Under the pieces are notes generated by a model, which was not told the origin of the DNA, ran no database searches, and was given only the letters and a program-made list of their open reading frames with translations. Source: Cordylochernes scorpioides (taxonomy: Eukaryota; Arthropoda; Arachnida; Pseudoscorpiones; Chernetidae). Taken from it: a DNA stretch of 64,000 bases. How positions within the stretch are numbered: the stretch's first letter is position 1; each line of letters starts with the position of its first letter. The translations under genes were made by a program, and so were the position numbers. Shown here piece after piece: positions 1 to 64,000 of the stretch. Location: assembly GCA_030710605.1 (NCBI GenBank), contig CP092863.1, forward strand, positions 116,626,680-116,690,679, read 5' to 3'.

Positions 1-521
1 AGGGGAAAAAAAGATTGAAGAGAATACGGCTTTTGGATGCAAATTTGAATGGTAACTGGAATTTCTGGAGAGGATGGTTGGCTGGCTGGCCTTCAGGATT
101 CTCTTTCTGATTGGTCCAGACAACTGTCTACAGGTGCTCTCCCTGGTTTGTCAATCCCACAGCTTCCCCATTGGCTACAATTGGTAACAATGGGTTAACA
201 CCTAGGTGGAGCTTTAATCAATTCTGCTGCTAGTGTTGTCACTCTGTTAACTATGAATGCCATTACAATATAGTGTTTCTCTTAGTTCTAGCACATCATG
301 ATAGACTATCATAACACAGTACAACTTGATATGATGTGTATTAGCGCGCTATCTGTTATAAGAAATTAAAACTATTTTAGAGGCGTATGATTCTTTTCAA
401 AATAAAATAATTTTTTATAATCCTTACTCTAATTCTATCAGTGGTAACATCAGTGGTGAACCCTCCCAGCGGTTTCGCCAGTAAGTAAAGGATCTTGGGG
501 CAAGTTTGTTTCACCTTTTAG
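1..521. other. no gene seen; AT-rich flank
   Basis: I see no coding exon or RNA gene here. About 440-480 resembles a piece of the repeat near 15,860-15,890 (both contain a GTGGTGAACCCTCCCAGC stretch), so part of it is probably old transposon sequence. Confidence 0.4.
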
Positions 522-704
522 TACAGCAGAACCATCTTGAGAGGACACTCAATAGAGAACACCTCTAAACAGTGGAAAGTTTTCATTATGCCAAAAATGA
601 CCATTTTTACTAATTAACAGTTCTCTTGTAAGAGGACACCTCTCCCTAAAGAACAATTTGGCTCTGAAACTATGTGTTGTCCTTAACAGAGAGGTTATAC
701 TGTA
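522..704. repeat. MITE, T-family (TACAGTAGAACCTC ends)
   Basis: One of about eight copies of a roughly 150-185 bp element with imperfect inverted ends of the form TACAGTAGAACCTC and GAGGTTCTACTGTA. The inside reads as repeated variants of 'aggacacctctctacaaaggacagttttcat'-type sequence in both directions, so the whole unit folds back on itself. The TA at both ends and the end sequence are typical of Tc1/mariner-superfamily (pogo/Tigger-like) MITEs; that assignment is inference. No coding capacity. Confidence 0.7.
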
Positions 705-726
705 ACGCATTACTTCAGCTCTCTAT

Positions 727-876
727 GGTAAGGCACAATTGGATTATAGATTATAAATACAAGGTAATAAGACCAGATTTCCAAATATATAGTGTGTGAC
801 GTTTCAGTAACAGCATTGTTACCATCGTCAGACAAAAGTACTGAATGAAAAAAAAAAGCATTACCTTGTATTTAAG
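727..876. repeat. palindromic P-family repeat
   Basis: Copy of an abundant element whose outer arms (AAGGCACAATTTGGATTATA, then ACAAGGTAATAAGACC, then AAATAAATAGTGTGTGAC) reappear in reverse complement on the other side. In this copy the left arm is complete and only the TTACCTTGTATTTAA end of the right arm is present. The centre holds a hammerhead-like core, listed separately. Other copies are near 3.3, 4.8, 15.4, 16.6, 19.7 and 20.1 kb. Confidence 0.75.
793..836 (-). ncRNA. hammerhead ribozyme-like motif, P-family
   Basis: On the minus strand the order is: TGT (stem I 5' side), core CTGACGA, stem II GTAACA/TGTTAC with an ATGC loop, then GAA, self-complementary ACGT as stem III, C as the cleavage-site base, then ACA as stem I 3' side. 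All invariant hammerhead bases (CTGANGA and GAAA) are present. Stem I is only 3 bp next to the core, so activity is uncertain. Most other P-family copies have lost one core base, for example C to A at the first core position near 15.4 and 16.6 kb. Confidence 0.55.
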
Positions 877-1384
877 CTCCCTATGTTCCTCAAATTCACA
901 GACCCAGGAAGTGTTCATTAAAAAACAACCTCTCAATTTGCAATTAGAGACATTGGCATCTCTTACACCAGTTGTAACACTAGACACCCGCTACATGTAA
1001 TCAATCTGGGATGTAATGGAGTTGATTCCATATTTCTAAGCCTATTGATGCCACAAAATCTCCAACTGCCCAGAACATACATGAATGTCTGATTTATCTT
1101 GGTCAATTTTGTTGAAAGTTGAATGAGACCAAGAGAAGTAACTCTGTGACTTAACAAAGCTGGTTGTTCAGTAAAGTAGTTACTTGTAAGTCTTGGTCTT
1201 TAGCCATCTAACTAAAGAGAGAGAAATGGTGCAATTTGTATTGTGAGAGATTAGAAGTCTATTCTCATACAGAGAGGCATTCACTTGCCCTCAAGGGCCT
1301 TCATAGTTGGAAACTAACACTCCCTTCGAAACTAAGAGCTGTTTTAATTTGGCATAATTATGACTTTAATCATGAGATTAGGTA

Positions 1385-1505
1385 CATTTTGGATTAGAGA
1401 ATAGAAACACAAAGTGATAAGAACAAATATCCATTCAGTACTTTTGTCTGATGATTGTCACTCGCTATTTCATTTATCTGGATAGGGTCTTTATCCCTTC
1501 TATGA
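1385..1505. repeat. decayed P-family remnant
   Basis: Contains weak matches to the P-family arms (GGATTAGAGAATAGAAACACAA; TCAGTACTTTTGTCTGATGA; TGGATAGGGTCTTTA). The CTGATGA half of the hammerhead core survives but stem II and GAAA do not. Old, broken copy. Confidence 0.4.
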
Positions 1506-2091
1506 CTTTAATCAAAGAGTTACTTTCTGGTAGAAGGGTGCCTCTTGCTAAGGGATGCTTTGGCTCTTCAGCTAGGTCATGATCTTCTTTAAAGGCAGAG
1601 AGAACAGGAATAATTTGGAGATAGAAGATGTACCACTATTAAGGTCGATGAAGCCTCTTGATTTCTTTTTTATCTATATTTATATCTATACCAGATGCTA
1701 GATAAACAGAAAAAAAATTGACCAACAAACAAAAAAATATATATATTTTTTGTAAATTTGCATGAATCAAAGTTATTTATATTAGAGAGATTATAACTTT
1801 GATCAATGCAAATTTACAATTTTTTATTTTTTTGCTATAAAATGGTCAAATGGGGAAATAAAATTTTCCCACATAAAAGTTTGAGTCTGTGTGACAAATG
1901 ATAGCACATGTGTCTCGGCTAGTGGTTTCCTGGTTGTCGTTTCCTTCCTTCCTCTCTACAATTACCTCTTCACAGAATATCGGAAACTTTCGGCTGCTGC
2001 CCTCATTAACTCTGTGTGTGCTCATTTCTCCAGTCTTGGTGTTATTTACATGATTGAATTTCTTTATTCTACAGTCTCTCTCTGTGTTGTC

Positions 2092-2292
2092 TTCTTCTTT
2101 CTTATCTCCACTCAATCATATTAGGGTGTCAAGCTTGTAAAGCTTGTGTTGTGCCATTAAAATACTAAAAGGATATCAGCCTACAATAAACTGTTCATCT
2201 TCTAGAGATCTGAAGGCCTCTTTCATGACACTGTTCTCTTCTTTCTTATCTCCACTCAAATCATATTAAGGTATAAAACCTGTAGAGCTTGT
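2092..2292. repeat. two fragments of the R-family SINE tail
   Basis: The stretch TCTTCTTTCTTATCTCCACT occurs at about 2092 and again at about 2240, each followed by a similar CAATCATATTA and a run ending in GTAGAGCTTG or GTAAAGCTTG. The same stretch is the A-rich 3' tail (in reverse) of the R-family element at 14,960-15,328 and 51,890-52,244. Confidence 0.5.
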
Positions 2293-2325
2293 TGAAAGAT
2301 ACTTTGGTCAGTAAATCTTTTTATT

Positions 2326-2415
2326 ACCTCGGCGTTAAGCCTTGCCAAATGTTTTAATTTTTGTTTGCTCCTGACGAGAACAAAAGCTTGTTTGTCGAAA
2401 CGTCGAGGTAATAAA
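2326..2415 (+). ncRNA. hammerhead ribozyme-like motif, family 2
   Basis: Reading 5' to 3': distal arm CTTTTTATTACCTCG, a long internal loop, CTC, core CTGACGA (2371-2377), a stem-loop II formed by GAACAAA and TTTGTC around AGCTTG (one bulged A), GAAA (2397-2400), self-complementary ACGT, C, then GAG and GTAATAAAAAG. CTC/GAG makes the base of stem I and TTTTTATTAC/GTAATAAAAA its distal part. The large asymmetric loop in stem I lowers confidence, but the core is complete. Penelope-like elements carry hammerheads with such short stem III. Confidence 0.5.
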
Positions 2416-2459
2416 AAGAATTATACTAGCCGAAATATCTTTATTTTCAAGAAATATTT

Positions 2460-3270
2460 TATTTTAGTTGTAAAATGGATATTAAAGTCATTTTATTACA
2501 AGACAGCTCTAAATTCAAACAAGCACTATTGAAGCTTTTCTCCTTTATTATAAAGAGGGTCTTTCTTTCATTGCTATACCCCCCTCAATCCTGGAGGTGA
2601 CTGAGGTGGCTGTAGTAGTTTCATATTAGATCTTCTTGAAGGAAACAGTTAGTTGATTGATCACCTTGAGGTACTTTCCTTAGATTAGATTGCCGATACT
2701 CGACACAATTGTATCATTTTTTTTTTATTTGATAAAGAAATTGGATAAAAAAAGTAATTTTAGTTCTTCTAAGAAAAGGGTGTACAGAACTTGTAGTTAT
2801 TGAACCAATGATATTTTGAGAGTTGGACCATTTTTAAAAAATAAAACAGAAACTACCTACTAAACTGGTATTATCTATAGAAGAGCTTCCCCGAAAGCTT
2901 CCTTTATTCAAGTATATAAAAAAGTTTCAGAGTCATACTTTAAAAAAAAAAAATTGTTGAAAATTTTGCCATCCTGTAATGACGAACTTTACTAAGTGTT
3001 GAATAATTAGAGAAGTCTTAAGATTTGTTTATACCCAAAGTAGAAGTATAGCTTGTTTGTCATGTAGCCAGAGATTACCTTGCAGAGTTAGGTCCAAAGT
3101 TTTTAAAGTTTTTGGCTCAACATCTAAACAGGTTGGCACAGCCTGATGGCTCGTTATAGAAACTTCTGTGGCCGCCCTTCAAGATATCTCTTAGTTATTG
3201 ATGGGATTTGTGTCTCCTTCTTCTTCAGGGTCAAGTTAACCTGCAAGGTAGACATCATCTTCTACTGATA
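2460..3270. other. no feature recognised
   Basis: AT-rich sequence with poly-A and poly-T runs. No exon, RNA gene or clear repeat copy could be supported. Confidence 0.4.
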
Positions 3271-3418
3271 AGGCACAATTTAGATTATAGATTATAAACA
3301 CAAGGTAATAAGACCAAATCCAAATAAATAAATAGTGTGTGACGTTTCGGTAACAGCCAGGGTTGTTATGTAGCACACTATTTATTTGGATTTGGTCTTA
3401 TTACCTTGTGTTTATCAG
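3270..3418. repeat. palindromic P-family repeat
   Basis: Left arm GATAAGGCACAATTTAGATT through AAATAGTGTGTGACGTTTCG; right arm GCACACTATTTATTTGGATT through TTACCTTGTGTTTAT. The centre is GGTAACAGCCAGGGTTGTTA, so stem II survives as a spacer but the CTGANGA part is gone. Confidence 0.75.
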
Positions 3419-3579
3419 CTTCTACTGGTAAAGTTATCCTATCAATATACCAGTCTCAAATTGCTAAACAATAGATGTTGGGTACTTGAACATCTCGTAA
3501 TGTAGTTTTAGGATAGTAGATAAAACTCACAGCATTAGATCCAAATAAGTAATCAATGTATATATTTACAGTATACCCT

Positions 3580-3840
3580 CACGGACAAAATTAAGGAAGT
3601 TGTACCTTTTAGCATGTATATTGGGTATTCAGACAATAACTCTAAAAGATATTTGATACTCAGCAACGTTTATTGAAGACACATGAGATAACCAATATAC
3701 CCTCACTGACAAATATATTTGATACTCAGGGACGTTTATTGAAGACACATGAGATAACCAAGTGTGAACAAAATTGTCTGTCTCCTTGCTTCTTGACTAC
3801 TGGCGACATCAAAGATTTTTCACTTAAGTTTTATCCATGA
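3580..3840 (+). repeat. MITE, K-family, with internal duplication
   Basis: Starts TACCCTCACGGACAAAATTAAG and continues with the K-family body (AGGAAGTTGTACCTTTTAGC, TTCAGACAATAACTC, TTTATTGAAGACACATGAGA). A segment of about 70 bp is duplicated in tandem (3640-3700 and 3705-3765), including a second terminal-repeat-like start. It ends near TTAAGTTTTATCCATGAGT. The ends resemble a Tc1/mariner-type inverted repeat; classification is inference. Confidence 0.65.
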
Positions 3841-3869
3841 GTCTATATATATATATATATTTATATATA

Positions 3870-4018
3870 AACTTGACTCTAAAGGACACCCAGTTGAAAA
3901 ATCTTTTAGAGAGAGATGTGCCTTTACCAGAGAGTAGTTAATTGATAAAAATGGTAATTTTGGTGATGAAAAAGGCCTTTGTATAGAGGTATCCTCATAG
4001 GAAAGGTTCTAATGTATA
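3870..4018. repeat. MITE, T-family, diverged
   Basis: Contains TAGAGAGAGATGTGCCTTTA and TGTATAGAGGTATCCTC and closes with AAAGGTTCTAATGTATA, matching the T-family layout with many substitutions. Confidence 0.55.
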
Positions 4019-4310
4019 TGATAACAATACAGTCCAACCTCCTTAAATTATCTTAACATCCAGCTATATTTTTAGTTTTAAAAGTGTTTTAGAAGAAGCT
4101 GTCACAAAAAGGATACACTATTTAGGTGAATTATGTTTAATCTAGTTCAGGAGATTTGAGATAAAGGTAAAGGATAACAAGGTTTTCTTAATAATAATAA
4201 TGAAATGGCTATCTTGACTGTAAAAAATAAGAGTATGTTGCAATAGAGATGCAGTCACAACTTTGAATGTATTTTAGGCATGATATTATATATTTTTTTC
4301 CATTTTCAGC

Positions 4311-4621
4311 TTGGGTTGTGCCACTTTAAGCTGTGCTATGTCTTACTATCTCCCCAGGTGGGTGGGGTGGTTCATTGATCTTGTTGGATTGGTGACAGCA
4401 TTAAAAATAGGATTGGCCGACCTTATGTCACCTCTTTTTGTTGCCTGCTCCACTGACTCACTTTCTCTCTCTCAGCTACCTCACAACACTGCTGCTGCAA
4501 TGATGACTTATTGCATGATGCTCTGGCAACTTTGGCTCAATCCGGTACTACTTTGCATATTGGCCCACAAACAGTATGAGGGGTTTGGGGTTCAAGATGC
4601 ACCTACACATGGACAAAACAT
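4311..4621. other. no gene supported
   Basis: A 106-codon open frame exists on the plus strand but has no recognisable domain, no splice context and no similarity to known proteins that I can see. I treat the stretch as non-coding. Confidence 0.4.
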
Positions 4622-4985
4622 GAGGAAGTAGAAAGTCTTTGATGTCGCTGGTTTTCTGTTTTTTTTTTTGAAGGAGATAGAGGTAAATTTGTCCAGACTT
4701 GGTTATCGCATGTCTTCAATAAAGGTCACTATAATGATAAGGCACAATTTGGATTATAGATTATAAACATAAGGTAATAAGACCAAATCCAAATAAATAA
4801 ATAGTGTGTGACGTTTTGTTAACAGCATTGTTACTGAAATGTTACAGGCTATTTATTTATTTGGATTTGGTCTTATTACCTTGTATTTAAAGTTCACTGT
4901 AATATCCTTCAGAGTTATTATCAGAATTCCGATAAACACGCTAAAAGGTACAACTTCATTAAATTTTGTCTCCATTAGTTCTAGT
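4622..4985 (-). repeat. MITE, K-family, split by a P-family insertion
   Basis: The minus-strand K-family body is in two pieces: 4622-4734 (AGAAAGTCTTTGATGTCGCT to TCTTCAATAAAGGTCACT) and 4892-4985 (CAGAGTTATTATCAGAATTC to ACAACTTCATTAAATTTTGT). A complete palindromic P-family copy sits between them, so the MITE is the older element. Confidence 0.6.
4735..4890. repeat. palindromic P-family repeat (inserted in a K-family MITE)
   Basis: Arms GATAAGGCACAATTTGGATT to GTGTGTGACGTTTTG and reverse complement TACAGGCTATTTATTTATTTG to TTACCTTGTATTTA; the centre TTAACAGCATTGTTACTGAAA is a stem II remnant. No intact hammerhead core. Confidence 0.7.
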
Positions 4986-5361
4986 TACAGGTATATAAAG
5001 CTGTCCTTTGTAAGCAAGAGTGTCTTCTCATGGAGTATGTTCTACTCTATAATTTGTTGACAACCAGGTGGTTTGAAACCCTCAGTGAGCACTTTTATCC
5101 AAAAATTATTCTAGATGATCATAGTGATTCTTTTACTAGACCAACTCTACTGATTGTAAGTAAGCAAATGTAGCTCTGCCACCTTGTACGTGCAAAATCT
5201 CTCTATGTATCTCCTACAACATTCAGTAAAATTCAAATGACACCATATGGAGTTGAGAATATGTTGAAAAAAAATAGACCCACGACAGCTACAGGAGATA
5301 TCTAAATGAGGACACTGATAATTCTTTACTGAGAATTTCCATCAGATGGCAGCTATATATA

Positions 5362-5535
5362 TACAGTAGAACTTCCATGAGAGGGCATTGTGCTACAGGA
5401 TACCTCTCTATAAAGGACAGTTTTCATTTGCAAATTTACCATTTTTACTATTTAGCAACTAAGGGAACACCCCTCCTTAAAGGACACTTTAGCTCTGCAA
5501 TTAAGTGTTGTCCTTTACAGGAAAGTTCTACTGTA
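5362..5535. repeat. MITE, T-family
   Basis: Well-preserved copy: starts TACAGTAGAACTTCCATGAG and ends GAAAGTTCTACTGTA, with TA repeats on both sides. Confidence 0.7.
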
Positions 5536-5944
5536 TATATATATATACTGAAAAAAAGGACACTTTGACCCTACAACTTGGTATTCTTTAGAGTTAGTAG
5601 AGAGAGGGTTTCTAATTTTATATTTCAAATTTCCAAGGAAAGAATAATTAGACATATACTCAAACCTTTTTTTTTTTTTTTTTTAAATCCAACATAACAT
5701 GAATTAGGCTAAAATTGGTGTATAATATCTGGTAGGTATTTGAAACACTTGAATTATAGACAGTTTATTGGCATTAAAATAATGAGGTGGAGGATACTTC
5801 TTTTAATTACACTTTTGATTGTACTATAATTAATTACATAGTTGATTTGAGTGTAATTGAAATCAGCAAGCCATGAATATATGAGTTCCTGTAGTCCAGC
5901 CACAGTGTGTTAGATATCTAAAAAGAATGATAGAGCAGTTTGTT

Positions 5945-6065
5945 TATATTACAAGGAGAAATAGCCGAACTGCTTTTCACATGTCTAGACATGTGGTGCA
6001 CTTACAGTAAAAGTAGTCACCATGATTATCATGGCCTGTACCACATGTACTAGGGATAAGTAAAA
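5945..6065 (+). repeat. SINE-1, 3' fragment
   Basis: Matches the 3' half of the tRNA-derived SINE-1: ACATGTCTAGACATGTGGTG, then ATGATTATCATGGCCTGTAC, then ACTAGGGATAAGTAAAAAAA. The tRNA-like head is missing. Confidence 0.65.
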
Positions 6066-6144
6066 AAAAAAACAAAACAAAGAGAAATGGGTAGGCCTAG
6101 AATGGTACCATGCAAATTTTCCTAAATACTACACATTTTGATTA

Positions 6145-6325
6145 TACACTCATCAAAACTTAAGGTAGTGGAAAGTCTTTGTTGCTGTTTTTTTTGGAGA
6201 CAGAGGCAATTTTGTTCCCACTTGGTTATCTCGTGTATCAAATATCATTCATAGTTATTGTCTGAATTCTGATATACATGCTAAAAGGTACAATTCCTTA
6301 AGTTTCTGTCCATGCGTGTAAATAG
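6145..6325 (-). repeat. MITE, K-family
   Basis: Inverted ends ACACTCATCAAAACTTAAGG and CCTTAAGTTTCTGTCCATG, with the body (GACAGAGGCAATTTTGTTCC, TTATTGTCTGAATTCTGATA) reading as the reverse of the copies at 8.75 and 27.7 kb. Confidence 0.65.
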
Positions 6326-6769
6326 GGTTCCATTATATAGAAGTAGTAGAATAGTTACCGTATCCATCTGGAAGAGATGGGCAGTTCCCTGGAAATGATT
6401 ATCTTTGTTGATATTCTTCCCTTATCAACAAGCCACAGAATAAAACTTCCCAGCCAATTTTTACCACGGTGCAATGAACTTTTATCACCTAGAGGTTGTG
6501 CTAGAGATGAACAAAACCCATTAAAACAACCTCTATGTAATTATGGTTGTTATGTAATTTGGTAAAATAAACAGGCAACTCATTAAATGATATCCATTCT
6601 CTATTTCTAAGTGTGTGTAAATATAAAAGGTACTATTGTATCTTTAACACTTCTATCACTTAAATTTAATAAAATATTTTTAAAACTACTTTAAAATTTG
6701 AAATAAAGAAAAAAATCTGACCTTATATTGTTGTTTCTTATCCCCTTGTGTAAAGATTACACGAATTCC

Positions 6770-6920
6770 ATGAGTTCATGCTCCTCTGAGCTGTTTTATG
6801 ATGAGCAGCGGCCTCTCCCAAAGGTCCTGTTTAGTGCATCTAATGCAAGCCAAAATGTGACCTTATATTGTAATGATGAAAATTTAAACGGAACAGCATG
6901 GATTCACCAGTGATGAACCA
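6770..6920 (-). pseudogene. LINE ORF2 C-terminal scrap
   Basis: Closely similar to 13,020-13,100 (shared: GAGCTGTTTTATGAT, then CTCCCAAAGGTCCTGTTTAG, then GCAAGCCAAAAT), which is the Cys/His-rich C-terminal part of a LINE ORF2 on the minus strand. Only this tail survives. Confidence 0.45.
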
Positions 6921-7134
6921 TGTCCTCCCATTCCACTATAAAGTATGTAGAATATATATTTTTAAAAAGAGTAGTGCCAAAAATATTTGTGTCAGTTTTC
7001 AAGTTGTTTCAAAAAATGCTGTCTGGCATCTTAGTCAAGTTTCCAAAATTTCAATCTATTCAACTCCAATCAGCAGTAAATGTATAGCACCCCCACATTC
7101 TATCAAACCCTAACAGTGATGTAAATAATGATTA

Positions 7135-7295
7135 TACCCTTGCTCTCTGGTGTGGTTGAACTTATACAAGAATTTGGAGATATTGAATCAATTTTTTTTT
7201 CTTCAGAAAAAAAAAATGTACCCAATTTAAGATTCAATGCTGAGTCATGACTTTCAAAAATTGATAGTTTATGCCATTCTTCCACTCACCTTCCA
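7135..7295 (-). repeat. SINE-1, old 5' half
   Basis: Diverged copy of the SINE-1 head and middle on the minus strand: TGGTGTGGTTGAACTTATAC, then AAGAATTTGGAGATATTGAA, a T/A tract, then a degraded tRNA-like part ending CCATTCTTCCACTCACCTTCC. It aligns in order with the well-preserved copy at 16,220-16,376. Confidence 0.5.
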
Positions 7296-7299
7296 TTGA

Positions 7300-8740
7300 T
7301 ATGTAGAACAACAGAATGGAACAAAAAGACAATGTAAAATAAGTAAAACATGCGTGACAACACCTTTGTTACTGCTAGCTTATCTATTCAATGTGAGTTT
7401 AAAGTAAAATAATGGAAAAATGAATGGGGTCGTGCAACTTAAATTTGATAATGACTTATGCAAATCTATGACAAAATAAATATTGTATTTATTCTGATAG
7501 GTGGTGTTAGCTATCATACATTGACATGCTCAATTAGATGCCTCAATCACTGTTCAATTTGACACAAATACTCCTACCAAAGCCACTGTATATATTTGTA
7601 GTTGGGGCTGTCAACAATATATTTGGAATTCTGATATTTATGTATCTACATATTTGTTCATCCCTCCTCACATATTTTAATCTTATTTTGGTTCCGCTTT
7701 GAAGTGCCAAGTGAACCCGGGGCTATTTTTAAAGCAGACTCAACAACTTGGACTAAACATGTGTCTAAAAAAAGAAACTTTTTTTGCACAGCACCATGTT
7801 TGTACATTCAAGGGAAATATATATAAAACCTTTCTTTATATCCATTCAAAGATAAAACTTTAAAAAGTGAAAAATGTCTGTTGGTTGTCTACAAATGTGC
7901 CTCATATAGAAAGTAGTCTTGTACTCCTACAAGGTGCCAGAGCCCAGTTTGGATACTTGCAGTTAGTGGTCAAAATGGTGACCTATTGGAGATGGATGTC
8001 TGTTGTATTGTTTGCTCATGGCAGATTCCTATTCATAAAAAAAAATTGTGATAATTTTATTCTAATCAAATAGAAAAGCTTGCAAACTATATTTCTTCAA
8101 CTTTTTTTTTTTTAAATTACTGCATGAAAGAAAGTAATAAAGCTCTTTTCTTCCCACACACACTTGGGATATTATATTTAAAATATTTTATGAGAGATTC
8201 TTTAAAAAAAAAATGTTTTAAAGGTAAACTTGGTCTTTTACTCTCTCTCACCCCCCTCTGAATGAATGGCCCACAAAGAATGTGCTAAAAAAAAACCCTA
8301 AACATTGAAAGCGAGGGTGTAGAGTTTGTCAAACAAGAGAAGTTGTGGCCGGGGAGTGCAATACTGTCTGTCTGTTCTGGAAATAGCCGGGTGGACAGGT
8401 CACTCGACTGGCCCAGTAATAGAAACAAGAGGCATCAGATAGAAGACTGCTAGTGGGCCGACAGTCCGTATGTGTAGGTTGGTTAAATATAGCCTTGCTG
8501 GAACCTTTCCCAGCTTAACTATAGCTGCCCTTCTTTCCCCCCGTGTCAACTACCGCCTCAAGTTTACAGACCTACCACACAATACTTGGTGGTTTCTTAT
8601 AGTATTCCACCTTACAACTTGTGCACTCTGTGATAATCAGACTTTTTTACTGGATGGAGATACATTTTTAGAATTTATATGGGCTCTATTATATTGTAAA
8701 ACTTGTCATAAGCATTTATAGTAGCCAACCTCTGTAAAGG
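7300..8740. other. no gene seen
   Basis: Mostly unremarkable AT-rich sequence. A short SINE-1-like piece lies at about 7935-7975 (GGTGCCAGAGCCCAGTTTGG). About 8320-8560 is less AT-rich and matches no repeat in the window, but it gives no convincing exon; in particular I do not find the coronin N-terminus there. Confidence 0.4.
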
Positions 8741-8744
8741 AAAA

Positions 8745-8965
8745 CACCTACACACATGGACAAAACTTAAGGAAGTTGTACCTTTTAGCATGTATATCTG
8801 GATTCAGACAATAACTTGAGAGATATTTGATACACAGTGACCTTTATTGAAGACACCCAAGATAACTAAATGTGAACAAAATTGCCTCTATCTCCTTAAA
8901 AAATAAAATAAAATAGATGACTGGCAACATAAAAAGATTTTCTACCTCCTTTTGTGAAGGAATTT
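8745..8965 (+). repeat. MITE, K-family
   Basis: Begins CACACATGGACAAAACTTAAG and runs through AAGTTGTACCTTTTAGCATG, CCTTTATTGAAGACACCCA and AATTGCCTCTATCTCCTT. The right end is degraded. Confidence 0.65.
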
Positions 8966-9130
8966 TAGGTAATGTGATTCCATTGATGCCTAAATACATG
9001 TTTTGTTAATGATGTTGTTATTATCTTCAGACAAAAGTCTGCCAGGAGCCTGGGAGAATTATAGACAGACATTACTATTGCACCACTTTACTTTTGTCTG
9101 TATCACCAAATTGTACCTTGTGATGCCTAA

Positions 9131-9755
<625 letters not shown>

Positions 9756-10196
9756 GTAGGTATTCTCCACCTAACAATCTGGCAGCAAAAAGGTTTAAAG
9801 AAACTTCTTTAGTTCTATTCAACTTTTATCATTTGTTGTAAAACCTCTAATTTGACCAAATTTGATATTTCACCACAATCTCAAGCTGTAGCATCTCTCT
9901 CTATACTGCAGTCAACTCATGCTAATTGACTTTTATATTAAAAGAATTGTTTCAATTATCACTAGTACCAATTATAAGAAGCTCCTATATTTATTAACTG
10001 TCCAATTTATCAAAAGTCCCAATCATCTGCTATTCAATATATTGAAAATTGATGTCTGTTTTTTTAATTGGAAAGATTTCTTTATTGGAGAGACTGCTGA
10101 CAGCTAATAATTTCTTTATATTTTTTTCCCCAACAGAAAGTTTTATTTAAAGGAAAGTTTGACTGTCCTACCATCACCAAATGCTGGTTGTATCAG

Positions 10197-10301
10197 AGTG
10201 CTATTGGAGAGCCCATCATCTTGGAGACCCTAGACACCAGCAATGGCATCCTCTACCCCTACTATGACCCGGACGTCAACCTCCTCTACCTCTGTGCCAA
10301 G
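10197..10301 (+). CDS. coronin, propeller exon 3 of the visible set
   Basis: 35 codons: SAIGEPIILETLDTSNGILY, then PYYDPDVNLLYLCAK. I chose the acceptor TTGTATCAG ending at 10,196, because joining there gives the ungapped family alignment (RQYALRSE followed by the GEPI and DTSNG region). An acceptor AACAG near 10,137 would also be in frame and would add about 20 residues not found in other coronins. Donor GTACTG. The splice site choice is inference and needs a transcript. Confidence 0.75.
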
Positions 10302-10349
10302 GTACTGGCTTTCTACCATGTCCCCCAAGTCAACTAGAATACAATGTAT

Positions 10350-10525
10350 TACAGTAGAACTACCTCCCCGTAAAAGACCTAATTGCAGAGCCAAAGTATC
10401 CTTTAGAGAGGTGTTCTCTTACAGGAGAGCAGCTAATTAGTAAAAATTGTAAATTTTGGATATGGCAATTGCCTACATAGAGAAGTTCTTTACCAAGAGT
10501 GTCCTCTCATAAAGGTTCTACTGTA
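10350..10525. repeat. MITE, T-family, in coronin intron
   Basis: Starts TACAGTAGAACTACCTCCCC and ends AAGGTTCTACTGTA. It lies in the intron between visible coding exons 3 and 4. Confidence 0.7.
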
Positions 10526-10850
10526 TCTGTACAGTAGATTCCCTATTGGATATGGATATTCCCTATTTTTGCTATTTAAGTTTTTTTTTTACTAAATGCA
10601 AAATAAGTAGATTTTTTATGACATCATGTAGCACCAATTATCCCTTAAAATGTATCTTCAAATATTTGCTTTTTGTGTTATGTACCTTTTGAGTTTCATA
10701 TTTATTATTCAATGTATGCCCGATAACATCTATCTTCATTTGTTTTTGGATTTGCCAGTTGAAAAGCAAAATTTGTTTGAAAGCTTACAACACCCCAAAA
10801 TAAAGAAACTCTTTGCCCAAAAAGCTAGTTCTTCCTATTAAAGTATTTAT

Positions 10851-11175
10851 GGGGGTCAGTGGAAGGATGGTCTAAACCGTTGGTTTTCGACCGCTACGAC
10901 CCGGGTTCAATTCTCGCATTGGACACTTTTTTCTGTTTAAAAAAAAATGCTCCAATGGTCCCCGTTTCTTGCTTAAGTCAAACCCCACCAGCAAGTGCAA
11001 GTAACCAAACGGGGCTCTGGCACATTTGTAAGTGTGTAAGACACATTTGTAAGTGCAAAGTCGAACTGCTTTTAACATGTGTAGACATGTGGTGCACTTA
11101 CAGTAAAAACAGTCCTTTACCCATCATGATTATCATGGCCTGTACTACGTGTACTAGGGATAAGCAAAAAAAAAT
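10851..11175 (+). repeat. SINE-1 (tRNA-derived), in coronin intron
   Basis: About 325 bp. The head GGGGGTCAGTGGAAGGATGG resembles the tRNA D-arm/A-box region and GACCCGGGTTCAATTCTCGC contains a B-box-like GGTTCAATTC. The body follows (CCAGCAAGTGCAAGTAACCA, GGCTCTGGCACATTTGTAAG, ATGTGTAGACATGTGGTGCA) and the 3' part is ATGATTATCATGGCCTGTAC, then TACTAGGGATAAGCAAAAAAA. A short AAGTGTGTAAGACACATTTG duplication is specific to this copy. Transcribed by RNA polymerase III if active. Confidence 0.75.
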
Positions 11176-11224
11176 TTCTGGATTACTTGCATCATTCAAG
11201 GTGTTCTAAGAGCAAATTATGTGA

Positions 11225-11572
<348 letters not shown>

Positions 11573-11593
11573 TAACTGATTGGGTTGCCACAG

Positions 11594-11803
11594 ATCAACC
11601 TGAAAGATGGCTATGAACCGGCCAAACAGCAGGAGCTGCGGGTCACCAAGAAGCCCAATATCCTGGACAAGATGCCTAACCGTACTGGTGGTGGTGGAGG
11701 CGGCGGTGGTAGCGCTAGCAAGAACAACAACAATGCAGGGGCAGGTAGCAACAACATTGCTGCCTTGGTTACAGCAGCAGTGACAGAAGCCCTGGCTTCC
11801 ACG
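11594..11803 (+). CDS. coronin, exon 5 of the visible set (linker)
   Basis: 70 codons, acceptor TTGCCACAG, donor GTGAGT, phase 0. Begins INLKDGYEPAKQQELRVTKK as in other coronins, then a low-complexity linker with a run of eight glycines followed by SASKNNNNAGAGSNN, and ends TAAVTEALAST. The linker joins propeller and coiled coil and is the fastest-evolving part of the family. The intron before it is only 54 bp. Confidence 0.85.
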
Positions 11804-12307
11804 GTGAGTTGCATAGCTGCCCCCCCTCCCCCTGTTACATATCCCCCTACCTACCCCAGTGTAACCTCCTGTTGTTGTGGTGCATGCCAGCGCATGCAAC
11901 AGTGGAAGATGGTAAGAGTGTTGGGTTTGTTGCATGCCTCTTGTCACACCCCTTCTGCACCTACTAAAATATGCAAATGCCTTCCTTGTCAATATGTAAA
12001 TAGGATTTTTAAAACCTCCCCTTTGTCACAAGCCCAGATTCCCTCAGTTCCATGTTTCCCTCCCATATTGAATGCTGTCTGATTATTCTACTCCTTTCTC
12101 ACCCCATGTCTTCTGTTTCTCTGCAAGAACACATTTCTCTCTGCCCTGCCTGCCCCATCATTCTCCCATAGAAAACTTTCATATTTATCATTATTAACTA
12201 ACAGATTGAGACTGTGTGCTGTTACTGTACTGTGGGAAGTTACCCACAAAATTGAAATGCCATTATGAATTAAATAAAAAATCCTTCTACTCACTTTTGG
12301 TAATACA

Positions 12308-12587
12308 CCTATCCCCCGATTTACACGGTAGATACGTTCCTGAGAAAAATGTGTAAATCGGGGGTAGGTGTACACAGAATAAAAATAAAATGCATTGACA
12401 GGTTAAAATATGTAGTCAGCGCATAAGCTCGGGATTCCTCGTGAGATGTGTACACAGCGCATGTGTTCAATCACAGTAGCATTTAGTATAGTGCAATAAA
12501 AACAAAACAAAAAAACTTATTTGGAAAACCGTGTAAAAGCGAAAACGTGTAAAACAAGTACCGTGTAAATCGGGGATAGGTGTATAG
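12308..12587. repeat. MITE with CACCTATCCCCCGATTTACA ends, in coronin intron
   Basis: Starts CACCTATCCCCCGATTTACA and ends TGTAAATCGGGGATAGGTGTA, an inverted pair at the outer ends; the sequence TGTAAATCGGGGGTAGGTGTA also recurs at about 12,351-12,371, so the first 64 bp form a hairpin by themselves. Flanked by TA. Probably a pogo/Tigger-like MITE (inference). Confidence 0.65.
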
Positions 12588-12938
12588 GCCTAAAATTTTT
12601 TTTTTTTAAATTCCTCATCATTAGCCTCAAAATATTATTATCATAGCCTAATCTAAAACTTCATTATTGATTGCATCATTAATTATCATGAAGTGATGCG
12701 AAGTGAAAATTCCTAAATATGAAGATTGTATTGTTGCTGCTAAATTATACAATAAAGTGAGTTGCCAATTAATTTTTTTATATGCAAATAATTTTGAGGA
12801 ATTTTTGTGTTTATGCTGTTTAGAATGGTTGGAAGATTTCCAAATATAATTCCTTCATTCTTTGTCAATTGCTGGGATATGGATTTTTAAAATTGCCAGA
12901 GAAGGGATAATGGTGTGCTGTTCTGAAACTAAGTATAT

Positions 12939-13289
12939 TTAGTTGTTTTGTGCGTTCTTTAAGAAGATATGTGCTAAATATTTTTTTATGTAATAAATTA
13001 AATATTTCATGTCTTGGTGAAATGTGGATTCATGCTTCTTGAGCTGTTTTATGATAAGCAGCCTCCTCTCCCAAAGGTCCTGTTTAGTGCACCTAATGCA
13101 AGCCAAAATATGTTCTGGAGCTGCAGGTGCCAAGCTACATTTTGAGCAAGTGATGTAGATTTTGTTGTTTTCTATCTTCAATGGCTTGAGATGACCTGTT
13201 CTAAATCTTGTTAGTGTTGTTTGATGCTGTCTGAGGTTCAGAGCTCCTCCTGGTGGGATCCTCCTTCCTTTCTTTAAAAGTATGTTCAT
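12939..13289 (-). pseudogene. LINE ORF2 C-terminal remnant, in coronin intron
   Basis: The minus strand encodes TTLTRFRTGHLKPLKIENNK followed by a Cys/His cluster (CSKCSLAPAAPEHILACIRC). The pattern 'TTL.RLR.GHL ... C..C......PEHIL.C' is the usual end of Jockey/I-type LINE ORF2 proteins in arthropods. No reverse transcriptase domain is attached: 5'-truncated copy. Confidence 0.65.
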
Positions 13290-13447
13290 TTTTCCATGGC
13301 AAGGGTGTTCAATACTTCTTTCTAAGAGCCACAGTCAATATTAGAGTTGTTCAAGTATTACGGCAAGTATTTCTTCATGGCTGTATGCATGCCTTTCTTG
13401 GGGAATGGTTTACATGAGTTTGTATAACACAAGTGTATGTTGTGCAG

Positions 13448-13618
13448 AATGAGAAAATTGAACAGCTCCAGGAGGAGATCAAAAGGCTCAAGGGCTCCAT
13501 CATAAAACATGAAACCCGTATCAGAGAGATGGACAAGAGACTGCAAGCTGCAGGACAAGCACCTCCACAGAACCATGTCGAAGGCCCGCCGCCATCAGTA
13601 GAAGTGATGGAGGAATAG
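13448..13618 (+). CDS. coronin, last exon (coiled coil) with stop codon
   Basis: 56 codons plus TAG, acceptor TTGTGCAG. Encodes NEKIEQLQEEIKRLKGSIIK, then HETRIREMDKRLQAAGQAPP, then a short Pro-rich tail ending VEVMEE. Hydrophobic residues follow a heptad pattern over about 35 residues, the C-terminal coiled coil by which coronins form trimers and contact Arp2/3. Upstream is a 1.64-kb intron holding a MITE and a LINE scrap. Confidence 0.85.
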   Translation, partial: NEKIEQLQEEIKRLKGSIIKHETRIREMDKRLQAAGQAPPQNHVEGPPPSVEVMEE

Positions 13619-14812
13619 CTCTCTGCGCCATTTTACGGTACCAAATACCAAAGAAAGGATCACACGCTCTCTAATCCCACGTTAATATAATCGGAGGAGG
13701 AGGCCACGCCACATCTATTTTTCTATATCTCCAGCAAATGTGACAGTTTTAGGCACATTTTTCTTTCTTTCTTCTTTCTGTTGAATATTTAAAAAAAAGA
13801 ATAATTTTATCCGATATAACACCCTCCTCTCCAATGGACAAGAAGCACCATGCCCCACCCAACCCAACAGAATAGTCCTGCGCGGTCACACACACTTTCT
13901 TTTGTACATATTTACATATATTCGGATATGTTTTTATTTTGCTATGCAAATTACACACTCTCATCTCCCTCAAGTCCAAAATTTTTTTAAAATTATATAT
14001 ATATATAATTTTTTTTTTCTCTTCTTTTGATTGCCAAAACTTTTTTTTTTTTTTAATCAAGTCTTTTTTTTAGAAAGCAAATTACTTACTAATTCATCCT
14101 TCCATACAGTAGTAGAATCTCCAGCTTCCTCCTTTTTTTTTTTTTAATAATTATTAATTTATTATTTTTTTATACATAGTAAGAATATTAATTGTGCCAA
14201 ACCTTCTCCTCTAGTTCTTCCTTTTTATCTTCCTTATAGCCTTTCCACTCATAGCGGTGTCAGGTGCCAATTTTGCCTTTTTTTTGTATTAATAAATTTA
14301 TAAATTCAATTTTTTTTTTTCGGTTTTAAAGTTCTCACAATATTTCCAGCAAAACAATAAAAATCATTATTTTTTTTATATAAAATTTACATAACTGAAA
14401 AAAAAAATTTTTTTAGTTTTTTTTATATGGTAAAAAAAAAAGTCCAAAATTCTAGTCTTAATGAATTTTTTTTTAATTACAGAATATATATTATAAAATA
14501 ATACAAACAACACTGATATGAATACTCCTAAAAAAATCATACAACTCACATTTTTTAGTTTTTTTTTTTACAGTACAATTTGGAATAAAAGCTGGTACTT
14601 AATATATTTGGTACTAATTTAGTTTTTTATTTTTTTTTTTTAGAATGCAAACTACTATTTTTTTCATGCTTTTTGCTTTCCAATGGTCACATAAACAATC
14701 TCTATTTTTGTAATATATAATTTTTCCCCTCCCTCTCTCTATCTTCTTGACTCTGGCAAAGATTGCTCAATGTTTTGATGGGGTGTGGTAACATAATTGC
14801 CGCCACAATAAA
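13619..14812 (+). other. coronin 3' UTR, very U-rich, with poly(A) signals
   Basis: After the stop codon the sequence is dominated by T runs of 8-12 and TTTTTTATTT-like stretches. Canonical AATAAA motifs occur at about 14,584 and at 14,807-14,812; the second lies where the T-rich block ends, so it is the likely poly(A) signal. The 3' end is inferred. Confidence 0.55.
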
Positions 14813-14919
14813 ATAGTATTTGATGCAGGTGGTTTCCTTGATTCTTTTTTACCTGCTTCTTTGACAGTATGTATGGGGAGGAATATACAAATGTGTGAAT
14901 TTTTCATTAATATAACTTG

Positions 14920-15565
14920 ATAAGGTACAATTTGGATTTATAGATTATAAACACAAGGTCTTCTTCTTTCTTATCTCCACTCAATCATATTAGGATATCA
15001 AGTTGTGACCCTTGATGGTATCAGTTTGACAACCATCATGACTGGGTGAAGTAGAATGCGTCTGCCTTTGCCATTAATACTGGGAGCACTACTCAGTGGC
15101 AGGCCGACTTAGCTCCAAAAGAAATGGCCACCTCTGACATGAGGAACAGATGCCATGTGCAGCCGCTCCTAACATGGAGTACAAACACTGCTCATCCTGT
15201 ATCCCTGAATTAGGAGCCCTTAAAGGGTACTATCAGCCGAGCCAGCTGAGCCCAGGTTTTTTAGTGAGCTTGTTACGGCTCCCCCTCCTCCTTTTTCATC
15301 CGGGCTTGGGACCGTAAAAGGCGGAGTTTAAACACAAGGTAATAAGACCAAATCCAAATAAATAAATAGTGTGTGATGTTTCGGTAACAGCGTTGTTACC
15401 ATCTTCATACAAAAGTACTGAATGAGAAATTTTACCACAGCTACTTTAAACTATTTAAAGCTGTGGTAAAATTTCTCATTCAGTACTTTTGTCTGAAGAT
15501 GGTAACAACGTTGTTACCAAAATGTTACACACTATTTATTTGGATTTGGTCTTATTACCTTGTGT
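14920..15565. repeat. P-family palindromes, the first split by an R-family SINE
   Basis: The P-family left arm (GATAAGGTACAATTTGGATT) starts at about 14,921, is interrupted at ACAAGGT by the R element, and resumes at 15,329 with the same ACAAGGT. It then runs through GTTTCGGTAACAGCGTTGTT and ends in a hairpin TACCACAGCTACTTTAAACT. After that the whole sequence is repeated in reverse complement to 15,565. Both hammerhead cores in this palindrome carry a change: ATGAAGA on one side, and AAAA in place of GAAA on the other. Confidence 0.7.
14960..15328 (-). repeat. R-family SINE-like retroposon with 12-bp target duplication
   Basis: On the minus strand it runs from AACTCCGCCTTTTACGGTCC through GATGAAAAAGGAGGAGGGGG to a tail GAGTGGAGATAAGAAAGAAG. 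It is flanked by the exact 12-bp duplication TAAACACAAGGT (14,948-14,959 and 15,329-15,340), inside a P-family arm. No clear tRNA boxes, so the origin of its head is unknown. A second full copy is at 51,890. Confidence 0.75.
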
Positions 15566-15587
15566 TTATTAATATCATCACTCCTAA

Positions 15588-15771
15588 TACAGTAGAACCT
15601 CTCTGTAAAGGACAACACCTAATTACAGAGCAATAGTGTCCTTTAGGGAGAGATGTCCTCTTACTGGAGAGTTGCTAAATAGTAAAAATGGTAATTTTGC
15701 AAATGAAAACTGTCCTTTGTAGAGAGGAGTCCTCTAGCACGAGTGTCCTGGAGCATGGAGGTTCTACTGTA
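15588..15771. repeat. MITE, T-family
   Basis: One of the best-preserved copies: TACAGTAGAACCTCTCTGTA at the left and GGAGGTTCTACTGTA at the right end. Confidence 0.75.
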
Positions 15772-15835
15772 TAAGAAATATTAACTATATTTTATGTATT
15801 TGTTTCTTTTTGAAATGAAATTTTCTACTGACCTT

Positions 15836-16420
15836 ACTAATAATGGGAGGGCCTGGCTCATCAGTGGTGAACCCTCCCAGCAGCTTCAGCCACTTTAATC
15901 TACCATACCACTGTATTTTGTGCTGTTTTCCTTTCATATAGATACTGAAGCTGACCTCTTGGAAAGGGTTTTATATAAAAGGTTTAAATATACTATGGAC
16001 ATTTTTTTACCGGTATAAAAGTAAAACAGCAAAATCAAATATTCCATGGTATGGTAGACTGTTTTTTTTTTTTTCTTATCCCTAGTACACGTGGTACAGG
16101 CCATGATAATCATGGTGGGTAGTTAGCGACTGCTTTTTACTGTAAGCGCACCACATGTCTACACATGTGAAAGCAGTTCGACTTTGCACTTACAAATGTG
16201 CCAGAGCCCTGTTTGGTTACTTGCACTCGCTGGTGGGGTTGGACTTTTGCAAGAATCTGGGACCATTGGAGCATTTTTTTTTTTTTTTAAACAGAAAAAA
16301 GTGTCCAATGCGGGAATCGAACCCGGGTCCTAGTGGTCGAAAACCAAACTGTTTACCAGCCTTCCACCGACCCCCCTGGTAGACTGGTGAAACTGATGAG
16401 CCAGGCCTTCCCATTATTTT
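15836..16420. repeat. MITE with AATGGGAGGGCCTGGCTCAT ends, holding a SINE-1
   Basis: The left end AATGGGAGGGCCTGGCTCATC (15,843 on) is matched in reverse by GATGAGCCAGGCCTTCCCATT at about 16,394-16,414. The inside also folds (CTACCATACCACTGTATTTT against CCATGGTATGGTAG). A complete SINE-1 has inserted near the right end. Confidence 0.6.
16062..16376 (-). repeat. SINE-1 (tRNA-derived), full length, with 10-bp target duplication
   Basis: On the minus strand the head reads GGGGGGTCGGTGGAAGGCTG, the B box lies in GACCCGGGTTCGATTCCCGC, and the poly-A tail follows TACTAGGGATAAG. The duplication TGGTAGACTG is exact on both sides (16,052-16,061 and 16,377-16,386), direct evidence of retrotransposition. 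The GGTTCGATTCC B box is perfect here. Head homology is to a tRNA, but the isoacceptor is not clear. Confidence 0.8.
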
Positions 16421-16544
16421 ATCATTGCAGTAAGAACAGTGGAAAAGTATTTTATTTCAAAAAGAAATAAACACAACAAAAATAGTTCAAATTGACTATA
16501 ACAAATGGCATGTTAATCCATCACTGCTAATGATAAGCTAAGAA

Positions 16545-16725
16545 ACACAAGGTAATAACACCAAATCCAAATAAATAGTGTGTGATGTTTCGGTAACAAT
16601 GTTGTTACCATCATCATTAACACCCAGTACTGTTGTCTGATGATAGTCACAACGCTGTTACCAAAACATCACGCACCATTTATTTATTTGGATTTGGTGT
16701 TATTAACCTTGTGTTTCAAATAAAA
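16545..16725. repeat. palindromic P-family repeat
   Basis: Two arms AACACAAGGTAATAACACCA and GGTGTTATTAACCTTGTGTT around two stem II hairpins. On the plus side the core is CTGATGA with AAAA replacing GAAA; on the minus side it is ATGATGA with GAAA. Both hammerheads are broken by one base. Confidence 0.7.
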
Positions 16726-16860
16726 GTACTGAATGAGAAAAATATCACAGCATGTTTTATTATCTAGTTGGTAAACTAACTGTCATCAGTTGTGTAAACA
16801 AGATATATCGGGTAAGAAGAATATAATTTTCTAAGAACCCTAAAATACTATTCTAATATA

Positions 16861-17010
16861 TACAGTAGAACCTCAATGAGAGGCCACTCTTGATAGAAAA
16901 CAACACCTCTCTGCAAAGGACAGTTTTCAACACCAAAATGACCTTTTTTACTATTTAGCAACTCTGGTTCTGTAAATAGGAGTTGTCCTTTAAAGTAAGT
17001 TTCTAATGTA
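16861..17010. repeat. MITE, T-family
   Basis: TACAGTAGAACCTCAATGAG at the left, TAAGTTTCTAATGTA at the right; middle shortened. Confidence 0.65.
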
Positions 17011-17019
17011 TATTTTGTT

Positions 17020-17153
17020 ATAGAGTTAAACCTGTCTGTAGCGCCCCCTCTTTGGGACTCACCAAAATAGGATGCTATAGAGAGGTCACTTCTAATGTAA
17101 ATCGCATCGTACTATGTATTTAGAATCGGGCACTATAGACAGATTTAACTGTA
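17020..17153. repeat. MITE, S-family (CTGTCTATAGCGCC ends)
   Basis: Left end AGTTAAACCTGTCTGTAGCG and right end CACTATAGACAGATTTAACTGTA are inverted repeats; GGGACTCACCAAAATAGGAT in the middle is shared with the copy at 50,702-50,866. Probable Tc1/mariner-type MITE. Confidence 0.65.
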
Positions 17154-17299
17154 AATATATATTTTAAAGACCAATTTATTTAACTGCTAAAGTGAAAACG
17201 ATATTAGGAAAGCTTAGATCATTAGTGATGATTCTAACAGACCATGTCTATTGTACTGTCTAAATAACTATAGGGCAATAATGCACCATTTATTATTCT

Positions 17300-17685
17300 A
17301 TATACAATTACGAGCGTCATGCGTGGCCTCTGTCACGGTTTGCTTTTTTTTTGGAATGGCGCCCTCCTATTGGTCGGCTACGATCACGTCACCTTTGCCC
17401 CCCCCCCCCCCCCCCCCCATTTCTGTAACTATTGTGTTGGAGCGGGTCGCTCCTTAAATAAATGCATATATTAGTTAATAACCAAATGGAATCCTCTCTT
17501 TCTTTTTCCCAGTAAGAGACGCCTATGGAAGCCAACAGTACATAGACAGATAAAGCACATAGGCTATAGTTATTAACTAAAATATGCATTTATTTAAGGC
17601 GCCAATTTATAATTGTAACAAATAGTATTTGAATAAAAACATTCAATCGGGTAAAACACGGGCGTTGCCCGGGTCATTCGGCTAG
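17300..17685 (+). mobile_element. Helitron A, 3' part
   Basis: Ends with hairpin GGGCGTTGCCC, then GGGTCATTCGG, then CTAG at 17,682-17,685 followed by T: the hairpin-plus-CTRR end of Helitrons. The body is shared in reverse with 21,807-22,090 (CACGTCACCTTTGCCC, GTTGGAGCGGGTCGCTCCTT). A run of 21 C lies at 17,398-17,418. The 5' end was not identified. Confidence 0.65.
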
Positions 17686-17884
17686 TATGTATATATATAT
17701 ATATAAGAAAAGAAAACATTCAGGCATGGAAGTTTCTCTTTTACACATAAAATATAAACTTCCACTATCCTTACTGCAATGTAGAATCTTGTTTTTTTAA
17801 TGTGAAAAAAGAAACTTTTGTGTTTAAATGTTTTCCTTTCTTATTGAAATGTCTGTTGAGTTTTAAAAATTGTAAAAAAAAAAA

Positions 17885-17950
17885 TGCATCGGCCGGGAGT
17901 CGAACCCGGGGCGCCCGCATGGCAGGCGAGCATTCTACCACTGAACCAAA
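17885..17950 (-). pseudogene. tRNA-Gly(GCC)-like fragment
   Basis: The minus strand contains TTCAGTGGTAGAATGCTCGC, anticodon loop CTGCCAT (anticodon GCC), GGTTCGACTCC as B box and CCCGGCCGATGCA. The 5' acceptor strand is missing, so it cannot fold as a full tRNA. It is followed by a T run and TTTACAATTTTTAAAACTCA, the same tail as the two copies at 55 kb. Confidence 0.65.
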
Positions 17951-18059
17951 AGCAAACGGTGACAGAATTGTTGATGACTGATATTTTAATAATCCAAATT
18001 GTGCCTTATCAATGTATCATGTTATAATTTCTACAACTGCCTTATTAAGCGCCTATATA

Positions 18060-18120
18060 TATATTTTTTAAATTATTATCCCTAGTACATGTGGTACAGA
18101 CCAGGATAATCATGGTGCTT
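18060..18120 (-). repeat. SINE-1, 3' fragment
   Basis: TTATTATCCCTAGTACATGTG and CAGACCAGGATAATCATGGT are the reverse of the SINE-1 3' end. Confidence 0.5.
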
Positions 18121-19597
18121 TTCCTGTCTATGTACAGATTTATGGTCTATGTATACAAGTATGTATACAAGTTATTTGCAAATTGTGTAGCAAATTTGCC
18201 CTTTCGCTCGCAAGCAGCACCTCTAGCAGTGAAGATGGGAGGTAATATCAGCTGACCTAATGTACATGTAAAACGTGTTTTAACAGGACATAGAGAAAAA
18301 TCTGGAAAAGATATTTTTTGGATTTTTAGTCAAGAAAAATAAATTGACAGGTTCTGGGAAAAAAAGTAGTTGTTTTTTATTCAGAAAATGATGATGACAA
18401 TATTGCTGTATCATATTTGATTATCAGATACAAAATTATATCCGGAAAAATTCCAAAAAGCAGAGACCACGGGTGAAGCCAGTTCATTTTTAGTATGCAG
18501 GAACAAAATTCTAACAGAAAAACATTCATTCGAGCAGAAGACACAAAGCCAGATCATCTATATATATAAAATTGAATGTCTGTCTGTGTGTGTGTGTGTC
18601 CTCTATGGATTCAAAAACCATACATCCAATCGCCGTGAAAATTTGGGATATTATTAGGTGTATCCCCGGAAAGGTTTACGAAAAATAATTTCTTGAATAT
18701 CCTTAGAGTTATTTGCAGATTTGTATATTTAACTCGCAAGCAGCGCCGCCATTGAGACGGAGATAGGCTTAGTTTGCTGCTTCTGATGACCTTGGGTCAT
18801 CGTGTGAGTCACAGCATGATGCTACAAAAACACTCTCTCTGGGGATTTTACAGCGTCGACAACCTGTAAGATTGCCTCTCTCATATATTATACTTTAAAC
18901 ATCTGCTTAATTAAAGCATTTTTCATTTGAAAGAGACTGCTCTCTTAACCCCCTTTAGACAACATTAAATGATATCCTGTGTCGATGATTTTGTAATGTA
19001 TAGAATTAGGAAAGACAAAATTCACGATGACACGGCTCACAGGGAACGGTAAAAAATGTTCACTTTATCGAGGAAATACAAAATTCGGGATGACACGGCA
19101 CACAGGGACCGGGAAAAAATGATCACTTTATCGAGAGATTCACGACCATGATTTTATTCAACTTATCGAGTATTTATCAAGGGACCGGGAAAATATGTTC
19201 ACTAGATAAAACGATGATTTTGTAATGTAGAAAATTATGAAAGACAAAATTCAGGATGACACGGCACACAGGGACCGGGAAAAAATGTTCACTTTATCGA
19301 GAGATTCACATTTACGAGTTTCAAATTATCAAAATATATCTCTTTTTTTTATAAGTTTATAGAGAATTGTTTTAACAAATGTTCGTTAGACAAACCTTTA
19401 CTCGGTTAAAACCTCGGGCGAAGCCGGGTACGTCCGCTAGTCTCTTTATAAAAATATCGCTTCTCAGACACAAAGTTTGGAGCGGGACGTTTCACAAGAA
19501 TGGCATCCACGGCGCCAATTTATAATTGTAACAAATAGTATTTGAATAAAGGCATTTAATCGGGTTAAACCCAGGCATTGCCCGGGTCATTCGGCTA
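18120..19597 (+). mobile_element. Helitron A, interrupted by a Helitron B
   Basis: The body from about 18,165 matches the minus-strand Helitron at 24,696-25,403 (TTCGCTCGCAAGCAGC, ATCAGCTGACCTAATGTACA, ACACAAAGCCAGATCA). It resumes after the inner element with TCTCTTTATAAAAATATCGC and ends GGCATTGCCCGGGTCATTCGG plus CTAG at 19,594-19,597. The 5' end is diverged or lost. Confidence 0.75.
18557..19440 (+). mobile_element. Helitron B, complete non-autonomous copy nested in Helitron A
   Basis: Starts TCTATATATATAAAATTGAA and ends TCGGGCGAAGCCGGGTACG, TCCG, CTAG. The junctions are exact: host sequence GATCA then TCTCTTT is uninterrupted in the 24.7-kb copy, so the element entered between A and T with no duplication, as Helitrons do. 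It has no RepHel gene. Internal tandem motifs (GATGACACGGCACACAGGGA, TTTATCGAGAGATTCAC) are repeated two or three times. Confidence 0.85.
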
Positions 19598-19602
19598 GTA
19601 GA

Positions 19603-19724
19603 TTATAAACACAAGGTAATAAGACCAAATCCAAATAAATAAATAGTGTGACGTTTCGGTAACAGCGTTGTTACCGAAACATCACACTATTTATTTATTT
19701 GGATTTGGTCTTATTACCTTGTGA
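19603..19724. repeat. palindromic P-family repeat
   Basis: Nearly perfect palindrome: AACACAAGGTAATAAGACCA to GTGTGACGTTTCGGTAACAG and back through GTTACCGAAACATCACACTA to TTATTACCTTGTG. Short loop, no CTGANGA. Confidence 0.75.
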
Positions 19725-19730
19725 ACATGA

Positions 19731-19903
19731 TACAATAGAATCTCTACGAGTGGACACCTCTCTACAAAGGACAGTTTTCATCACCAAAATGACCCTTTAT
19801 ATCAATTATCAACTCTCCAGTAAGAGGGTACCTCTTCCTAAAAGACCCTATGACTGTATTTGGCTCTGAAACTAGATGTCCTTTACAGGAAGGTTCTACT
19901 GTA
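19731..19903. repeat. MITE, T-family
   Basis: TACAATAGAATCTCTACGAG at the left and GGAAGGTTCTACTGTA at the right end. Confidence 0.65.
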
Positions 19904-19984
19904 TAGTATCTCTTCATAAAGTACTCTCTACAAATTTCTGATGTGGTTATTAAATCCTATAGCTCTATTTTTATATTTGATACT

Positions 19985-20228
19985 TAAGGTACAATTTGGA
20001 TTATCGATTAGAAACACAAGGTAAAATACCAATTACCAAAATTAATGAAATGTTTGTGACATTTCAGTAACAACGGTACTTTTAAACACAAGCTAATAAG
20101 ACCAAATAAATAAATAGTGTGACGTTTCGGTAACAACGCTGTTACTGAAACGTCATACACTATTTATTATTTGGATTTGGTCTTATTACCTTGTGTTTAT
20201 AATCTATAATCCAAATTGTGCCTTATCA
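19985..20228. repeat. P-family, compound copy
   Basis: A diverged arm (CTTAAGGTACAATTTGGATT) is followed by a good palindrome from about 20,083 to 20,228 that ends CTATAATCCAAATTGTGCCT and TATCA. The centre is GTTTCGGTAACAACGCTGTT, then ACTGAAAC. Confidence 0.65.
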
Positions 20229-20439
20229 ACAGTACTTTTGTCTGATTATGGTGTCAACACTGTTTTGAAAAGATAAACCTCAAACTGACATAGCAATTTA
20301 TTTTATGTAAGGCAAAATTATAATTTATAAAACACTAGAGAGATAAAGAGAAAAGTTTAAAGAAAAGCAAAATATTATTTGAATTGTTAATCTGTACATA
20401 AACTAAAAAGTGTATTTTGCTATAAAATTTTTATTTTCT

Positions 20440-20530
20440 CAAGAACATGTGGTACAGGCAGATATGGTGGGTAGTTAGTGACAGCCTTTTAGTGTAATTA
20501 CACACCCATTCCAGCAGTTCAACTTTTTAA
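20440..20530 (-). repeat. SINE-1, degraded 3' fragment
   Basis: Matches AACATGTGGTACAGGC and GGTGGGTAGTTAGTGAC of the minus-strand copy at 16.1 kb. Confidence 0.45.
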
Positions 20531-20559
20531 ACCATCTTAGCAGCAATTCTCAACTCAGA

Positions 20560-20925
20560 CCTTGATTTTGACTCCTTCAAATGCCTACAAAAAATAAATA
20601 TCCATGAAAAAAAAAAAATACAAGAATCAACATTCTGTCATTGGTATCGGAACCAAAATCCTGGAGCTATTCTGGAATGTGGGATGAACTGACAGGCATC
20701 AACCTGAATTTCCAGGCTTAAAACTGGCAGCCATACAAGACCGCTCCTTTTCCAGGATGGTGTAAAGGCTTTTCCACAATGCACCATCTGCAGGAGCAAA
20801 GAGACCTCACCAGACCACCTCTTGGAATGTATGGAAGCCTTAAGACAGGACCTATATTCCAACCCTACCAAGATTATAAATTTAATCCATGAATTTAGTC
20901 TCCATGACATTGTATATTTATACTG
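20560..20925 (+). pseudogene. LINE ORF2 C-terminal remnant
   Basis: The plus strand near 20,770-20,925 encodes a Cys/His cluster (FPQCTICRSKETSPDHLLEC) followed by QDLYSNPTKIINLIHEFSL, the same type of ORF2 tail as at 13 kb. Frame is lost upstream. Confidence 0.6.
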
Positions 20926-20929
20926 ATTA

Positions 20930-20995
20930 TTTGAACTCACTGGTGGGGTTGGAGTTGTCCAAGAATTAGGGGCCATTGAAACATAAGGCTCAAAG
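20930..20995 (-). repeat. SINE-1, middle fragment
   Basis: CTCACTGGTGGGGTTGGAGT, then CAAGAATTAGGGGCCATTGA matches the body of SINE-1 on the minus strand. Confidence 0.5.
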
Positions 20996-21149
20996 TAGGA
21001 TAATGCTACACCATTTCAACCAAATAGGGAAATTATAGGAATTGGAGGATTCAGAATTGGAAAAAAAAAAAAATTCTTATTCCTGTGTGCAAAGATTACA
21101 CAAATTCCATGATCTCATGGAATGAGGTGCAGCTTTAGTTGATGATGGC

Positions 21150-21350
21150 ACATGATCCAGGCAAACTTGGGGGAAAGTCTTGACTTTGCCTGTAATTTGA
21201 GGCCGTTCCTAACATGGAAGCAGACACCCTTGCTGCCAACTCTAACATTAGTACAGATGCAGCTCTTCTGTATCCCTGGAGAGGAACCCTTGCTGAGGTC
21301 TATTAATTGGGTCAGTTGAACTCAGGATTTTTAAAGAGGTCTACTCCTCT
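21150..21350 (-). repeat. R-family, diverged copy
   Basis: Shares GGCCGTTCCTAACATGGA, CTTCTGTATCCCTGGA and GGAACCCTTGCTGAGGTCTA with the R element, with many changes. Confidence 0.4.
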
Positions 21351-21806
21351 TTCTAACAATTCTGCTGTTGGTCTATGCCTGCTTCTTCGTCAGAGTTATT
21401 CTGCTTGTTTCACAGCTGACCTTCATATATGAAGGTCGTTCCCCTATCTACCACCTGGGGTAGCGCTAGAGCAGTCAGCTCTGCCGAGGGTATTAAATGA
21501 TGAGCTCCCAAGAATAATAATAAACATCCCAAATAGGGATTATGATCAACTCTTACAACAAACTTTCATACTAGATAAATTTCAACATCAATTGATTTAA
21601 ATCTCCTGGATATTAATTAAACAAATGCTACAGCTTTCTGGAGATAAGTTTCTCCAGAAACCTGTAGCGTTTGTTTAAACTTTCACGCTGATTAACAGTG
21701 TTTGAAAGAGGGTTTGAAGTCCACTCTTCCAAAAAAGTTTTTAGTTCAAGGAGGGGGTTGAGACAAGCTCCAAAAAGTATTCCTAAAACATCCCAGATAT
21801 ATTCTA

Positions 21807-22190
21807 CTAGCCGAATGACCCGGGCAACGCCCGTGTTTTACCCGATTGAATGTTTTTATTCAAATACTATTTGTTACAATTATATACAAAAAGAGAGGAT
21901 TCCATTTAGTTATTAACTAATATATGCATTTATTTAAGGAGCGACCCGCTCCAACACAATAGTTACAAAAACGAAAAAGCGAGTGGGGGGCAAAGGTGGC
22001 GTGATCGTAACCAACCAATAGGAGGGCGCCATTCCAAAAAAAAAAAAGCAAACGGTGACAGAGATGACAAATGATTAGGAGATGAAGAATTAAGAACGGA
22101 TGACGCGCTCGTAACTGTATATTCTATTAAATTCAGGTCCCAAGCTGGAAATCTAGAACTGGACGATTTATTTTTAAAAATCTTCATTAT
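21807..22190 (-). mobile_element. Helitron A, 3' part
   Basis: CTAG at 21,807-21,810, then CCGAATGACCCGGGCAACGC is the 3' hairpin end on the minus strand. It continues with ATGCATTTATTTAAGGAGCG and GGAGGGCGCCATTCC as in the 17.3-kb copy. The 5' end was not located. Confidence 0.65.
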
Positions 22191-22674
22191 TTATATTTAC
22201 TTTGTGATTTATCCATTTATATTTTTTACAATTCTCACAATATATCAAAGTTAAATATTTGTCCAAGGTAGGGCTTAGTTGACCTGTAGTGAGCTGGCTA
22301 GAAGGGGTTAAGGAAGCTACCGGAAGGTCACTAGATAAGCTGTGAGTGATGGTCACTAACAGATCAAATTGGAGAATATTTGTCCATATAGTCACCAAAT
22401 TTTGACTTGATGGACACTAACAAGAGCTTAGTTTGGGAAAATGTTTCCTTCATACAAACATTTTTTTTTTTTGACGTTCATACAAAAAATAAAATAGGTT
22501 CTCAACACACACTATTTAGTGTATTGTGAGAAAATTGTTGAATAATTTAAGAATTTGAGTTTTTTTTTTTTCAAGATTAGGAAAAGTTTAATGGATTTTT
22601 TAATTGCTTTGTACATTATAAAAGCCTTAATTAAAATACCATCATTGAATTCTTAACAGAGTTGAGCTCAATTT

Positions 22675-23467
22675 TTATTTATGTTGATTTTTTTGCTGGA
22701 GATGAGGAGTCTTCTTGGAAGATTCATCTTTCTTAGATGCTACAGAATCTTTCTTTTGGAATTCATCTTTTTTATGACTATTCCCTTTCTTGTTGGCATC
22801 ACCCTTCGTCAAGGCCTCACCAGTCTTAGCACTTGATCTTTCTTTCTCCTTGTAAGGCAATGTTTTTTTGGTTTCAGCTTTCAACTGGTCCTTAGTCCCC
22901 ATTTGATAAAACATATTCTCTTCTATTTCTTCAGCTTCATCAACTAGATGTCGTCTTGCTTCTTCAATAGCAAACATCTCTTGTGGGTCGCTGGTAATTT
23001 TTTCAAGATGGATAGCTTCTAATTTTTCACTAAGGATGAAACCTTCGTTAATTGGGTTGGACATAAATGGACCTATTTCTCTCAGATCAATCTCTTCGTT
23101 TTCTGGCGCTTCTTTATCACCGAGTTCCCTAATGGTCTCGTGGGCTTCCACTTGGTAAATCTCGCTAGGTGTGTCGTAGTAGCCCTCGGATTCTGCCAGT
23201 AGGGACACGTACTTATCATCATCCATGTCCAGAGATGTTGCTTCTTGAGATTTTTTGCTCTTCAATATTTGGCTCGCTAGCTTCTGATTCCGATATATCT
23301 TCGCTAGCCAAATCACCGCTAGTAGGTTCATCTTTAGGTTCCTTGCTGACCCGAGCCTCTTTCTTGGTCTTCTTTTGAGCCCGGGTTCCTCTTCGGGCTT
23401 CTTTCCTCTCCATGCAGTCTGGTAGAAGGAGATTAGCTGAACAATGACTCTTTGGGAAACTTTTCAA
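22675..23467 (-). pseudogene. Lys/Glu-rich protein gene, intronless, one frameshift; function unknown
   Basis: Not recognised. Two overlapping minus-strand frames read as one protein of about 270 residues: an N-terminal part (MKSFPKSHCSANLLLPDCME, rich in R/K/E) switches frame inside an A6 run near 23,250 into a part with YVSLLAESEGYYDTPSEIYQ and RELGDKEAPENEEIDLREIG. The C-terminus is a lysine-rich tail with repeated KK(D/E) (for example KKDEFQKKDSVASKKDESSK). No membrane segment, no known domain. A single extra A would explain the break, so it is either a young pseudogene, an assembly error or a real shift site. Codon composition is protein-like, unlike the flanks. Confidence 0.5.
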
Positions 23468-23769
23468 AATGTCTTAATTCCCTATTCAATATACGAAATA
23501 TTTTATGGAGGAATTCATGACAGTCTTCCCTTTTTGATGTTATTATTATTTATTTGGTATTTCTCTTGAGCGTACAAATGTCGCCAACTATCCATTTTGG
23601 TGTTAAAATTTCAACTGAATATGCAAAAATTGAATTGTTCTAACCATTTGTCTTATTTCCTTCTTTTTCTTTGCTCTCCTCAATCGTAAAAAGTCTGTGC
23701 ATCTTGAACTTCATGATTGAGAGAAATAAAAATATTTTTTTTTGTCTCGAAAACTGGAAGCAACTCTTC

Positions 23770-24260
23770 AATATCAGGCCGACTTAGCTCCAATATTGAA
23801 TGGTCACTTCTGGAATGAAAAACAGGCGCCATTTAGAGATTATTCTATCTAACTTGATGTACAGATACTGCTCCTCCTGTGTTCTAGGATCAGGAGTCCT
23901 TACAGGGTACTATCAGCTGAGCCAACTCAACTCTTTTTTTTTTTTTTTTTTAGCGAACTAAAGAGATATTTATAACCCAGGCGCCTGGAGTACAGAATTC
24001 CAACTACCCGGGTTTCCACCTCACTAGTATGGACTAGTAAAAATCACTTTTAATCGCGTCCTGATTTGATATTGCTGAGCTGAACTACTGACCAGGAAGT
24101 TCATTGCTGAGGTTGAGTCTGGAAGGCTGGCCATAGATGTAGGCTTTTAGCTAGGTCAGTCCAAGCAAGAAAGCGAACCATATACATTGACCTAAGCCTA
24201 AAGGTCGAAAAGCAATAGTGAGCTTGTTACTGCTCCCCTTCCTCCCTAAGGACTGGCAAT
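23770..24260 (-). repeat. R-family, diverged and interrupted copy
   Basis: CAGGCCGACTTAGCTCCAAT, GATCAGGAGTCCTTACAGGG and ACTATCAGCTGAGCCA match R. After a T run it continues with unrelated sequence and ends near GTGAGCTTGTTACTGCTCCC, again R-like; about 300 bp between is extra. Confidence 0.5.
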
Positions 24261-24695
24261 GGCGATGTAAAAAGTAATTTGTTATACCTCATCTTCACGC
24301 TGCCACAAACGTGAATACTTAATATAAAAATTAAACCATTTTTATATTTTGAAAGGATTCATTTTTAAACATGACATGAGTCCTCCGTTAAAGGATCATG
24401 AATATTTTTAACACCCAAATAATTAGGAAGATATTTAGAATAATTAGAAAGTTCGCTTTCAAATTCAATAAAATTAAAATTTTAAACAAGAATTTTAATA
24501 CGAAAAATACGTTCCTAATTTATATACGAAATATAATTACGTTATTAATTTTGACACGTTTGAGGTGACAGTGAGACTATATGCATTATTTTATTTTTAT
24601 CAATAAAAAGATATCAATATTCTATAATAAAAGAAAATAATAAAGTAAAAATATCAACTTCTGACAAAAATACGGAAAACCATTTTTATTGACAA
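24260..24695. other. no feature recognised
   Basis: Very AT-rich; no coding or structured element supported. Confidence 0.4.
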
Positions 24696-25403
24696 CTAGC
24701 CGAATAACCCGGGCAACGCCCAGGTTTTACCCGATTAAATGTTTTTATTCAAATACTATTCGTTACAATTATAAATTGGCGCCGTGGATGTCACTCTTGT
24801 GAAACGTCCCGCTCCAAACTTTGTGTCAGAGAAGCGATATTTTTATAAAGAGATGATCTGGCTTTGTGTCTTCTGCTCGAATGAATGTTTTTCTGTTAGA
24901 ATTTTGTTCCTGCACACTAAAAATGAACTGGCTTCACCCGTGGTCTCAGATTTTTGGATTTTTTTCCCGATATAATTTTGTATCTGATAATCAAACATGA
25001 TACAGCAATATTGTCATCATCATTTTCTGACTAAAAAAACAACTATTTTTGCCCAGAACCTGTCAATTTTATTTTTTATTGGCTAAAAATCCGATAAATA
25101 TATTTTCCAGATTTTTCTCTGTCCTGTCAAAACACGTTTTACATGTACATTAGGTCAGCTGATATTACCTCCCATCTTCACCGCTAGAGGCGCTGCTTGC
25201 GAGCGAAAAGGCAAATTTGCAACGCAATTTGCAAATAACGAAGAATATTCGGGATAGAGACCTGGTATTTTCACTATAAGTTTTTCCAGATTATACTCTA
25301 TATACTGTTAAAATTTCAGTCAGATTAATTACGCATTGTGGACGTGTATAGCCGACATAGATACACACATACATACATACACTGACTTTTATATATATAG
25401 GGA
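24696..25403 (-). mobile_element. Helitron A, complete non-autonomous copy (708 bp)
   Basis: On the minus strand it starts TCCCTATATATATAAAAGTC after A and ends with hairpin GGGCGTTGCCC, GGGTTATTCGG and CTAG before T. Both A|TC and CTAG|T junctions fit Helitron insertion. No open frame. This copy provides the empty-site reference for the nested insertion at 18,557. Confidence 0.8.
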
Positions 25404-25882
25404 TTTTTTCTTGAAAGAAAACAGACTTAGTGCTTGCCTACTCTAGAAAAAAGCCCGATATTATTGTGCACAATAATAAATTAGAGTTTGTCTCATATAT
25501 TCTTATATTTATCATAATAAAAATAATATTAAAAAAAAGTATTTAGTATTGATTATAAATCTAGAAGTGAAGCCACATTTAAATGCCAGCCAAAAACTGA
25601 CCAATCAGAATCGTGTAAACGAATCTGTGACCATTTTCACATTTAATTATTGTTTGCCATCAAATAAATATATATTCAACGTGTCTCTATTGAATTATAT
25701 AATTCGGAAATATATCATCAAATTCACACAACCAAACATGTTTATTATTATTATTTATTTGGTTAACACAGGTTCCTGGGGCGTACAATTCAAACATGTA
25801 CATATTAAATAAGCAAAAATATAGAACAACACATAAATCAATTTAAAGACACAAAACGCGAAATTTATAATTTAGTCACGCC

Positions 25883-26981
25883 ATGTTGAAAATGTCAGAA
25901 GACAATTTAAATATTAAATTATTATTTATTTTTTGTTGGCTCCTGACCAGTAGTCAATTTCTGTCAGACGGTGTAAACATCATGTTACCTTTAAGAATGC
26001 CACGCAGAAATATGGTTCTGCCAGGATATCTTCGTAAAATGACAATTATGATTGGATGTCTTTTCCTTGAAAAATCAACTATTTACCATCATATCGGATT
26101 TTGGATTCGAATTTTTTTGGTAAATTTATTCATACCTCTTCTATGGATATTTGAACCTCATTTGAAATTATCAATCAAACTAAATTTATATTTTTTAACT
26201 TTAATTAGTACAGTAATGATAATATATCTATGCTATTCTAGTACTACATTAAGAATTATTTTTAAAACGAAATATTTTACTTATAAATTAAAGCATATGT
26301 CTCCATTTGAAAAAAAATTCAAATATATATTTAATTTATGGCTCATTATTTATATTATTTTCATGCTTCGCCTTTTATATATCTATTTTTATAATTATAA
26401 GCAGCAGATATTAAATTTCATTCATATTTTAAAATTATTAATGCTTTCTAATAATATGTTGATTTATATTTATATTCTAGCACGTTTAAACATCCGTTTG
26501 CCTTAATTTGAATCAAATATTAAAAACTTTGCAGCATTCAAATAAATTTAGAATAATTACGATTCAATTTTTAAGTTTTAATAATTTTGTAAAACGCATC
26601 AATACATTATATGCCATACCTCTTATATTATTTATTATATTTACCTATGTGGATATAATTCATATATTTCATACTTTTTTAAAATGCAACAATATTTCAT
26701 TTTCTTTAAATAGTGTTTTGATAATTATTTATAATATTTTAATGGTATTTTTGTTATTTCTTTCTGGAGAATTTTTCAAGAATGAATGCCAAAAGACTCT
26801 TGACATTTGTCTCTACAAGAAGATCAAGTGCTCATCGTCTGATTTTAAAGAATTGGAACTGCTGACGAGAATTTTGAAACCTGGAATTACAGCTAAAGCT
26901 GGACTTTACCTTGATCTTCATATGGGAACTTTTTTTACAACTTTGAGTTTTTTAATATCTTATGCTCTTCTTTTCCAATAA
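25883..26981 (+). pseudogene. gustatory receptor-like gene, frameshifted
   Basis: An intronless reading of about 364 residues in two frames that switch near 26,500. The first part (MLKMSEDNLNIKLLFIFCWL onward) has several hydrophobic segments, e.g. IFLVNLFIPLLWIFEP and LWLIIYIIFMLRLLYIYF. The second has INTLYAIPLILFIIFTYVDI, LLFLSGEFFKNEC and ends GTFFTTLSFLISYALLFQ. The layout (seven membrane helices, a conserved ending of the TYxxxLxQ type, a GE motif before it) is that of arthropod gustatory receptors, which act as ligand-gated channels in sensory neurons. The frameshift and extreme AT content suggest a pseudogene; a missed intron is possible. Family assignment is by pattern, moderate. Confidence 0.55.
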
Positions 26982-26984
26982 TAT

Positions 26985-27730
26985 TTTGTAGCGAAGCGAA
27001 AATATAATTCGTTTGGTAAAAAAATATATACACTTTCTAGCAACTGGAATGATACAAATAGAATATTGTTAAGAATGATCACCTAGTATTTTTTTATTTT
27101 AATGAAGTTATTTTTAGAGTATCTTAACTCTGTGCCCCCCCCCAAAAGTAAATATTTATAAATTAACCTAATTTAGATAGCGCTAAGTAAATATAAGGCA
27201 TAATATGCAATAGCAATATATGAAAATTCGAAATTATTATAGACGCTTATGATTCTTTTTAAAAATTAAACAATTTCTACTGCCCTTACTGCGTCAATAA
27301 TAGTTTCGAATTTCCATAACAGATGGCGCGCTAATGCAATCATAATAGCCATATATATAACTTATATTTTAAATACCTTTTGAATTTTTCAAACATGATT
27401 TTTATTTGTATTTATTCTATTTTTCACTTAATTCACCAAAATGCACCCTATTAATCATTATTTATAGTTTTAAAATTATATATATGTTTATAGTCTCTTT
27501 TAGGAATTAAAAAAATAGTCAGATATATTACCTGTGTTTCAATTTAATACAAAATATGAATATTTCTATTATATATACCTGCGACAATGATAGTAAACAA
27601 CAGTTCTAGCTTTTATCCACGGCCATGCTTGTCTGAATTTGCGCTTGGGCATTCAGAAACAGATTAACGTGCTCTCATTCTTAGGAAGAGCCACAGACAG
27701 TGGATTACCTCCTCTTCAGCTTTCCTGAGA
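26985..27730. other. no feature recognised
   Basis: AT-rich. A piece near 27,230-27,290 resembles 350-420 (TTATGATTCTTTT and AATAAATTTTTT-like context), probably an unassigned repeat. Confidence 0.35.
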
Positions 27731-27732
27731 TA

Positions 27733-27946
27733 TACACTCAGAGACAAAAAACTTAAGGAATTTGTACTTTTTACCATGTATAGCATGTATATTCAGACAA
27801 TAATTCTGAAACCTATTTGGTACACAATTACCTTTATTGAATACAACACGAGAAAACCAAGTGTGAACAAAATTGCCTCTGTCTCTTTCAAACAAACAGA
27901 CGACATCAAAGGCTTTACACTTCCTTAAGTTTCGTCCATGAGTATA
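27733..27946 (+). repeat. MITE, K-family, most complete copy
   Basis: Inverted ends TACACTCAGAGACAAAAAAC and CTTAAGTTTCGTCCATGAGTA, TA at both sides, 214 bp. The body matches the copies at 3.6, 6.2 and 8.8 kb. Confidence 0.75.
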
Positions 27947-28092
27947 GGATGGGCATTCTGCTTGGACTGGTCCACATCAATCCTACATCTATGGCCAACC
28001 TCCCAGACTCGACCCCAGCATTGAACATTCTGGGCAAATGGTTCTGCTCAGAAATCCATTCGGGTCGAGATTAGGAAGGCTATACAATAGAT

Positions 28093-28415
28093 CAAGCATG
28101 TCAAACTCGCGGGCCTCATGCGGCCCACAACGAATAAATTTGGGGCCCACCAGACAATATATTTTGACAAAAAAAAAATTATAAATAAAAAAAAAGTAAT
28201 AAAAATTTGTAGCCTAATTTTCAAAAATTGTAATATTATACATAATTTATTTATTAATAACGAACCACTGGTCGCCATACATAAGTCGTAAGTTTTGATA
28301 ATATTATACCTACATACATAACGTATGTACATCGCCATAAGTATTTTTTTGCGGCCCACATAATCTTATTACTTTTTTATTTGGCCCGTGTTAGGATTTG
28401 AGTTTGACATGCTTG
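28093..28415. repeat. hAT-type MITE with 8-bp target duplication
   Basis: 323 bp with inverted ends CAAGCATGTCAAACTCGCGG and GAGTTTGACATGCTTG. Both sides carry the exact 8-bp duplication CAATAGAT (28,085-28,092 and 28,416-28,423). The CA-G-TGTCAAACTC ends and the 8-bp duplication are the marks of hAT elements. No transposase. Confidence 0.85.
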
Positions 28416-28994
28416 CAATAGATTGTTACTAGTGAACTGGTCAACCCTCCTAGGAATAAGCATATTTACCTCTGAAGACCTACAGAACCAAGTACAGTAC
28501 ATCTGATAAACTGGATGTCCACCATTAGACATGTCAACCCGGATAGTTGGCTGCGACTTTAGTACGTAGCTCCAGGAATCCGGGTTACTTCAAGAGAAAG
28601 AGAGCTGATCAACCCGGGTAGTAGACGTTCTGAGCTCCATAAACCACAACCCGGGTATCTCTCTCTCTCTTTAAACTTTTAATAAAGTATTCTCATCCTG
28701 TTACAACATTCCACATACGTTAGCAACAACAATATACAGTTGAATGTGAGAATAGAAACCACAGCAAAGAACTACATACCCTAGTAGTTTTAAATCTATA
28801 AAAACTAAAAGGATGGCACACACAAAATACTTTCATCCATTGTTAAATGATAGCTAAAATGTTTCCATTGATGTTAAAAAAAAGTAAAGAACCATTGTTA
28901 TCAAGCAATGAATTGTAAATATCATCAGGTAATAAATATATTTCTTTCTCTTGTAACTTAAATAGTAATAAATTACCTTTTTGCATATATAAAA

Positions 28995-29275
28995 AAAAGC
29001 TCATGTGAGCGTGGTCAGGATATGTCTTTTTTTTTATTTTAATATCAAAATCTGATCTTTTTTTTTCACATGTTCAGCGTATTTTTTAATTTCTCAATAA
29101 GCCTCTGGGACTAAAATATTTTTGGTCGTTGAGGTACAGCCTGTACCACGCTGACGAAGGCCAACAGCCCGAAACGCGTTCGTGGTTGTTTTTTAATTGA
29201 TTTATCAAGAATATACAGTTCTTTTCATTTTTTTGTAATATCCTATTTATATTTTGTGAATATTTATACATTATA
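28995..29275 (+). repeat. hammerhead repeat, family 3, single diverged copy
   Basis: Aligns with the units at 57 kb: GAGCGTGGTCAGGATATGTC, TCACATGTTCAGCGTATTT, GGTCGTTGAGGTACAGCC, then the ribozyme and AATTGATTTATCAAGAATA. It is diverged from the 57-kb units but keeps the ribozyme core. Confidence 0.65.
29146..29185 (+). ncRNA. hammerhead ribozyme, family 3
   Basis: CCACG (stem I), CTGACGA core, stem II GGC/GCC around CAACA with an A-C pair below, GAA, self-complementary ACGCGT (stem III), T as cleavage-site base, CGTGG (stem I, perfect 5-bp match). Every invariant base is present although the rest of the repeat has diverged, which suggests selection on the motif before insertion. Activity is predicted, not shown. 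Confidence 0.75.
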
Positions 29276-29357
29276 TATTTACATATTTATTGCATACTAT
29301 ATATTTTTTGTTATCTAACACTATTTTGAATAATAATAACTAGCCGAATGACCCGGG

Positions 29358-29551
29358 TGTTAAAATGGCAATTCTCTCGGATTTCATGATATAATTGTTT
29401 TGACCAGTGACCGGTTACTCTGTGGTGTGTTGCGGTGTATATATAGATGGATGTCTTGGTTAGTTAGTTAGTTGTGTTATCTTACCGTGATCGGTTTAAT
29501 AAAATCCTCCGGTGTTCAGTGCCCTCTCCTATCTTCCTCCTTTTTTTAACA
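29358..29551 (+). repeat. Copia element 1, 5' LTR
   Basis: 194 bp, TGTTAAAATGGC to TTTTTTTAACA (TGTTA/TAACA inverted ends). TATATATAG at about 29,438 may serve as TATA box and TTTAATAAAATCC contains the poly(A) signal. It differs from the 3' LTR only by one T in the final T run. Confidence 0.95.
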
Positions 29552-29565
29552 GGTTATGGGCCCAG
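29552..29565 (+). promoter_or_regulatory. primer binding site, internal initiator tRNA-Met
   Basis: GGTTATGGGCCCAG directly after the LTR is complementary to the anticodon arm of initiator tRNA-Met (CUGGGCCCAUAACC). Drosophila copia uses the same region, priming from a cut half-tRNA. Confidence 0.8.
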
Positions 29566-29606
29566 GATTACTTTAAAGAAATTATAGCATCAAGAAAGTA
29601 TTCAAA

Positions 29607-32600
29607 ATGTCAAGCCTTTATCAAATAGAAAAATTAAATTCTGAAAATTTTGAAACATGGAAGATGCAAATGAAGATGATTCTAATTCATTCCGAACTTT
29701 GGGATTATGCAAATAGCATAAGGATCAAACCTGAAACCGAAGTAGAATCCAACGAATGGGAGAAGAACGACCAGAAGGCGCTAGCAACTATAGTCCTAAG
29801 TTTAAGTCCTCCAGAAATAATACACGTGAAGAGATGTAAAACTTCTGCAGAGGCATGGAAGCTTTTAAATGAAGTGCATCAGCCAAAAGGGCCTGCAACT
29901 AAGGTTTTCCTTACGAAACAGTTGATCCTCTTGAAAATGAAACCAAATGAAAGGATGCAGGATTATCTCAACAAATTTAGCAGCTTGGCTGACAAGTTGA
30001 GTGAAATGGATGCACAAGTCCCAGAAGACTTCCTTTCTATCCTTTTATTATGTAGCCTTCCAGAGAGTTATGAAGGATTCAGAACAGCGATAGAAACTAG
30101 GGACGAATTGCCGAACTTTGAAACTTTAAAAGTGAAAATGCTGGAGGAGGAAATTAGGCAAACTCAATTGAACGGCACAACTAATACCGAACAAGCTTTC
30201 CTTGGAAACCCAGAAAGAAAGAATTTTCCCAGCACATCAAAACCAAAGCCAAAGGGATTCCCATTTGGCTGCCACTTCTGTGGAAAAAAGGGGCATAAAG
30301 CTGCCGACTGCAGAAAAAGAAAGTCCAGGAACCCTAAAACTGAAATGGTTGCATCATTAGGAATCGAATGTTTGAACAAACTTGATGCAAACGAGTGGTG
30401 CTTGGATAGTGGTGCAACTGCCCACATGTGTAGCTCAAAGAAGTCATTCACTCATTTTGAAGACACTGCACCAATAAAAATTACACTGGCAGATGGTCAA
30501 TTCATTGAAGCTATAGGAAAGGGGAATGTAAAATTGGATTGTAAAACCAATACTGGAACTGTAACCCTATCCTTAGAAGATGTGCTGTTTGTACCTAGAT
30601 TAAATGGAAATCTGTTTTCTATCAGTAAGTGCACAAGTAGATTTAATATTGTAAATTTCAAGTACAGAAAGGCTGAAATAGTGAATTTGCATACAAAAAT
30701 TTGCATACAGGCCTATGAAAGGAATGGACTTTACATCTTAAGTCAAATTAATTGTCCAAAGGCATTAGCGACAAGAGAAATTTGCATATCTGGAGAGAAA
30801 AATTACGAAAAATGGCACAGTAGATTTGGTCATTTAAATTTACAAGATCTCAAAAAACTAAAAATGCAAAATATTGTATACGGCCTGCCAAATTTTGATG
30901 TTAAAAATTTTAACTGTGAAGTTTGTTTGAAAGGTAAACAAACACGGCTACCTTTTCAGAAAGAGTCTTTTACGAGAGCAAGGGAACCACTGGAGCTGAT
31001 CCATACTGATATTTGTGGTCCCATGAGAACAAAATCATTGGGTGGCGCCCTTTATTTTTTAACATTTATTGATGACTTCTCAGGATTTATCTTCACATTT
31101 ATAATGAAATCAAGAAGTGAAGTATTCAAAGGATTTAGAATATTCAAAAATTATGCTGAGAAGCAAACCGGAAAAAGGTTGAAATGTATCAGAAGTGATA
31201 ATGCGCCTGAATACCTTAGCAAAGAGTTCAAAGATTACCTAGAAGGAGAAGGTATAGGACGTCAGCTCTCTGTAGAATATACACCTCAACAGAACGGTGT
31301 CGCTGAAAGAGCGAATAGAACTCTACTGGATATGACTAGGTGCTTCATGATCGAAGGTGATTTACCTGAAACTTTATGGGCTGAATTGATACATACATCA
31401 ACTTTTATCAGAAATAGATGCCCGAGAAATAACGATTGTAAAACTCCACATGAGTTATTTACCAAAAGAAAACCTGTAGTTTCTCATTTAAAAATTATAG
31501 GAAGTAAATCGTTTGCCGTGAATAATAGGCCGAATAGATCTAAATTCGCACCTCGCAGTGAGGAATACAAGTTAATAGGGTATTTCACAGAATCTAAGGC
31601 ATACAGACTTTGGAAGCCTGGTACACGTACAATTATAAAAAGTAGAGATGTACGTTTTGTTGAACCAGAATTGTCCAAAATTAGGAATGAAGTCGTTGAA
31701 ATTGATGTTAGTTCAGAAAGGGCTTCTTTCAAGGAAATCCCTCTAGTTGAAGAAAAGGGAAGCACGTCCGAAGCTAAATCACAAACTGAAATTGAAAGTG
31801 AATCGGATCTAGAGATGTCTGATTTAGTGGACGAGCCGTCAGAAAGTGAAGTGGTCATTTCAAGAAGAGGAAGAGGACGACCAAGATATATTAGAACGGG
31901 AAAACCTGGCCGACCAAGAAAGGAGTACCCTACAGCCAATTTGTCAACGCAAGAACTTCTAGCGGCGAAATACTTGCCAGATCCAAAAGACGCAGAGGAA
32001 GCGCTGTCAGGAAGGGATTCTTATTTTTGGAAGAAAGCAATGGAGGAAGAGTTTGATTCCTTGATTGAGAACAAAACTTGGGAATTGGTTGATCCCCCTA
32101 AGAATCGAAACATCATAGGAACCAAATGGGTATTCAAAACGAAATGCAATAGTGATGGTTCTGTTGAGCGCCATAAGGCTCGCCTGGTAGCAAAAGGCTA
32201 TTCACAGCAGTACGGAATAGACTACGAGGAAACTTTTGCCCCAGTAGTGCGCCAAAGTACTATTAGAATGTTTTTAGCCTTGGCTGTTGAATACAACTTG
32301 ATACTCCATCAGATGGACGTTCAATCTGCTTATTTAAATGGAGAAATTAAAGAAGAAATTTTCATGACACAGCCGGAAAACTTCGTCTCAAGAAAATATC
32401 CAGAGAGAGTATGTCGACTCAAGAAGGCCATTTATGGGTTAAAACAAGCTGGAATAGTTTGGCATGAAAAGCTCGACAATGAATTAAAGAATTTGGGACT
32501 GAAGCAACTTCAATCTGACAATTGTGTCTATATCAAGCATGATGAAGGTATTCTCCTGGTGGCAATCTATGTTGATGATCTGATAATTGCGGCTGAAAGA

Positions 32601-33524
32601 GAAGACACGTTGAAATCCTTTAAAGAAAGTATGAAAAGGATATTCAAAATAAAAGATCTTGGAGGGATAAATTGTTGCCTGGGTATAAGGATACAAGTGA
32701 AAGAGGATGGTTCAATATCCATAGATCAAGAGAGATATATTGAAGAACTTCTGGCGAAATATAGAATGAAAGAGGCAAAGCCTATTTCTACACCCATGGA
32801 CTCGAACTCCAAGTTAACAAAAATTTCATCTATAGAAGGTGAGAATGAGCCAGTGAAAAAGGTAGAATACCAATCACTGATTGGATCATTGATATATCTC
32901 TCAGTGTCGACAAGGCCCGATATAGCCTATGCAGTTAGTGCTTTGGGACAGTTCAGTAATGATCCTAGGAGACAGCACTGGAATGCTGCCAAGCGTGTCC
33001 TCCGCTATTTGAAAGGCACCTCATGTTTGAGGATTACCTACAGGAAATCTAATGAGGCTCTTCATGGTTATGTCGACGCTGATTGGGGTGGAAACCTCGT
33101 GGATAGAAAATCTCATACGGGAATTGTTTACTTTTTGGCAAGAGGTCCAATAGCCTGGGAATCGAAGAAGCAGCAGACTGTCACTCTTTCGAGCACAGAA
33201 TCTGAGTACATCGCACTTTGTGAAGCAGGAAAGGAGGCAGTCTACCTTAGAGCGCTGTTGGACGAGATGGGATTTGGTGAATTGCTGAATGGACCGACTG
33301 TTCTGAAGACGGATAACCAGGGTGCTCAACAGCTGGCGAGAAATCCGGTTTATCATGCCAGAACTAAGCATATTGACATCAAATGGCATTACATCAGAAG
33401 CATTTGCAGCGATGGACTTGTCGAGGTCGTCCACACACCAACCCAAGAAAATGTTGCCGACATCCTTACTAAAGGCCTACCAAGGTTTTTGTATGAAAAA
33501 CACGTCACTGGATTTGGAATGTAG
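29607..33524 (+). CDS. Copia element 1 Gag-Pol polyprotein, intact, 1305 aa
   Basis: One uninterrupted frame encodes the full Copia order: UBN2-type Gag (from ENFETWKMQMKMILIHSELW), CCHC knuckle at about residue 222 (CHFCGKKGHKAADC), protease with DSG at about 267 (CLDSGATAHMC), GAG-pre-integrase (HSRFGHLNLQDL), integrase core with D, D and E in HTDICGPM, IRSDNAPEY and QNGVAERANRT (465-575), reverse transcriptase from ETFAPVVRQ to YVDDLII (about 870-990), and RNase H (DADWGG, STESEYIAL, to about 1290). Integrase before RT separates Copia from Gypsy. With near-identical LTRs and no stop, it looks recently mobile. Gag and Pol are in one frame, as in Drosophila copia, where a spliced mRNA supplies extra Gag; here that is inference. 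Confidence 0.95.
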   Translation: MSSLYQIEKLNSENFETWKMQMKMILIHSELWDYANSIRIKPETEVESNEWEKNDQKALATIVLSLSPPEIIHVKRCKTSAEAWKLLNEVHQPKGPATKVFLTKQLILLKMKPNERMQDYLNKFSSLADKLSEMDAQVPEDFLSILLLCSLPESYEGFRTAIETRDELPNFETLKVKMLEEEIRQTQLNGTTNTEQAFLGNPERKNFPSTSKPKPKGFPFGCHFCGKKGHKAADCRKRKSRNPKTEMVASLGIECLNKLDANEWCLDSGATAHMCSSKKSFTHFEDTAPIKITLADGQFIEAIGKGNVKLDCKTNTGTVTLSLEDVLFVPRLNGNLFSISKCTSRFNIVNFKYRKAEIVNLHTKICIQAYERNGLYILSQINCPKALATREICISGEKNYEKWHSRFGHLNLQDLKKLKMQNIVYGLPNFDVKNFNCEVCLKGKQTRLPFQKESFTRAREPLELIHTDICGPMRTKSLGGALYFLTFIDDFSGFIFTFIMKSRSEVFKGFRIFKNYAEKQTGKRLKCIRSDNAPEYLSKEFKDYLEGEGIGRQLSVEYTPQQNGVAERANRTLLDMTRCFMIEGDLPETLWAELIHTSTFIRNRCPRNNDCKTPHELFTKRKPVVSHLKIIGSKSFAVNNRPNRSKFAPRSEEYKLIGYFTESKAYRLWKPGTRTIIKSRDVRFVEPELSKIRNEVVEIDVSSERASFKEIPLVEEKGSTSEAKSQTEIESESDLEMSDLVDEPSESEVVISRRGRGRPRYIRTGKPGRPRKEYPTANLSTQELLAAKYLPDPKDAEEALSGRDSYFWKKAMEEEFDSLIENKTWELVDPPKNRNIIGTKWVFKTKCNSDGSVERHKARLVAKGYSQQYGIDYEETFAPVVRQSTIRMFLALAVEYNLILHQMDVQSAYLNGEIKEEIFMTQPENFVSRKYPERVCRLKKAIYGLKQAGIVWHEKLDNELKNLGLKQLQSDNCVYIKHDEGILLVAIYVDDLIIAAEREDTLKSFKESMKRIFKIKDLGGINCCLGIRIQVKEDGSISIDQERYIEELLAKYRMKEAKPISTPMDSNSKLTKISSIEGENEPVKKVEYQSLIGSLIYLSVSTRPDIAYAVSALGQFSNDPRRQHWNAAKRVLRYLKGTSCLRITYRKSNEALHGYVDADWGGNLVDRKSHTGIVYFLARGPIAWESKKQQTVTLSSTESEYIALCEAGKEAVYLRALLDEMGFGELLNGPTVLKTDNQGAQQLARNPVYHARTKHIDIKWHYIRSICSDGLVEVVHTPTQENVADILTKGLPRFLYEKHVTGFGM

Positions 33525-33547
33525 AAATCTGATGAATTGAGAGGAAG

Positions 33548-33740
33548 TGTTAAAATGGCAATTCTCTCGGATTTCATGATATAATTGTTTTGACCAGTGA
33601 CCGGTTACTCTGTGGTGTGTTGCGGTGTATATATAGATGGATGTCTTGGTTAGTTAGTTAGTTGTGTTATCTTACCGTGATCGGTTTAATAAAATCCTCC
33701 GGTGTTCAGTGCCCTCTCCTATCTTCCTCCTTTTTTAACA
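33548..33740 (+). repeat. Copia element 1, 3' LTR
   Basis: 193 bp, identical to the 5' LTR except one T less in the terminal T run. A short purine tract (GAGAGGAAG) just before it is the second-strand primer. The element is flanked by the exact 5-bp duplication CCGGG. Confidence 0.95.
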
Positions 33741-33823
33741 CCGGGCAACGCCCGTGTTTTACCCGATTGAATGTTTTGATTCAAATACTATTTGTTACAA
33801 TTATAAATTGTGGTCATGTGGCC

Positions 33824-33896
33824 TAGTGGTCATGGCATCTGCCCGGCAAGCGGAAGGTCGTGGGTTCGATTCCCATCCCTTGACACTTTTTTTATT
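33824..33896 (+). pseudogene. tRNA-like sequence within Helitron A
   Basis: TGGCCTAGTGG fits the A box and GGTTCGATTCC is a perfect B box; GTCA/TGAC closes an acceptor-like stem. The anticodon stem TCTGC/GCGGA gives loop CCGGCAA, which would read GGC (Ala) but has C instead of the invariant U33. The acceptor stem has mismatches. It is a tRNA-derived fragment or SINE head, not a working gene. Confidence 0.55.
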
Positions 33897-34341
33897 TTAT
33901 CCATTCTGACCAAAATCTATCCGTGAACTTCACACAGACAGAATAAGGCAATCGTTTAATTTACATAGAATAAAATGAGGAAAAAATGATCGTATATTTG
34001 GTTCACTGTTGAAACCTTTTCATTCCAGGAATCCGGGTTCTGCGCTCCAAGAACCTGGGTTATATTATAAATATCTCTCTCTCTCCGGGTTACAAGAGAT
34101 AGACAACTTTTTCGTTTTGATACACTTTCCGGATGGATTTTTAAAAAATATTTGTTTATTGAAATTAATAAATTAGTATTCAAATATTAGGATCGGCATC
34201 TTGACCTTAATATTTTTTCGTATCCCTTGTTTTAGCTTTCTTTTCCTTGTGGAAAAATAAAAACGGGAACGGCATCATCAGTGTCAAGAGTGGTAGAAGT
34301 GAAGAAAATTGAAGGTATTGCCAATAGGTGGAAAAAAATAA

Positions 34342-35256
34342 ATGCAGGAAAAATGGCAAATTGTAAAAGGTAAGAAAAATAAAAAGAGAAAAATGTTTGA
34401 ACAGAAGGATAAATTTGAATTTTCGCTCAAGAAGAATTCTCCAGAAATCTTGAATCCCGCGGTAGAAGAATGCGTCGAAGAAATTGAAGAACAGAAACTA
34501 GCGATTGAAAATATTATAAACTTACAGCAGAAAAAGAGTTAATTTAAAAACAATGCAATTAAAGTAAAACCTGGAGTGGCCAAAGAAATCCTTGGTAAAC
34601 AAGAGGCGGGTGCTTTAAGCAAAAATGGAAAAAGGAAAGACAAGCGTCTCAAGAAAAATAATCGCCAAAGACAGAAAGATGAATCTAAGGAAAATACGAC
34701 GAATAAAGAAAGGAACAATGTGCGCGATGGCCAACTAATAGAAAATATTGAAGAAAATAAGATAACGGCAAAGACTGATAAAGATTCTAATAATACCCAT
34801 CTCGAAAAAGAACTATCTACGGAAAATAAGATGGATTACACAAAAGTACAAAGCCGGGTCGAAAATAGCTCAAAAAGCATCAGAAGCATCAAAAAATCAA
34901 TATTGCTTTACCCTTTCAAAATTATTTTGTTCCTTTTTGAACTTGCATTTGGCGTGTGTTTGGGGATGCTGATGTTTATTTTCAGTGAAATTTTGATCGG
35001 CGCCATAGCTATTTACAGCATCTTGTCATGGGTTCGAAGTTCTTGCGGCGATGTTACAGAGAAAGCGATGAAATGCATCAACCAAATTTACGCGAAAGGT
35101 AAACACTGCATGAAGCAAATCTGGATTTTCTTTTATAGGAAATCCAAGGTAATGATTTCCAAAAAGAAAGAAAAGGAAAACCTAAAAAACGATATTTTTG
35201 CGATAAGAAACGATAAATTAGTAGTAGAGTTGCTTTTTATAATATTATTTAGATAA
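34342..35256 (+). pseudogene. Lys-rich protein with membrane segment, in-frame stop; function unknown
   Basis: Two open stretches in the same frame are separated by one TAA at 34,540-34,542 and total about 304 codons. The first has SPEILNPAVEECVEEIEEQK and LAIENIINLQQKK; the second is K/N/E-rich (RLKKNNRQRQKDESKENTTN) and then hydrophobic (YPFKIILFLFELAFGVCLGM, LMFIFSEILIGAIAIYSIL, one or two membrane helices), ending with a basic cytosol-like tail. The first part is related to the ORF at 62.1 kb. Intronless. Either a decayed member of a lineage-specific family or a gene with stop read-through; I cannot tell. Confidence 0.5.
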
Positions 35257-35647
35257 TTTTCATATTATAGATATCAATTTCGGGAATATTTGTAAAATAA
35301 GTAAATAAAATTTATCTCATTGTGTTTTTTTTTTAAATATATGCTGTGCTTGTGAATCATTTCTAATTTATATATTTCCCGTTAGATTTTGATTATTAAT
35401 AAGCCTAAACTTGTAAACCTGATGATTCTGAAATTATCCTCTTTGTTTTTTTTTTGTAACATCACTTTCTAATAAAACTCTGAAAAAAAACTTTTCCAAA
35501 AAACTAGGCATTTATTTATTTTATTTATTTCCTCTCAAATTTACAGTGTACCATTCGAGCATAAAGCTCACGAGTCACTTTGTCGTGGATGTTAGGCATC
35601 AAGAATTTCTAAAAAATGGCCTTCAGAACTGACTGGAAGGTCACAGT

Positions 35648-36742
35648 TCAGGTAGAGTGAAGTCCAGGTCTTTTATGTCTTGGATTGAGGTCTCCATCAA
35701 ATTGGAACAATTCTTGTATAACTGGATTTTGGGAAGTAGAGAGTTTTAGATATAATTTCTGGGTCGAGGATATGTATATTTCTTCTATATTAGGCTGGTT
35801 TAAGTCTTGCTTTAAAATTGCATTTGATAGATTAAATGGGGCATTTACAGTACTTCTTAAACAAATTCTCATGAATGCATCTATTCTTTTCCTATCAGTC
35901 AAGGTTATGTATTTAAACCATACAGGCAATGCGTATGTTACTATAGGGAGAATACAGCTTCTGTATAAAGTAAATTTTTGGTTAACAGATAAACCACTTT
36001 TTGAACTGAACATATTGGATAATGAGGCTTTGGCTATTTTAGATTTTCTTATTATATCCTTCACGTGGCTGGTGAATTTCAGTTTAGTATCGAAAGTGAC
36101 TCCCAAATATTTGACCTGCTGGGTCCAATTTATGGGAGATGAGTAAATTATAAGATTTGTCCTGGGTGTGAACTTGAAGCTATTTCGTTGAGGAAAGATA
36201 ATTGCTTGAGATTTCTTTGGATTCAGATTGAGTTTCCATTTATCACACCAATTGCAAATGATTTCAAGATAGTTTTGAAGGCGGTAAATTAAAATATCTG
36301 GGGAACGCGAGCTGGATAACAGGGGAGTATCATCAGCGAAAAGAGCTAGTCGGCATTGTGGGATATGTGGAATATCATTGATGTATGGATTGAAAAGTAT
36401 AGGACTCAATATTGAACCTTGAGGAACACCAGATTCTATTTGCCGAGGACTTGATATATATGTTCCAACTTTTACGGAGAACGTTCTATCCTGAAGATAA
36501 TTCTTCAGGAACCTGATGAATTTCTGAGGAAAATTATAAGAAGTTAATTTAATGATGAGGCCTCTGTGCCAAACCATATCGAAAGCTTTTTTTAAAGTCT
36601 AAAAGCACTACTCCAACAGCTTCGCTAAGGGATTTGCGAGTTTGTATGAAATCAATAACGGTAATCAATTGGTGAGTTGTTGAATGATTTGCTCTAAACC
36701 CAAATTGCTGTGGAATTAGAACATTTCTTGTATCTATATAGG
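35648..36742 (-). pseudogene. Jockey-like LINE ORF2, C-terminal RT part
   Basis: Encodes the second half of the reverse transcriptase: QIESGVPQGSILSPILFNPY, the catalytic LALFADDTPLL (FADD box), NLNPKKSQAIIF and thumb region to RHKRPGLH. Upstream, the 36,580-36,742 segment encodes the preceding RT stretch (IPQQFGFRANHSTTHQ, LLDFKKAFDMVWH), but one extra A in an A7 run shifts the frame at about 36,585. Confidence 0.8.
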
Positions 36743-37352
36743 CTCAATATTCTACAAAGATACATCCCCCTAATTATTAGAACGGCAACCGATCAGTCCT
36801 TGCAGCTGGATTATGTAAGAATAAGAAAATCAGTGCTCTACTCTCACTATAAATACTTTCATTCATCACCTACAATGGAATGCTATCTTAATGACAATAT
36901 CCCCCTAACCTTAAAGAGAATCATTGCACAAGTAAGAAGCCTTTTTGCAGTACAGAGAATTAATCATGTTCCACTTTTGAAAACTAAGACCATAAAATGC
37001 ACCTTATGCAACGGTGAATTTAGTCTCGATTTTCCACACTACATGTTCTACTGTACGGCAATGGAAGAAGAGAGAGAAATTCTTCGTCAAGAGACCGGCT
37101 ACAATAGCAATTCGCCTTATGTTTTAATGGCAAAAGTCGTAAAATCCAGACCCTTTGCATTCGCTTTTTATAAATACTGGAAATCAGCTCAATCAAAATA
37201 TTTAGCACAGACACCGGATCCAACTCGATAATTGGTCGAGGTCAATACCCAATATTTGTATATAACTATGATGCTAATTTGTTATTTATTTATTTTGTCC
37301 TACCGGGAGAATCCTGTATGGCACGTGTGCCTAATAAAGGCTTTTGTTGTTG
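36743..37352 (+). mobile_element. 5'-truncated LINE tail inserted in the Jockey-like LINE
   Basis: On the opposite strand. Encodes an ORF2 C-terminus with RIIAQVRSLFAVQRINHVPL and the Cys/His cluster KCTLCNGEFSLDFPHYMFYC, stop at about 37,229, then a 3' UTR ending AATAAAGGCTTTTGTTGTTG. Exact 15-bp duplications TTGTATCTATATAGG flank it (36,728-36,742 and 37,353-37,367). The 3' tail is (TTG)n instead of poly-A. Confidence 0.85.
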
Positions 37353-38898
37353 TTGTATCTATATAGGTCTGGAGTCTTTTAAGGATGATCCGCTCAAATA
37401 TTTTTCCAAATATCGGCAAGAGACTAATTGGCCTAAAATCATCCAGGGATTTAGATAAATGCTTTTTTGGTATGGGAATAACTATAGCATGCTTCCATAT
37501 CTTTGGAAAGTAGCAAAGATTAATAGATGCATTGAAAATGCTAGTTAAAAATACAACCCATTTTAAAGGTAGGTTTTTGATTAATTTGGTAGTTATTTCA
37601 TCGTGACCAGGCGCCTTGTTTGCAGAAAGTTTTGTTATTTCTTGTTTTACTTCTTGTGGTGATGTAAGTTTCAAAATATTTTCGTTGTTATCAAGAGTCA
37701 TTCGAGTTTCATTTAAGGTTGGATGATTTGTTAGGGCTTCTTTTGAAACTATGGAAAAGTGTTTTGAGAAATGAAATGCCAAAGCCTTGCCAATTTCTTC
37801 ATCTGAATGTAGAATATCACCATCTACGTTAATATTTTTAATTTCCGATTTTTTTCGAGTAGACTTCACTAGTCTCCAGAAGGTGTTTGGAGTATTTAAC
37901 GCGCTGTTGATAAGATCATTTTGACTTTGCTGGTTGTACTTTTGTAATATAATATTCACTTTCTTTTGAAAATGTAGATAAATTTCTCTGTGTCTGGGGG
38001 TCCCATGTTGACTGCCATTTCTTTCTAGCTTTATTCTTTTCTCTGATAATGTTTTTAATAAAAATAGGCACATGCGGTTTAACTATGGGAGAAACTATTG
38101 TATTTTTAGAATAAGTATTAAGAATGGTTTTGTTGAGGGTTCCAATTTCAAGATCAATATTTATAGTAGAATTTAAAGGGGATCTGGGAGGTGGATTATT
38201 GATTAAATCTTGCTGAAAATATATCCAGTTTGTGTTCTTATTTACTTTCATAGAAAAATCATATTTAGGACATGCCAGCCTTAAAACTACAGGTAAGTGA
38301 TCAGAAGATAATGCATCTACTGTGGTAATTTCAAAATTCCACGGCACATTTTTGAAAACCGCAAGTCCAAGAAGTCAGGATGACCAATATGACTGTAGTG
38401 AGTAGCCAAGGAAGGAGCTATTATGTCCAACCCTGCAGATTCCGAAAACTCATAAAGAACCATTCCACTCTGATTACTTTTACTAGAGCCCCATAATGGA
38501 TGTTTGGAGTTCCAGTCTCCTGCAGCGATGACAAGATTATTTTGAAATAATTTACTCAAATCCTCACATTTCAATAGTTGATCTGGTTTGCGATAAACAG
38601 AAGAAATTTGCAGGCTGTTTTTTCCATCAGGTTTAAATACTATAGTAGTATTTTCCAAATAATCAGTCTTAACAATAAGCTTTCTATACTTGAAGAAATT
38701 TCTGAGGATAATAGCCGTTCCTCCTCCTCTCCCAATAAGACGGTCCATCCTAATAACGTCGTAATTTCTAAGATTAAGAGTTTTAGAATTTTTCAAATGA
38801 GTTTCTGAGATTAGTGCTATATCGATTTCATTATATTCCAAAAAATAGAGTAGTTCATCTTTTTTAGTTAAAATTCCATTGGAATTCCAGATTACCAA
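37353..38898 (-). pseudogene. Jockey-like LINE ORF2, endonuclease and N-terminal RT
   Basis: Begins with the apurinic-type endonuclease: NSNGILTKKDELLYFLEYNE, DIALISETHL, then AAGDWNSKHPLWGS (catalytic D and N) and SSDHLPVV (the SDH motif near the end). The RT part has NKAPGHDEITTKLIKNLPLK, DDFRPISLLPIFGKIFERII and stops at the inserted LINE. Frame changes near 38,350 and 38,000 break it into three frames, so no active enzyme can be made. Confidence 0.8.
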
Positions 38899-38917
38899 TT
38901 TTAAAATATATTTATAT

Positions 38918-40144
38918 TCATTTTAGAACTTCGCCAATAATGCTTAATAGCTTTTCGCAAATAGTTTTAATATTTTGATTAGCAAAGTTTTGTTTCGATA
39001 CACTTGCATAACTAGGCTTAAAAGTACTTTCCTGCACTGCGCTGTTGTCTTTGGTAACATTGCTATGAATATATGAAGATACCTTGGGAATTTGTGGTCG
39101 TTGGTTAAGAGACTGGTTGGGAATTTTTGGGAACGCAGGGCAGCCACGATAATTGGCCGTGTGAGCTTTCCCGCAGTTTACACACTTGGGTGAATATTGC
39201 TTCGTTTTTTTCGGGCAATCTTTGGTATGATGAGCTTCGGCGCATTTGACACATTTAGGTTTTAGAAAGCAATTCAATTGCCCATGGCCAAACCCTTGAC
39301 AATTGAAACATTGGGTGACCTTTTTGGGAGATCTGAAGGCTTCAACGACCACTTTCTGGTACAGCAGGTCAGTCAGATTATAAATATTCTTGTTGGAATC
39401 ATATTTTGGAAGTTCAACAAGAACTATGTTCATTGCCTGCTTTGACGATTGGCGGTGAAGCCTTTTTACCGAGGCCTCTTTAAAGCCTAAGTGGGATAAT
39501 TCAACTGCAATGTCTTCAATTTTAAAACTGGTTGAAACGCCTTTTATGACTACCTTTAAAGGTTTTTCTTCTTGTAATTTATAGGAGTAGTCGCCGTTAT
39601 TTAAACGAACATATTCACGGATCTTTTTGAAGTCTCCTATATTCTTAGCTTTGATAATATGCTTAGGTCCTGATATGGTGGCTTGGAATGGTTCATCAGC
39701 TAAGTTGTTTAGTTCTTTACAAAGCAATTTCCAATCGTTCACATTTTCAACAATAACAGGAGGAATTCTGATTTTTCTACTCTTTGGGACATCACACCAA
39801 GGTCCTTCCTCATCGTGACCCTCCTCCACTTCGTCCAAATCATTTTTATTATTACGGCTCTGATTGTCTAATTGAATTCTAGGATTCTTTGGATTTTCTT
39901 CATCATCAGAGGATGAAATGCAATTTTCTTTTGATTGTCGTTGTCGTTTTCGTGCAGTAACTGCCTCATCTTCAAAAACATATGGGATTTGACAACGATC
40001 TAAAATTTGTTTTAAAAGCGTGGCATCAATTGTGCATACTTTTTCTCCATTCAGGCCTTTTTTAGTTTTTATATAAATTGGAGTCAGGACTTCTGATTGT
40101 TCTATTTCTTCCGCCCATAATAATTTCCTGTTATCATTAGACAT
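38918..40144 (-). CDS. Jockey-like LINE ORF1 protein, intact, 408 aa
   Basis: The Gag-like RNA-binding protein of the element. Residues about 180-270 form the RRM-like PRE_C2HC region (ISGPKHIIKAKNIGDFKKIR, LKVVIKGVSTSF). Then come three CCHC knuckles: CFNCQGFGHGQLNC, CVKCAEAHHTKDC and CVNCGKAHTANYRGC. The N-terminus is acidic and low in order (SSDDEENPKNPRIQL, DEVEEGHDEEGPW). No stop or frameshift, unlike ORF2. Confidence 0.85.
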   Translation of the reverse strand: MSNDNRKLLWAEEIEQSEVLTPIYIKTKKGLNGEKVCTIDATLLKQILDRCQIPYVFEDEAVTARKRQRQSKENCISSSDDEENPKNPRIQLDNQSRNNKNDLDEVEEGHDEEGPWCDVPKSRKIRIPPVIVENVNDWKLLCKELNNLADEPFQATISGPKHIIKAKNIGDFKKIREYVRLNNGDYSYKLQEEKPLKVVIKGVSTSFKIEDIAVELSHLGFKEASVKRLHRQSSKQAMNIVLVELPKYDSNKNIYNLTDLLYQKVVVEAFRSPKKVTQCFNCQGFGHGQLNCFLKPKCVKCAEAHHTKDCPKKTKQYSPKCVNCGKAHTANYRGCPAFPKIPNQSLNQRPQIPKVSSYIHSNVTKDNSAVQESTFKPSYASVSKQNFANQNIKTICEKLLSIIGEVLK

Positions 40145-40468
40145 TTTTTATATATTTACTTATTTAAAGAAAAGAAAACAATTTGAATTTAAATTTTGAG
40201 GAGGAAACAAATCCCTTGCATCCTTGTTGGCTCGTGCACGCGCATTTATAATTGTCTCGATCATTTTAACGACCTCCAACCCATTATTATTATTATTTAA
40301 ATAAAAAAAAAATCAATCTAAAACATAACACGTAAATGCTATACTTTATATCAACCTCAAACTGTTGGGAATCTCTTATGGTTCAGACAATGAAACAACA
40401 AATAACAAGTTTACTTACAGCTGAAGTGGTTTTAAAAGAATTAGGCGATTTTACCTTTTATGAAAGTA

Positions 40469-41392
40469 CTAGACGAATGGCCCGGGCAACGCCCGGGTTT
40501 TACCCGAGTGCGAATATATTTTAAAAACGTTGTCTTGGGTGGTCGCTATAGACAGGGTGGTCTGTATAGACAGGTGTATGTATCACACAGCCGATAACAG
40601 GGTTGTCTAGAGTGGCCGCTATAGACAGGGTGGTCTGTATAGACAGGTGTATGTATCACACAGCCGATAACAGGGTTGTCTAGAGTGGCCGCTATAGACA
40701 GGGTGGTCTGTATAGACAGGTGTATGTATCACACAGCCGATAACAGGGTTGTCTAGAGTGGTCGCTATAGACAGGGTGGTCTGTATAGACAGGTGGATGT
40801 ATCACACAGCTGATAACAGGGTTGCCTAGAGTGGCCGCTATAGACAGGGTGGTCTGTATAGACAGGTGGATGTATCACACAGCTGATAACAGGGTTGTCT
40901 AGAGTGGCCGCTATAGACAGGGTGGTCTGTATAGACAGGTGTATGTGAGTGGCCGCTATAGACAGGGTGGTCTGTATAGACAGGTGTATGTATCACACAG
41001 CCGATAACAGGGTTGTCTAGAGTGGCCGCTATAGACAGGGTGGTCTGTATATACAGGTGTATGTATCACACTGCTGATAACAGGGTTGCCTAGGGTGACC
41101 GCTATAGACAGGGTGGTCTGTATAGACAGGTGAATGTAACACACTAATGATAACAGGGTTGCCTAAGGTGACCGCTATAGACAGGGTGGTCTGTATTGAC
41201 AGGTGGATGTATCACACAGCTGATAACAGGGTTGTCTAGAGTGGCCGCTATAGACAGGTGTAGGTATCACACAGCTGATAACAGGGTTGTCTAGAGGGGG
41301 GCAGGGAGGTCACGTGTTCGCCGGCGGCAGCCAATGGGCGCGCATTCTATCCGTGAACGGTGACGGTGAGCTTCAGAATAAGGCAATTATAT
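40469..41392 (-). mobile_element. Helitron carrying a minisatellite, inside the Copia LTR
   Basis: CTAG at 40,469-40,472, then ACGAATGGCCCGGGCAACGC is a Helitron A-type 3' end on the minus strand. The rest is mostly the 73-bp tandem array. The right end (TCCGTGAACGGTGACGGTGA, CTTCAGAATAAGGCAATT) is also found near 33,915-33,955 in the split Helitron. The exact 5' junction is unclear. Confidence 0.65.
40535..41295. repeat. 73-bp minisatellite, about 10 copies
   Basis: The unit contains GTGGCCGCTATAGACAGGGT, GGTCTGTATAGACAGGTG, TATGTATCACACAGCCGATA and ACAGGGTTGTCTAGA. Starts at 40,612 and 40,685 give a 73-bp period; a few units are shortened. The CTATAGACAG motif occurs twice per unit and is like the ends of the S-family MITE. 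There are no unique spacers, so it is not a CRISPR array. Confidence 0.9.
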
Positions 41393-41556
41393 ATTTTTCA
41401 AAGAGAGAGAGAAAAGAACATTTAACAATTTACATTACAATTACTTATTTTGTAAAACAAAACACTTCTTTGTTCTCGTTTTTATATTACAGTGTTGTCA
41501 GTCTAAAAGTATTTCAAGATCATTGATTTACTATTCTTCTTTTTTTTTTTCCAACA

Positions 41557-44500
41557 TTCCCTCTTAAATAAGTGATCTTATCACATTCAACAGTTTCTTC
41601 ACTTGACTTATGTTTTAAATGGTTGTCATAAGAAGGGATTTGAATTTGTCAAACTTTGGTCTGGCTAGAGGTTTTGTTAGGATGTCTGCAATTTGATGTT
41701 CTGTTGGATAATATATCAGGTTAAACTTTTGAGTTCGATCTTTCACAAAATGATATTTGACATCAATATGTTTAGTTTTAGTGGTGAATTGGCCTGATTT
41801 TATAATTTCTATAGCGCTTTGGTTATCAACATAGAGATTTATATCAAAGTTATCTGGAATTAATTCTTCTAGTAGGGATCTTATGTATGCCACTTCTTTG
41901 CATGCATCTGCTGCAGCAATGAACTCTGCTTCAGTGCTGGAAAGGGCAATTACAGGTTGCTTTCTGGAGCACCAACTTATGGGACCTCCACATAAGTAAA
42001 CTACATATCCTGTGGTACTTTTTCTAGTTTTGATATCTCCAGCAAAGTCAGAATCACAATACACATTTAATTCAAATGACAGCTCTCCATCATATGATAT
42101 GCCTAAATTGGTGGTGTGGTTTAAATATCTTAGGGTTCTTTTGATGTTTATAATATCTTGAGTTGTAGGATCATGCATTGACCTGCTTTCAAAAATTGTG
42201 GCAAAGGTCATGTCTGGTCTAGTTTTGTTTGTCAAATATAAAAGGCTTCCAATTGCTTGTCTGTAGGGAAATTTGTTATCATTTGATATTTCTAAGTTTT
42301 TGTCTAGTTCTTTTACTACATCTGTAATGGGAGTGGGTACTGGTTTTGGGTTTGGAATATTATATCTTTCAAGAACTGATTTTGCATAATTTTCTTGTGA
42401 AAGTAAAATTTTATTTTTTCCTCAAAACACAAATTTATTCCCAAAAAAGTTCTTGGATCATTGTTTATTTTAACTTCAAACTCTTGGGATAGTTTTTCTA
42501 AAATATTATTTAATTCTTCTTCATTATCTCCCATTAAGATACCATCATCTACATATATTGCAAGGTACATATTTCCTTTGTTGGTTTTTTAAAAAGACAT
42601 GGCTCTGATTTTAGTTGTATGAAATCTTGGGATTTGAAAAGGTTTTTAATCTTTCATTCCATTTTAAAGGGGCTTGCTTTAAACCATACAATGCCTTTCT
42701 TAACATGCATATGTTCCCTTTATAACCTTCTGGCAATTGAACATATATTTCTTCATCCAAAAAACCCATATAGAAAAGCTGTTTTTATGTCAAATGTTTT
42801 AAAAACAAACTTTTTCTTAGCCATTAGAGCAAAGCATATCCTTAAAGAGACAGTGCTTATAACTGGACTGAATGTCTCATCATAATCAATGCCTGCTTCT
42901 TGTTCAAAGCCTCTTACAACTAGTCTTGCATTGTAGCGGCCATCTTCTTTCACTTTGAAGAGCCATTTAGAGGTCAGAATCTTCTTGTTTGACGCTTCAT
43001 TTTCTTTTACTATTTCCCAAACTTCATTTTTGGCAAGAGACTCTTTTTCTTCTTTTATTGCGTTTTTCCATTTTTCTTGATTTGGACCAGATATAGCTTC
43101 CGAGTAAGTTAGAAGAGCTGATTCTGTTGTTCCGTCCCGTTCTAAATAGAAGTCTTCATATCTTGATGGTGTTTGTAAACTACTTCTTGGTCTAAGATTA
43201 TATTTTGATGTACTTGGTTTTGTAGGGATATCTTCTTTGTCTTCAGAGACTTCTGGTAGACTTGGTTCTTCATTTAATTCTAGTTGGTCTTCAGATTCTT
43301 CTTCTGGTTCGACAATAGGTATTTTTTATTCTTTATTTATACATCCTTTATCTAAAAAGATTACATCTCTAGCTGTAAAGATTTGTTTGCTTTGTTCATC
43401 CCAAAGGCGATAACCATTTGGTGCATAACCTATAAAGGTATATTTTTTACTTCTGTCTTCCAATTTCTTTATGTGTTTTAGGGTTTTGATATAAGCTTCA
43501 CAACCAAAAATTTGTAAGTTTGACAAATTTGGTCTTTTGTTGAACCAAAGTTCTGCAGGAGTTTTCTCTAATTCTTGAGTAGGGCTTCGGTTCAGCAAAT
43601 AGGCTGAAACCCTTACAGCTTCTCCCCACATGTATTTTTCTACACCAGAATCAATCAAAAGAGCTCTTGTTTTCTCCATCAGGGTTCTATTTAATCTTTC
43701 GGCTTTGCCGTTTAGCTGAGGTGAGTGAGGTATGGTGAGATCCATAATGATTCCTTTAGCTTTGCACCAGGATTTTATATCTTCATTTACATATTCTCCG
43801 CCATTGTCACATCTTATTTTTGAAACTTTTAGATTCATTTGGTTTTCTGCTTCTGTAATAAATTCTTTCAGATATCCTTTTACTTCATATTTATTTTGTA
43901 ACAAATACACATGACAAAAATGTGTGTAGTCATCAAGAAATGTTAAAAAATAGTTTTTGTTGTCATGGGTAGTGGGATCTAAAGGTCCACATACATCTGT
44001 ATGGATTATTTCTAAAGGCCTTTTTGATTTTGTTCTAATGGAATTGAATGGCTTTCTTACCTGTTTAGCTTTAATGCATGTTTCACAAATTTCATCTTTA
44101 CTTATTTTTTCTATGTTTATTCCATTAACCATAGATTTTAATTGTTTTAAGCTTGAAAACTTATGTGACCCATTTTTCTGTGCCATTTGAGCATTTCTTC
44201 ATTTTGGGTAGCTGTTAGGTGAGATTCTTTAATTTCGGGATTTTCTGTTTCTATATTTATTGTATATAGTCCATTTTCCCGTTTTTCTCCTTCTAAAACT
44301 TTTATTCCATTTTTTTACGACAAATACCTTTTCATCTTCAAAGACGACTTTGCCTTTATTTCTGGTAATGGCACTTACAGATAGTAAATTATTTGTCAAG
44401 TTTGGTACAAACATCACCTCCTTGAGATCATATTTCTTCCCTTGAATTTCTCCGACTGATTTTGCTATTAGAGTTTCTTCCTTTTTCGCTATTGATATTT

Positions 44501-45544
44501 TTGAGTTGCAATCTACTTCATCTAGTAAAAACTTTTTACTATTTATCATATGGCTTGTTGAGCCACTGTCTACAATGAATTCTAACAATTCCTCATTTTT
44601 ACATTTTAAAGTCACTCCTGCAAAAAAGGACAATTTTTCTTCATTTTTGTTTCTGAAAAAGCAATCCTTTTCTTTATGATTTGTCTTTTTACAAATTCGG
44701 CAAGGAATATTTTCCTGGAATTTATTTTGAGATTTCTTAAAGAAGCATTGGTCTTGAGTATGATTTGCCTTTTTACAGATGGTACACCATTTTTTATTTA
44801 GTCTACAGTATTTTGCTAAGTGCCCGCTCTTTTTGCAGTTAAAGCACTGCTTTACTTTAGTAGCACTCATGGCTATTCCCTCTTCAGGCTTTACTTTTGT
44901 TTAGTTTCTTCAAGTGATAGTCTTGATATTAAGTTTGCTAAAGTTTTCTCACTTTTTGTTGTCGAGTCCCATGCTGTGCTGAAGTAATTAAAGTAGTCTG
45001 GCAAAATGCTCAATATTTTAGAAATTACAAAGCTTTCCTCAATTTCTTGTTTTACATTATTTAGTTTGAATACTAAATTTTGTATTCTGCTTATTTGTTG
45101 CCATATCTGTATTTTTATCAAATTTGAATCCATGAAATTCTTGTAGTAATTTGCATTTTAATTGCTCATCTTCTCTTTGATAAATGGCTACTAGTTTTTC
45201 ATACATTTCTTTTGAAGTTTTGCAATTTAGAATATGTGTTAAAACATTCTTTTCAATGGTTAACATTATGTATTTTTGTGTTTTGGCGTCTTTTAAGCTC
45301 CATTTATCTTTTCCAGTTTCATCTTTCAAGTCTTCAAACAACGATTTTCCATTTACAATATCTAGAAGGCCATTTGCTTTGAAAATAAGTGTTATCTGAA
45401 AATTCCATAAATAAAAAATTTCAGGACTTTAAGTCTCACAATATTTGCGATATCTTCGCTGACAGCCATTTTTGTTTTTATTTATATTTTATCCTATATT
45501 TTATATATATTTTACCGCGATTCAAAAACCACGCTCTGCTACCA
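41557..45544 (-). pseudogene. Copia element 2 Gag-Pol, decayed
   Basis: Minus-strand fragments in family order: Gag (MFEDLKDETGKDKWSLKDAK), three CCHC knuckles (CFNCKKSGHLAKYC, CTICKKANHTQDQC, CRICKKTNHKEKDC), protease FIVDSGSTSHM, integrase (IIHTDVCGPLD, IRCDNGGEYV, LNGKAERLNRT), RT (VVRGFEQEAGIDYDETFSPV, AIYVDDGILMG) and RNase H (DSDFAGDIKTRKSTTGYV, ALSSTEAEFIAA). Stops and shifts break it near 45.1, 44.9, 44.2, 43.3, 42.7 and 42.4 kb. The three knuckles, instead of the usual one, are a family feature. Next to the 5' LTR, TGGTAGCAGAGC is a primer site for the 3' end of initiator tRNA-Met, unlike element 1. Confidence 0.85.
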
Positions 45545-45825
45545 TGTTGGGAATCTCTTATGGTTCAGACAATGAAACAACAAATAACATGTTTACTTAC
45601 AGCTGAAGTGGTTTTAAGGAATTGGGCGATTTTACCTTTTATTAAAGTATTTTAAATTTATTATTTTCAAAGAGAGAGAGAGAGAAAAGAACATTTAACA
45701 ATTTACATTACAATTACTAATTTTGTAAAACAAAACACTTCTTTGTTCTCGTTTTTATATTACAGTGTTGTCAGTCTAAAAGTATTTCAAGATCAACGAT
45801 TTACTATTCTTCTTTTTTTCCAACA
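45545..45825 (-). repeat. Copia element 2, 5' LTR
   Basis: 281 bp, TGTTGGGAATC to TTTCCAACA. It is followed by CAAAC, the same 5 bp that precede the other LTR, so both ends of one insertion are present. Confidence 0.9.
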
Positions 45826-45949
45826 CAAACTACTAAACCAAAGAACCTAAAGGATCTATACAAAGGAATTATTGCAGATTATAGAGCTTGCTTTCACAGC
45901 GGAGGTCATTTTGAAAAATGAGAATGTTGATTTTTTAAAATATTATTTA

Positions 45950-47240
45950 ATTAACTCAGTAGGTTCCTGGAGCCACGTGCCGAAGTCACCAACTACTCGG
46001 ACTGTCCATCTAACTTAAGGCTTCTTGGTTTTATTTACAATACCAGCAGAAGTTCAATTTATGAGGTGGCGCCATTTATATCTTGGAAGATTTTCTAGAA
46101 ATACTGTGCGTTGATAATAAAATAAAAGCTACAGAAACGAGTGTTTGTGACGAATACACATAAAGGTGACGGCCATTCCTTTTATTTCTGAAGCCAAAAC
46201 AAGATCACTTTAAAAAAGGTAGGTTGTTCTAGAAAAATCTTTATTGAGAATGACCGATCATGTCAAATTGACATTTTTAGAAAATATAATAATCTTTTAA
46301 TGAAGATATAACTACATATATATGACGTGCAAACTACATTTTTTTCACACGTTATATAGCAAAAATTCAAGCACAAATATTAGCTTCTCAAATGATTTGT
46401 ATGCAAATTTTAACATATAAACATTTTCTGCCAATCTTAAAATATGTGACGTATGTGCAACAAAGTTTTACTATCCGTTTTTAATTGCATTTTTAAAAAA
46501 TATGATATGAGATACTCATGAATCGAAAGTTATTAAACAAAATTTATATTTCAAAGGTATATGGAAATGGAGATATCGGTATTGATATTGTTTTTTAGCA
46601 TAAAACCCTATTTATGAGATTTATATCTTAATACCTTCATGATGGGTTAGGGGTGCGACTGCTGTTGGCTAAAAAAGCTGACCTGGTGTAAACTTACCCA
46701 TGGGATAATAATAAAAAAAAAAATACCAACACAATGGAGTTATGTAGTGTAGAGTAGAGAGAGCGGTTCAAAATATTATATTTAAGGTAGTTCATGAGGA
46801 ATGAAGTGAGCTTCGAAAAAAAAAAAAAACTTGTTTTAAGTGGTAGACTGATGGCTGAAACCATATGATCCCATGTTAAGTGACACAACCTATGTTGTTA
46901 TTCATCCATATTGTCTCTCTAAGTGGCCGCTTTAAACACATTTTGTACAGATTTGTGAAGCTCTATTCTACACTATGTGACTTTTTACAGACATGTTTGG
47001 ACATCTTGTCTAAAAACTCTTGTGTTGGTATGAGATGGTAAGCAAGGAATAGAGAACTTATTTGCATATTCGGAAGAAAACCCTGAAATACTATTAAAAG
47101 ACTAGCCATAGAAGGAAAGCACTCTGAGAAGACAGGAATACAGCCAGCCACCAACTTATGGTTGAGGCGAAATCGATACATTTTAGCTTATTATCCGTAA
47201 GTTTACATAGTGCGTCGTCAACTCCCCATATATTGAAACA
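45950..47240. other. no gene recognised
   Basis: AT-rich. The first 60 bp (GTAGGTTCCTGGAGCCACGT, CACCAACTAC) resemble 25,770-25,790 and 23,565-23,590, an unclassified LINE-like 3' end. Short open frames on both strands show nothing recognisable. Confidence 0.35.
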
Positions 47241-47249
47241 GTGCAGCAA

Positions 47250-48132
47250 ACTACATTATAAAAGAACGGCGATGAAGCATTAATTGGGATTCCACTTTGA
47301 AGAAGATATACAAAAGATGCGGGCAAGCCAGTAAAGAAGACGGTACCAGGAGAATCGGGAGCGGCCTAAAAGACGTTGTAGTCCAGGCTGGACGAGTACA
47401 ATGTGGAGCGAGACGTTTCACAAGAGTGACATCCACGGCGTCAAGGACCCTTCCGACGGCGGCAAGTCCCACTTAGTGTACTCTTTCCGTTTAGTACTAC
47501 GTGTAATAAATCGATAACTTTGGCTGCATCCTTTACGGATCATCAACTCCCGTAGAGATGCCTGTGGGCTAATTGGTCGGCCCCGTGGAGTTAGACCTTG
47601 AAGGCGGGCGCGAGAGGCCATGCTCAGTGCATGGAGAATGCACCAGATGGCTGGAAAACTGGATGGCATTGTGCGGCCGTAGGCGTACAAGCTCAACAGA
47701 TTATGTAGCCATGCCATTCTAAGGTGCCTTTCTTACGAACTCGCGCCTCAACTAGACAAAGAACACGAACGGCATCTGGGTGGTGCAGGGCCCATTTTCC
47801 GGGCTTTATCACATCGGCGGAATGGCCGCCCTACTCACTCGATCTCGACCCGATGAATTACAGCGTGTGGTCTAGGCCAGGACCTGTGCTACACGCCACA
47901 AAATTTTGAATGCGCTGAAGCGATCGCTGCGCCGAGAATGGGACCGAATGTCGCCGGAGGACCTGCTGCCCATAGCCGAAAATTTCAAGTCTTATTTGGA
48001 CCTGCGTATCGCCGCCAAAGGAAGCCACTTTGAAACTTAATTAGCATCTATATAATTGTTAATTTGTTGATTTTTTTTGTTTATTAAAATTATGTCTAAA
48101 AATGTTTAACTCTTATTATGGGACACCCTGTA
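47250..48132 (+). pseudogene. mariner-type transposase remnant, C-terminal
   Basis: From about 47,780 the plus strand encodes AHFPGFITSAEWPPYSLDLD, PMNYSVW (the last catalytic Asp region, WPPYSxDLxPxDYxVW) and, in a second frame, LKRSLRREWDRMSPEDLLPI, AENFKSYLDLRIAAKGSHFE with TAA at 48,038. The element ends GGGACACCCTGTA, a Tc1/mariner-type terminal repeat. At 47,404-47,445 lies a Helitron A-like piece (GAGACGTTTCACAAGAGTGA), so the front is rearranged. Confidence 0.65.
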
Positions 48133-48580
48133 AATATATTGCAGAGAGATATGTAAATGAATTGAAAATATCAACACACACAGAATTTGTACATAGCATT
48201 GCTTGCAAAAATATGCAAATAACTTACAAGTTTTACTGAACATTATATATTCAAATTAAAATCAAAAATAAAGAGTGATATTATTTTTAGTGAATCGTAT
48301 TATGGTAATTTAATACATATTATGGTTAATTTAGAAATGAACTGAAGCGCATGCGCTGAAATAATTGAGAGCTTTCTTTAATTTAGGATAGTGCGTGTCA
48401 TGGCAGTTTCCAGGAAATAATACACTTCGTAAAAACGCTGAATATATGAGATATTAAGTTTTTTACTACCTAAGGATTAAAAAAAAAATACGTTGAAATT
48501 ATTTTTACAAGACTTCTATTATTCTAATATATATACATAATCATAATCAATTTTAACATGGCGTCCATCTTTTTATTTAC
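48133..48580. other. no feature recognised
   Basis: AT-rich spacer between the transposon remnant and the satellite. Confidence 0.4.
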
Positions 48581-48584
48581 ATAC

Positions 48585-49500
48585 TATACGAATGCACGTC
48601 TTACGGACGGACCTAGAACGACAACCAGTTAAAATAATTTTTATTATAATTTTATCAGTATATCATTAGACGATATACTATACGAATGCACGTTCTACGA
48701 ACGGACATAGAACGAAAGCCAGTCTTAATAAGAATTTTTATTATCATTTTTATTAGTATATCATTAGACGATATACTATACGAATGCACGTCCTACGAAC
48801 GGACCTAGAACGAAAGCCAGTCTTAATAAGAATTTTTATTATCATTTTATTAGTATATCATTAGACGATATACTATACGAATGCACGTCCTACGAACGGA
48901 CATAGAACGAAAGCAAGTCTTAATAATAATTTTTATTATAATTTTATCAGTATATCATTAGACGATATACTATACGAATGCACGTTCTACGAACGGACAT
49001 AGAACGAAAGCCAGTCTTAATAATAATTTTTATTATCATTTTATTAGTATATCATTAGACGATATACTATACGAATGCACGTCCTACGAACGGACCTAGA
49101 ACGAAAGCAAGTCTTAATAAGAATTTTTATTATCATTTTATTAGTATATCATTAGACGATATACTATACGAATGCACGTCCTACGAACGGACATAGAACG
49201 AAAGCAAGTCTTAATAATAATTTTTATTATAATTTTATCAGTATATCATTAGACGATATACTATACGAATGCACGTTCTACGAACGGACATAGAACGAAA
49301 GCCAGTCTTAATAATAATTTTTATTATCATTTTATTAGTATATCATTAGACGATATACTATACGAATGCACGTCCTACGAACGGACCTAGAACGAAAGCA
49401 AGTCTTAATAAGAATTTTTATTATCATTTTATTAGTATTAATAGACGATATACTATACGAATGCACGTCCTACGAACGGACCTAGAACGACAGCCAGTTC
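48585..49500. repeat. 97-bp satellite, about 9.5 copies, trimeric higher-order repeat
   Basis: The unit starts CGATATACTATACGAATGCA, then CGTCCTACGAACGGACCTAG, AACGAAAGCCAGTCTTAATA, and a T/A-rich part. Unit starts lie at 48,671, 48,769, 48,866, 48,963, 49,060, 49,157, 49,254, 49,351 and 49,445. Variants recur every third unit: CGTTCTACG appears at 48,671, 48,963 and 49,254, and TTTTATCAG ends the third unit of each set, giving a 291-292 bp higher-order period. The first and last units are the most diverged. Confidence 0.92.
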
Positions 49501-50510
49501 TAATAATATATAATAATTTGAATTATTATTAGCCTCAATTTATACGATTGTCGCTAACTACAGTGAAAGATTCGAACGTAAAACTGACGTCACCGTGGCG
49601 TGGATGTACGATAGATATCTTTGACTGAGAGACAGTTATCTATCTCACGAATACGAGGGATGTTGTTCTCATTTCAATAATCTTGTTACAAGATCACTTT
49701 ATTAAGCGCCTCTCAAAAAGAGCAACCTAGTTTATGATATTTGCAAAAATGAATAATAAGTGAAGTTTATTTACATATTAAAACAAAATTTTAACGCGGA
49801 TTTAATCCCGGTTCATGACTGTCGGGAATCGAGGGTGTTACCCACTGGTCCACCGACTTCTTTTCCAATAAATCCCCACCCAGCCTTCATAACATTTCAA
49901 ATAGAATACCACAATGGGATCTTTTTTTATTTCAGTTAGTTAGTCTTTATCGCGGTTTTTAGCGCCTTTGATCCTATGAACTAATTTAGAGATTTTCTCT
50001 TTGGATTCATCTAGCAATTAGGCTTTTCTTTTCTCCAACAAGGAGAATTTCCTTTCTGTTTTTTTTTTATGTGGTCGCATTTGGATGGTATTAGACAATG
50101 ATTTATATTTAAAAATCTCCTTGATAATATGTATTGCGGGTTTTGATATTTTTTCTGCCATTTATCAATATGTGTCTTCCACACGTGTCCTATTACTTGA
50201 TGTTGTCCAATTGATGGATGCATTTTAATGAATCGTTCCAATAGCCCTTATGTTTGGGAGCCTGGATACACCATCAAGAATGATTCACAAATAAAAAAGA
50301 GCCTCTTTGATCATATCATTTGAGAAGAGATAAGCATTCGAGGTGACTCTTTTCAGCAGGCCGTTCTAACACTATGAGGTACAGTAAGAAAGGGGTCTAA
50401 ATACGATTAAATTACAATTTACATAGTGGATATTATATAACAATAATAATGTAAATGTTATTAATATGATAAAATAAACTAAAATGGTCAAATATCACTA
50501 ACCTAGTATT
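49500..50510. other. no gene seen; one tRNA-like scrap
   Basis: No coding feature supported. On the minus strand at about 49,795-49,862, TCGGTGGACCAGTGGGTAAC and a weak B-box-like GGGATTAAATCC suggest a decayed tRNA-derived fragment. A 76-codon frame at 50,011-50,241 has no recognisable domain. Confidence 0.35.
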
Positions 50511-50512
50511 TA

Positions 50513-50676
50513 TTGTAAAACCTCCATGAGAGGACACCTCTCTACAAAGGACAGTTTTCATATCAAAAATGACCATTTTCACGAATTAGTAGTTCTCAGG
50601 TAAGAGGACACTTCTCTATAAAGGACACTTTAGCTCTGAAGCTAGGCGTTCTTTATAGAGAGGTAGTTCTATGGTA
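50513..50676. repeat. MITE, T-family
   Basis: TATTGTAAAACCTCCATGAG at the left and AGAGGTAGTTCTATGGTA at the right end; body as in the other copies. Confidence 0.65.
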
Positions 50677-50701
50677 TCCTAATTAAACTATAGAAAAATT
50701 A

Positions 50702-50866
50702 TACAGTTCAACCTGTCTATAGCGCCTCCTCTAAATAGCGCCTTCCTCTCTATAGCGCCCGATTTTAAACATTAAAATGTAAACATTTTACATTAAAAGT
50801 GACCTGTCTCTAGCACCCTATTTTGGTGAGTCCCAAGAGGGGGCGCTATAGACAGATTTAACTGTA
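50702..50866. repeat. MITE, S-family, best copy
   Basis: Inverted ends TACAGTTCAACCTGTCTATA and CTATAGACAGATTTAACTGTA. The middle repeats TATAGCGCC and GTAAACATTTTACATTA. The solo LTR begins 4 bp after it. Confidence 0.75.
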
Positions 50867-50870
50867 TATA

Positions 50871-51506
50871 TGTGATGATTTAAGACCATGGGAATTGTTG
50901 TAAATAGTCCAGATATCTACTACCACATGTTCCACCACGTAATTGTATATAACTTGTTATTTACTGCAAATAGAAAGCCTCAACTAACATCAATCTGTAC
51001 CGCGTAAGAATCTAATAAAGTATCGCAACTGTACAGATAGAAAGAATGGAAAATAACAGGAGAAAATTAAGGTTAAAACTAATCAGGCTTAGGTGAGAAT
51101 AGGAAAGCAGGCCTAGCAAGCCCAGTCCAATTTTTACGAGGTCGTGGCCCTCATGGATAATATAACTTCCCCCCCCCCTGTTTACGTCAGAAAAGGGCAG
51201 TGACCTGTTCGGACCCAGCTAAGCTATAAAAGGGGGCCCCGAGCCTCAGTTAGTCAGTCCTTAGTTAGTCTTTGTTTCAGCCCCAGTCCGCCGGACGCTC
51301 CGATAAAAGGTAAACCCTTTTCCTGCCAGAAATCTCCTCGTCCCATTCCTTCTTAACGTTCAGACGCTTCTTAGTGGAATCTCTGTTTGTTTATTTCACC
51401 TTTGGCCCAGCTGTGTCGCCTTCCACCACGACTGCACGGTAGAGTTGACATCGAGGTTCGTCTAGCATCAGGGTAACACTGGTCCCAGAGGTCCCAAGAT
51501 ATCACA
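50871..51506 (+). repeat. solo LTR (Gypsy-type)
   Basis: 636 bp with inverted ends TGTGAT and ATCACA and TATA on both sides as a possible 4-bp duplication (ambiguous in TA repeats). TATAAAAG at 51,225-51,232 is followed by GAGCCTCAGTTAGTCAGTCC, a Ty3/Gypsy promoter and initiator layout. No internal region is next to it, so it was left by LTR-LTR recombination. Confidence 0.7.
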
Positions 51507-51509
51507 TAT

Positions 51510-51876
51510 ATATATCACAATTTATAAACGTTATCTTATGTATCACCTAGCCTTAATCTGCAAAACATCTCAACCACTTTTCCATACCTCCAATGTTTGG
51601 AAAATAATCTAACATTTTTAATCTGTAACAAATGAATGAACAAAAAAGTATTTTTAAAAAATTCAGCCTTCTGACAAAGACAGAAAGTTAGTTAAATGAC
51701 CTGGGTAAGAAATAGAGGGTGCACAACCAAAATTAGATGCTTCTTCCCCATCCATACGTCGTGTCAGCCATTTTATTATGATGTATCACTATCTGATTAA
51801 TCGAAGTAACATGTGACCTCTCCCCTTTAAAAGCGCTTCGAATCCGGGGTCCAGAGGCATTATACTCATAATTTCA
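51510..51876. other. no feature recognised
   Basis: No coding or repeat feature supported. Confidence 0.4.
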
Positions 51877-51889
51877 ACTATAAAGCTAT

Positions 51890-52244
51890 AACTCCGCCTT
51901 TGCCGGCCCCACGCCCGGATGAAAAAGGAGGAGGGGGGAGCAGTAACAAGCTCGCTAAAAAAACCTGGGTTCAGCTGGCCCGGCTGATAGTACCCTGCAA
52001 GGACTCCTAATCCAGGGATACAGGATGAGCGGCGTTTGTACTCCATGTTAGGAGTGGCTGCACATGGTGTCTGTTCCTCATGTCAGAGGCGGCCATTTAT
52101 TTTGGAGCTAAGTCGGCCTGCCACTGAGTAGTGCTCCCAGTCTTAATGACAAAGGCAGACACATTCTACTTCACCCAGTCATGATCTCAAGCTTTACAAG
52201 CTTGATACCCAACATATGATTGAGTGGAGATAATAAAGAAGAAG
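51890..52244 (+). repeat. R-family SINE-like retroposon, second full copy
   Basis: AACTCCGCCTTTGCCGGCCC, GATGAAAAAGGAGGAGGGGG, GTACTCCATGTTAGGAGTGG to GAGTGGAGATAATAAAGAAG. Flanked by ACTATAAAG duplications (51,877 and 52,245; extended match 12 of 13). Opposite orientation to the 15-kb copy. Confidence 0.75.
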
Positions 52245-52915
52245 ACTATAAAGATATTATAAAAAATGAAAAATAAAAACAATAAATAGATAAAATAATG
52301 ATTAAACCCTCCCATGATTCCCCTGGCTGCCCATGAACTTGTAACTGTATTATAACTGTAATGTACCCTTTCACTTTATACTTTCATAACCTTTCTTCAA
52401 CTATCTGCCCACTATAGTATCTATAACCTGTACATATCGGGACTCACCTCTTGACTTTCTCTCCTTACCAGACCCACCACTAAACCTTCTTCAGATGGAA
52501 AAGTCTCCAGATGGACTTGAGCGGGCGATGTAACCTGTCCCAAATTTTGGGCGGATGTTGGATCCGGTCTAGATGGTACACGGTTCAGTACAGAGTTGAC
52601 AGGTTCAGTGGAGAACAGCAGGATACACAGCCCAGATGGGGAATCTCCTATCTTCTTCAGGATTTTTCGCCGACTTCCCGTCAAACCTTGTACACACCTG
52701 AACTCACCCATGGTTTAAAAACCACCTTATTGTTATTTGTTTGGGATATTCTTGTTTTCGAAACCCATCGTGTGTCTCGTCTTCTTTAACAAAGGAGAAA
52801 CCGCTTGGCCATCGATTGCAAAACAGAGGATGAAGATTTTGTAAGGCCGTCTAGCTGAAGGGATATATTTCTCCCTTATTAGTGGACTTTCGAAATCACG
52901 ATATACGTATATATA
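52245..52915. other. no gene supported
   Basis: About 52,430-52,720 is less AT-rich and has open frames on both strands (93-96 codons), none recognisable. It could be part of a degraded LTR, but I have no firm evidence. Confidence 0.35.
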
Positions 52916-52920
52916 TACAG

Positions 52921-53031
52921 TGCTAGAACTCCGTTGTTGCTAGAAATACCGTTGTTGCTAGAACTCCAGTTGTTGCTAGAACTCCAGATGTTGCTAGAAC
53001 TCCAGTTGTTTCTAGAACTCCAGTTGTTTCT
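52921..53031. repeat. 18-bp minisatellite, about 6 copies
   Basis: Unit TGCTAGAACTCCAGTTGT; starts at 52,921, 52,938, 52,956, 52,974, 52,992 and 53,010, with single-base variants (GATGT, TTTCT). Confidence 0.85.
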
Positions 53032-53099
53032 GTATATGTCATAATTTGCCTAATGCCCAAGAGATATAATTTATTTTCGCCATAATTAGAATGTTAAAA

Positions 53100-53300
53100 T
53101 GTAAATACAAATTCATCCATCTATAAATACACTGTACAAAATAAACGTGGGAGCCAGCGCGCGGGGGCGAATGCTACGGTGCGCCAACGCGTGCGCGCGC
53201 TCACGAGTGTGGAACAAATTCTTTTTCGAAGCTTACATGCACAACGGCTGCGCCCTTCCATTCGACCACGACAGATACGACATATATATACATATATTAA
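53100..53300 (+). repeat. GC-rich interspersed repeat, copy 1
   Basis: TGTACAAAATAAACGTGGGA, GCCAGCGCGCGGGGGCGAAT, CTTCCATTCGACCACGAC. The same sequence occurs in reverse at 60,825-60,975. CpG-rich, no coding capacity. Confidence 0.65.
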
Positions 53301-53329
53301 AAAAAAAAACAATGGTTGCCTGTAAAGTC

Positions 53330-54245
53330 GGTTTTACGGGCGAAGATTTTACGTGACAACGGTAGAATATTTATTGATATGAATATAATTAAATTGCACA
53401 ATAGGAACAAGGAATTGAATGAAAATAAGAATTGCACAAATTTTAACTATAGAAATATATTTTGTTTACTAAAAACATTGTACATGTAAACTTAAACTTA
53501 GCTAATTCCTATTTGAGTGATTTTGTTGAGGATAGGACGATGATAGGAGAAATATGAAATGAAAGGAAGTGTTTCTGCTGTAATGTGTCTTGCGAAAGTC
53601 AAGTCGATAGTTGTTCCTTTTAACGTAGTTGACTTAGAAACGTTTGTATTTGTAATTTTAAAGAATAAATTCGAAAATCAAAACATTTATTCAGATCGAA
53701 GGTTCAAATTTTTGCTAAATAAATTTGAAACTATTTAAAATTTGTAAAATAATAATTAATTAATTAATTAATTTTAAACTAATAATTTACTTAACACTAT
53801 CAACATTTATCAATAGTATGACATAAACCTATAAACTCAGTTTCTCAACTTTTGTTGTCAATCTAACAATTAATCAATCAATCATAGTTTACGATAATGA
53901 AATATCAGTGTACAATTATTTACCTTTATTGTTTAGTTGTTGTAAATGACGAATCTAAGCACTCCACATTTTCACTACAGACACAGCTGACGATACTTTA
54001 ACCACACGTGTGAACTTGTATTATGACGCTTTCTTGTTTTTCCAACGCCAAGAACGTTCGAGAAAGACAAAGACAGAGACAAGCATGCGCCGATTCAATG
54101 CGCCTAATTCTCTAGCGCTGCGCGCGCAGCTGCGCGCGCAGCACTCTCGTTCGATGACTCATCGTAACGTTACCGGGCGTTACACTTTTTCATAAGTGAC
54201 TCCCAGCCGCAACCTAATTTAAGACGTTGTCACGTCAATAAAAGA
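53330..54245. other. no gene recognised; CG-rich palindrome at 54,118-54,143
   Basis: AT-rich body between two unusual blocks, GTCGGTTTTACGGGCGAAGA at the left and GTTACCGGGCGTTACACTTT at the right, which may be ends of one element of about 0.9 kb (inference). Just inside the right end is a 26-bp CTGCGCGCGCAG direct and inverted duplication. Confidence 0.35.
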
Positions 54246-54520
54246 AGACATATCTTGACCATGAGCACATGAGCTTTTTTAGATGGCAGAGCGCCATCTA
54301 GTGGAACAGAAATCAATTAAACGTTGGTTTAGCCTGTTCCTAGGTATTAGGCCAACCCATTTTCTTGATAAATCAAGGAAAGTCAACCACGAACGCGTTT
54401 CGGGATGTTGGCCCTCTTAGCGTGTGTGGTGCAGGCTGTACCTCAACGACCTTTCTTGAGAAATCAAGAAATAGGTATTTAAGGCCAAAACTTGAGTAAA
54501 TACGATTTTTTCACACACAC
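54245..54520 (-). repeat. hammerhead repeat, family 3, single diverged copy
   Basis: TCTTGACCATGAGCACATGA, GCAGAGCGCCATCTAGTGGA, TTAGCCTGTTCCTAGGTATT, the ribozyme region, then CTTGAGAAATCAAGAAATAG. Same order as the 57-kb units. Confidence 0.7.
54387..54429 (-). ncRNA. decayed hammerhead motif, family 3
   Basis: The GAAACGCGT half and the CGTGG stem strand are intact and stem II reads GGCCAACATCC, but the core is CTAAGAG instead of CTGANGA. Likely inactive. Confidence 0.5.
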
Positions 54521-55043
54521 ACATATATATAGAGAAGAGTAAGGGAATAAAAAAACTCTAGTAAAAGTATATATAGTGTAATATGAAACGGATATGTTGG
54601 GATAATAAAAATCAACGTGGGGTTAGTTGAAAAAGTTCCGGATAGATGGCGATGGGTATCAGTGATTTTCAGTTATACAATCAGGAGATGTGTTTTTTTT
54701 TTTTCTTCAAAATTTTTACCATCTGATAACGTACAAGTTAACTTTTAGACTGTTTTTTTTTCTTCACGTGAATAATTATGATATCTGGTCTATCATTGGA
54801 GAATAATCTATCTATCTCTATATATATAAAAGTCAATGTCTGTCTGTTTCGCGATAAACTCAAAAACTACTGAACCAATTGGTACCAAATTTTGCACGTC
54901 GCTTTTATAAACCTGAGGAAAAATTTCGGCTGCATTTTGATTAGTATTTTTGGCTATTTCTTTTTTTCATTTGAAGAACTTTTTTTTTTACGCGGAGTAA
55001 TCCGGAATGGAATGAATACCCAAATATGGCCATTTTTTTATAA

Positions 55044-55115
55044 GCATCGGTGGTTCAGTGGTAGAATGCTCGCCTGCCACGCGGGCGGCCCGGGTTCGAT
55101 TCCCCGGCCGATGCA
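55044..55115 (+). tRNA. tRNA-Gly(GCC)-like, one extra C in the T arm
   Basis: GCATCGGTGGTTCAGTGGTA, anticodon loop CTGCCAC (GCC, with U33), GGTTCGATTCC B box, acceptor GCATCGG/CCGATGC perfect, then T8. Arthropod tRNA-Gly(GCC) is 71 nt; here one additional C in the 3' half of the T arm makes 72. It may be transcribed but its maturation is doubtful. Confidence 0.65.
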
Positions 55116-55414
55116 TTTTTTTTTACAATTTTTAAACTCATTTATATTATATATCCTTATCCTTATCTATATATAAAAATGAAATGCGAAATCGATGTTT
55201 GTTATCGCATCACGCAAAATCTACTGACTCAATCATTATGGAATTTCGCATGTAGGTAGCTGAAGATTTCGTTTAACATATAGGCTATTCAAAAAACTAA
55301 AAAAGTTAATGTGCTTTTTTAAAAAAATAAAAAACCAAAAAGCGTTAGTTCCAGTCTTTTACCGCTAGGGCGCAGCACTGGTCGCGACGATAAAATGAAT
55401 TTGATTTTTTTAAA

Positions 55415-55485
55415 GCATCGGTGGTTCAGTGGTAGAATGCTCGCCTGCCACGCGGGCGGCCAGGGTTCGATTCCCGGCCGATGCA
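55415..55485 (+). tRNA. tRNA-Gly(GCC)-like, T-stem mismatch
   Basis: Same sequence at normal length (71 nt), with CAGGG opposite CCCGG in the T stem, so one A-G mismatch. Acceptor, D and anticodon arms are perfect and A and B boxes intact; T7 follows. It lies 371 bp after the first copy in a duplicated unit of a Helitron, so a pseudogene is as likely as a working gene. Confidence 0.65.
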
Positions 55486-56015
55486 TTTTTTTAAACACTT
55501 TTTAAACTCATTTATATTATATCTTCTATATAAATGGAAATTTCATAAGTGGTGTTCGCTAAAAACTTTCGTTACAATGCATCAATTTCGACCAAATTTT
55601 CAACATTTATGTAAAACGAGATGGAGCAGGTTTTGCTTAACATCAAAATATTTTTCCTAACTTTAAAATACATAACTTTGCTGTTATCGATAAAATACAA
55701 AAAAAATTCAACAGAGGTAATTTTATTTATATATAAATACAAAAAAAAATTCAGCAATTCATTCAACTCAATCTAAAAAAATATTCAAAACAAGCAATTT
55801 TAAGATAACACCATATGTAGAACAGTCGGCCAAGAAAACAACAACGATATTACATCTTTCTCACATATTCACACACAATCTTGATTAATAATTAAAACTA
55901 ATCTTTAGCATTGTTTATTATACTTCATAATATATAATATTCATTAGGCAAACTTCCACTCGGATAAAACCCGGGCGAAGCCGGGGTACACATCCGCTAG
56001 TAATATATATATATA

Positions 56016-56571
56016 TGTAATGATTTGTTGAGTTTGATGTCGAGTTGTAGTATCCTGTCGACTCATGTAATGAGATGAGAATTCCAGTAGCTTTTGTAGA
56101 GATCCTGTCGACTACTGAAATAATTGTTGAAGTCCTGGTAGCTCTTGTTGTACTGTGTTGACCAAGAGGAACAGTCAGGATGTAGAGTTTTCCAGTACCT
56201 CTCTGCACCTTGGAAGACCTTTAAAAGTTCTCACAAAATACAGGCAGTCGTGGTCGAGGCAGAGTGGAAAGCTGGACGCTAAGGGTGAACTAAACTCAAC
56301 TGACTGAACTGTACTGAGCTGTCAAGCCACTGTAAGGTGATGATTTATAGGTTAAAGACGGGGTGACCTTATGTGACAGGGGGCGTTGAGAAAGGGCGCC
56401 TTTACCTGTCCAGGTGTGAGAGGGTCTCTGCATTCCACCACATGTGACAGTGTGGGTGGCCTGTCGTGGGAACTGTGAATCTACCTGATTATGACTCCCA
56501 TCTTTAGACTCTGTTGTTTTGGCAATTCTATGCTCGATCTCTGCTTTAGCTCAACTATTAAATCTATTACA
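56016..56571 (-). repeat. possible solo LTR
   Basis: Inverted ends TGTAATGATTT and AAATCTATTACA. On the minus strand TATAAATCATCACC could be a TATA box, with CAGTTGAGTTTAGTTCACCC downstream. No matching duplication was found, so the boundaries are tentative. Confidence 0.4.
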
Positions 56572-56953
56572 GATTTTATTTATTTATCCACTTTGTACAA
56601 ATTACATTACATAGGTGATGCAATGACACAGATTAATCATGCGCATAATTATTTATAGATGTGTCTCTATATACAACATGGACAATCTTGTTATTAAGTT
56701 ATCTACACAATATGAGGTTGTTGTTTTAAATTACCATATATATATTATTATATGAAAAAACGAAAGAAAAAAATAAAAGATAAAAAGATCAGGTATTGAA
56801 ATCAATATTAAATATGCATATCCTGACCAGGAGCACAAGTGCTTTACAGAAGGCAGAGCGCCATCTGGTGGAACAGAAATCAACTAATCATTGATTTAGC
56901 CTGTTCCCTGATATTTGGCCAACCCAATTTCTTGATAAATCAAGAAAAGCCAT

Positions 56954-56993
56954 CCACGAACGCGTTTCGCGCTTTTGGCGCTCGTCAGCGTGG
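56954..56993 (-). ncRNA. hammerhead ribozyme, family 3, unit 1
   Basis: CCACG, CTGACGA, stem II GCGC/GCGC with loop CAAAA, GAA, ACGCGT, T, CGTGG. Perfect 5-bp stem I and 4-bp stem II; stem III is the palindrome ACGCGT, which on one molecule leaves almost no loop, so cleavage is expected to be best as a dimer. Confidence 0.85.
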
Positions 56994-57304
56994 AGTAGGC
57001 TGAACCACTGCGACCAAAAAATAATTTTTGGTCCCAATGGCTTCTTGAAAAACCAAGAAATGGGTATATTAAGGCCAAACTTGCGTAAATACGCTTAGCA
57101 CATGAAAATCGAAAGAAAAAAATAAAAGATAAAAAGATCAGGTATTGAAATCAATATTAAATATGGCATATCCTGACCAGGAGCACAAGTGCTTTACAGA
57201 AGGCAGAGCGCCATCTGGTGGAACAGAAATCAACTAATCATTGATTTAGCCTGTTCCCTGATATTTGGCCAACCCAATTTCTTGATAAATCAAGAAAAAG
57301 CCAT

Positions 57305-57344
57305 CCACGAACGCGTTTCGCGCTTTTGGCGCTCGTCAGCGTGG
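57305..57344 (-). ncRNA. hammerhead ribozyme, family 3, unit 2
   Basis: Identical 40 nt to unit 1. Confidence 0.85.
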
Positions 57345-57487
57345 AGTAGGCTGAACCACTGCGACCAAAAAATAATTTTTGTCCTGACCAGGAGCACAAG
57401 TGCTTTACAGAAGGCAGAGCGCCTGGTCAAAGTCAGAGTCCTGGTCAGGACAAAAATTATTTTTTGGTCGCAGTGGTTCAGCCTACT

Positions 57488-57527
57488 CCACGCTGACGAG
57501 CGCCAAAAGCGCGAAACGCGTTCGTGG
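57488..57527 (+). ncRNA. hammerhead ribozyme, family 3, unit 3
   Basis: Identical 40 nt, opposite strand to units 1 and 2. Confidence 0.85.
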
Positions 57528-57837
57528 ATGGCTTTTCTTGATTTATCAAGAAATTGGGTTGGCCAAATATCAGGGAACAGGCTAAATCAATGATTAGTTG
57601 ATTTCTGTTCCACCAGATGGCGCTCTGCCTTCTGTAAAGCACTTGTGCTCCTGGTCAGGATATGCCATATTTAATATTGATTTCAATACCTGATCTTTTT
57701 ATCTTTTATTTTTTTCTTTCGTTTTTTCATGTGCTAAGCGTATTTACGCAAGTTTGGCCTTAAATACCCATTTCTTGGTTTTTCAAGAAGCCATTGGGAC
57801 CAAAAATTATTTTTTGGTCGCAGTGGTTCAGCCTACT

Positions 57838-57877
57838 CCACGCTGACGAGCGCCAAAAGCGCGAAACGCGTTCGTGG
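57838..57877 (+). ncRNA. hammerhead ribozyme, family 3, unit 4
   Basis: Identical 40 nt, 350 bp after unit 3. Confidence 0.85.
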
Positions 57878-58164
57878 ATGGCTTTTCTTGATTTATCAAG
57901 AAATTGGGTTGGCCAAATATCAGGGAACAGGCTAAATCAATGATTAGTTGATTTCTGTTCCACCAGATGGCGCTCTGCCTTCTGTAAAGCACTTGTGCTC
58001 CTGGTCAGGATATGCCATATTTAATATATTATTATATATCAACTATATTAATTAAATCAAATACCTAAACACTTTTTGCCATCACACACACTTTTTGCCT
58101 GTAGTTTATGTGTTACTTCTGTATTGCTATTCTAGGGCACTTCTAATATTTATTATTGATGTAC

Positions 58165-59473
58165 TTTCAGTATGAAGGAAAATTGGGAATTTCAACAATG
58201 GTATTTAAACTGAAATTTTTTGCAAGTAAAAATTAAAATATCCGAATGAAATTTGACACAGTAGTAGATAAAAGGATATAGTTTTTATTTATTCAATGTA
58301 GTTTCCATTATTAGCTACAACAGTCTCGAGGCGAGTGCGGAATGAAGCACAGGCCTTGGCGACGATGACCTTGTCCATTTGGGTCATCACCGTGTGAACT
58401 GCTTTCTTGACAGACTGGATGGTGGTATGAGGAGCTTTGTTGACATCTCTCTCAACAACGCCCCATACATAGTAGTCGAGGGGATTGCAATCTGGAGAAT
58501 TAGGGGGCCAAATATCAGGACCCCAGTGACTAGGGACGTTAAGTGTCAGCCACGATTGTGTCTTTTTTGCCTTATGGGCTGGAGCTGAGTCCTGTTGGAA
58601 GACATACTTCCTTCCTGCGGCCACCATGTCCATCCAAGGCTTCACAACGGTCTCCAGAACATTGATGTAGGTGTCAGCGTTCATCCTAAGGCCCTTCTCA
58701 AAGAAATGGGGAGGCATGACATCACCTTCACTGCTGATAACGCCAAGGACCATTACGGAGGCAGGAAATTTCGTGTGCATCACGACAGGTATCTCTGAGG
58801 GGTCTTTACAGATCCAGCGATCATTCCTGGGATTTTCCTTTTGGTCCACGTCAAAGTTCTTTTCGTCAGAGAAGAACCTTAGCATGCCAAAAGAGTCGTG
58901 TTTCAGGTTGTTGAGGAGGGCAGCAGCCTTTCCTTTTCTGTTATTCTTCATATTCTCAGTCAGCAACTGACCTTTCCGAAGGGCATAAGACTTGAGACCA
59001 AGGTCCTCATGGATAGTTCTGACAATTGTCATAGAGCCAACGTCCATTTCCTTGGCTATGGCCCTCATGCTCTTCCCAGGGTTTCCATCAATCTTCTCCT
59101 TGACATTTTTGACAAATTCTTCGCCTCTTACCCTGTCCGATCGACGCGAGTGCTTTTTCCTTGTAGCTATCCCCTCTTTGTTACTGTCGGCCTCATCAAA
59201 CTGCTTCTTGACACGATAAATAGTGGTTTTGGGCAACTTAATAAAATCCACTATCTCTTTGGGGCTCCTTCCGGCGCGCAGAGCAACGATGATGGCAGCT
59301 CGATTTTCAAATTCTCGGTTACTCTTCATCACTACACTGCGCACACATGTACTGTTGCATTTTACATGAATATGGCTACGTAATGAAAAAAAAAAAAACA
59401 AGTTTTTAATCTCAAGTAGTTTTTGTTTTATGGACTGTCAAAGTTAGTCCCAATTTACCTGGTACACCCTGTA
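58165..59473 (-). mobile_element. Tc1/mariner element, DD37D (maT-like), about 1.3 kb
   Basis: The right end reads CCAATTTACCTGGTACACCC and TGTA (reverse: TACAGGGTGTACCAGG then AAATTGGGA). The left end has CAGTATGAAGGAAAATTGGGA. The shared GGxAAATTGGGA supports imperfect terminal repeats; the exact left end is uncertain. One gene inside. Confidence 0.65.
58289..59329 (-). CDS. mariner-like transposase, DD37D, intact, 346 aa
   Basis: Cuts and pastes the element at its terminal repeats. Start at 59,329 (MKSNREFENRAAIIVALRAG), because the 24 codons upstream are low-complexity. N-terminus: helix-turn-helix PAIRED-like domain (SPKEIVDFIKLPKTTIYRVK, then a second helix set SMRAIAKEMDVGSMTIVRTI) with basic linker KKHSRRSD. 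Catalytic triad: D in FFSDEKNFDVDQ, D in YVFQQDSAPAHKAKK, and the third D in NSPDCNPLDYYVWG. I count 37 residues between the last two, so DD37D, as in the maT group. Length is normal and no stop or shift is present, so the protein may be functional. Confidence 0.9.
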   Translation of the reverse strand: MKSNREFENRAAIIVALRAGRSPKEIVDFIKLPKTTIYRVKKQFDEADSNKEGIATRKKHSRRSDRVRGEEFVKNVKEKIDGNPGKSMRAIAKEMDVGSMTIVRTIHEDLGLKSYALRKGQLLTENMKNNRKGKAAALLNNLKHDSFGMLRFFSDEKNFDVDQKENPRNDRWICKDPSEIPVVMHTKFPASVMVLGVISSEGDVMPPHFFEKGLRMNADTYINVLETVVKPWMDMVAAGRKYVFQQDSAPAHKAKKTQSWLTLNVPSHWGPDIWPPNSPDCNPLDYYVWGVVERDVNKAPHTTIQSVKKAVHTVMTQMDKVIVAKACASFRTRLETVVANNGNYIE

Positions 59474-59475
59474 TA

Positions 59476-59961
59476 TATAAATGAATGTATGTGTATGTGT
59501 GTCTGTCTGTCCTTTATGCCTGACCAAACCGCTCATTGGAACGCCATGAAATTTCGGGAAGTTATTTAGTATAGTACTGGGAAGGTTTCTAGCAAATAAA
59601 ATATTTGAAATAACTTTTCACTTAAAAATAATCAAGATAAATATTCTAATTTATCTGTTATAATTCAACAATCTGCTCTAAATATTATCATGATGATACG
59701 ATGATTTTATAATGTAGAAAATTAGGAAAGACAAAATTCAGGATGACACGGCAATTAATTTGAGACAAGAATAATGATACAATTCCAAGGCAAGATACTA
59801 TTCCTTTAACTTCCAATTACCGAGGGAACCAATTAATATTGATTTTATTCAACTTATCGAGTATTTTTAAAGGGACCGGGAAAATGTTCACTTTATCGAG
59901 AGATTCGTTAGACAAACCTTTACTCGGGTAAAACCCGGGCGAAGCCGGGTACGTCCGCTAG
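59476..59961 (+). mobile_element. Helitron B, first of a head-to-tail pair
   Basis: TATATAAATGAATGTATGTG and the CCTTTATGCCTGACCAAACC start region, then the B-type end CCCGGGCGAAGCCGGGTACG, TCCG, CTAG at 59,958-59,961. The 5' terminus touches the mariner element and may be truncated. Confidence 0.7.
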
Positions 59962-60800
59962 TCTATATATATAAAATTGAATGTCTGTGTGTTGTGGTGT
60001 GTCCTCTATGGATTCAAAAACCATACATCCAATCGCCGTGAAATTTTGGGATATTATTAGGCGTATCTCCGGAAAGGTTTACGAAAAATAATTTCTTGAA
60101 TATCTTGAATATCCTTAGAGTTATTTGCAGATTTGTAGCTTTAACTCGCAAGCAGCGCCATCTTGCAACGGAAATCTGCCCCCCCCACCGTCCGGCCGCC
60201 GGCCAGTTGGTTGGACAGTCCAAGTTCCCACCGACCAATCAAAGGGATCAAGAGCCCCCCCCCCCGTCCGGCCACCGGGCCAATCAGAATGATCAAGAGG
60301 TCCTGGCGCGCGGGGGGCGGGTGACCTCCGGGAACTACGTCCATCTTCCATAAACGACCATGATTTTATTCAACTTATCGAGTATTTTTCAAGGGACCGG
60401 GAATAAAACGATGATTTTGTAATGTAGAAAATTAGGAAAGACAAAATTCAGGATGACACGGCACACAGGGACCGGGAAAAAATAATCACTTTATCGAGAG
60501 ATTCACGACCATGACTTTATTCAACTTATCGAGTATTTTTCAAGGGACCGGGAAAATATGTTCACTAGATAAAACGATGATTTTGTAATGTAGAAAATTA
60601 TGAAAGACAAAATTCAGGATGACACGGCACACAGGGACCGGGAAAAAATGTTCATTTTAACGAGAGATTCAAATATACGAGTTTCAAATTATCAAAATAT
60701 ATCTTTTTTTTATAAGTTTATAGAGAATTGTTTAACAAATGTTCGTTAGACAAACCTTTACTCGGGTAAAACCTCGGGCGAAGCCGGGTACGTCCGCTAG
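59962..60800 (+). mobile_element. Helitron B, second of the pair, with a GC-rich insert
   Basis: Starts TCTATATATATAAAATTGAA at the base right after the CTAG of the first, and ends TCGGGCGAAGCCGGGTACG, TCCG, CTAG at 60,797-60,800. Same family as 18,557-19,440. The middle carries a GC-rich block (60,172-60,350) absent from that copy. Confidence 0.8.
60172..60350. other. GC-rich, promoter-like block inside a Helitron
   Basis: Contains two CCGTCCGGCC motifs, two CCAAT-type boxes (GACCAATCAAAGG and GGCCAATCAGAAT) and GGGGGGCGGGTGACC (GC box). Its composition is unlike the AT-rich Helitron. Looks like captured host promoter DNA (inference). Confidence 0.5.
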
Positions 60801-60824
60801 TATGTTATAAATATATATATGTCG

Positions 60825-60975
60825 TGATCGAATGGAAGGGTGCAACCGTTATGTAATGTAAGCTTCAAAAAGAATTCCAGCCAAGTGAACACGCGGCGTG
60901 CCGTAGCATTCGCCCGCGCTGGCTCCCACGTTTATTTTGTACAGTGTATTTATAGATGGATGAATTTGTATTTAC
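60825..60975 (-). repeat. GC-rich interspersed repeat, copy 2
   Basis: Reverse-complement match to 53,100-53,290: GTCGTGATCGAATGGAAGGG, CGCCCGCGCTGGCTCCCACG, TTTATTTTGTACAGTGTATT. Confidence 0.65.
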
Positions 60976-61227
60976 ATTTTAACACAAGCTTAACATATTT
61001 ACAGTTTAACATACTTATTTTGGTGAAAAGAAATTATACATCTTGGGTATTATGCAAATTATGACAAATTTTTATTTACCAAAGTGGGTCACTTAGAAAG
61101 GTGGATGTTCATAGGAAGTGTGTTGTTTTACTATATATATTATTTTTTGAGTATTTATAACTACAAATATGTAAAAATGTTTGGGATATACATATTTGGA
61201 ATTTTTTATACAAATATATTCATACAT

Positions 61228-61552
61228 AGAAGCACAGGACGCCTCTCCCGTCAAAATAAACGTCAAAACCTGACGTCATCTATTGACCGTCGCCGCAAAC
61301 TAGTGGCCTCGGGTCGGTGACAAAGCCACAACACCAGCTTTGGCAAACTGAGAAGCGTCCACCTAGAGACCATGGTTTCGGGCTAATGGCCCTCGTCAGT
61401 CTAGGGCGGACACAGGATCTAATGGAATCTTCACAATCTACCAAAGAGGTGTTTTGCTGGCAAGAGACCGACCCGAGGCCGCTAGTTTGCGGCGACGGTC
61501 AATAGATGGCGCCAGGTTTTGACTGGAGAGGTGCCCTGTGCTTCTATGGATC
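61228..61552. repeat. hammerhead repeat family 4: long palindrome around a ribozyme
   Basis: The left arm (GAAGCACAGGACGCCTCTCC, ATCTATTGACCGTCGCCGCA, AACTAGTGGCCTCGGGTCGG) returns in reverse at 61,470-61,552 with few differences (arms about 90 bp). Between them lies one hammerhead. Confidence 0.75.
61362..61405 (-). ncRNA. hammerhead ribozyme, family 4
   Basis: CCTAGA (stem I), CTGACGA, stem II GGGC/GCCC around CATTA, GAA, palindrome ACCATGGT (stem III), C as cleavage-site base, TCTAGG (stem I, perfect 6 bp). All invariant residues present. Different in every stem from family 3, which argues against chance. Confidence 0.8.
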
Positions 61553-61619
61553 AATTTCCTCTCGGCAAATTTTCCATCAAATATATTTATTTGAGTCAAA
61601 ATATTATCCATTAAATATA

Positions 61620-61815
61620 TTTATATAAAAAAAAGGCGTACCTGGATCTGCGAAAGAGAAAATACATTTTTCACAAAATATTTCGAGAAATTGCTCCCTC
61701 TTTATCATTGTACAATAAATTGGTAATGGGAGAGCAATCCCTAGAAATATTTTGAGAAAAAAAATCGTTTTTTTTTCTTTCACAGATCCAGGTACGGCCT
61801 TTTTTTATATAAATG
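61620..61815. repeat. MITE with GGCCGTACCTGGATCTG ends
   Basis: The left end GGCGTACCTGGATCTGCGAA and right end TTCACAGATCCAGGTACGGCC are inverted repeats; the fold extends inward (CAAAATATTTCGAGAAATTG against CCCTAGAAATATTTTGAG). Flanked by TTATATAAA and TTTATATAAAT. Confidence 0.7.
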
Positions 61816-62107
61816 TATTTTATAATATGTGCCCTTTTTAAAGTAAAGAATATAAATATTTTTAAAATTATAAAATAAAAAAAAATTATATTTTAAAATT
61901 TATTATTTAAAAAAAAAATTTCAATTTTTTATTTATTTATGTGAAAAATCTTTTCTTTTTTTTTTTTGCAAACGATGATGAAAGCATTTTTTAAAACAAA
62001 TTTGAACTTTGCTCTTTGTTTTTTTTTTTTCTTGTCGGTTTTAAAATACGAATAATTACATTTTCCATTTACAAGAACCTAAGATTGAAAGAGGTAAACA
62101 TTTTACA

Positions 62108-62680
62108 ATGAGAAATATGAATAAAAATAAGAATAAAAATAAGAAAAATAAATATTTCAATCCGAAAGCTACCATTGAATACTTGCCCAAGGAGATTTCA
62201 TCAGAAACCACGGAGTCTATAGATGATTCCATCGAAGAAATTGAAAAGCAAAAACCAGAGATTCAAAATCTAGAAAACCTTCAGCCGGTCAAAAATAAGA
62301 GAAATAACATAAAAGGAGGCAAACAACAGAATAATAAAACTGAAGATATTGAGAAGAATTCTTCAGAAATATTGAAACCCGTGGAAAAAGATGGTATCGG
62401 CGAAATTAAGAAGAAACAAGCCAAAGTTGAAAAAGTTGATAAGCAAAAAAACAAGATTGTCGGCTGGTTTCAATGCGGCCTGCATTTGGTTAATAACGAA
62501 AATGATGGATATTATCCTAATTATTGATTCTAACCTCAAGTTTGGTTTGAAAACTATCAAGAATATCTTAAACCCCAAACCCAAGAGGAATTACTCCAAA
62601 GCATTCAAGAGAGCGCTGATTTCAAAGAAAGGCTGGGATGGTAGAATTGAAAATAATTTTTTCAAAAAGCAAGGATAATA
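62108..62680 (+). pseudogene. Lys-rich protein, paralogue of the 34.3-kb ORF, frameshifted
   Basis: The first frame is 139 codons (MRNMNKNKNKNKKNKYFNPK, DDSIEEIEKQKPEIQNLENL, NSSEILKPVEKDGIGEIKKK) and it contains two related units, each ending in E-I-E/K-K-Q-K. A second frame takes over near 62,460 (FNAACIWLITKMMDIILIID, FGLKTIKNILNPKPKRNYSK), giving a short hydrophobic stretch then a basic tail, the same layout as at 34.3 kb. At DNA level, AAGAATTCTTCAGAAAT here matches AAGAATTCTCCAGAAAT there. Function unknown. Confidence 0.5.
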
Positions 62681-62689
62681 AATATAGAT

Positions 62690-63038
62690 GCTTTACATAA
62701 ATATATTTTTCTAAATTTAAATAAAACTTGATCATCCACACACATTTTTGAAAATTTAGTTTGTATCCTGAATTTTCTTTTTTAATATATAAAGTAGTTG
62801 AAATGGTTTGTATGTTTTAAAACTAACTTGTTTTTCTTATATTGAATATATTTTAAACTAAGAAACACTTATATCTATACCCTATTTGTGGCATATATTG
62901 TAGTTGTACCATATAAATAATACATCCAGACTTCTGGCGTATATCCTTAGATCGTCAACTACCCGGTTTTATTAAAGTTTTCAAAGCTCTCATTGATTCA
63001 AAATTAAAAGAGGTAATTTGTATAAGAATCATTATATT
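62690..63038. other. no feature recognised
   Basis: AT-rich spacer. Confidence 0.4.
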
Positions 63039-63267
63039 GTCAAGCGGCTCCAACCACGAGAGGCCCCATGGGACGCCTGTCAATCATCCCTGGACACCGG
63101 GTGTGAGGGGTTTCTCGGAATCTGGTCGGCGGGGGGGAGCTGACGTCGTTCATTGAGGATTAGCTTTAACTGGGGGTAAGTTGTACTTTCTCGCTCCCCC
63201 TATAAATACCCCTTATAATAAATTAATTATCCCCAAACTTGCCTTTGCTTTATTTATCTCCGCGACA
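63039..63267 (+). repeat. Ty3/Gypsy element, 5' LTR
   Basis: About 229 bp from TGTCAAGCGGCTCC to CTCCGCGACA (TGTC/GACA inverted ends). TATAAATA at 63,201-63,208 is the TATA box and AATAAATT at about 63,218 the poly(A) signal. The 3' LTR is beyond the window. Confidence 0.65.
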
Positions 63268-63274
63268 TATTTTG

Positions 63275-64000
63275 ATGGAGACGCTGGGTAGCGTGACGGA
63301 ACTTCGAAGAAGTCGACGTCTACAGGGACGTGAACCAATTCTTCAACCTTTGCCACAACGAATAGAAATGGAAGACGACCACAGACCTACTGTTAGCGGA
63401 TCCTACCTCCCTTGTCAGCGCCAACCGAGATCCTTCTACCTTTTCTGGAGATGGAAATATAAACCCTGAACAGTGGTTGAAAGAGTACGAGAGAGTGTCG
63501 AAGTACAACAGATGGGACGAGACCATGAAGCTTGTCAACGTCGTATTTTACTTGAACGGAACTGCTGGAAGGTGGTTTAATAATAACGAAGAATCACTCA
63601 ACTCGTGGAGAAGCTTTGAAGACGCATTCCGCGGTGTGTTCGGACTGCAGGAGGATTCTGCTCGACGCGCCGAGGAAGTTCTGAAGTCAAGAGCACAGAA
63701 GGCCGAGGAATCCAGCGAGTCATACATCCAGGAGATTCTTAGTCTCTGCCACCAGGTGAACCCTCGCATGGAAGAAGGTGAGATAGTTGCACACATTATA
63801 AAGGGAATTTCGGAGGACACATACCAGGTATTGGTGGCGAAAGACATACAGACAGTAGATGAGATCCTGAAGTTTTGCCGTCATCTGACAACCGTCAAGC
63901 AGCGCAGGATCGGCCGTACGAAATTCGCCAGGTTGTCAAACGTAATGCCCATTTCGTGTGTTGACGACTCAGACGACTTGGCCGGCTTAATTCGCCGCAT
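63275..64000 (+). pseudogene. Ty3/Gypsy Gag, one frame change, runs off the window
   Basis: ATG 8 bp after the LTR: METLGSVTELRRSRRLQGRE, ending with a stop at 63,469. The Gag domain itself is in the +1 frame and overlaps from about 63,364 to the window end: ANRDPSTFSGDGNINPEQWL, YNRWDETMKLVNVVFYLNGT, AGRWF, FEDAFRGVFGLQ, ESYIQEILSLCHQVNPRMEE. The pattern (F.GD....W...Y.....W......N..FYL.G.A..WF) is Retrotrans_gag, close to the type abundant in spiders and ticks. The upstream part and the domain are each in good reading, so a single indel near 63,395 is the simplest explanation. Confidence 0.7.

Follow-up and report, generated by a model that had tools for sequence, protein, structure and literature searches.

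How did four hammerhead ribozymes (HHRs) come to lie in two mirror-image tandem arms at a single locus of the pseudoscorpion Cordylochernes scorpioides, and may this mirror-image form hint at which enzyme copies such elements? We analysed a window of 64,000 nucleotides (contig CP092863.1, positions 116,626,680 to 116,690,679), within which all coordinates are given. A first-pass annotation had placed an inverted pair of tandem dimers at 56815-58028, with the dimers facing each other. Our analysis corrected these limits to 56752-58027, an insert of 1276 bp built from a 350-nt unit with a G+C content of 0.40 (40%). The arms are tandem and inverted, as had been claimed, but they are head to head and diverge from one centre; on the ribozyme strand their 5' ends meet there, the left arm reading leftwards and the right arm rightwards. 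Each arm is only a partial dimer (351 + 279 nt and 350 + 227 nt), and the measured unit spacings of 350 and 351 agree with the period of 350-351 bp given before. The 69-nt centre had no place in the earlier description. The inner right unit, R1, served as the reference for unit positions.

56752-57030, minus strand, outer partial unit of the left arm (L2), 279 nt
57031-57381, minus strand, inner unit of the left arm (L1), 351 nt
57382-57450, no strand, centre between L1 and R1, 69 nt
57382-57393, part of the centre, near-palindrome TCCTGACCAGGA, 12 nt
57394-57423, part of the centre, 30 nt of unit sequence
57424-57438, part of the centre, 15-nt filler
57439-57450, part of the centre, TCCTGGTCAGGA, 12 nt, complement of TCCTGACCAGGA, which occupies the corresponding place in the left arm
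57451-57800, plus strand, inner unit of the right arm (R1), 350 nt
57801-58027, plus strand, outer partial unit of the right arm (R2), 227 nt

Each of these units carries one type I HHR.

56953-56994, minus strand, type I HHR in L2
57304-57345, minus strand, type I HHR in L1
57487-57528, plus strand, type I HHR in R1
57837-57878, plus strand, type I HHR in R2

The core motif CTGACGAGCGCCAAAAGCGCGAAA has exact copies at 56965-56988 (-), 57316-57339 (-), 57493-57516 (+) and 57843-57866 (+); a search that tolerated as many as three mismatches gave 6 matches in the window and 0 in 100 shuffles. All four units read CCACG CTGACGA GCGC CAAAA GCGC GAA ACGCGT T CGTGG, and the whole motif, including a stem I of 6 bp, a stem II of 4 bp, ACGCGT and T, is identical in 4/4 HHRs. 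Hence the annotated four identical type I HHRs, with stems I and II and the catalytic core intact, were confirmed. An independent, loose type I descriptor found 5 HHRs in the window, versus 5 in 100 shuffled windows together (distributed over 4 of them). Among the findings that would refute it, the first-pass annotation had named the lack of a covariance-model hit above threshold. At the Rfam gathering score that is indeed the outcome, as no hammerhead was found in the window, but in a relaxed search HH9 was the best hammerhead match for each of the four HHRs, scoring 30.8-31.3 bits where the cut-off is 52 (E from 1.5e-5 to 2.1e-5 for the 1.4 kb searched), with overlapping matches of the same clan omitted. 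Helix I carries an internal loop and an outer AGCC/GGCT stem, both of which align with the HH9 model. The relaxed search also returned mir-1972, mir-249, snR86, KRAS_3UTR and ceN126; these matches all span the centre and were taken as effects of the inverted repeat.

Helix III consists of ACGCGT and can form at most one base pair closing CGCG. For this reason, cleavage is likely to take place in dimeric form, as reported for amphibian retrozymes (PMC7229834). In the folding calculations a single HHR reached -18.3 kcal/mol with helix III open and -12.2 kcal/mol with helix III formed, while two molecules sharing a 6-bp ACGCGU helix reached -43.9 kcal/mol versus twice -19.7 for two separate minimum folds; the cofold minimum (-46.5) is a structure other than the double hammerhead. 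We read these energies as favouring cleavage by pairs of molecules. The circular monomer is predicted to fold at -113.8 kcal/mol, compared with -76.8 +/- 4.8 kcal/mol for shuffles (z -7.7, sense), with helix III open and the core partly mispaired. Folding alone is no proof of function: the antisense circle is nearly as stable (z -7.5), and the HHR segment by itself does not exceed its shuffles in stability (z -1.1).

Metazoan non-LTR retrozymes are described as tandem non-coding units of 170-400 nt (350-390 bp in mussels) with a G+C content below 50%, a type I HHR, target repeats longer than 4 bp and self-paired circles (Cervera and de la Pena 2020, PMC7229834), and the insert resembles them in each of these respects. 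Its units of 350/351 bp with a G+C of 0.40 fall within the range of about 150-450 bp and below 50% that we applied; its flanking repeat has 13 nt, where more than 4 bp is expected when a repeat is present; the predicted circle is highly self-paired in both senses; and the type I HHR has an intact core and helices I and II, at scores below Rfam gathering. Multiple dispersed copies in the genome would be expected of such an element; the 64-kb window holds two further, decayed ones. The insert is without apparent protein, and 56752-58027 gave no match to reverse transcriptase or GIY-YIG endonuclease. On the basis of unit size, tandem units, G+C, flanking repeat, stable circular fold and HHR type, the sequence supports the insert as a new member of the metazoan non-LTR retrozymes. 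The element is thus of a known kind, and what is unusual is its mirror-image insertion, together with the bearing that this may have on the helper enzyme. In the accessible text of PMC7229834 and related literature we found no description of head-to-head inverted dimers for retrozymes, which does not prove that none exists. A plant LTR retrozyme was rejected, as that class has type III HHRs, 600-1000 bp units and a 4-bp repeat, versus type I, 350 bp and 13 nt here. The pDo500 satellite of Dolichopoda cave crickets (about 500 bp, about 5% of one genome; PMC2837043) is a comparable insect repeat; its HHR was proposed to act in single and double modes, and compensatory stem II changes were described. 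It differs in being a satellite and in its double form, which has an intramolecular helix III and intermolecular stems I and II (PMC2837043).

The earlier description also lacked the two decayed copies and a fifth HHR belonging to another family (see below).

About 28996-29211, plus strand, copy A, decayed single copy of the insert's family, HHR core kept except for a mismatch at the base of stem II
About 54235-54507, minus strand, copy B, decayed single copy of the insert's family, 75-81% identity, HHR core damaged

Stem II reads AGGC/GCCC in copy A, GGGC/TCCC in copy B and GCGC/GCGC in the insert. Between the two copies and the insert, the second stem II pair changes from G-C to C-G, with both sides changed and pairing kept. 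The covariation count, which rests on only 4 rows, one of them (row D) in our judgement one base out of register along the 3' strand of stem I, was reached by 7 of 500 shuffles, and we relied only on the stem II pair with the two-sided change. Copies A and B and the two arms of the insert end at differing unit positions, as expected if circular or tandem RNA was copied from varying points. No target repeats were found by eye for copies A and B.

Around the insert itself, a 13-nt repeat was found.

56741-56753, no strand, left copy of the flanking repeat TATATTATTATAT, its last 2 nt overlapping the unit
58025-58037, no strand, right copy of the flanking repeat, its first 3 nt overlapping the unit

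The repeat is low-complexity AT, and the insertion target is AT-rich. Matches of 13 or more were obtained at 13 of 20000 random point pairs in the whole window and at 30 of 5000 random pairs of AT-rich points. The repeat is probably a target-site duplication.

The centre and the ends of the arms bear on how the mirror image arose. In both arms unit position 210 is joined to position 1, so that 140 nt are missing internally, beside the 12-nt near-palindrome, and the right arm continues past this deletion join by only the 12 nt of TCCTGGTCAGGA. Perfect inverted arms of 98 nt enclose a spacer of 45 nt there. At the turn CCTGGTCA occurs twice, at 57422 and 57440, and the filler at 57424-57438 has no word of at least 7 nt in common with the unit. 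The outer ends are unequal, lying 52 nt apart in the unit, with the right arm stopping short. The two arms were said to be identical, which holds for their HHRs but not quite for the arms: L1 and R1 differ by 1 substitution and 3 gap columns in 352, L1 and L2 by 1 substitution and 3 gap columns in 281, and L2 and R1 by 1 gap column in 281, with no differences between R1 and R2. Recent activity had been read from this identity; near-identity of the arms may stem from a single copying event, and it therefore dates the insertion at most, not ongoing activity.

We consider it somewhat probable (roughly 55%) that 56752-58027 is one animal non-LTR retrozyme insertion whose mirror arm was formed by fold-back of the cDNA. 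Multimeric retrozyme transcripts would be cut into monomers by HHRs working in pairs, and the monomers would be ligated into circles by the host. A staggered cut in AT-rich DNA would supply the primer for a borrowed reverse transcriptase, which would copy the RNA in circular or multimeric form. The cDNA, primed on the left, would have skipped 140 nt after nearly two units, run 42 nt further, turned back on itself at the near-palindrome TCCTGACCAGGA and served as its own template for a head-to-head mirror arm, which would fall 52 nt short of the first arm at its outer end. An identical internal deletion lies beside the near-palindrome in both arms, and the right arm passes the deletion join only by the near-palindrome itself; for these reasons fold-back during reverse transcription probably produced one arm as a copy of the other. 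The doubled CCTGGTCA, as if priming had been tried twice, also counts for fold-back. Against it, the differences between the arms fall only in L1 and L2, so that fold-back requires their later origin, and no Penelope element was seen in the window. A Penelope-type helper would be the weakest step of the model.

The main rival to fold-back is two-sided (twin) priming, in which each of the two cut target strands would prime reverse transcription of a single retrozyme RNA, at internal sites that lie 52 nt apart, and the resulting cDNAs would be joined at the near-palindrome. Twin priming by L1 elements is also able to invert sequence. In support of this route, the insert's right end (unit 227) is near the point where copy B has its 3' end (unit about 226-230), and the anole Penelope protein acts on both target strands, cutting and extending them, and has two adjacent internal starts (PMC11167929). 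However, with the same deletion in both arms, the RNA itself must already have carried it, and the end of the right arm exactly at the 12-nt near-palindrome would be a coincidence, and we regard twin priming as a less likely, if serious, explanation. The annotation had also named Penelope terminal repeats next to animal retrozymes, and of these the retrozyme is supported and the Penelope terminal repeat is less likely. As terminal repeats or a non-autonomous derivative of a Penelope-like element, the insert would account for its minimal helix III, tandem units, inverted arms and AT-rich target, all of which are Penelope features; no Penelope-type domain was found in the 60 ORFs scanned out of 83, and helix I, through its internal loop and outer stem, is like that of the canonical HH9 model. 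We hold such a derivative to be improbable, although one locus does not separate it sharply from a retrozyme.

Origins at the DNA level fit less well. A tandem dimer that was inserted normally and later underwent an inverted duplication would explain the perfect 98-nt inverted arms around a 45-nt spacer, but the 13-nt repeat lies on either side of the complete structure; a fold-back DNA transposon, or any DNA transposon with terminal inverted repeats, should have matching ends, whereas the outer ends here differ by 52 nt; and an ordinary satellite is at odds with only two units per arm. We consider this group of explanations very improbable. A sequencing or assembly artefact in the form of a palindromic chimera could be suspected because three of the four columns that distinguish L1 from R1 are gaps, two of them in T-runs, as in sequencing errors. 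A chimera would mirror one flank, however, and here the two flanks have only the short repeat in common and the arms stop at different points of the unit, which leaves an artefact hardly credible.

Returning to the proposed fold-back insertion, we asked what it may say about the helper. For the reverse transcriptase that moves animal retrozymes, LINEs and Penelope elements have been named as candidates (PMC7229834). Rotifer Penelope elements have head-to-head inverted arms with palindromes where the inverted copies meet, a 31-bp tail that one of the arms may carry, target repeats of 8-10 bp and AT-rich targets; their authors read the inversions as self-priming of RNA on an antisense template, not as cDNA fold-back (PMC3846280). 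The anole Penelope protein prefers AT-rich ATT sites (PMC11167929). The insert shares with such insertions the head-to-head arms, junction palindrome, one longer arm and short target repeat (PMC3846280), as well as the AT-rich target and minimal HHR (PMC3846280, PMC11167929), although its target repeat has 13 nt as compared with 8-10 bp (PMC3846280). Penelope HHRs are described as lacking helix III or loop contacts, and helix III of the insert is likewise minimal, whereas a stable helix III is described for most invertebrate HHRs (PMC7761336). Penelope-like elements encode a reverse transcriptase and a GIY-YIG endonuclease, neither of which is matched in the insert, and no ORF with both was found among the 60 of 83 window ORFs of at least 80 aa that were scanned, where no GIY-YIG (Penelope-type) match was listed. 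The signature of inverted and tandem repeats, junction palindrome, short target repeat and AT-rich target was found at one locus only, and this likeness is suggestive only as a hint to the helper.

It is conceivable, albeit doubtful, that animal retrozymes are integrated by Penelope machinery, with this insert as a fingerprint of the process and read-through hairpins as a silencing brake. If so, the fingerprint would comprise a circular RNA copied from a staggered AT-rich cut, fold-back at a palindrome, an inverted multimer, unequal ends and a target repeat. Transcribed inverted copies would then yield long hairpins in which the ribozymes are paired up, leading to small-RNA silencing of the family as a built-in brake. 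An inverted, palindrome-centred insertion would record how the cDNA was made, and a genome-wide count of such insertions would directly test the Penelope model.

The statement that no helper reverse transcriptase is present was too broad for the window, which contains LINE (RVT_1) and copia (RVT_2) reverse transcriptases. Its other contents are as follows.

29577-33524, plus strand, copia-type element, one open ORF of 1315 codons with gag, integrase and reverse transcriptase domains
35648-40147, minus strand, LINE with matches to PRE_C2HC gag, endonuclease and reverse transcriptase, its second ORF broken up among several frames
40529-41258, tandem array, 73-bp unit
48581-49508, tandem array, 97-bp unit, 9.6 copies, 94% matches
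58289-59437, minus strand, transposase-like ORF, 382 codons, matching DDE_3 and HTH_23, next to the retrozyme insert

The window also holds tRNA genes, and short ORFs with WD40 and presenilin matches. Together with the copia, LINE and DDE_3 transposase ORFs, these mark the sequence as apparently eukaryotic and probably animal. Outside the window, two HHR patterns gave 0 matches in viral contigs and the 350-nt unit gave no match in plasmids; a loose HHR pattern matched two stretches in prokaryote contigs (Mycobacterium and a Planctomycetaceae record), which is about the chance level (our estimate being 1-2).

The fifth HHR of the window lies in an element that is unrelated to the retrozyme unit.

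61218-61578, minus strand, element D, rod-like, outer limits uncertain
61362-61405, minus strand, type I HHR of element D, intact core

Stem II of this HHR reads GGGC/GCCC and its helix III is the palindromic 8-nt ACCATGGT; beyond the HHR core no likeness to the 350-nt unit was detected. Element D is nearly self-complementary throughout and forms a near-perfect rod (z -18.8 when folded as a circle), and the minimum of its predicted cofold (-59.4) does contain the shared 8-bp helix III. A weak candidate for its target repeat has 22 nt at 73%, and a third copy resembling it lies close by. The presence of two unrelated HHR families in only 64 kb suggests that elements of this kind abound in the host. 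As a minor observation, AGATGGCGC, which we take to resemble the CTCF core motif, occurs 8 times in the window versus 0.09 expected; 6 of the 8 occurrences fall in HHR elements (54291, 56858, 57208, 57615, 57965 and 61504), and the others are at 27321 and 60155.
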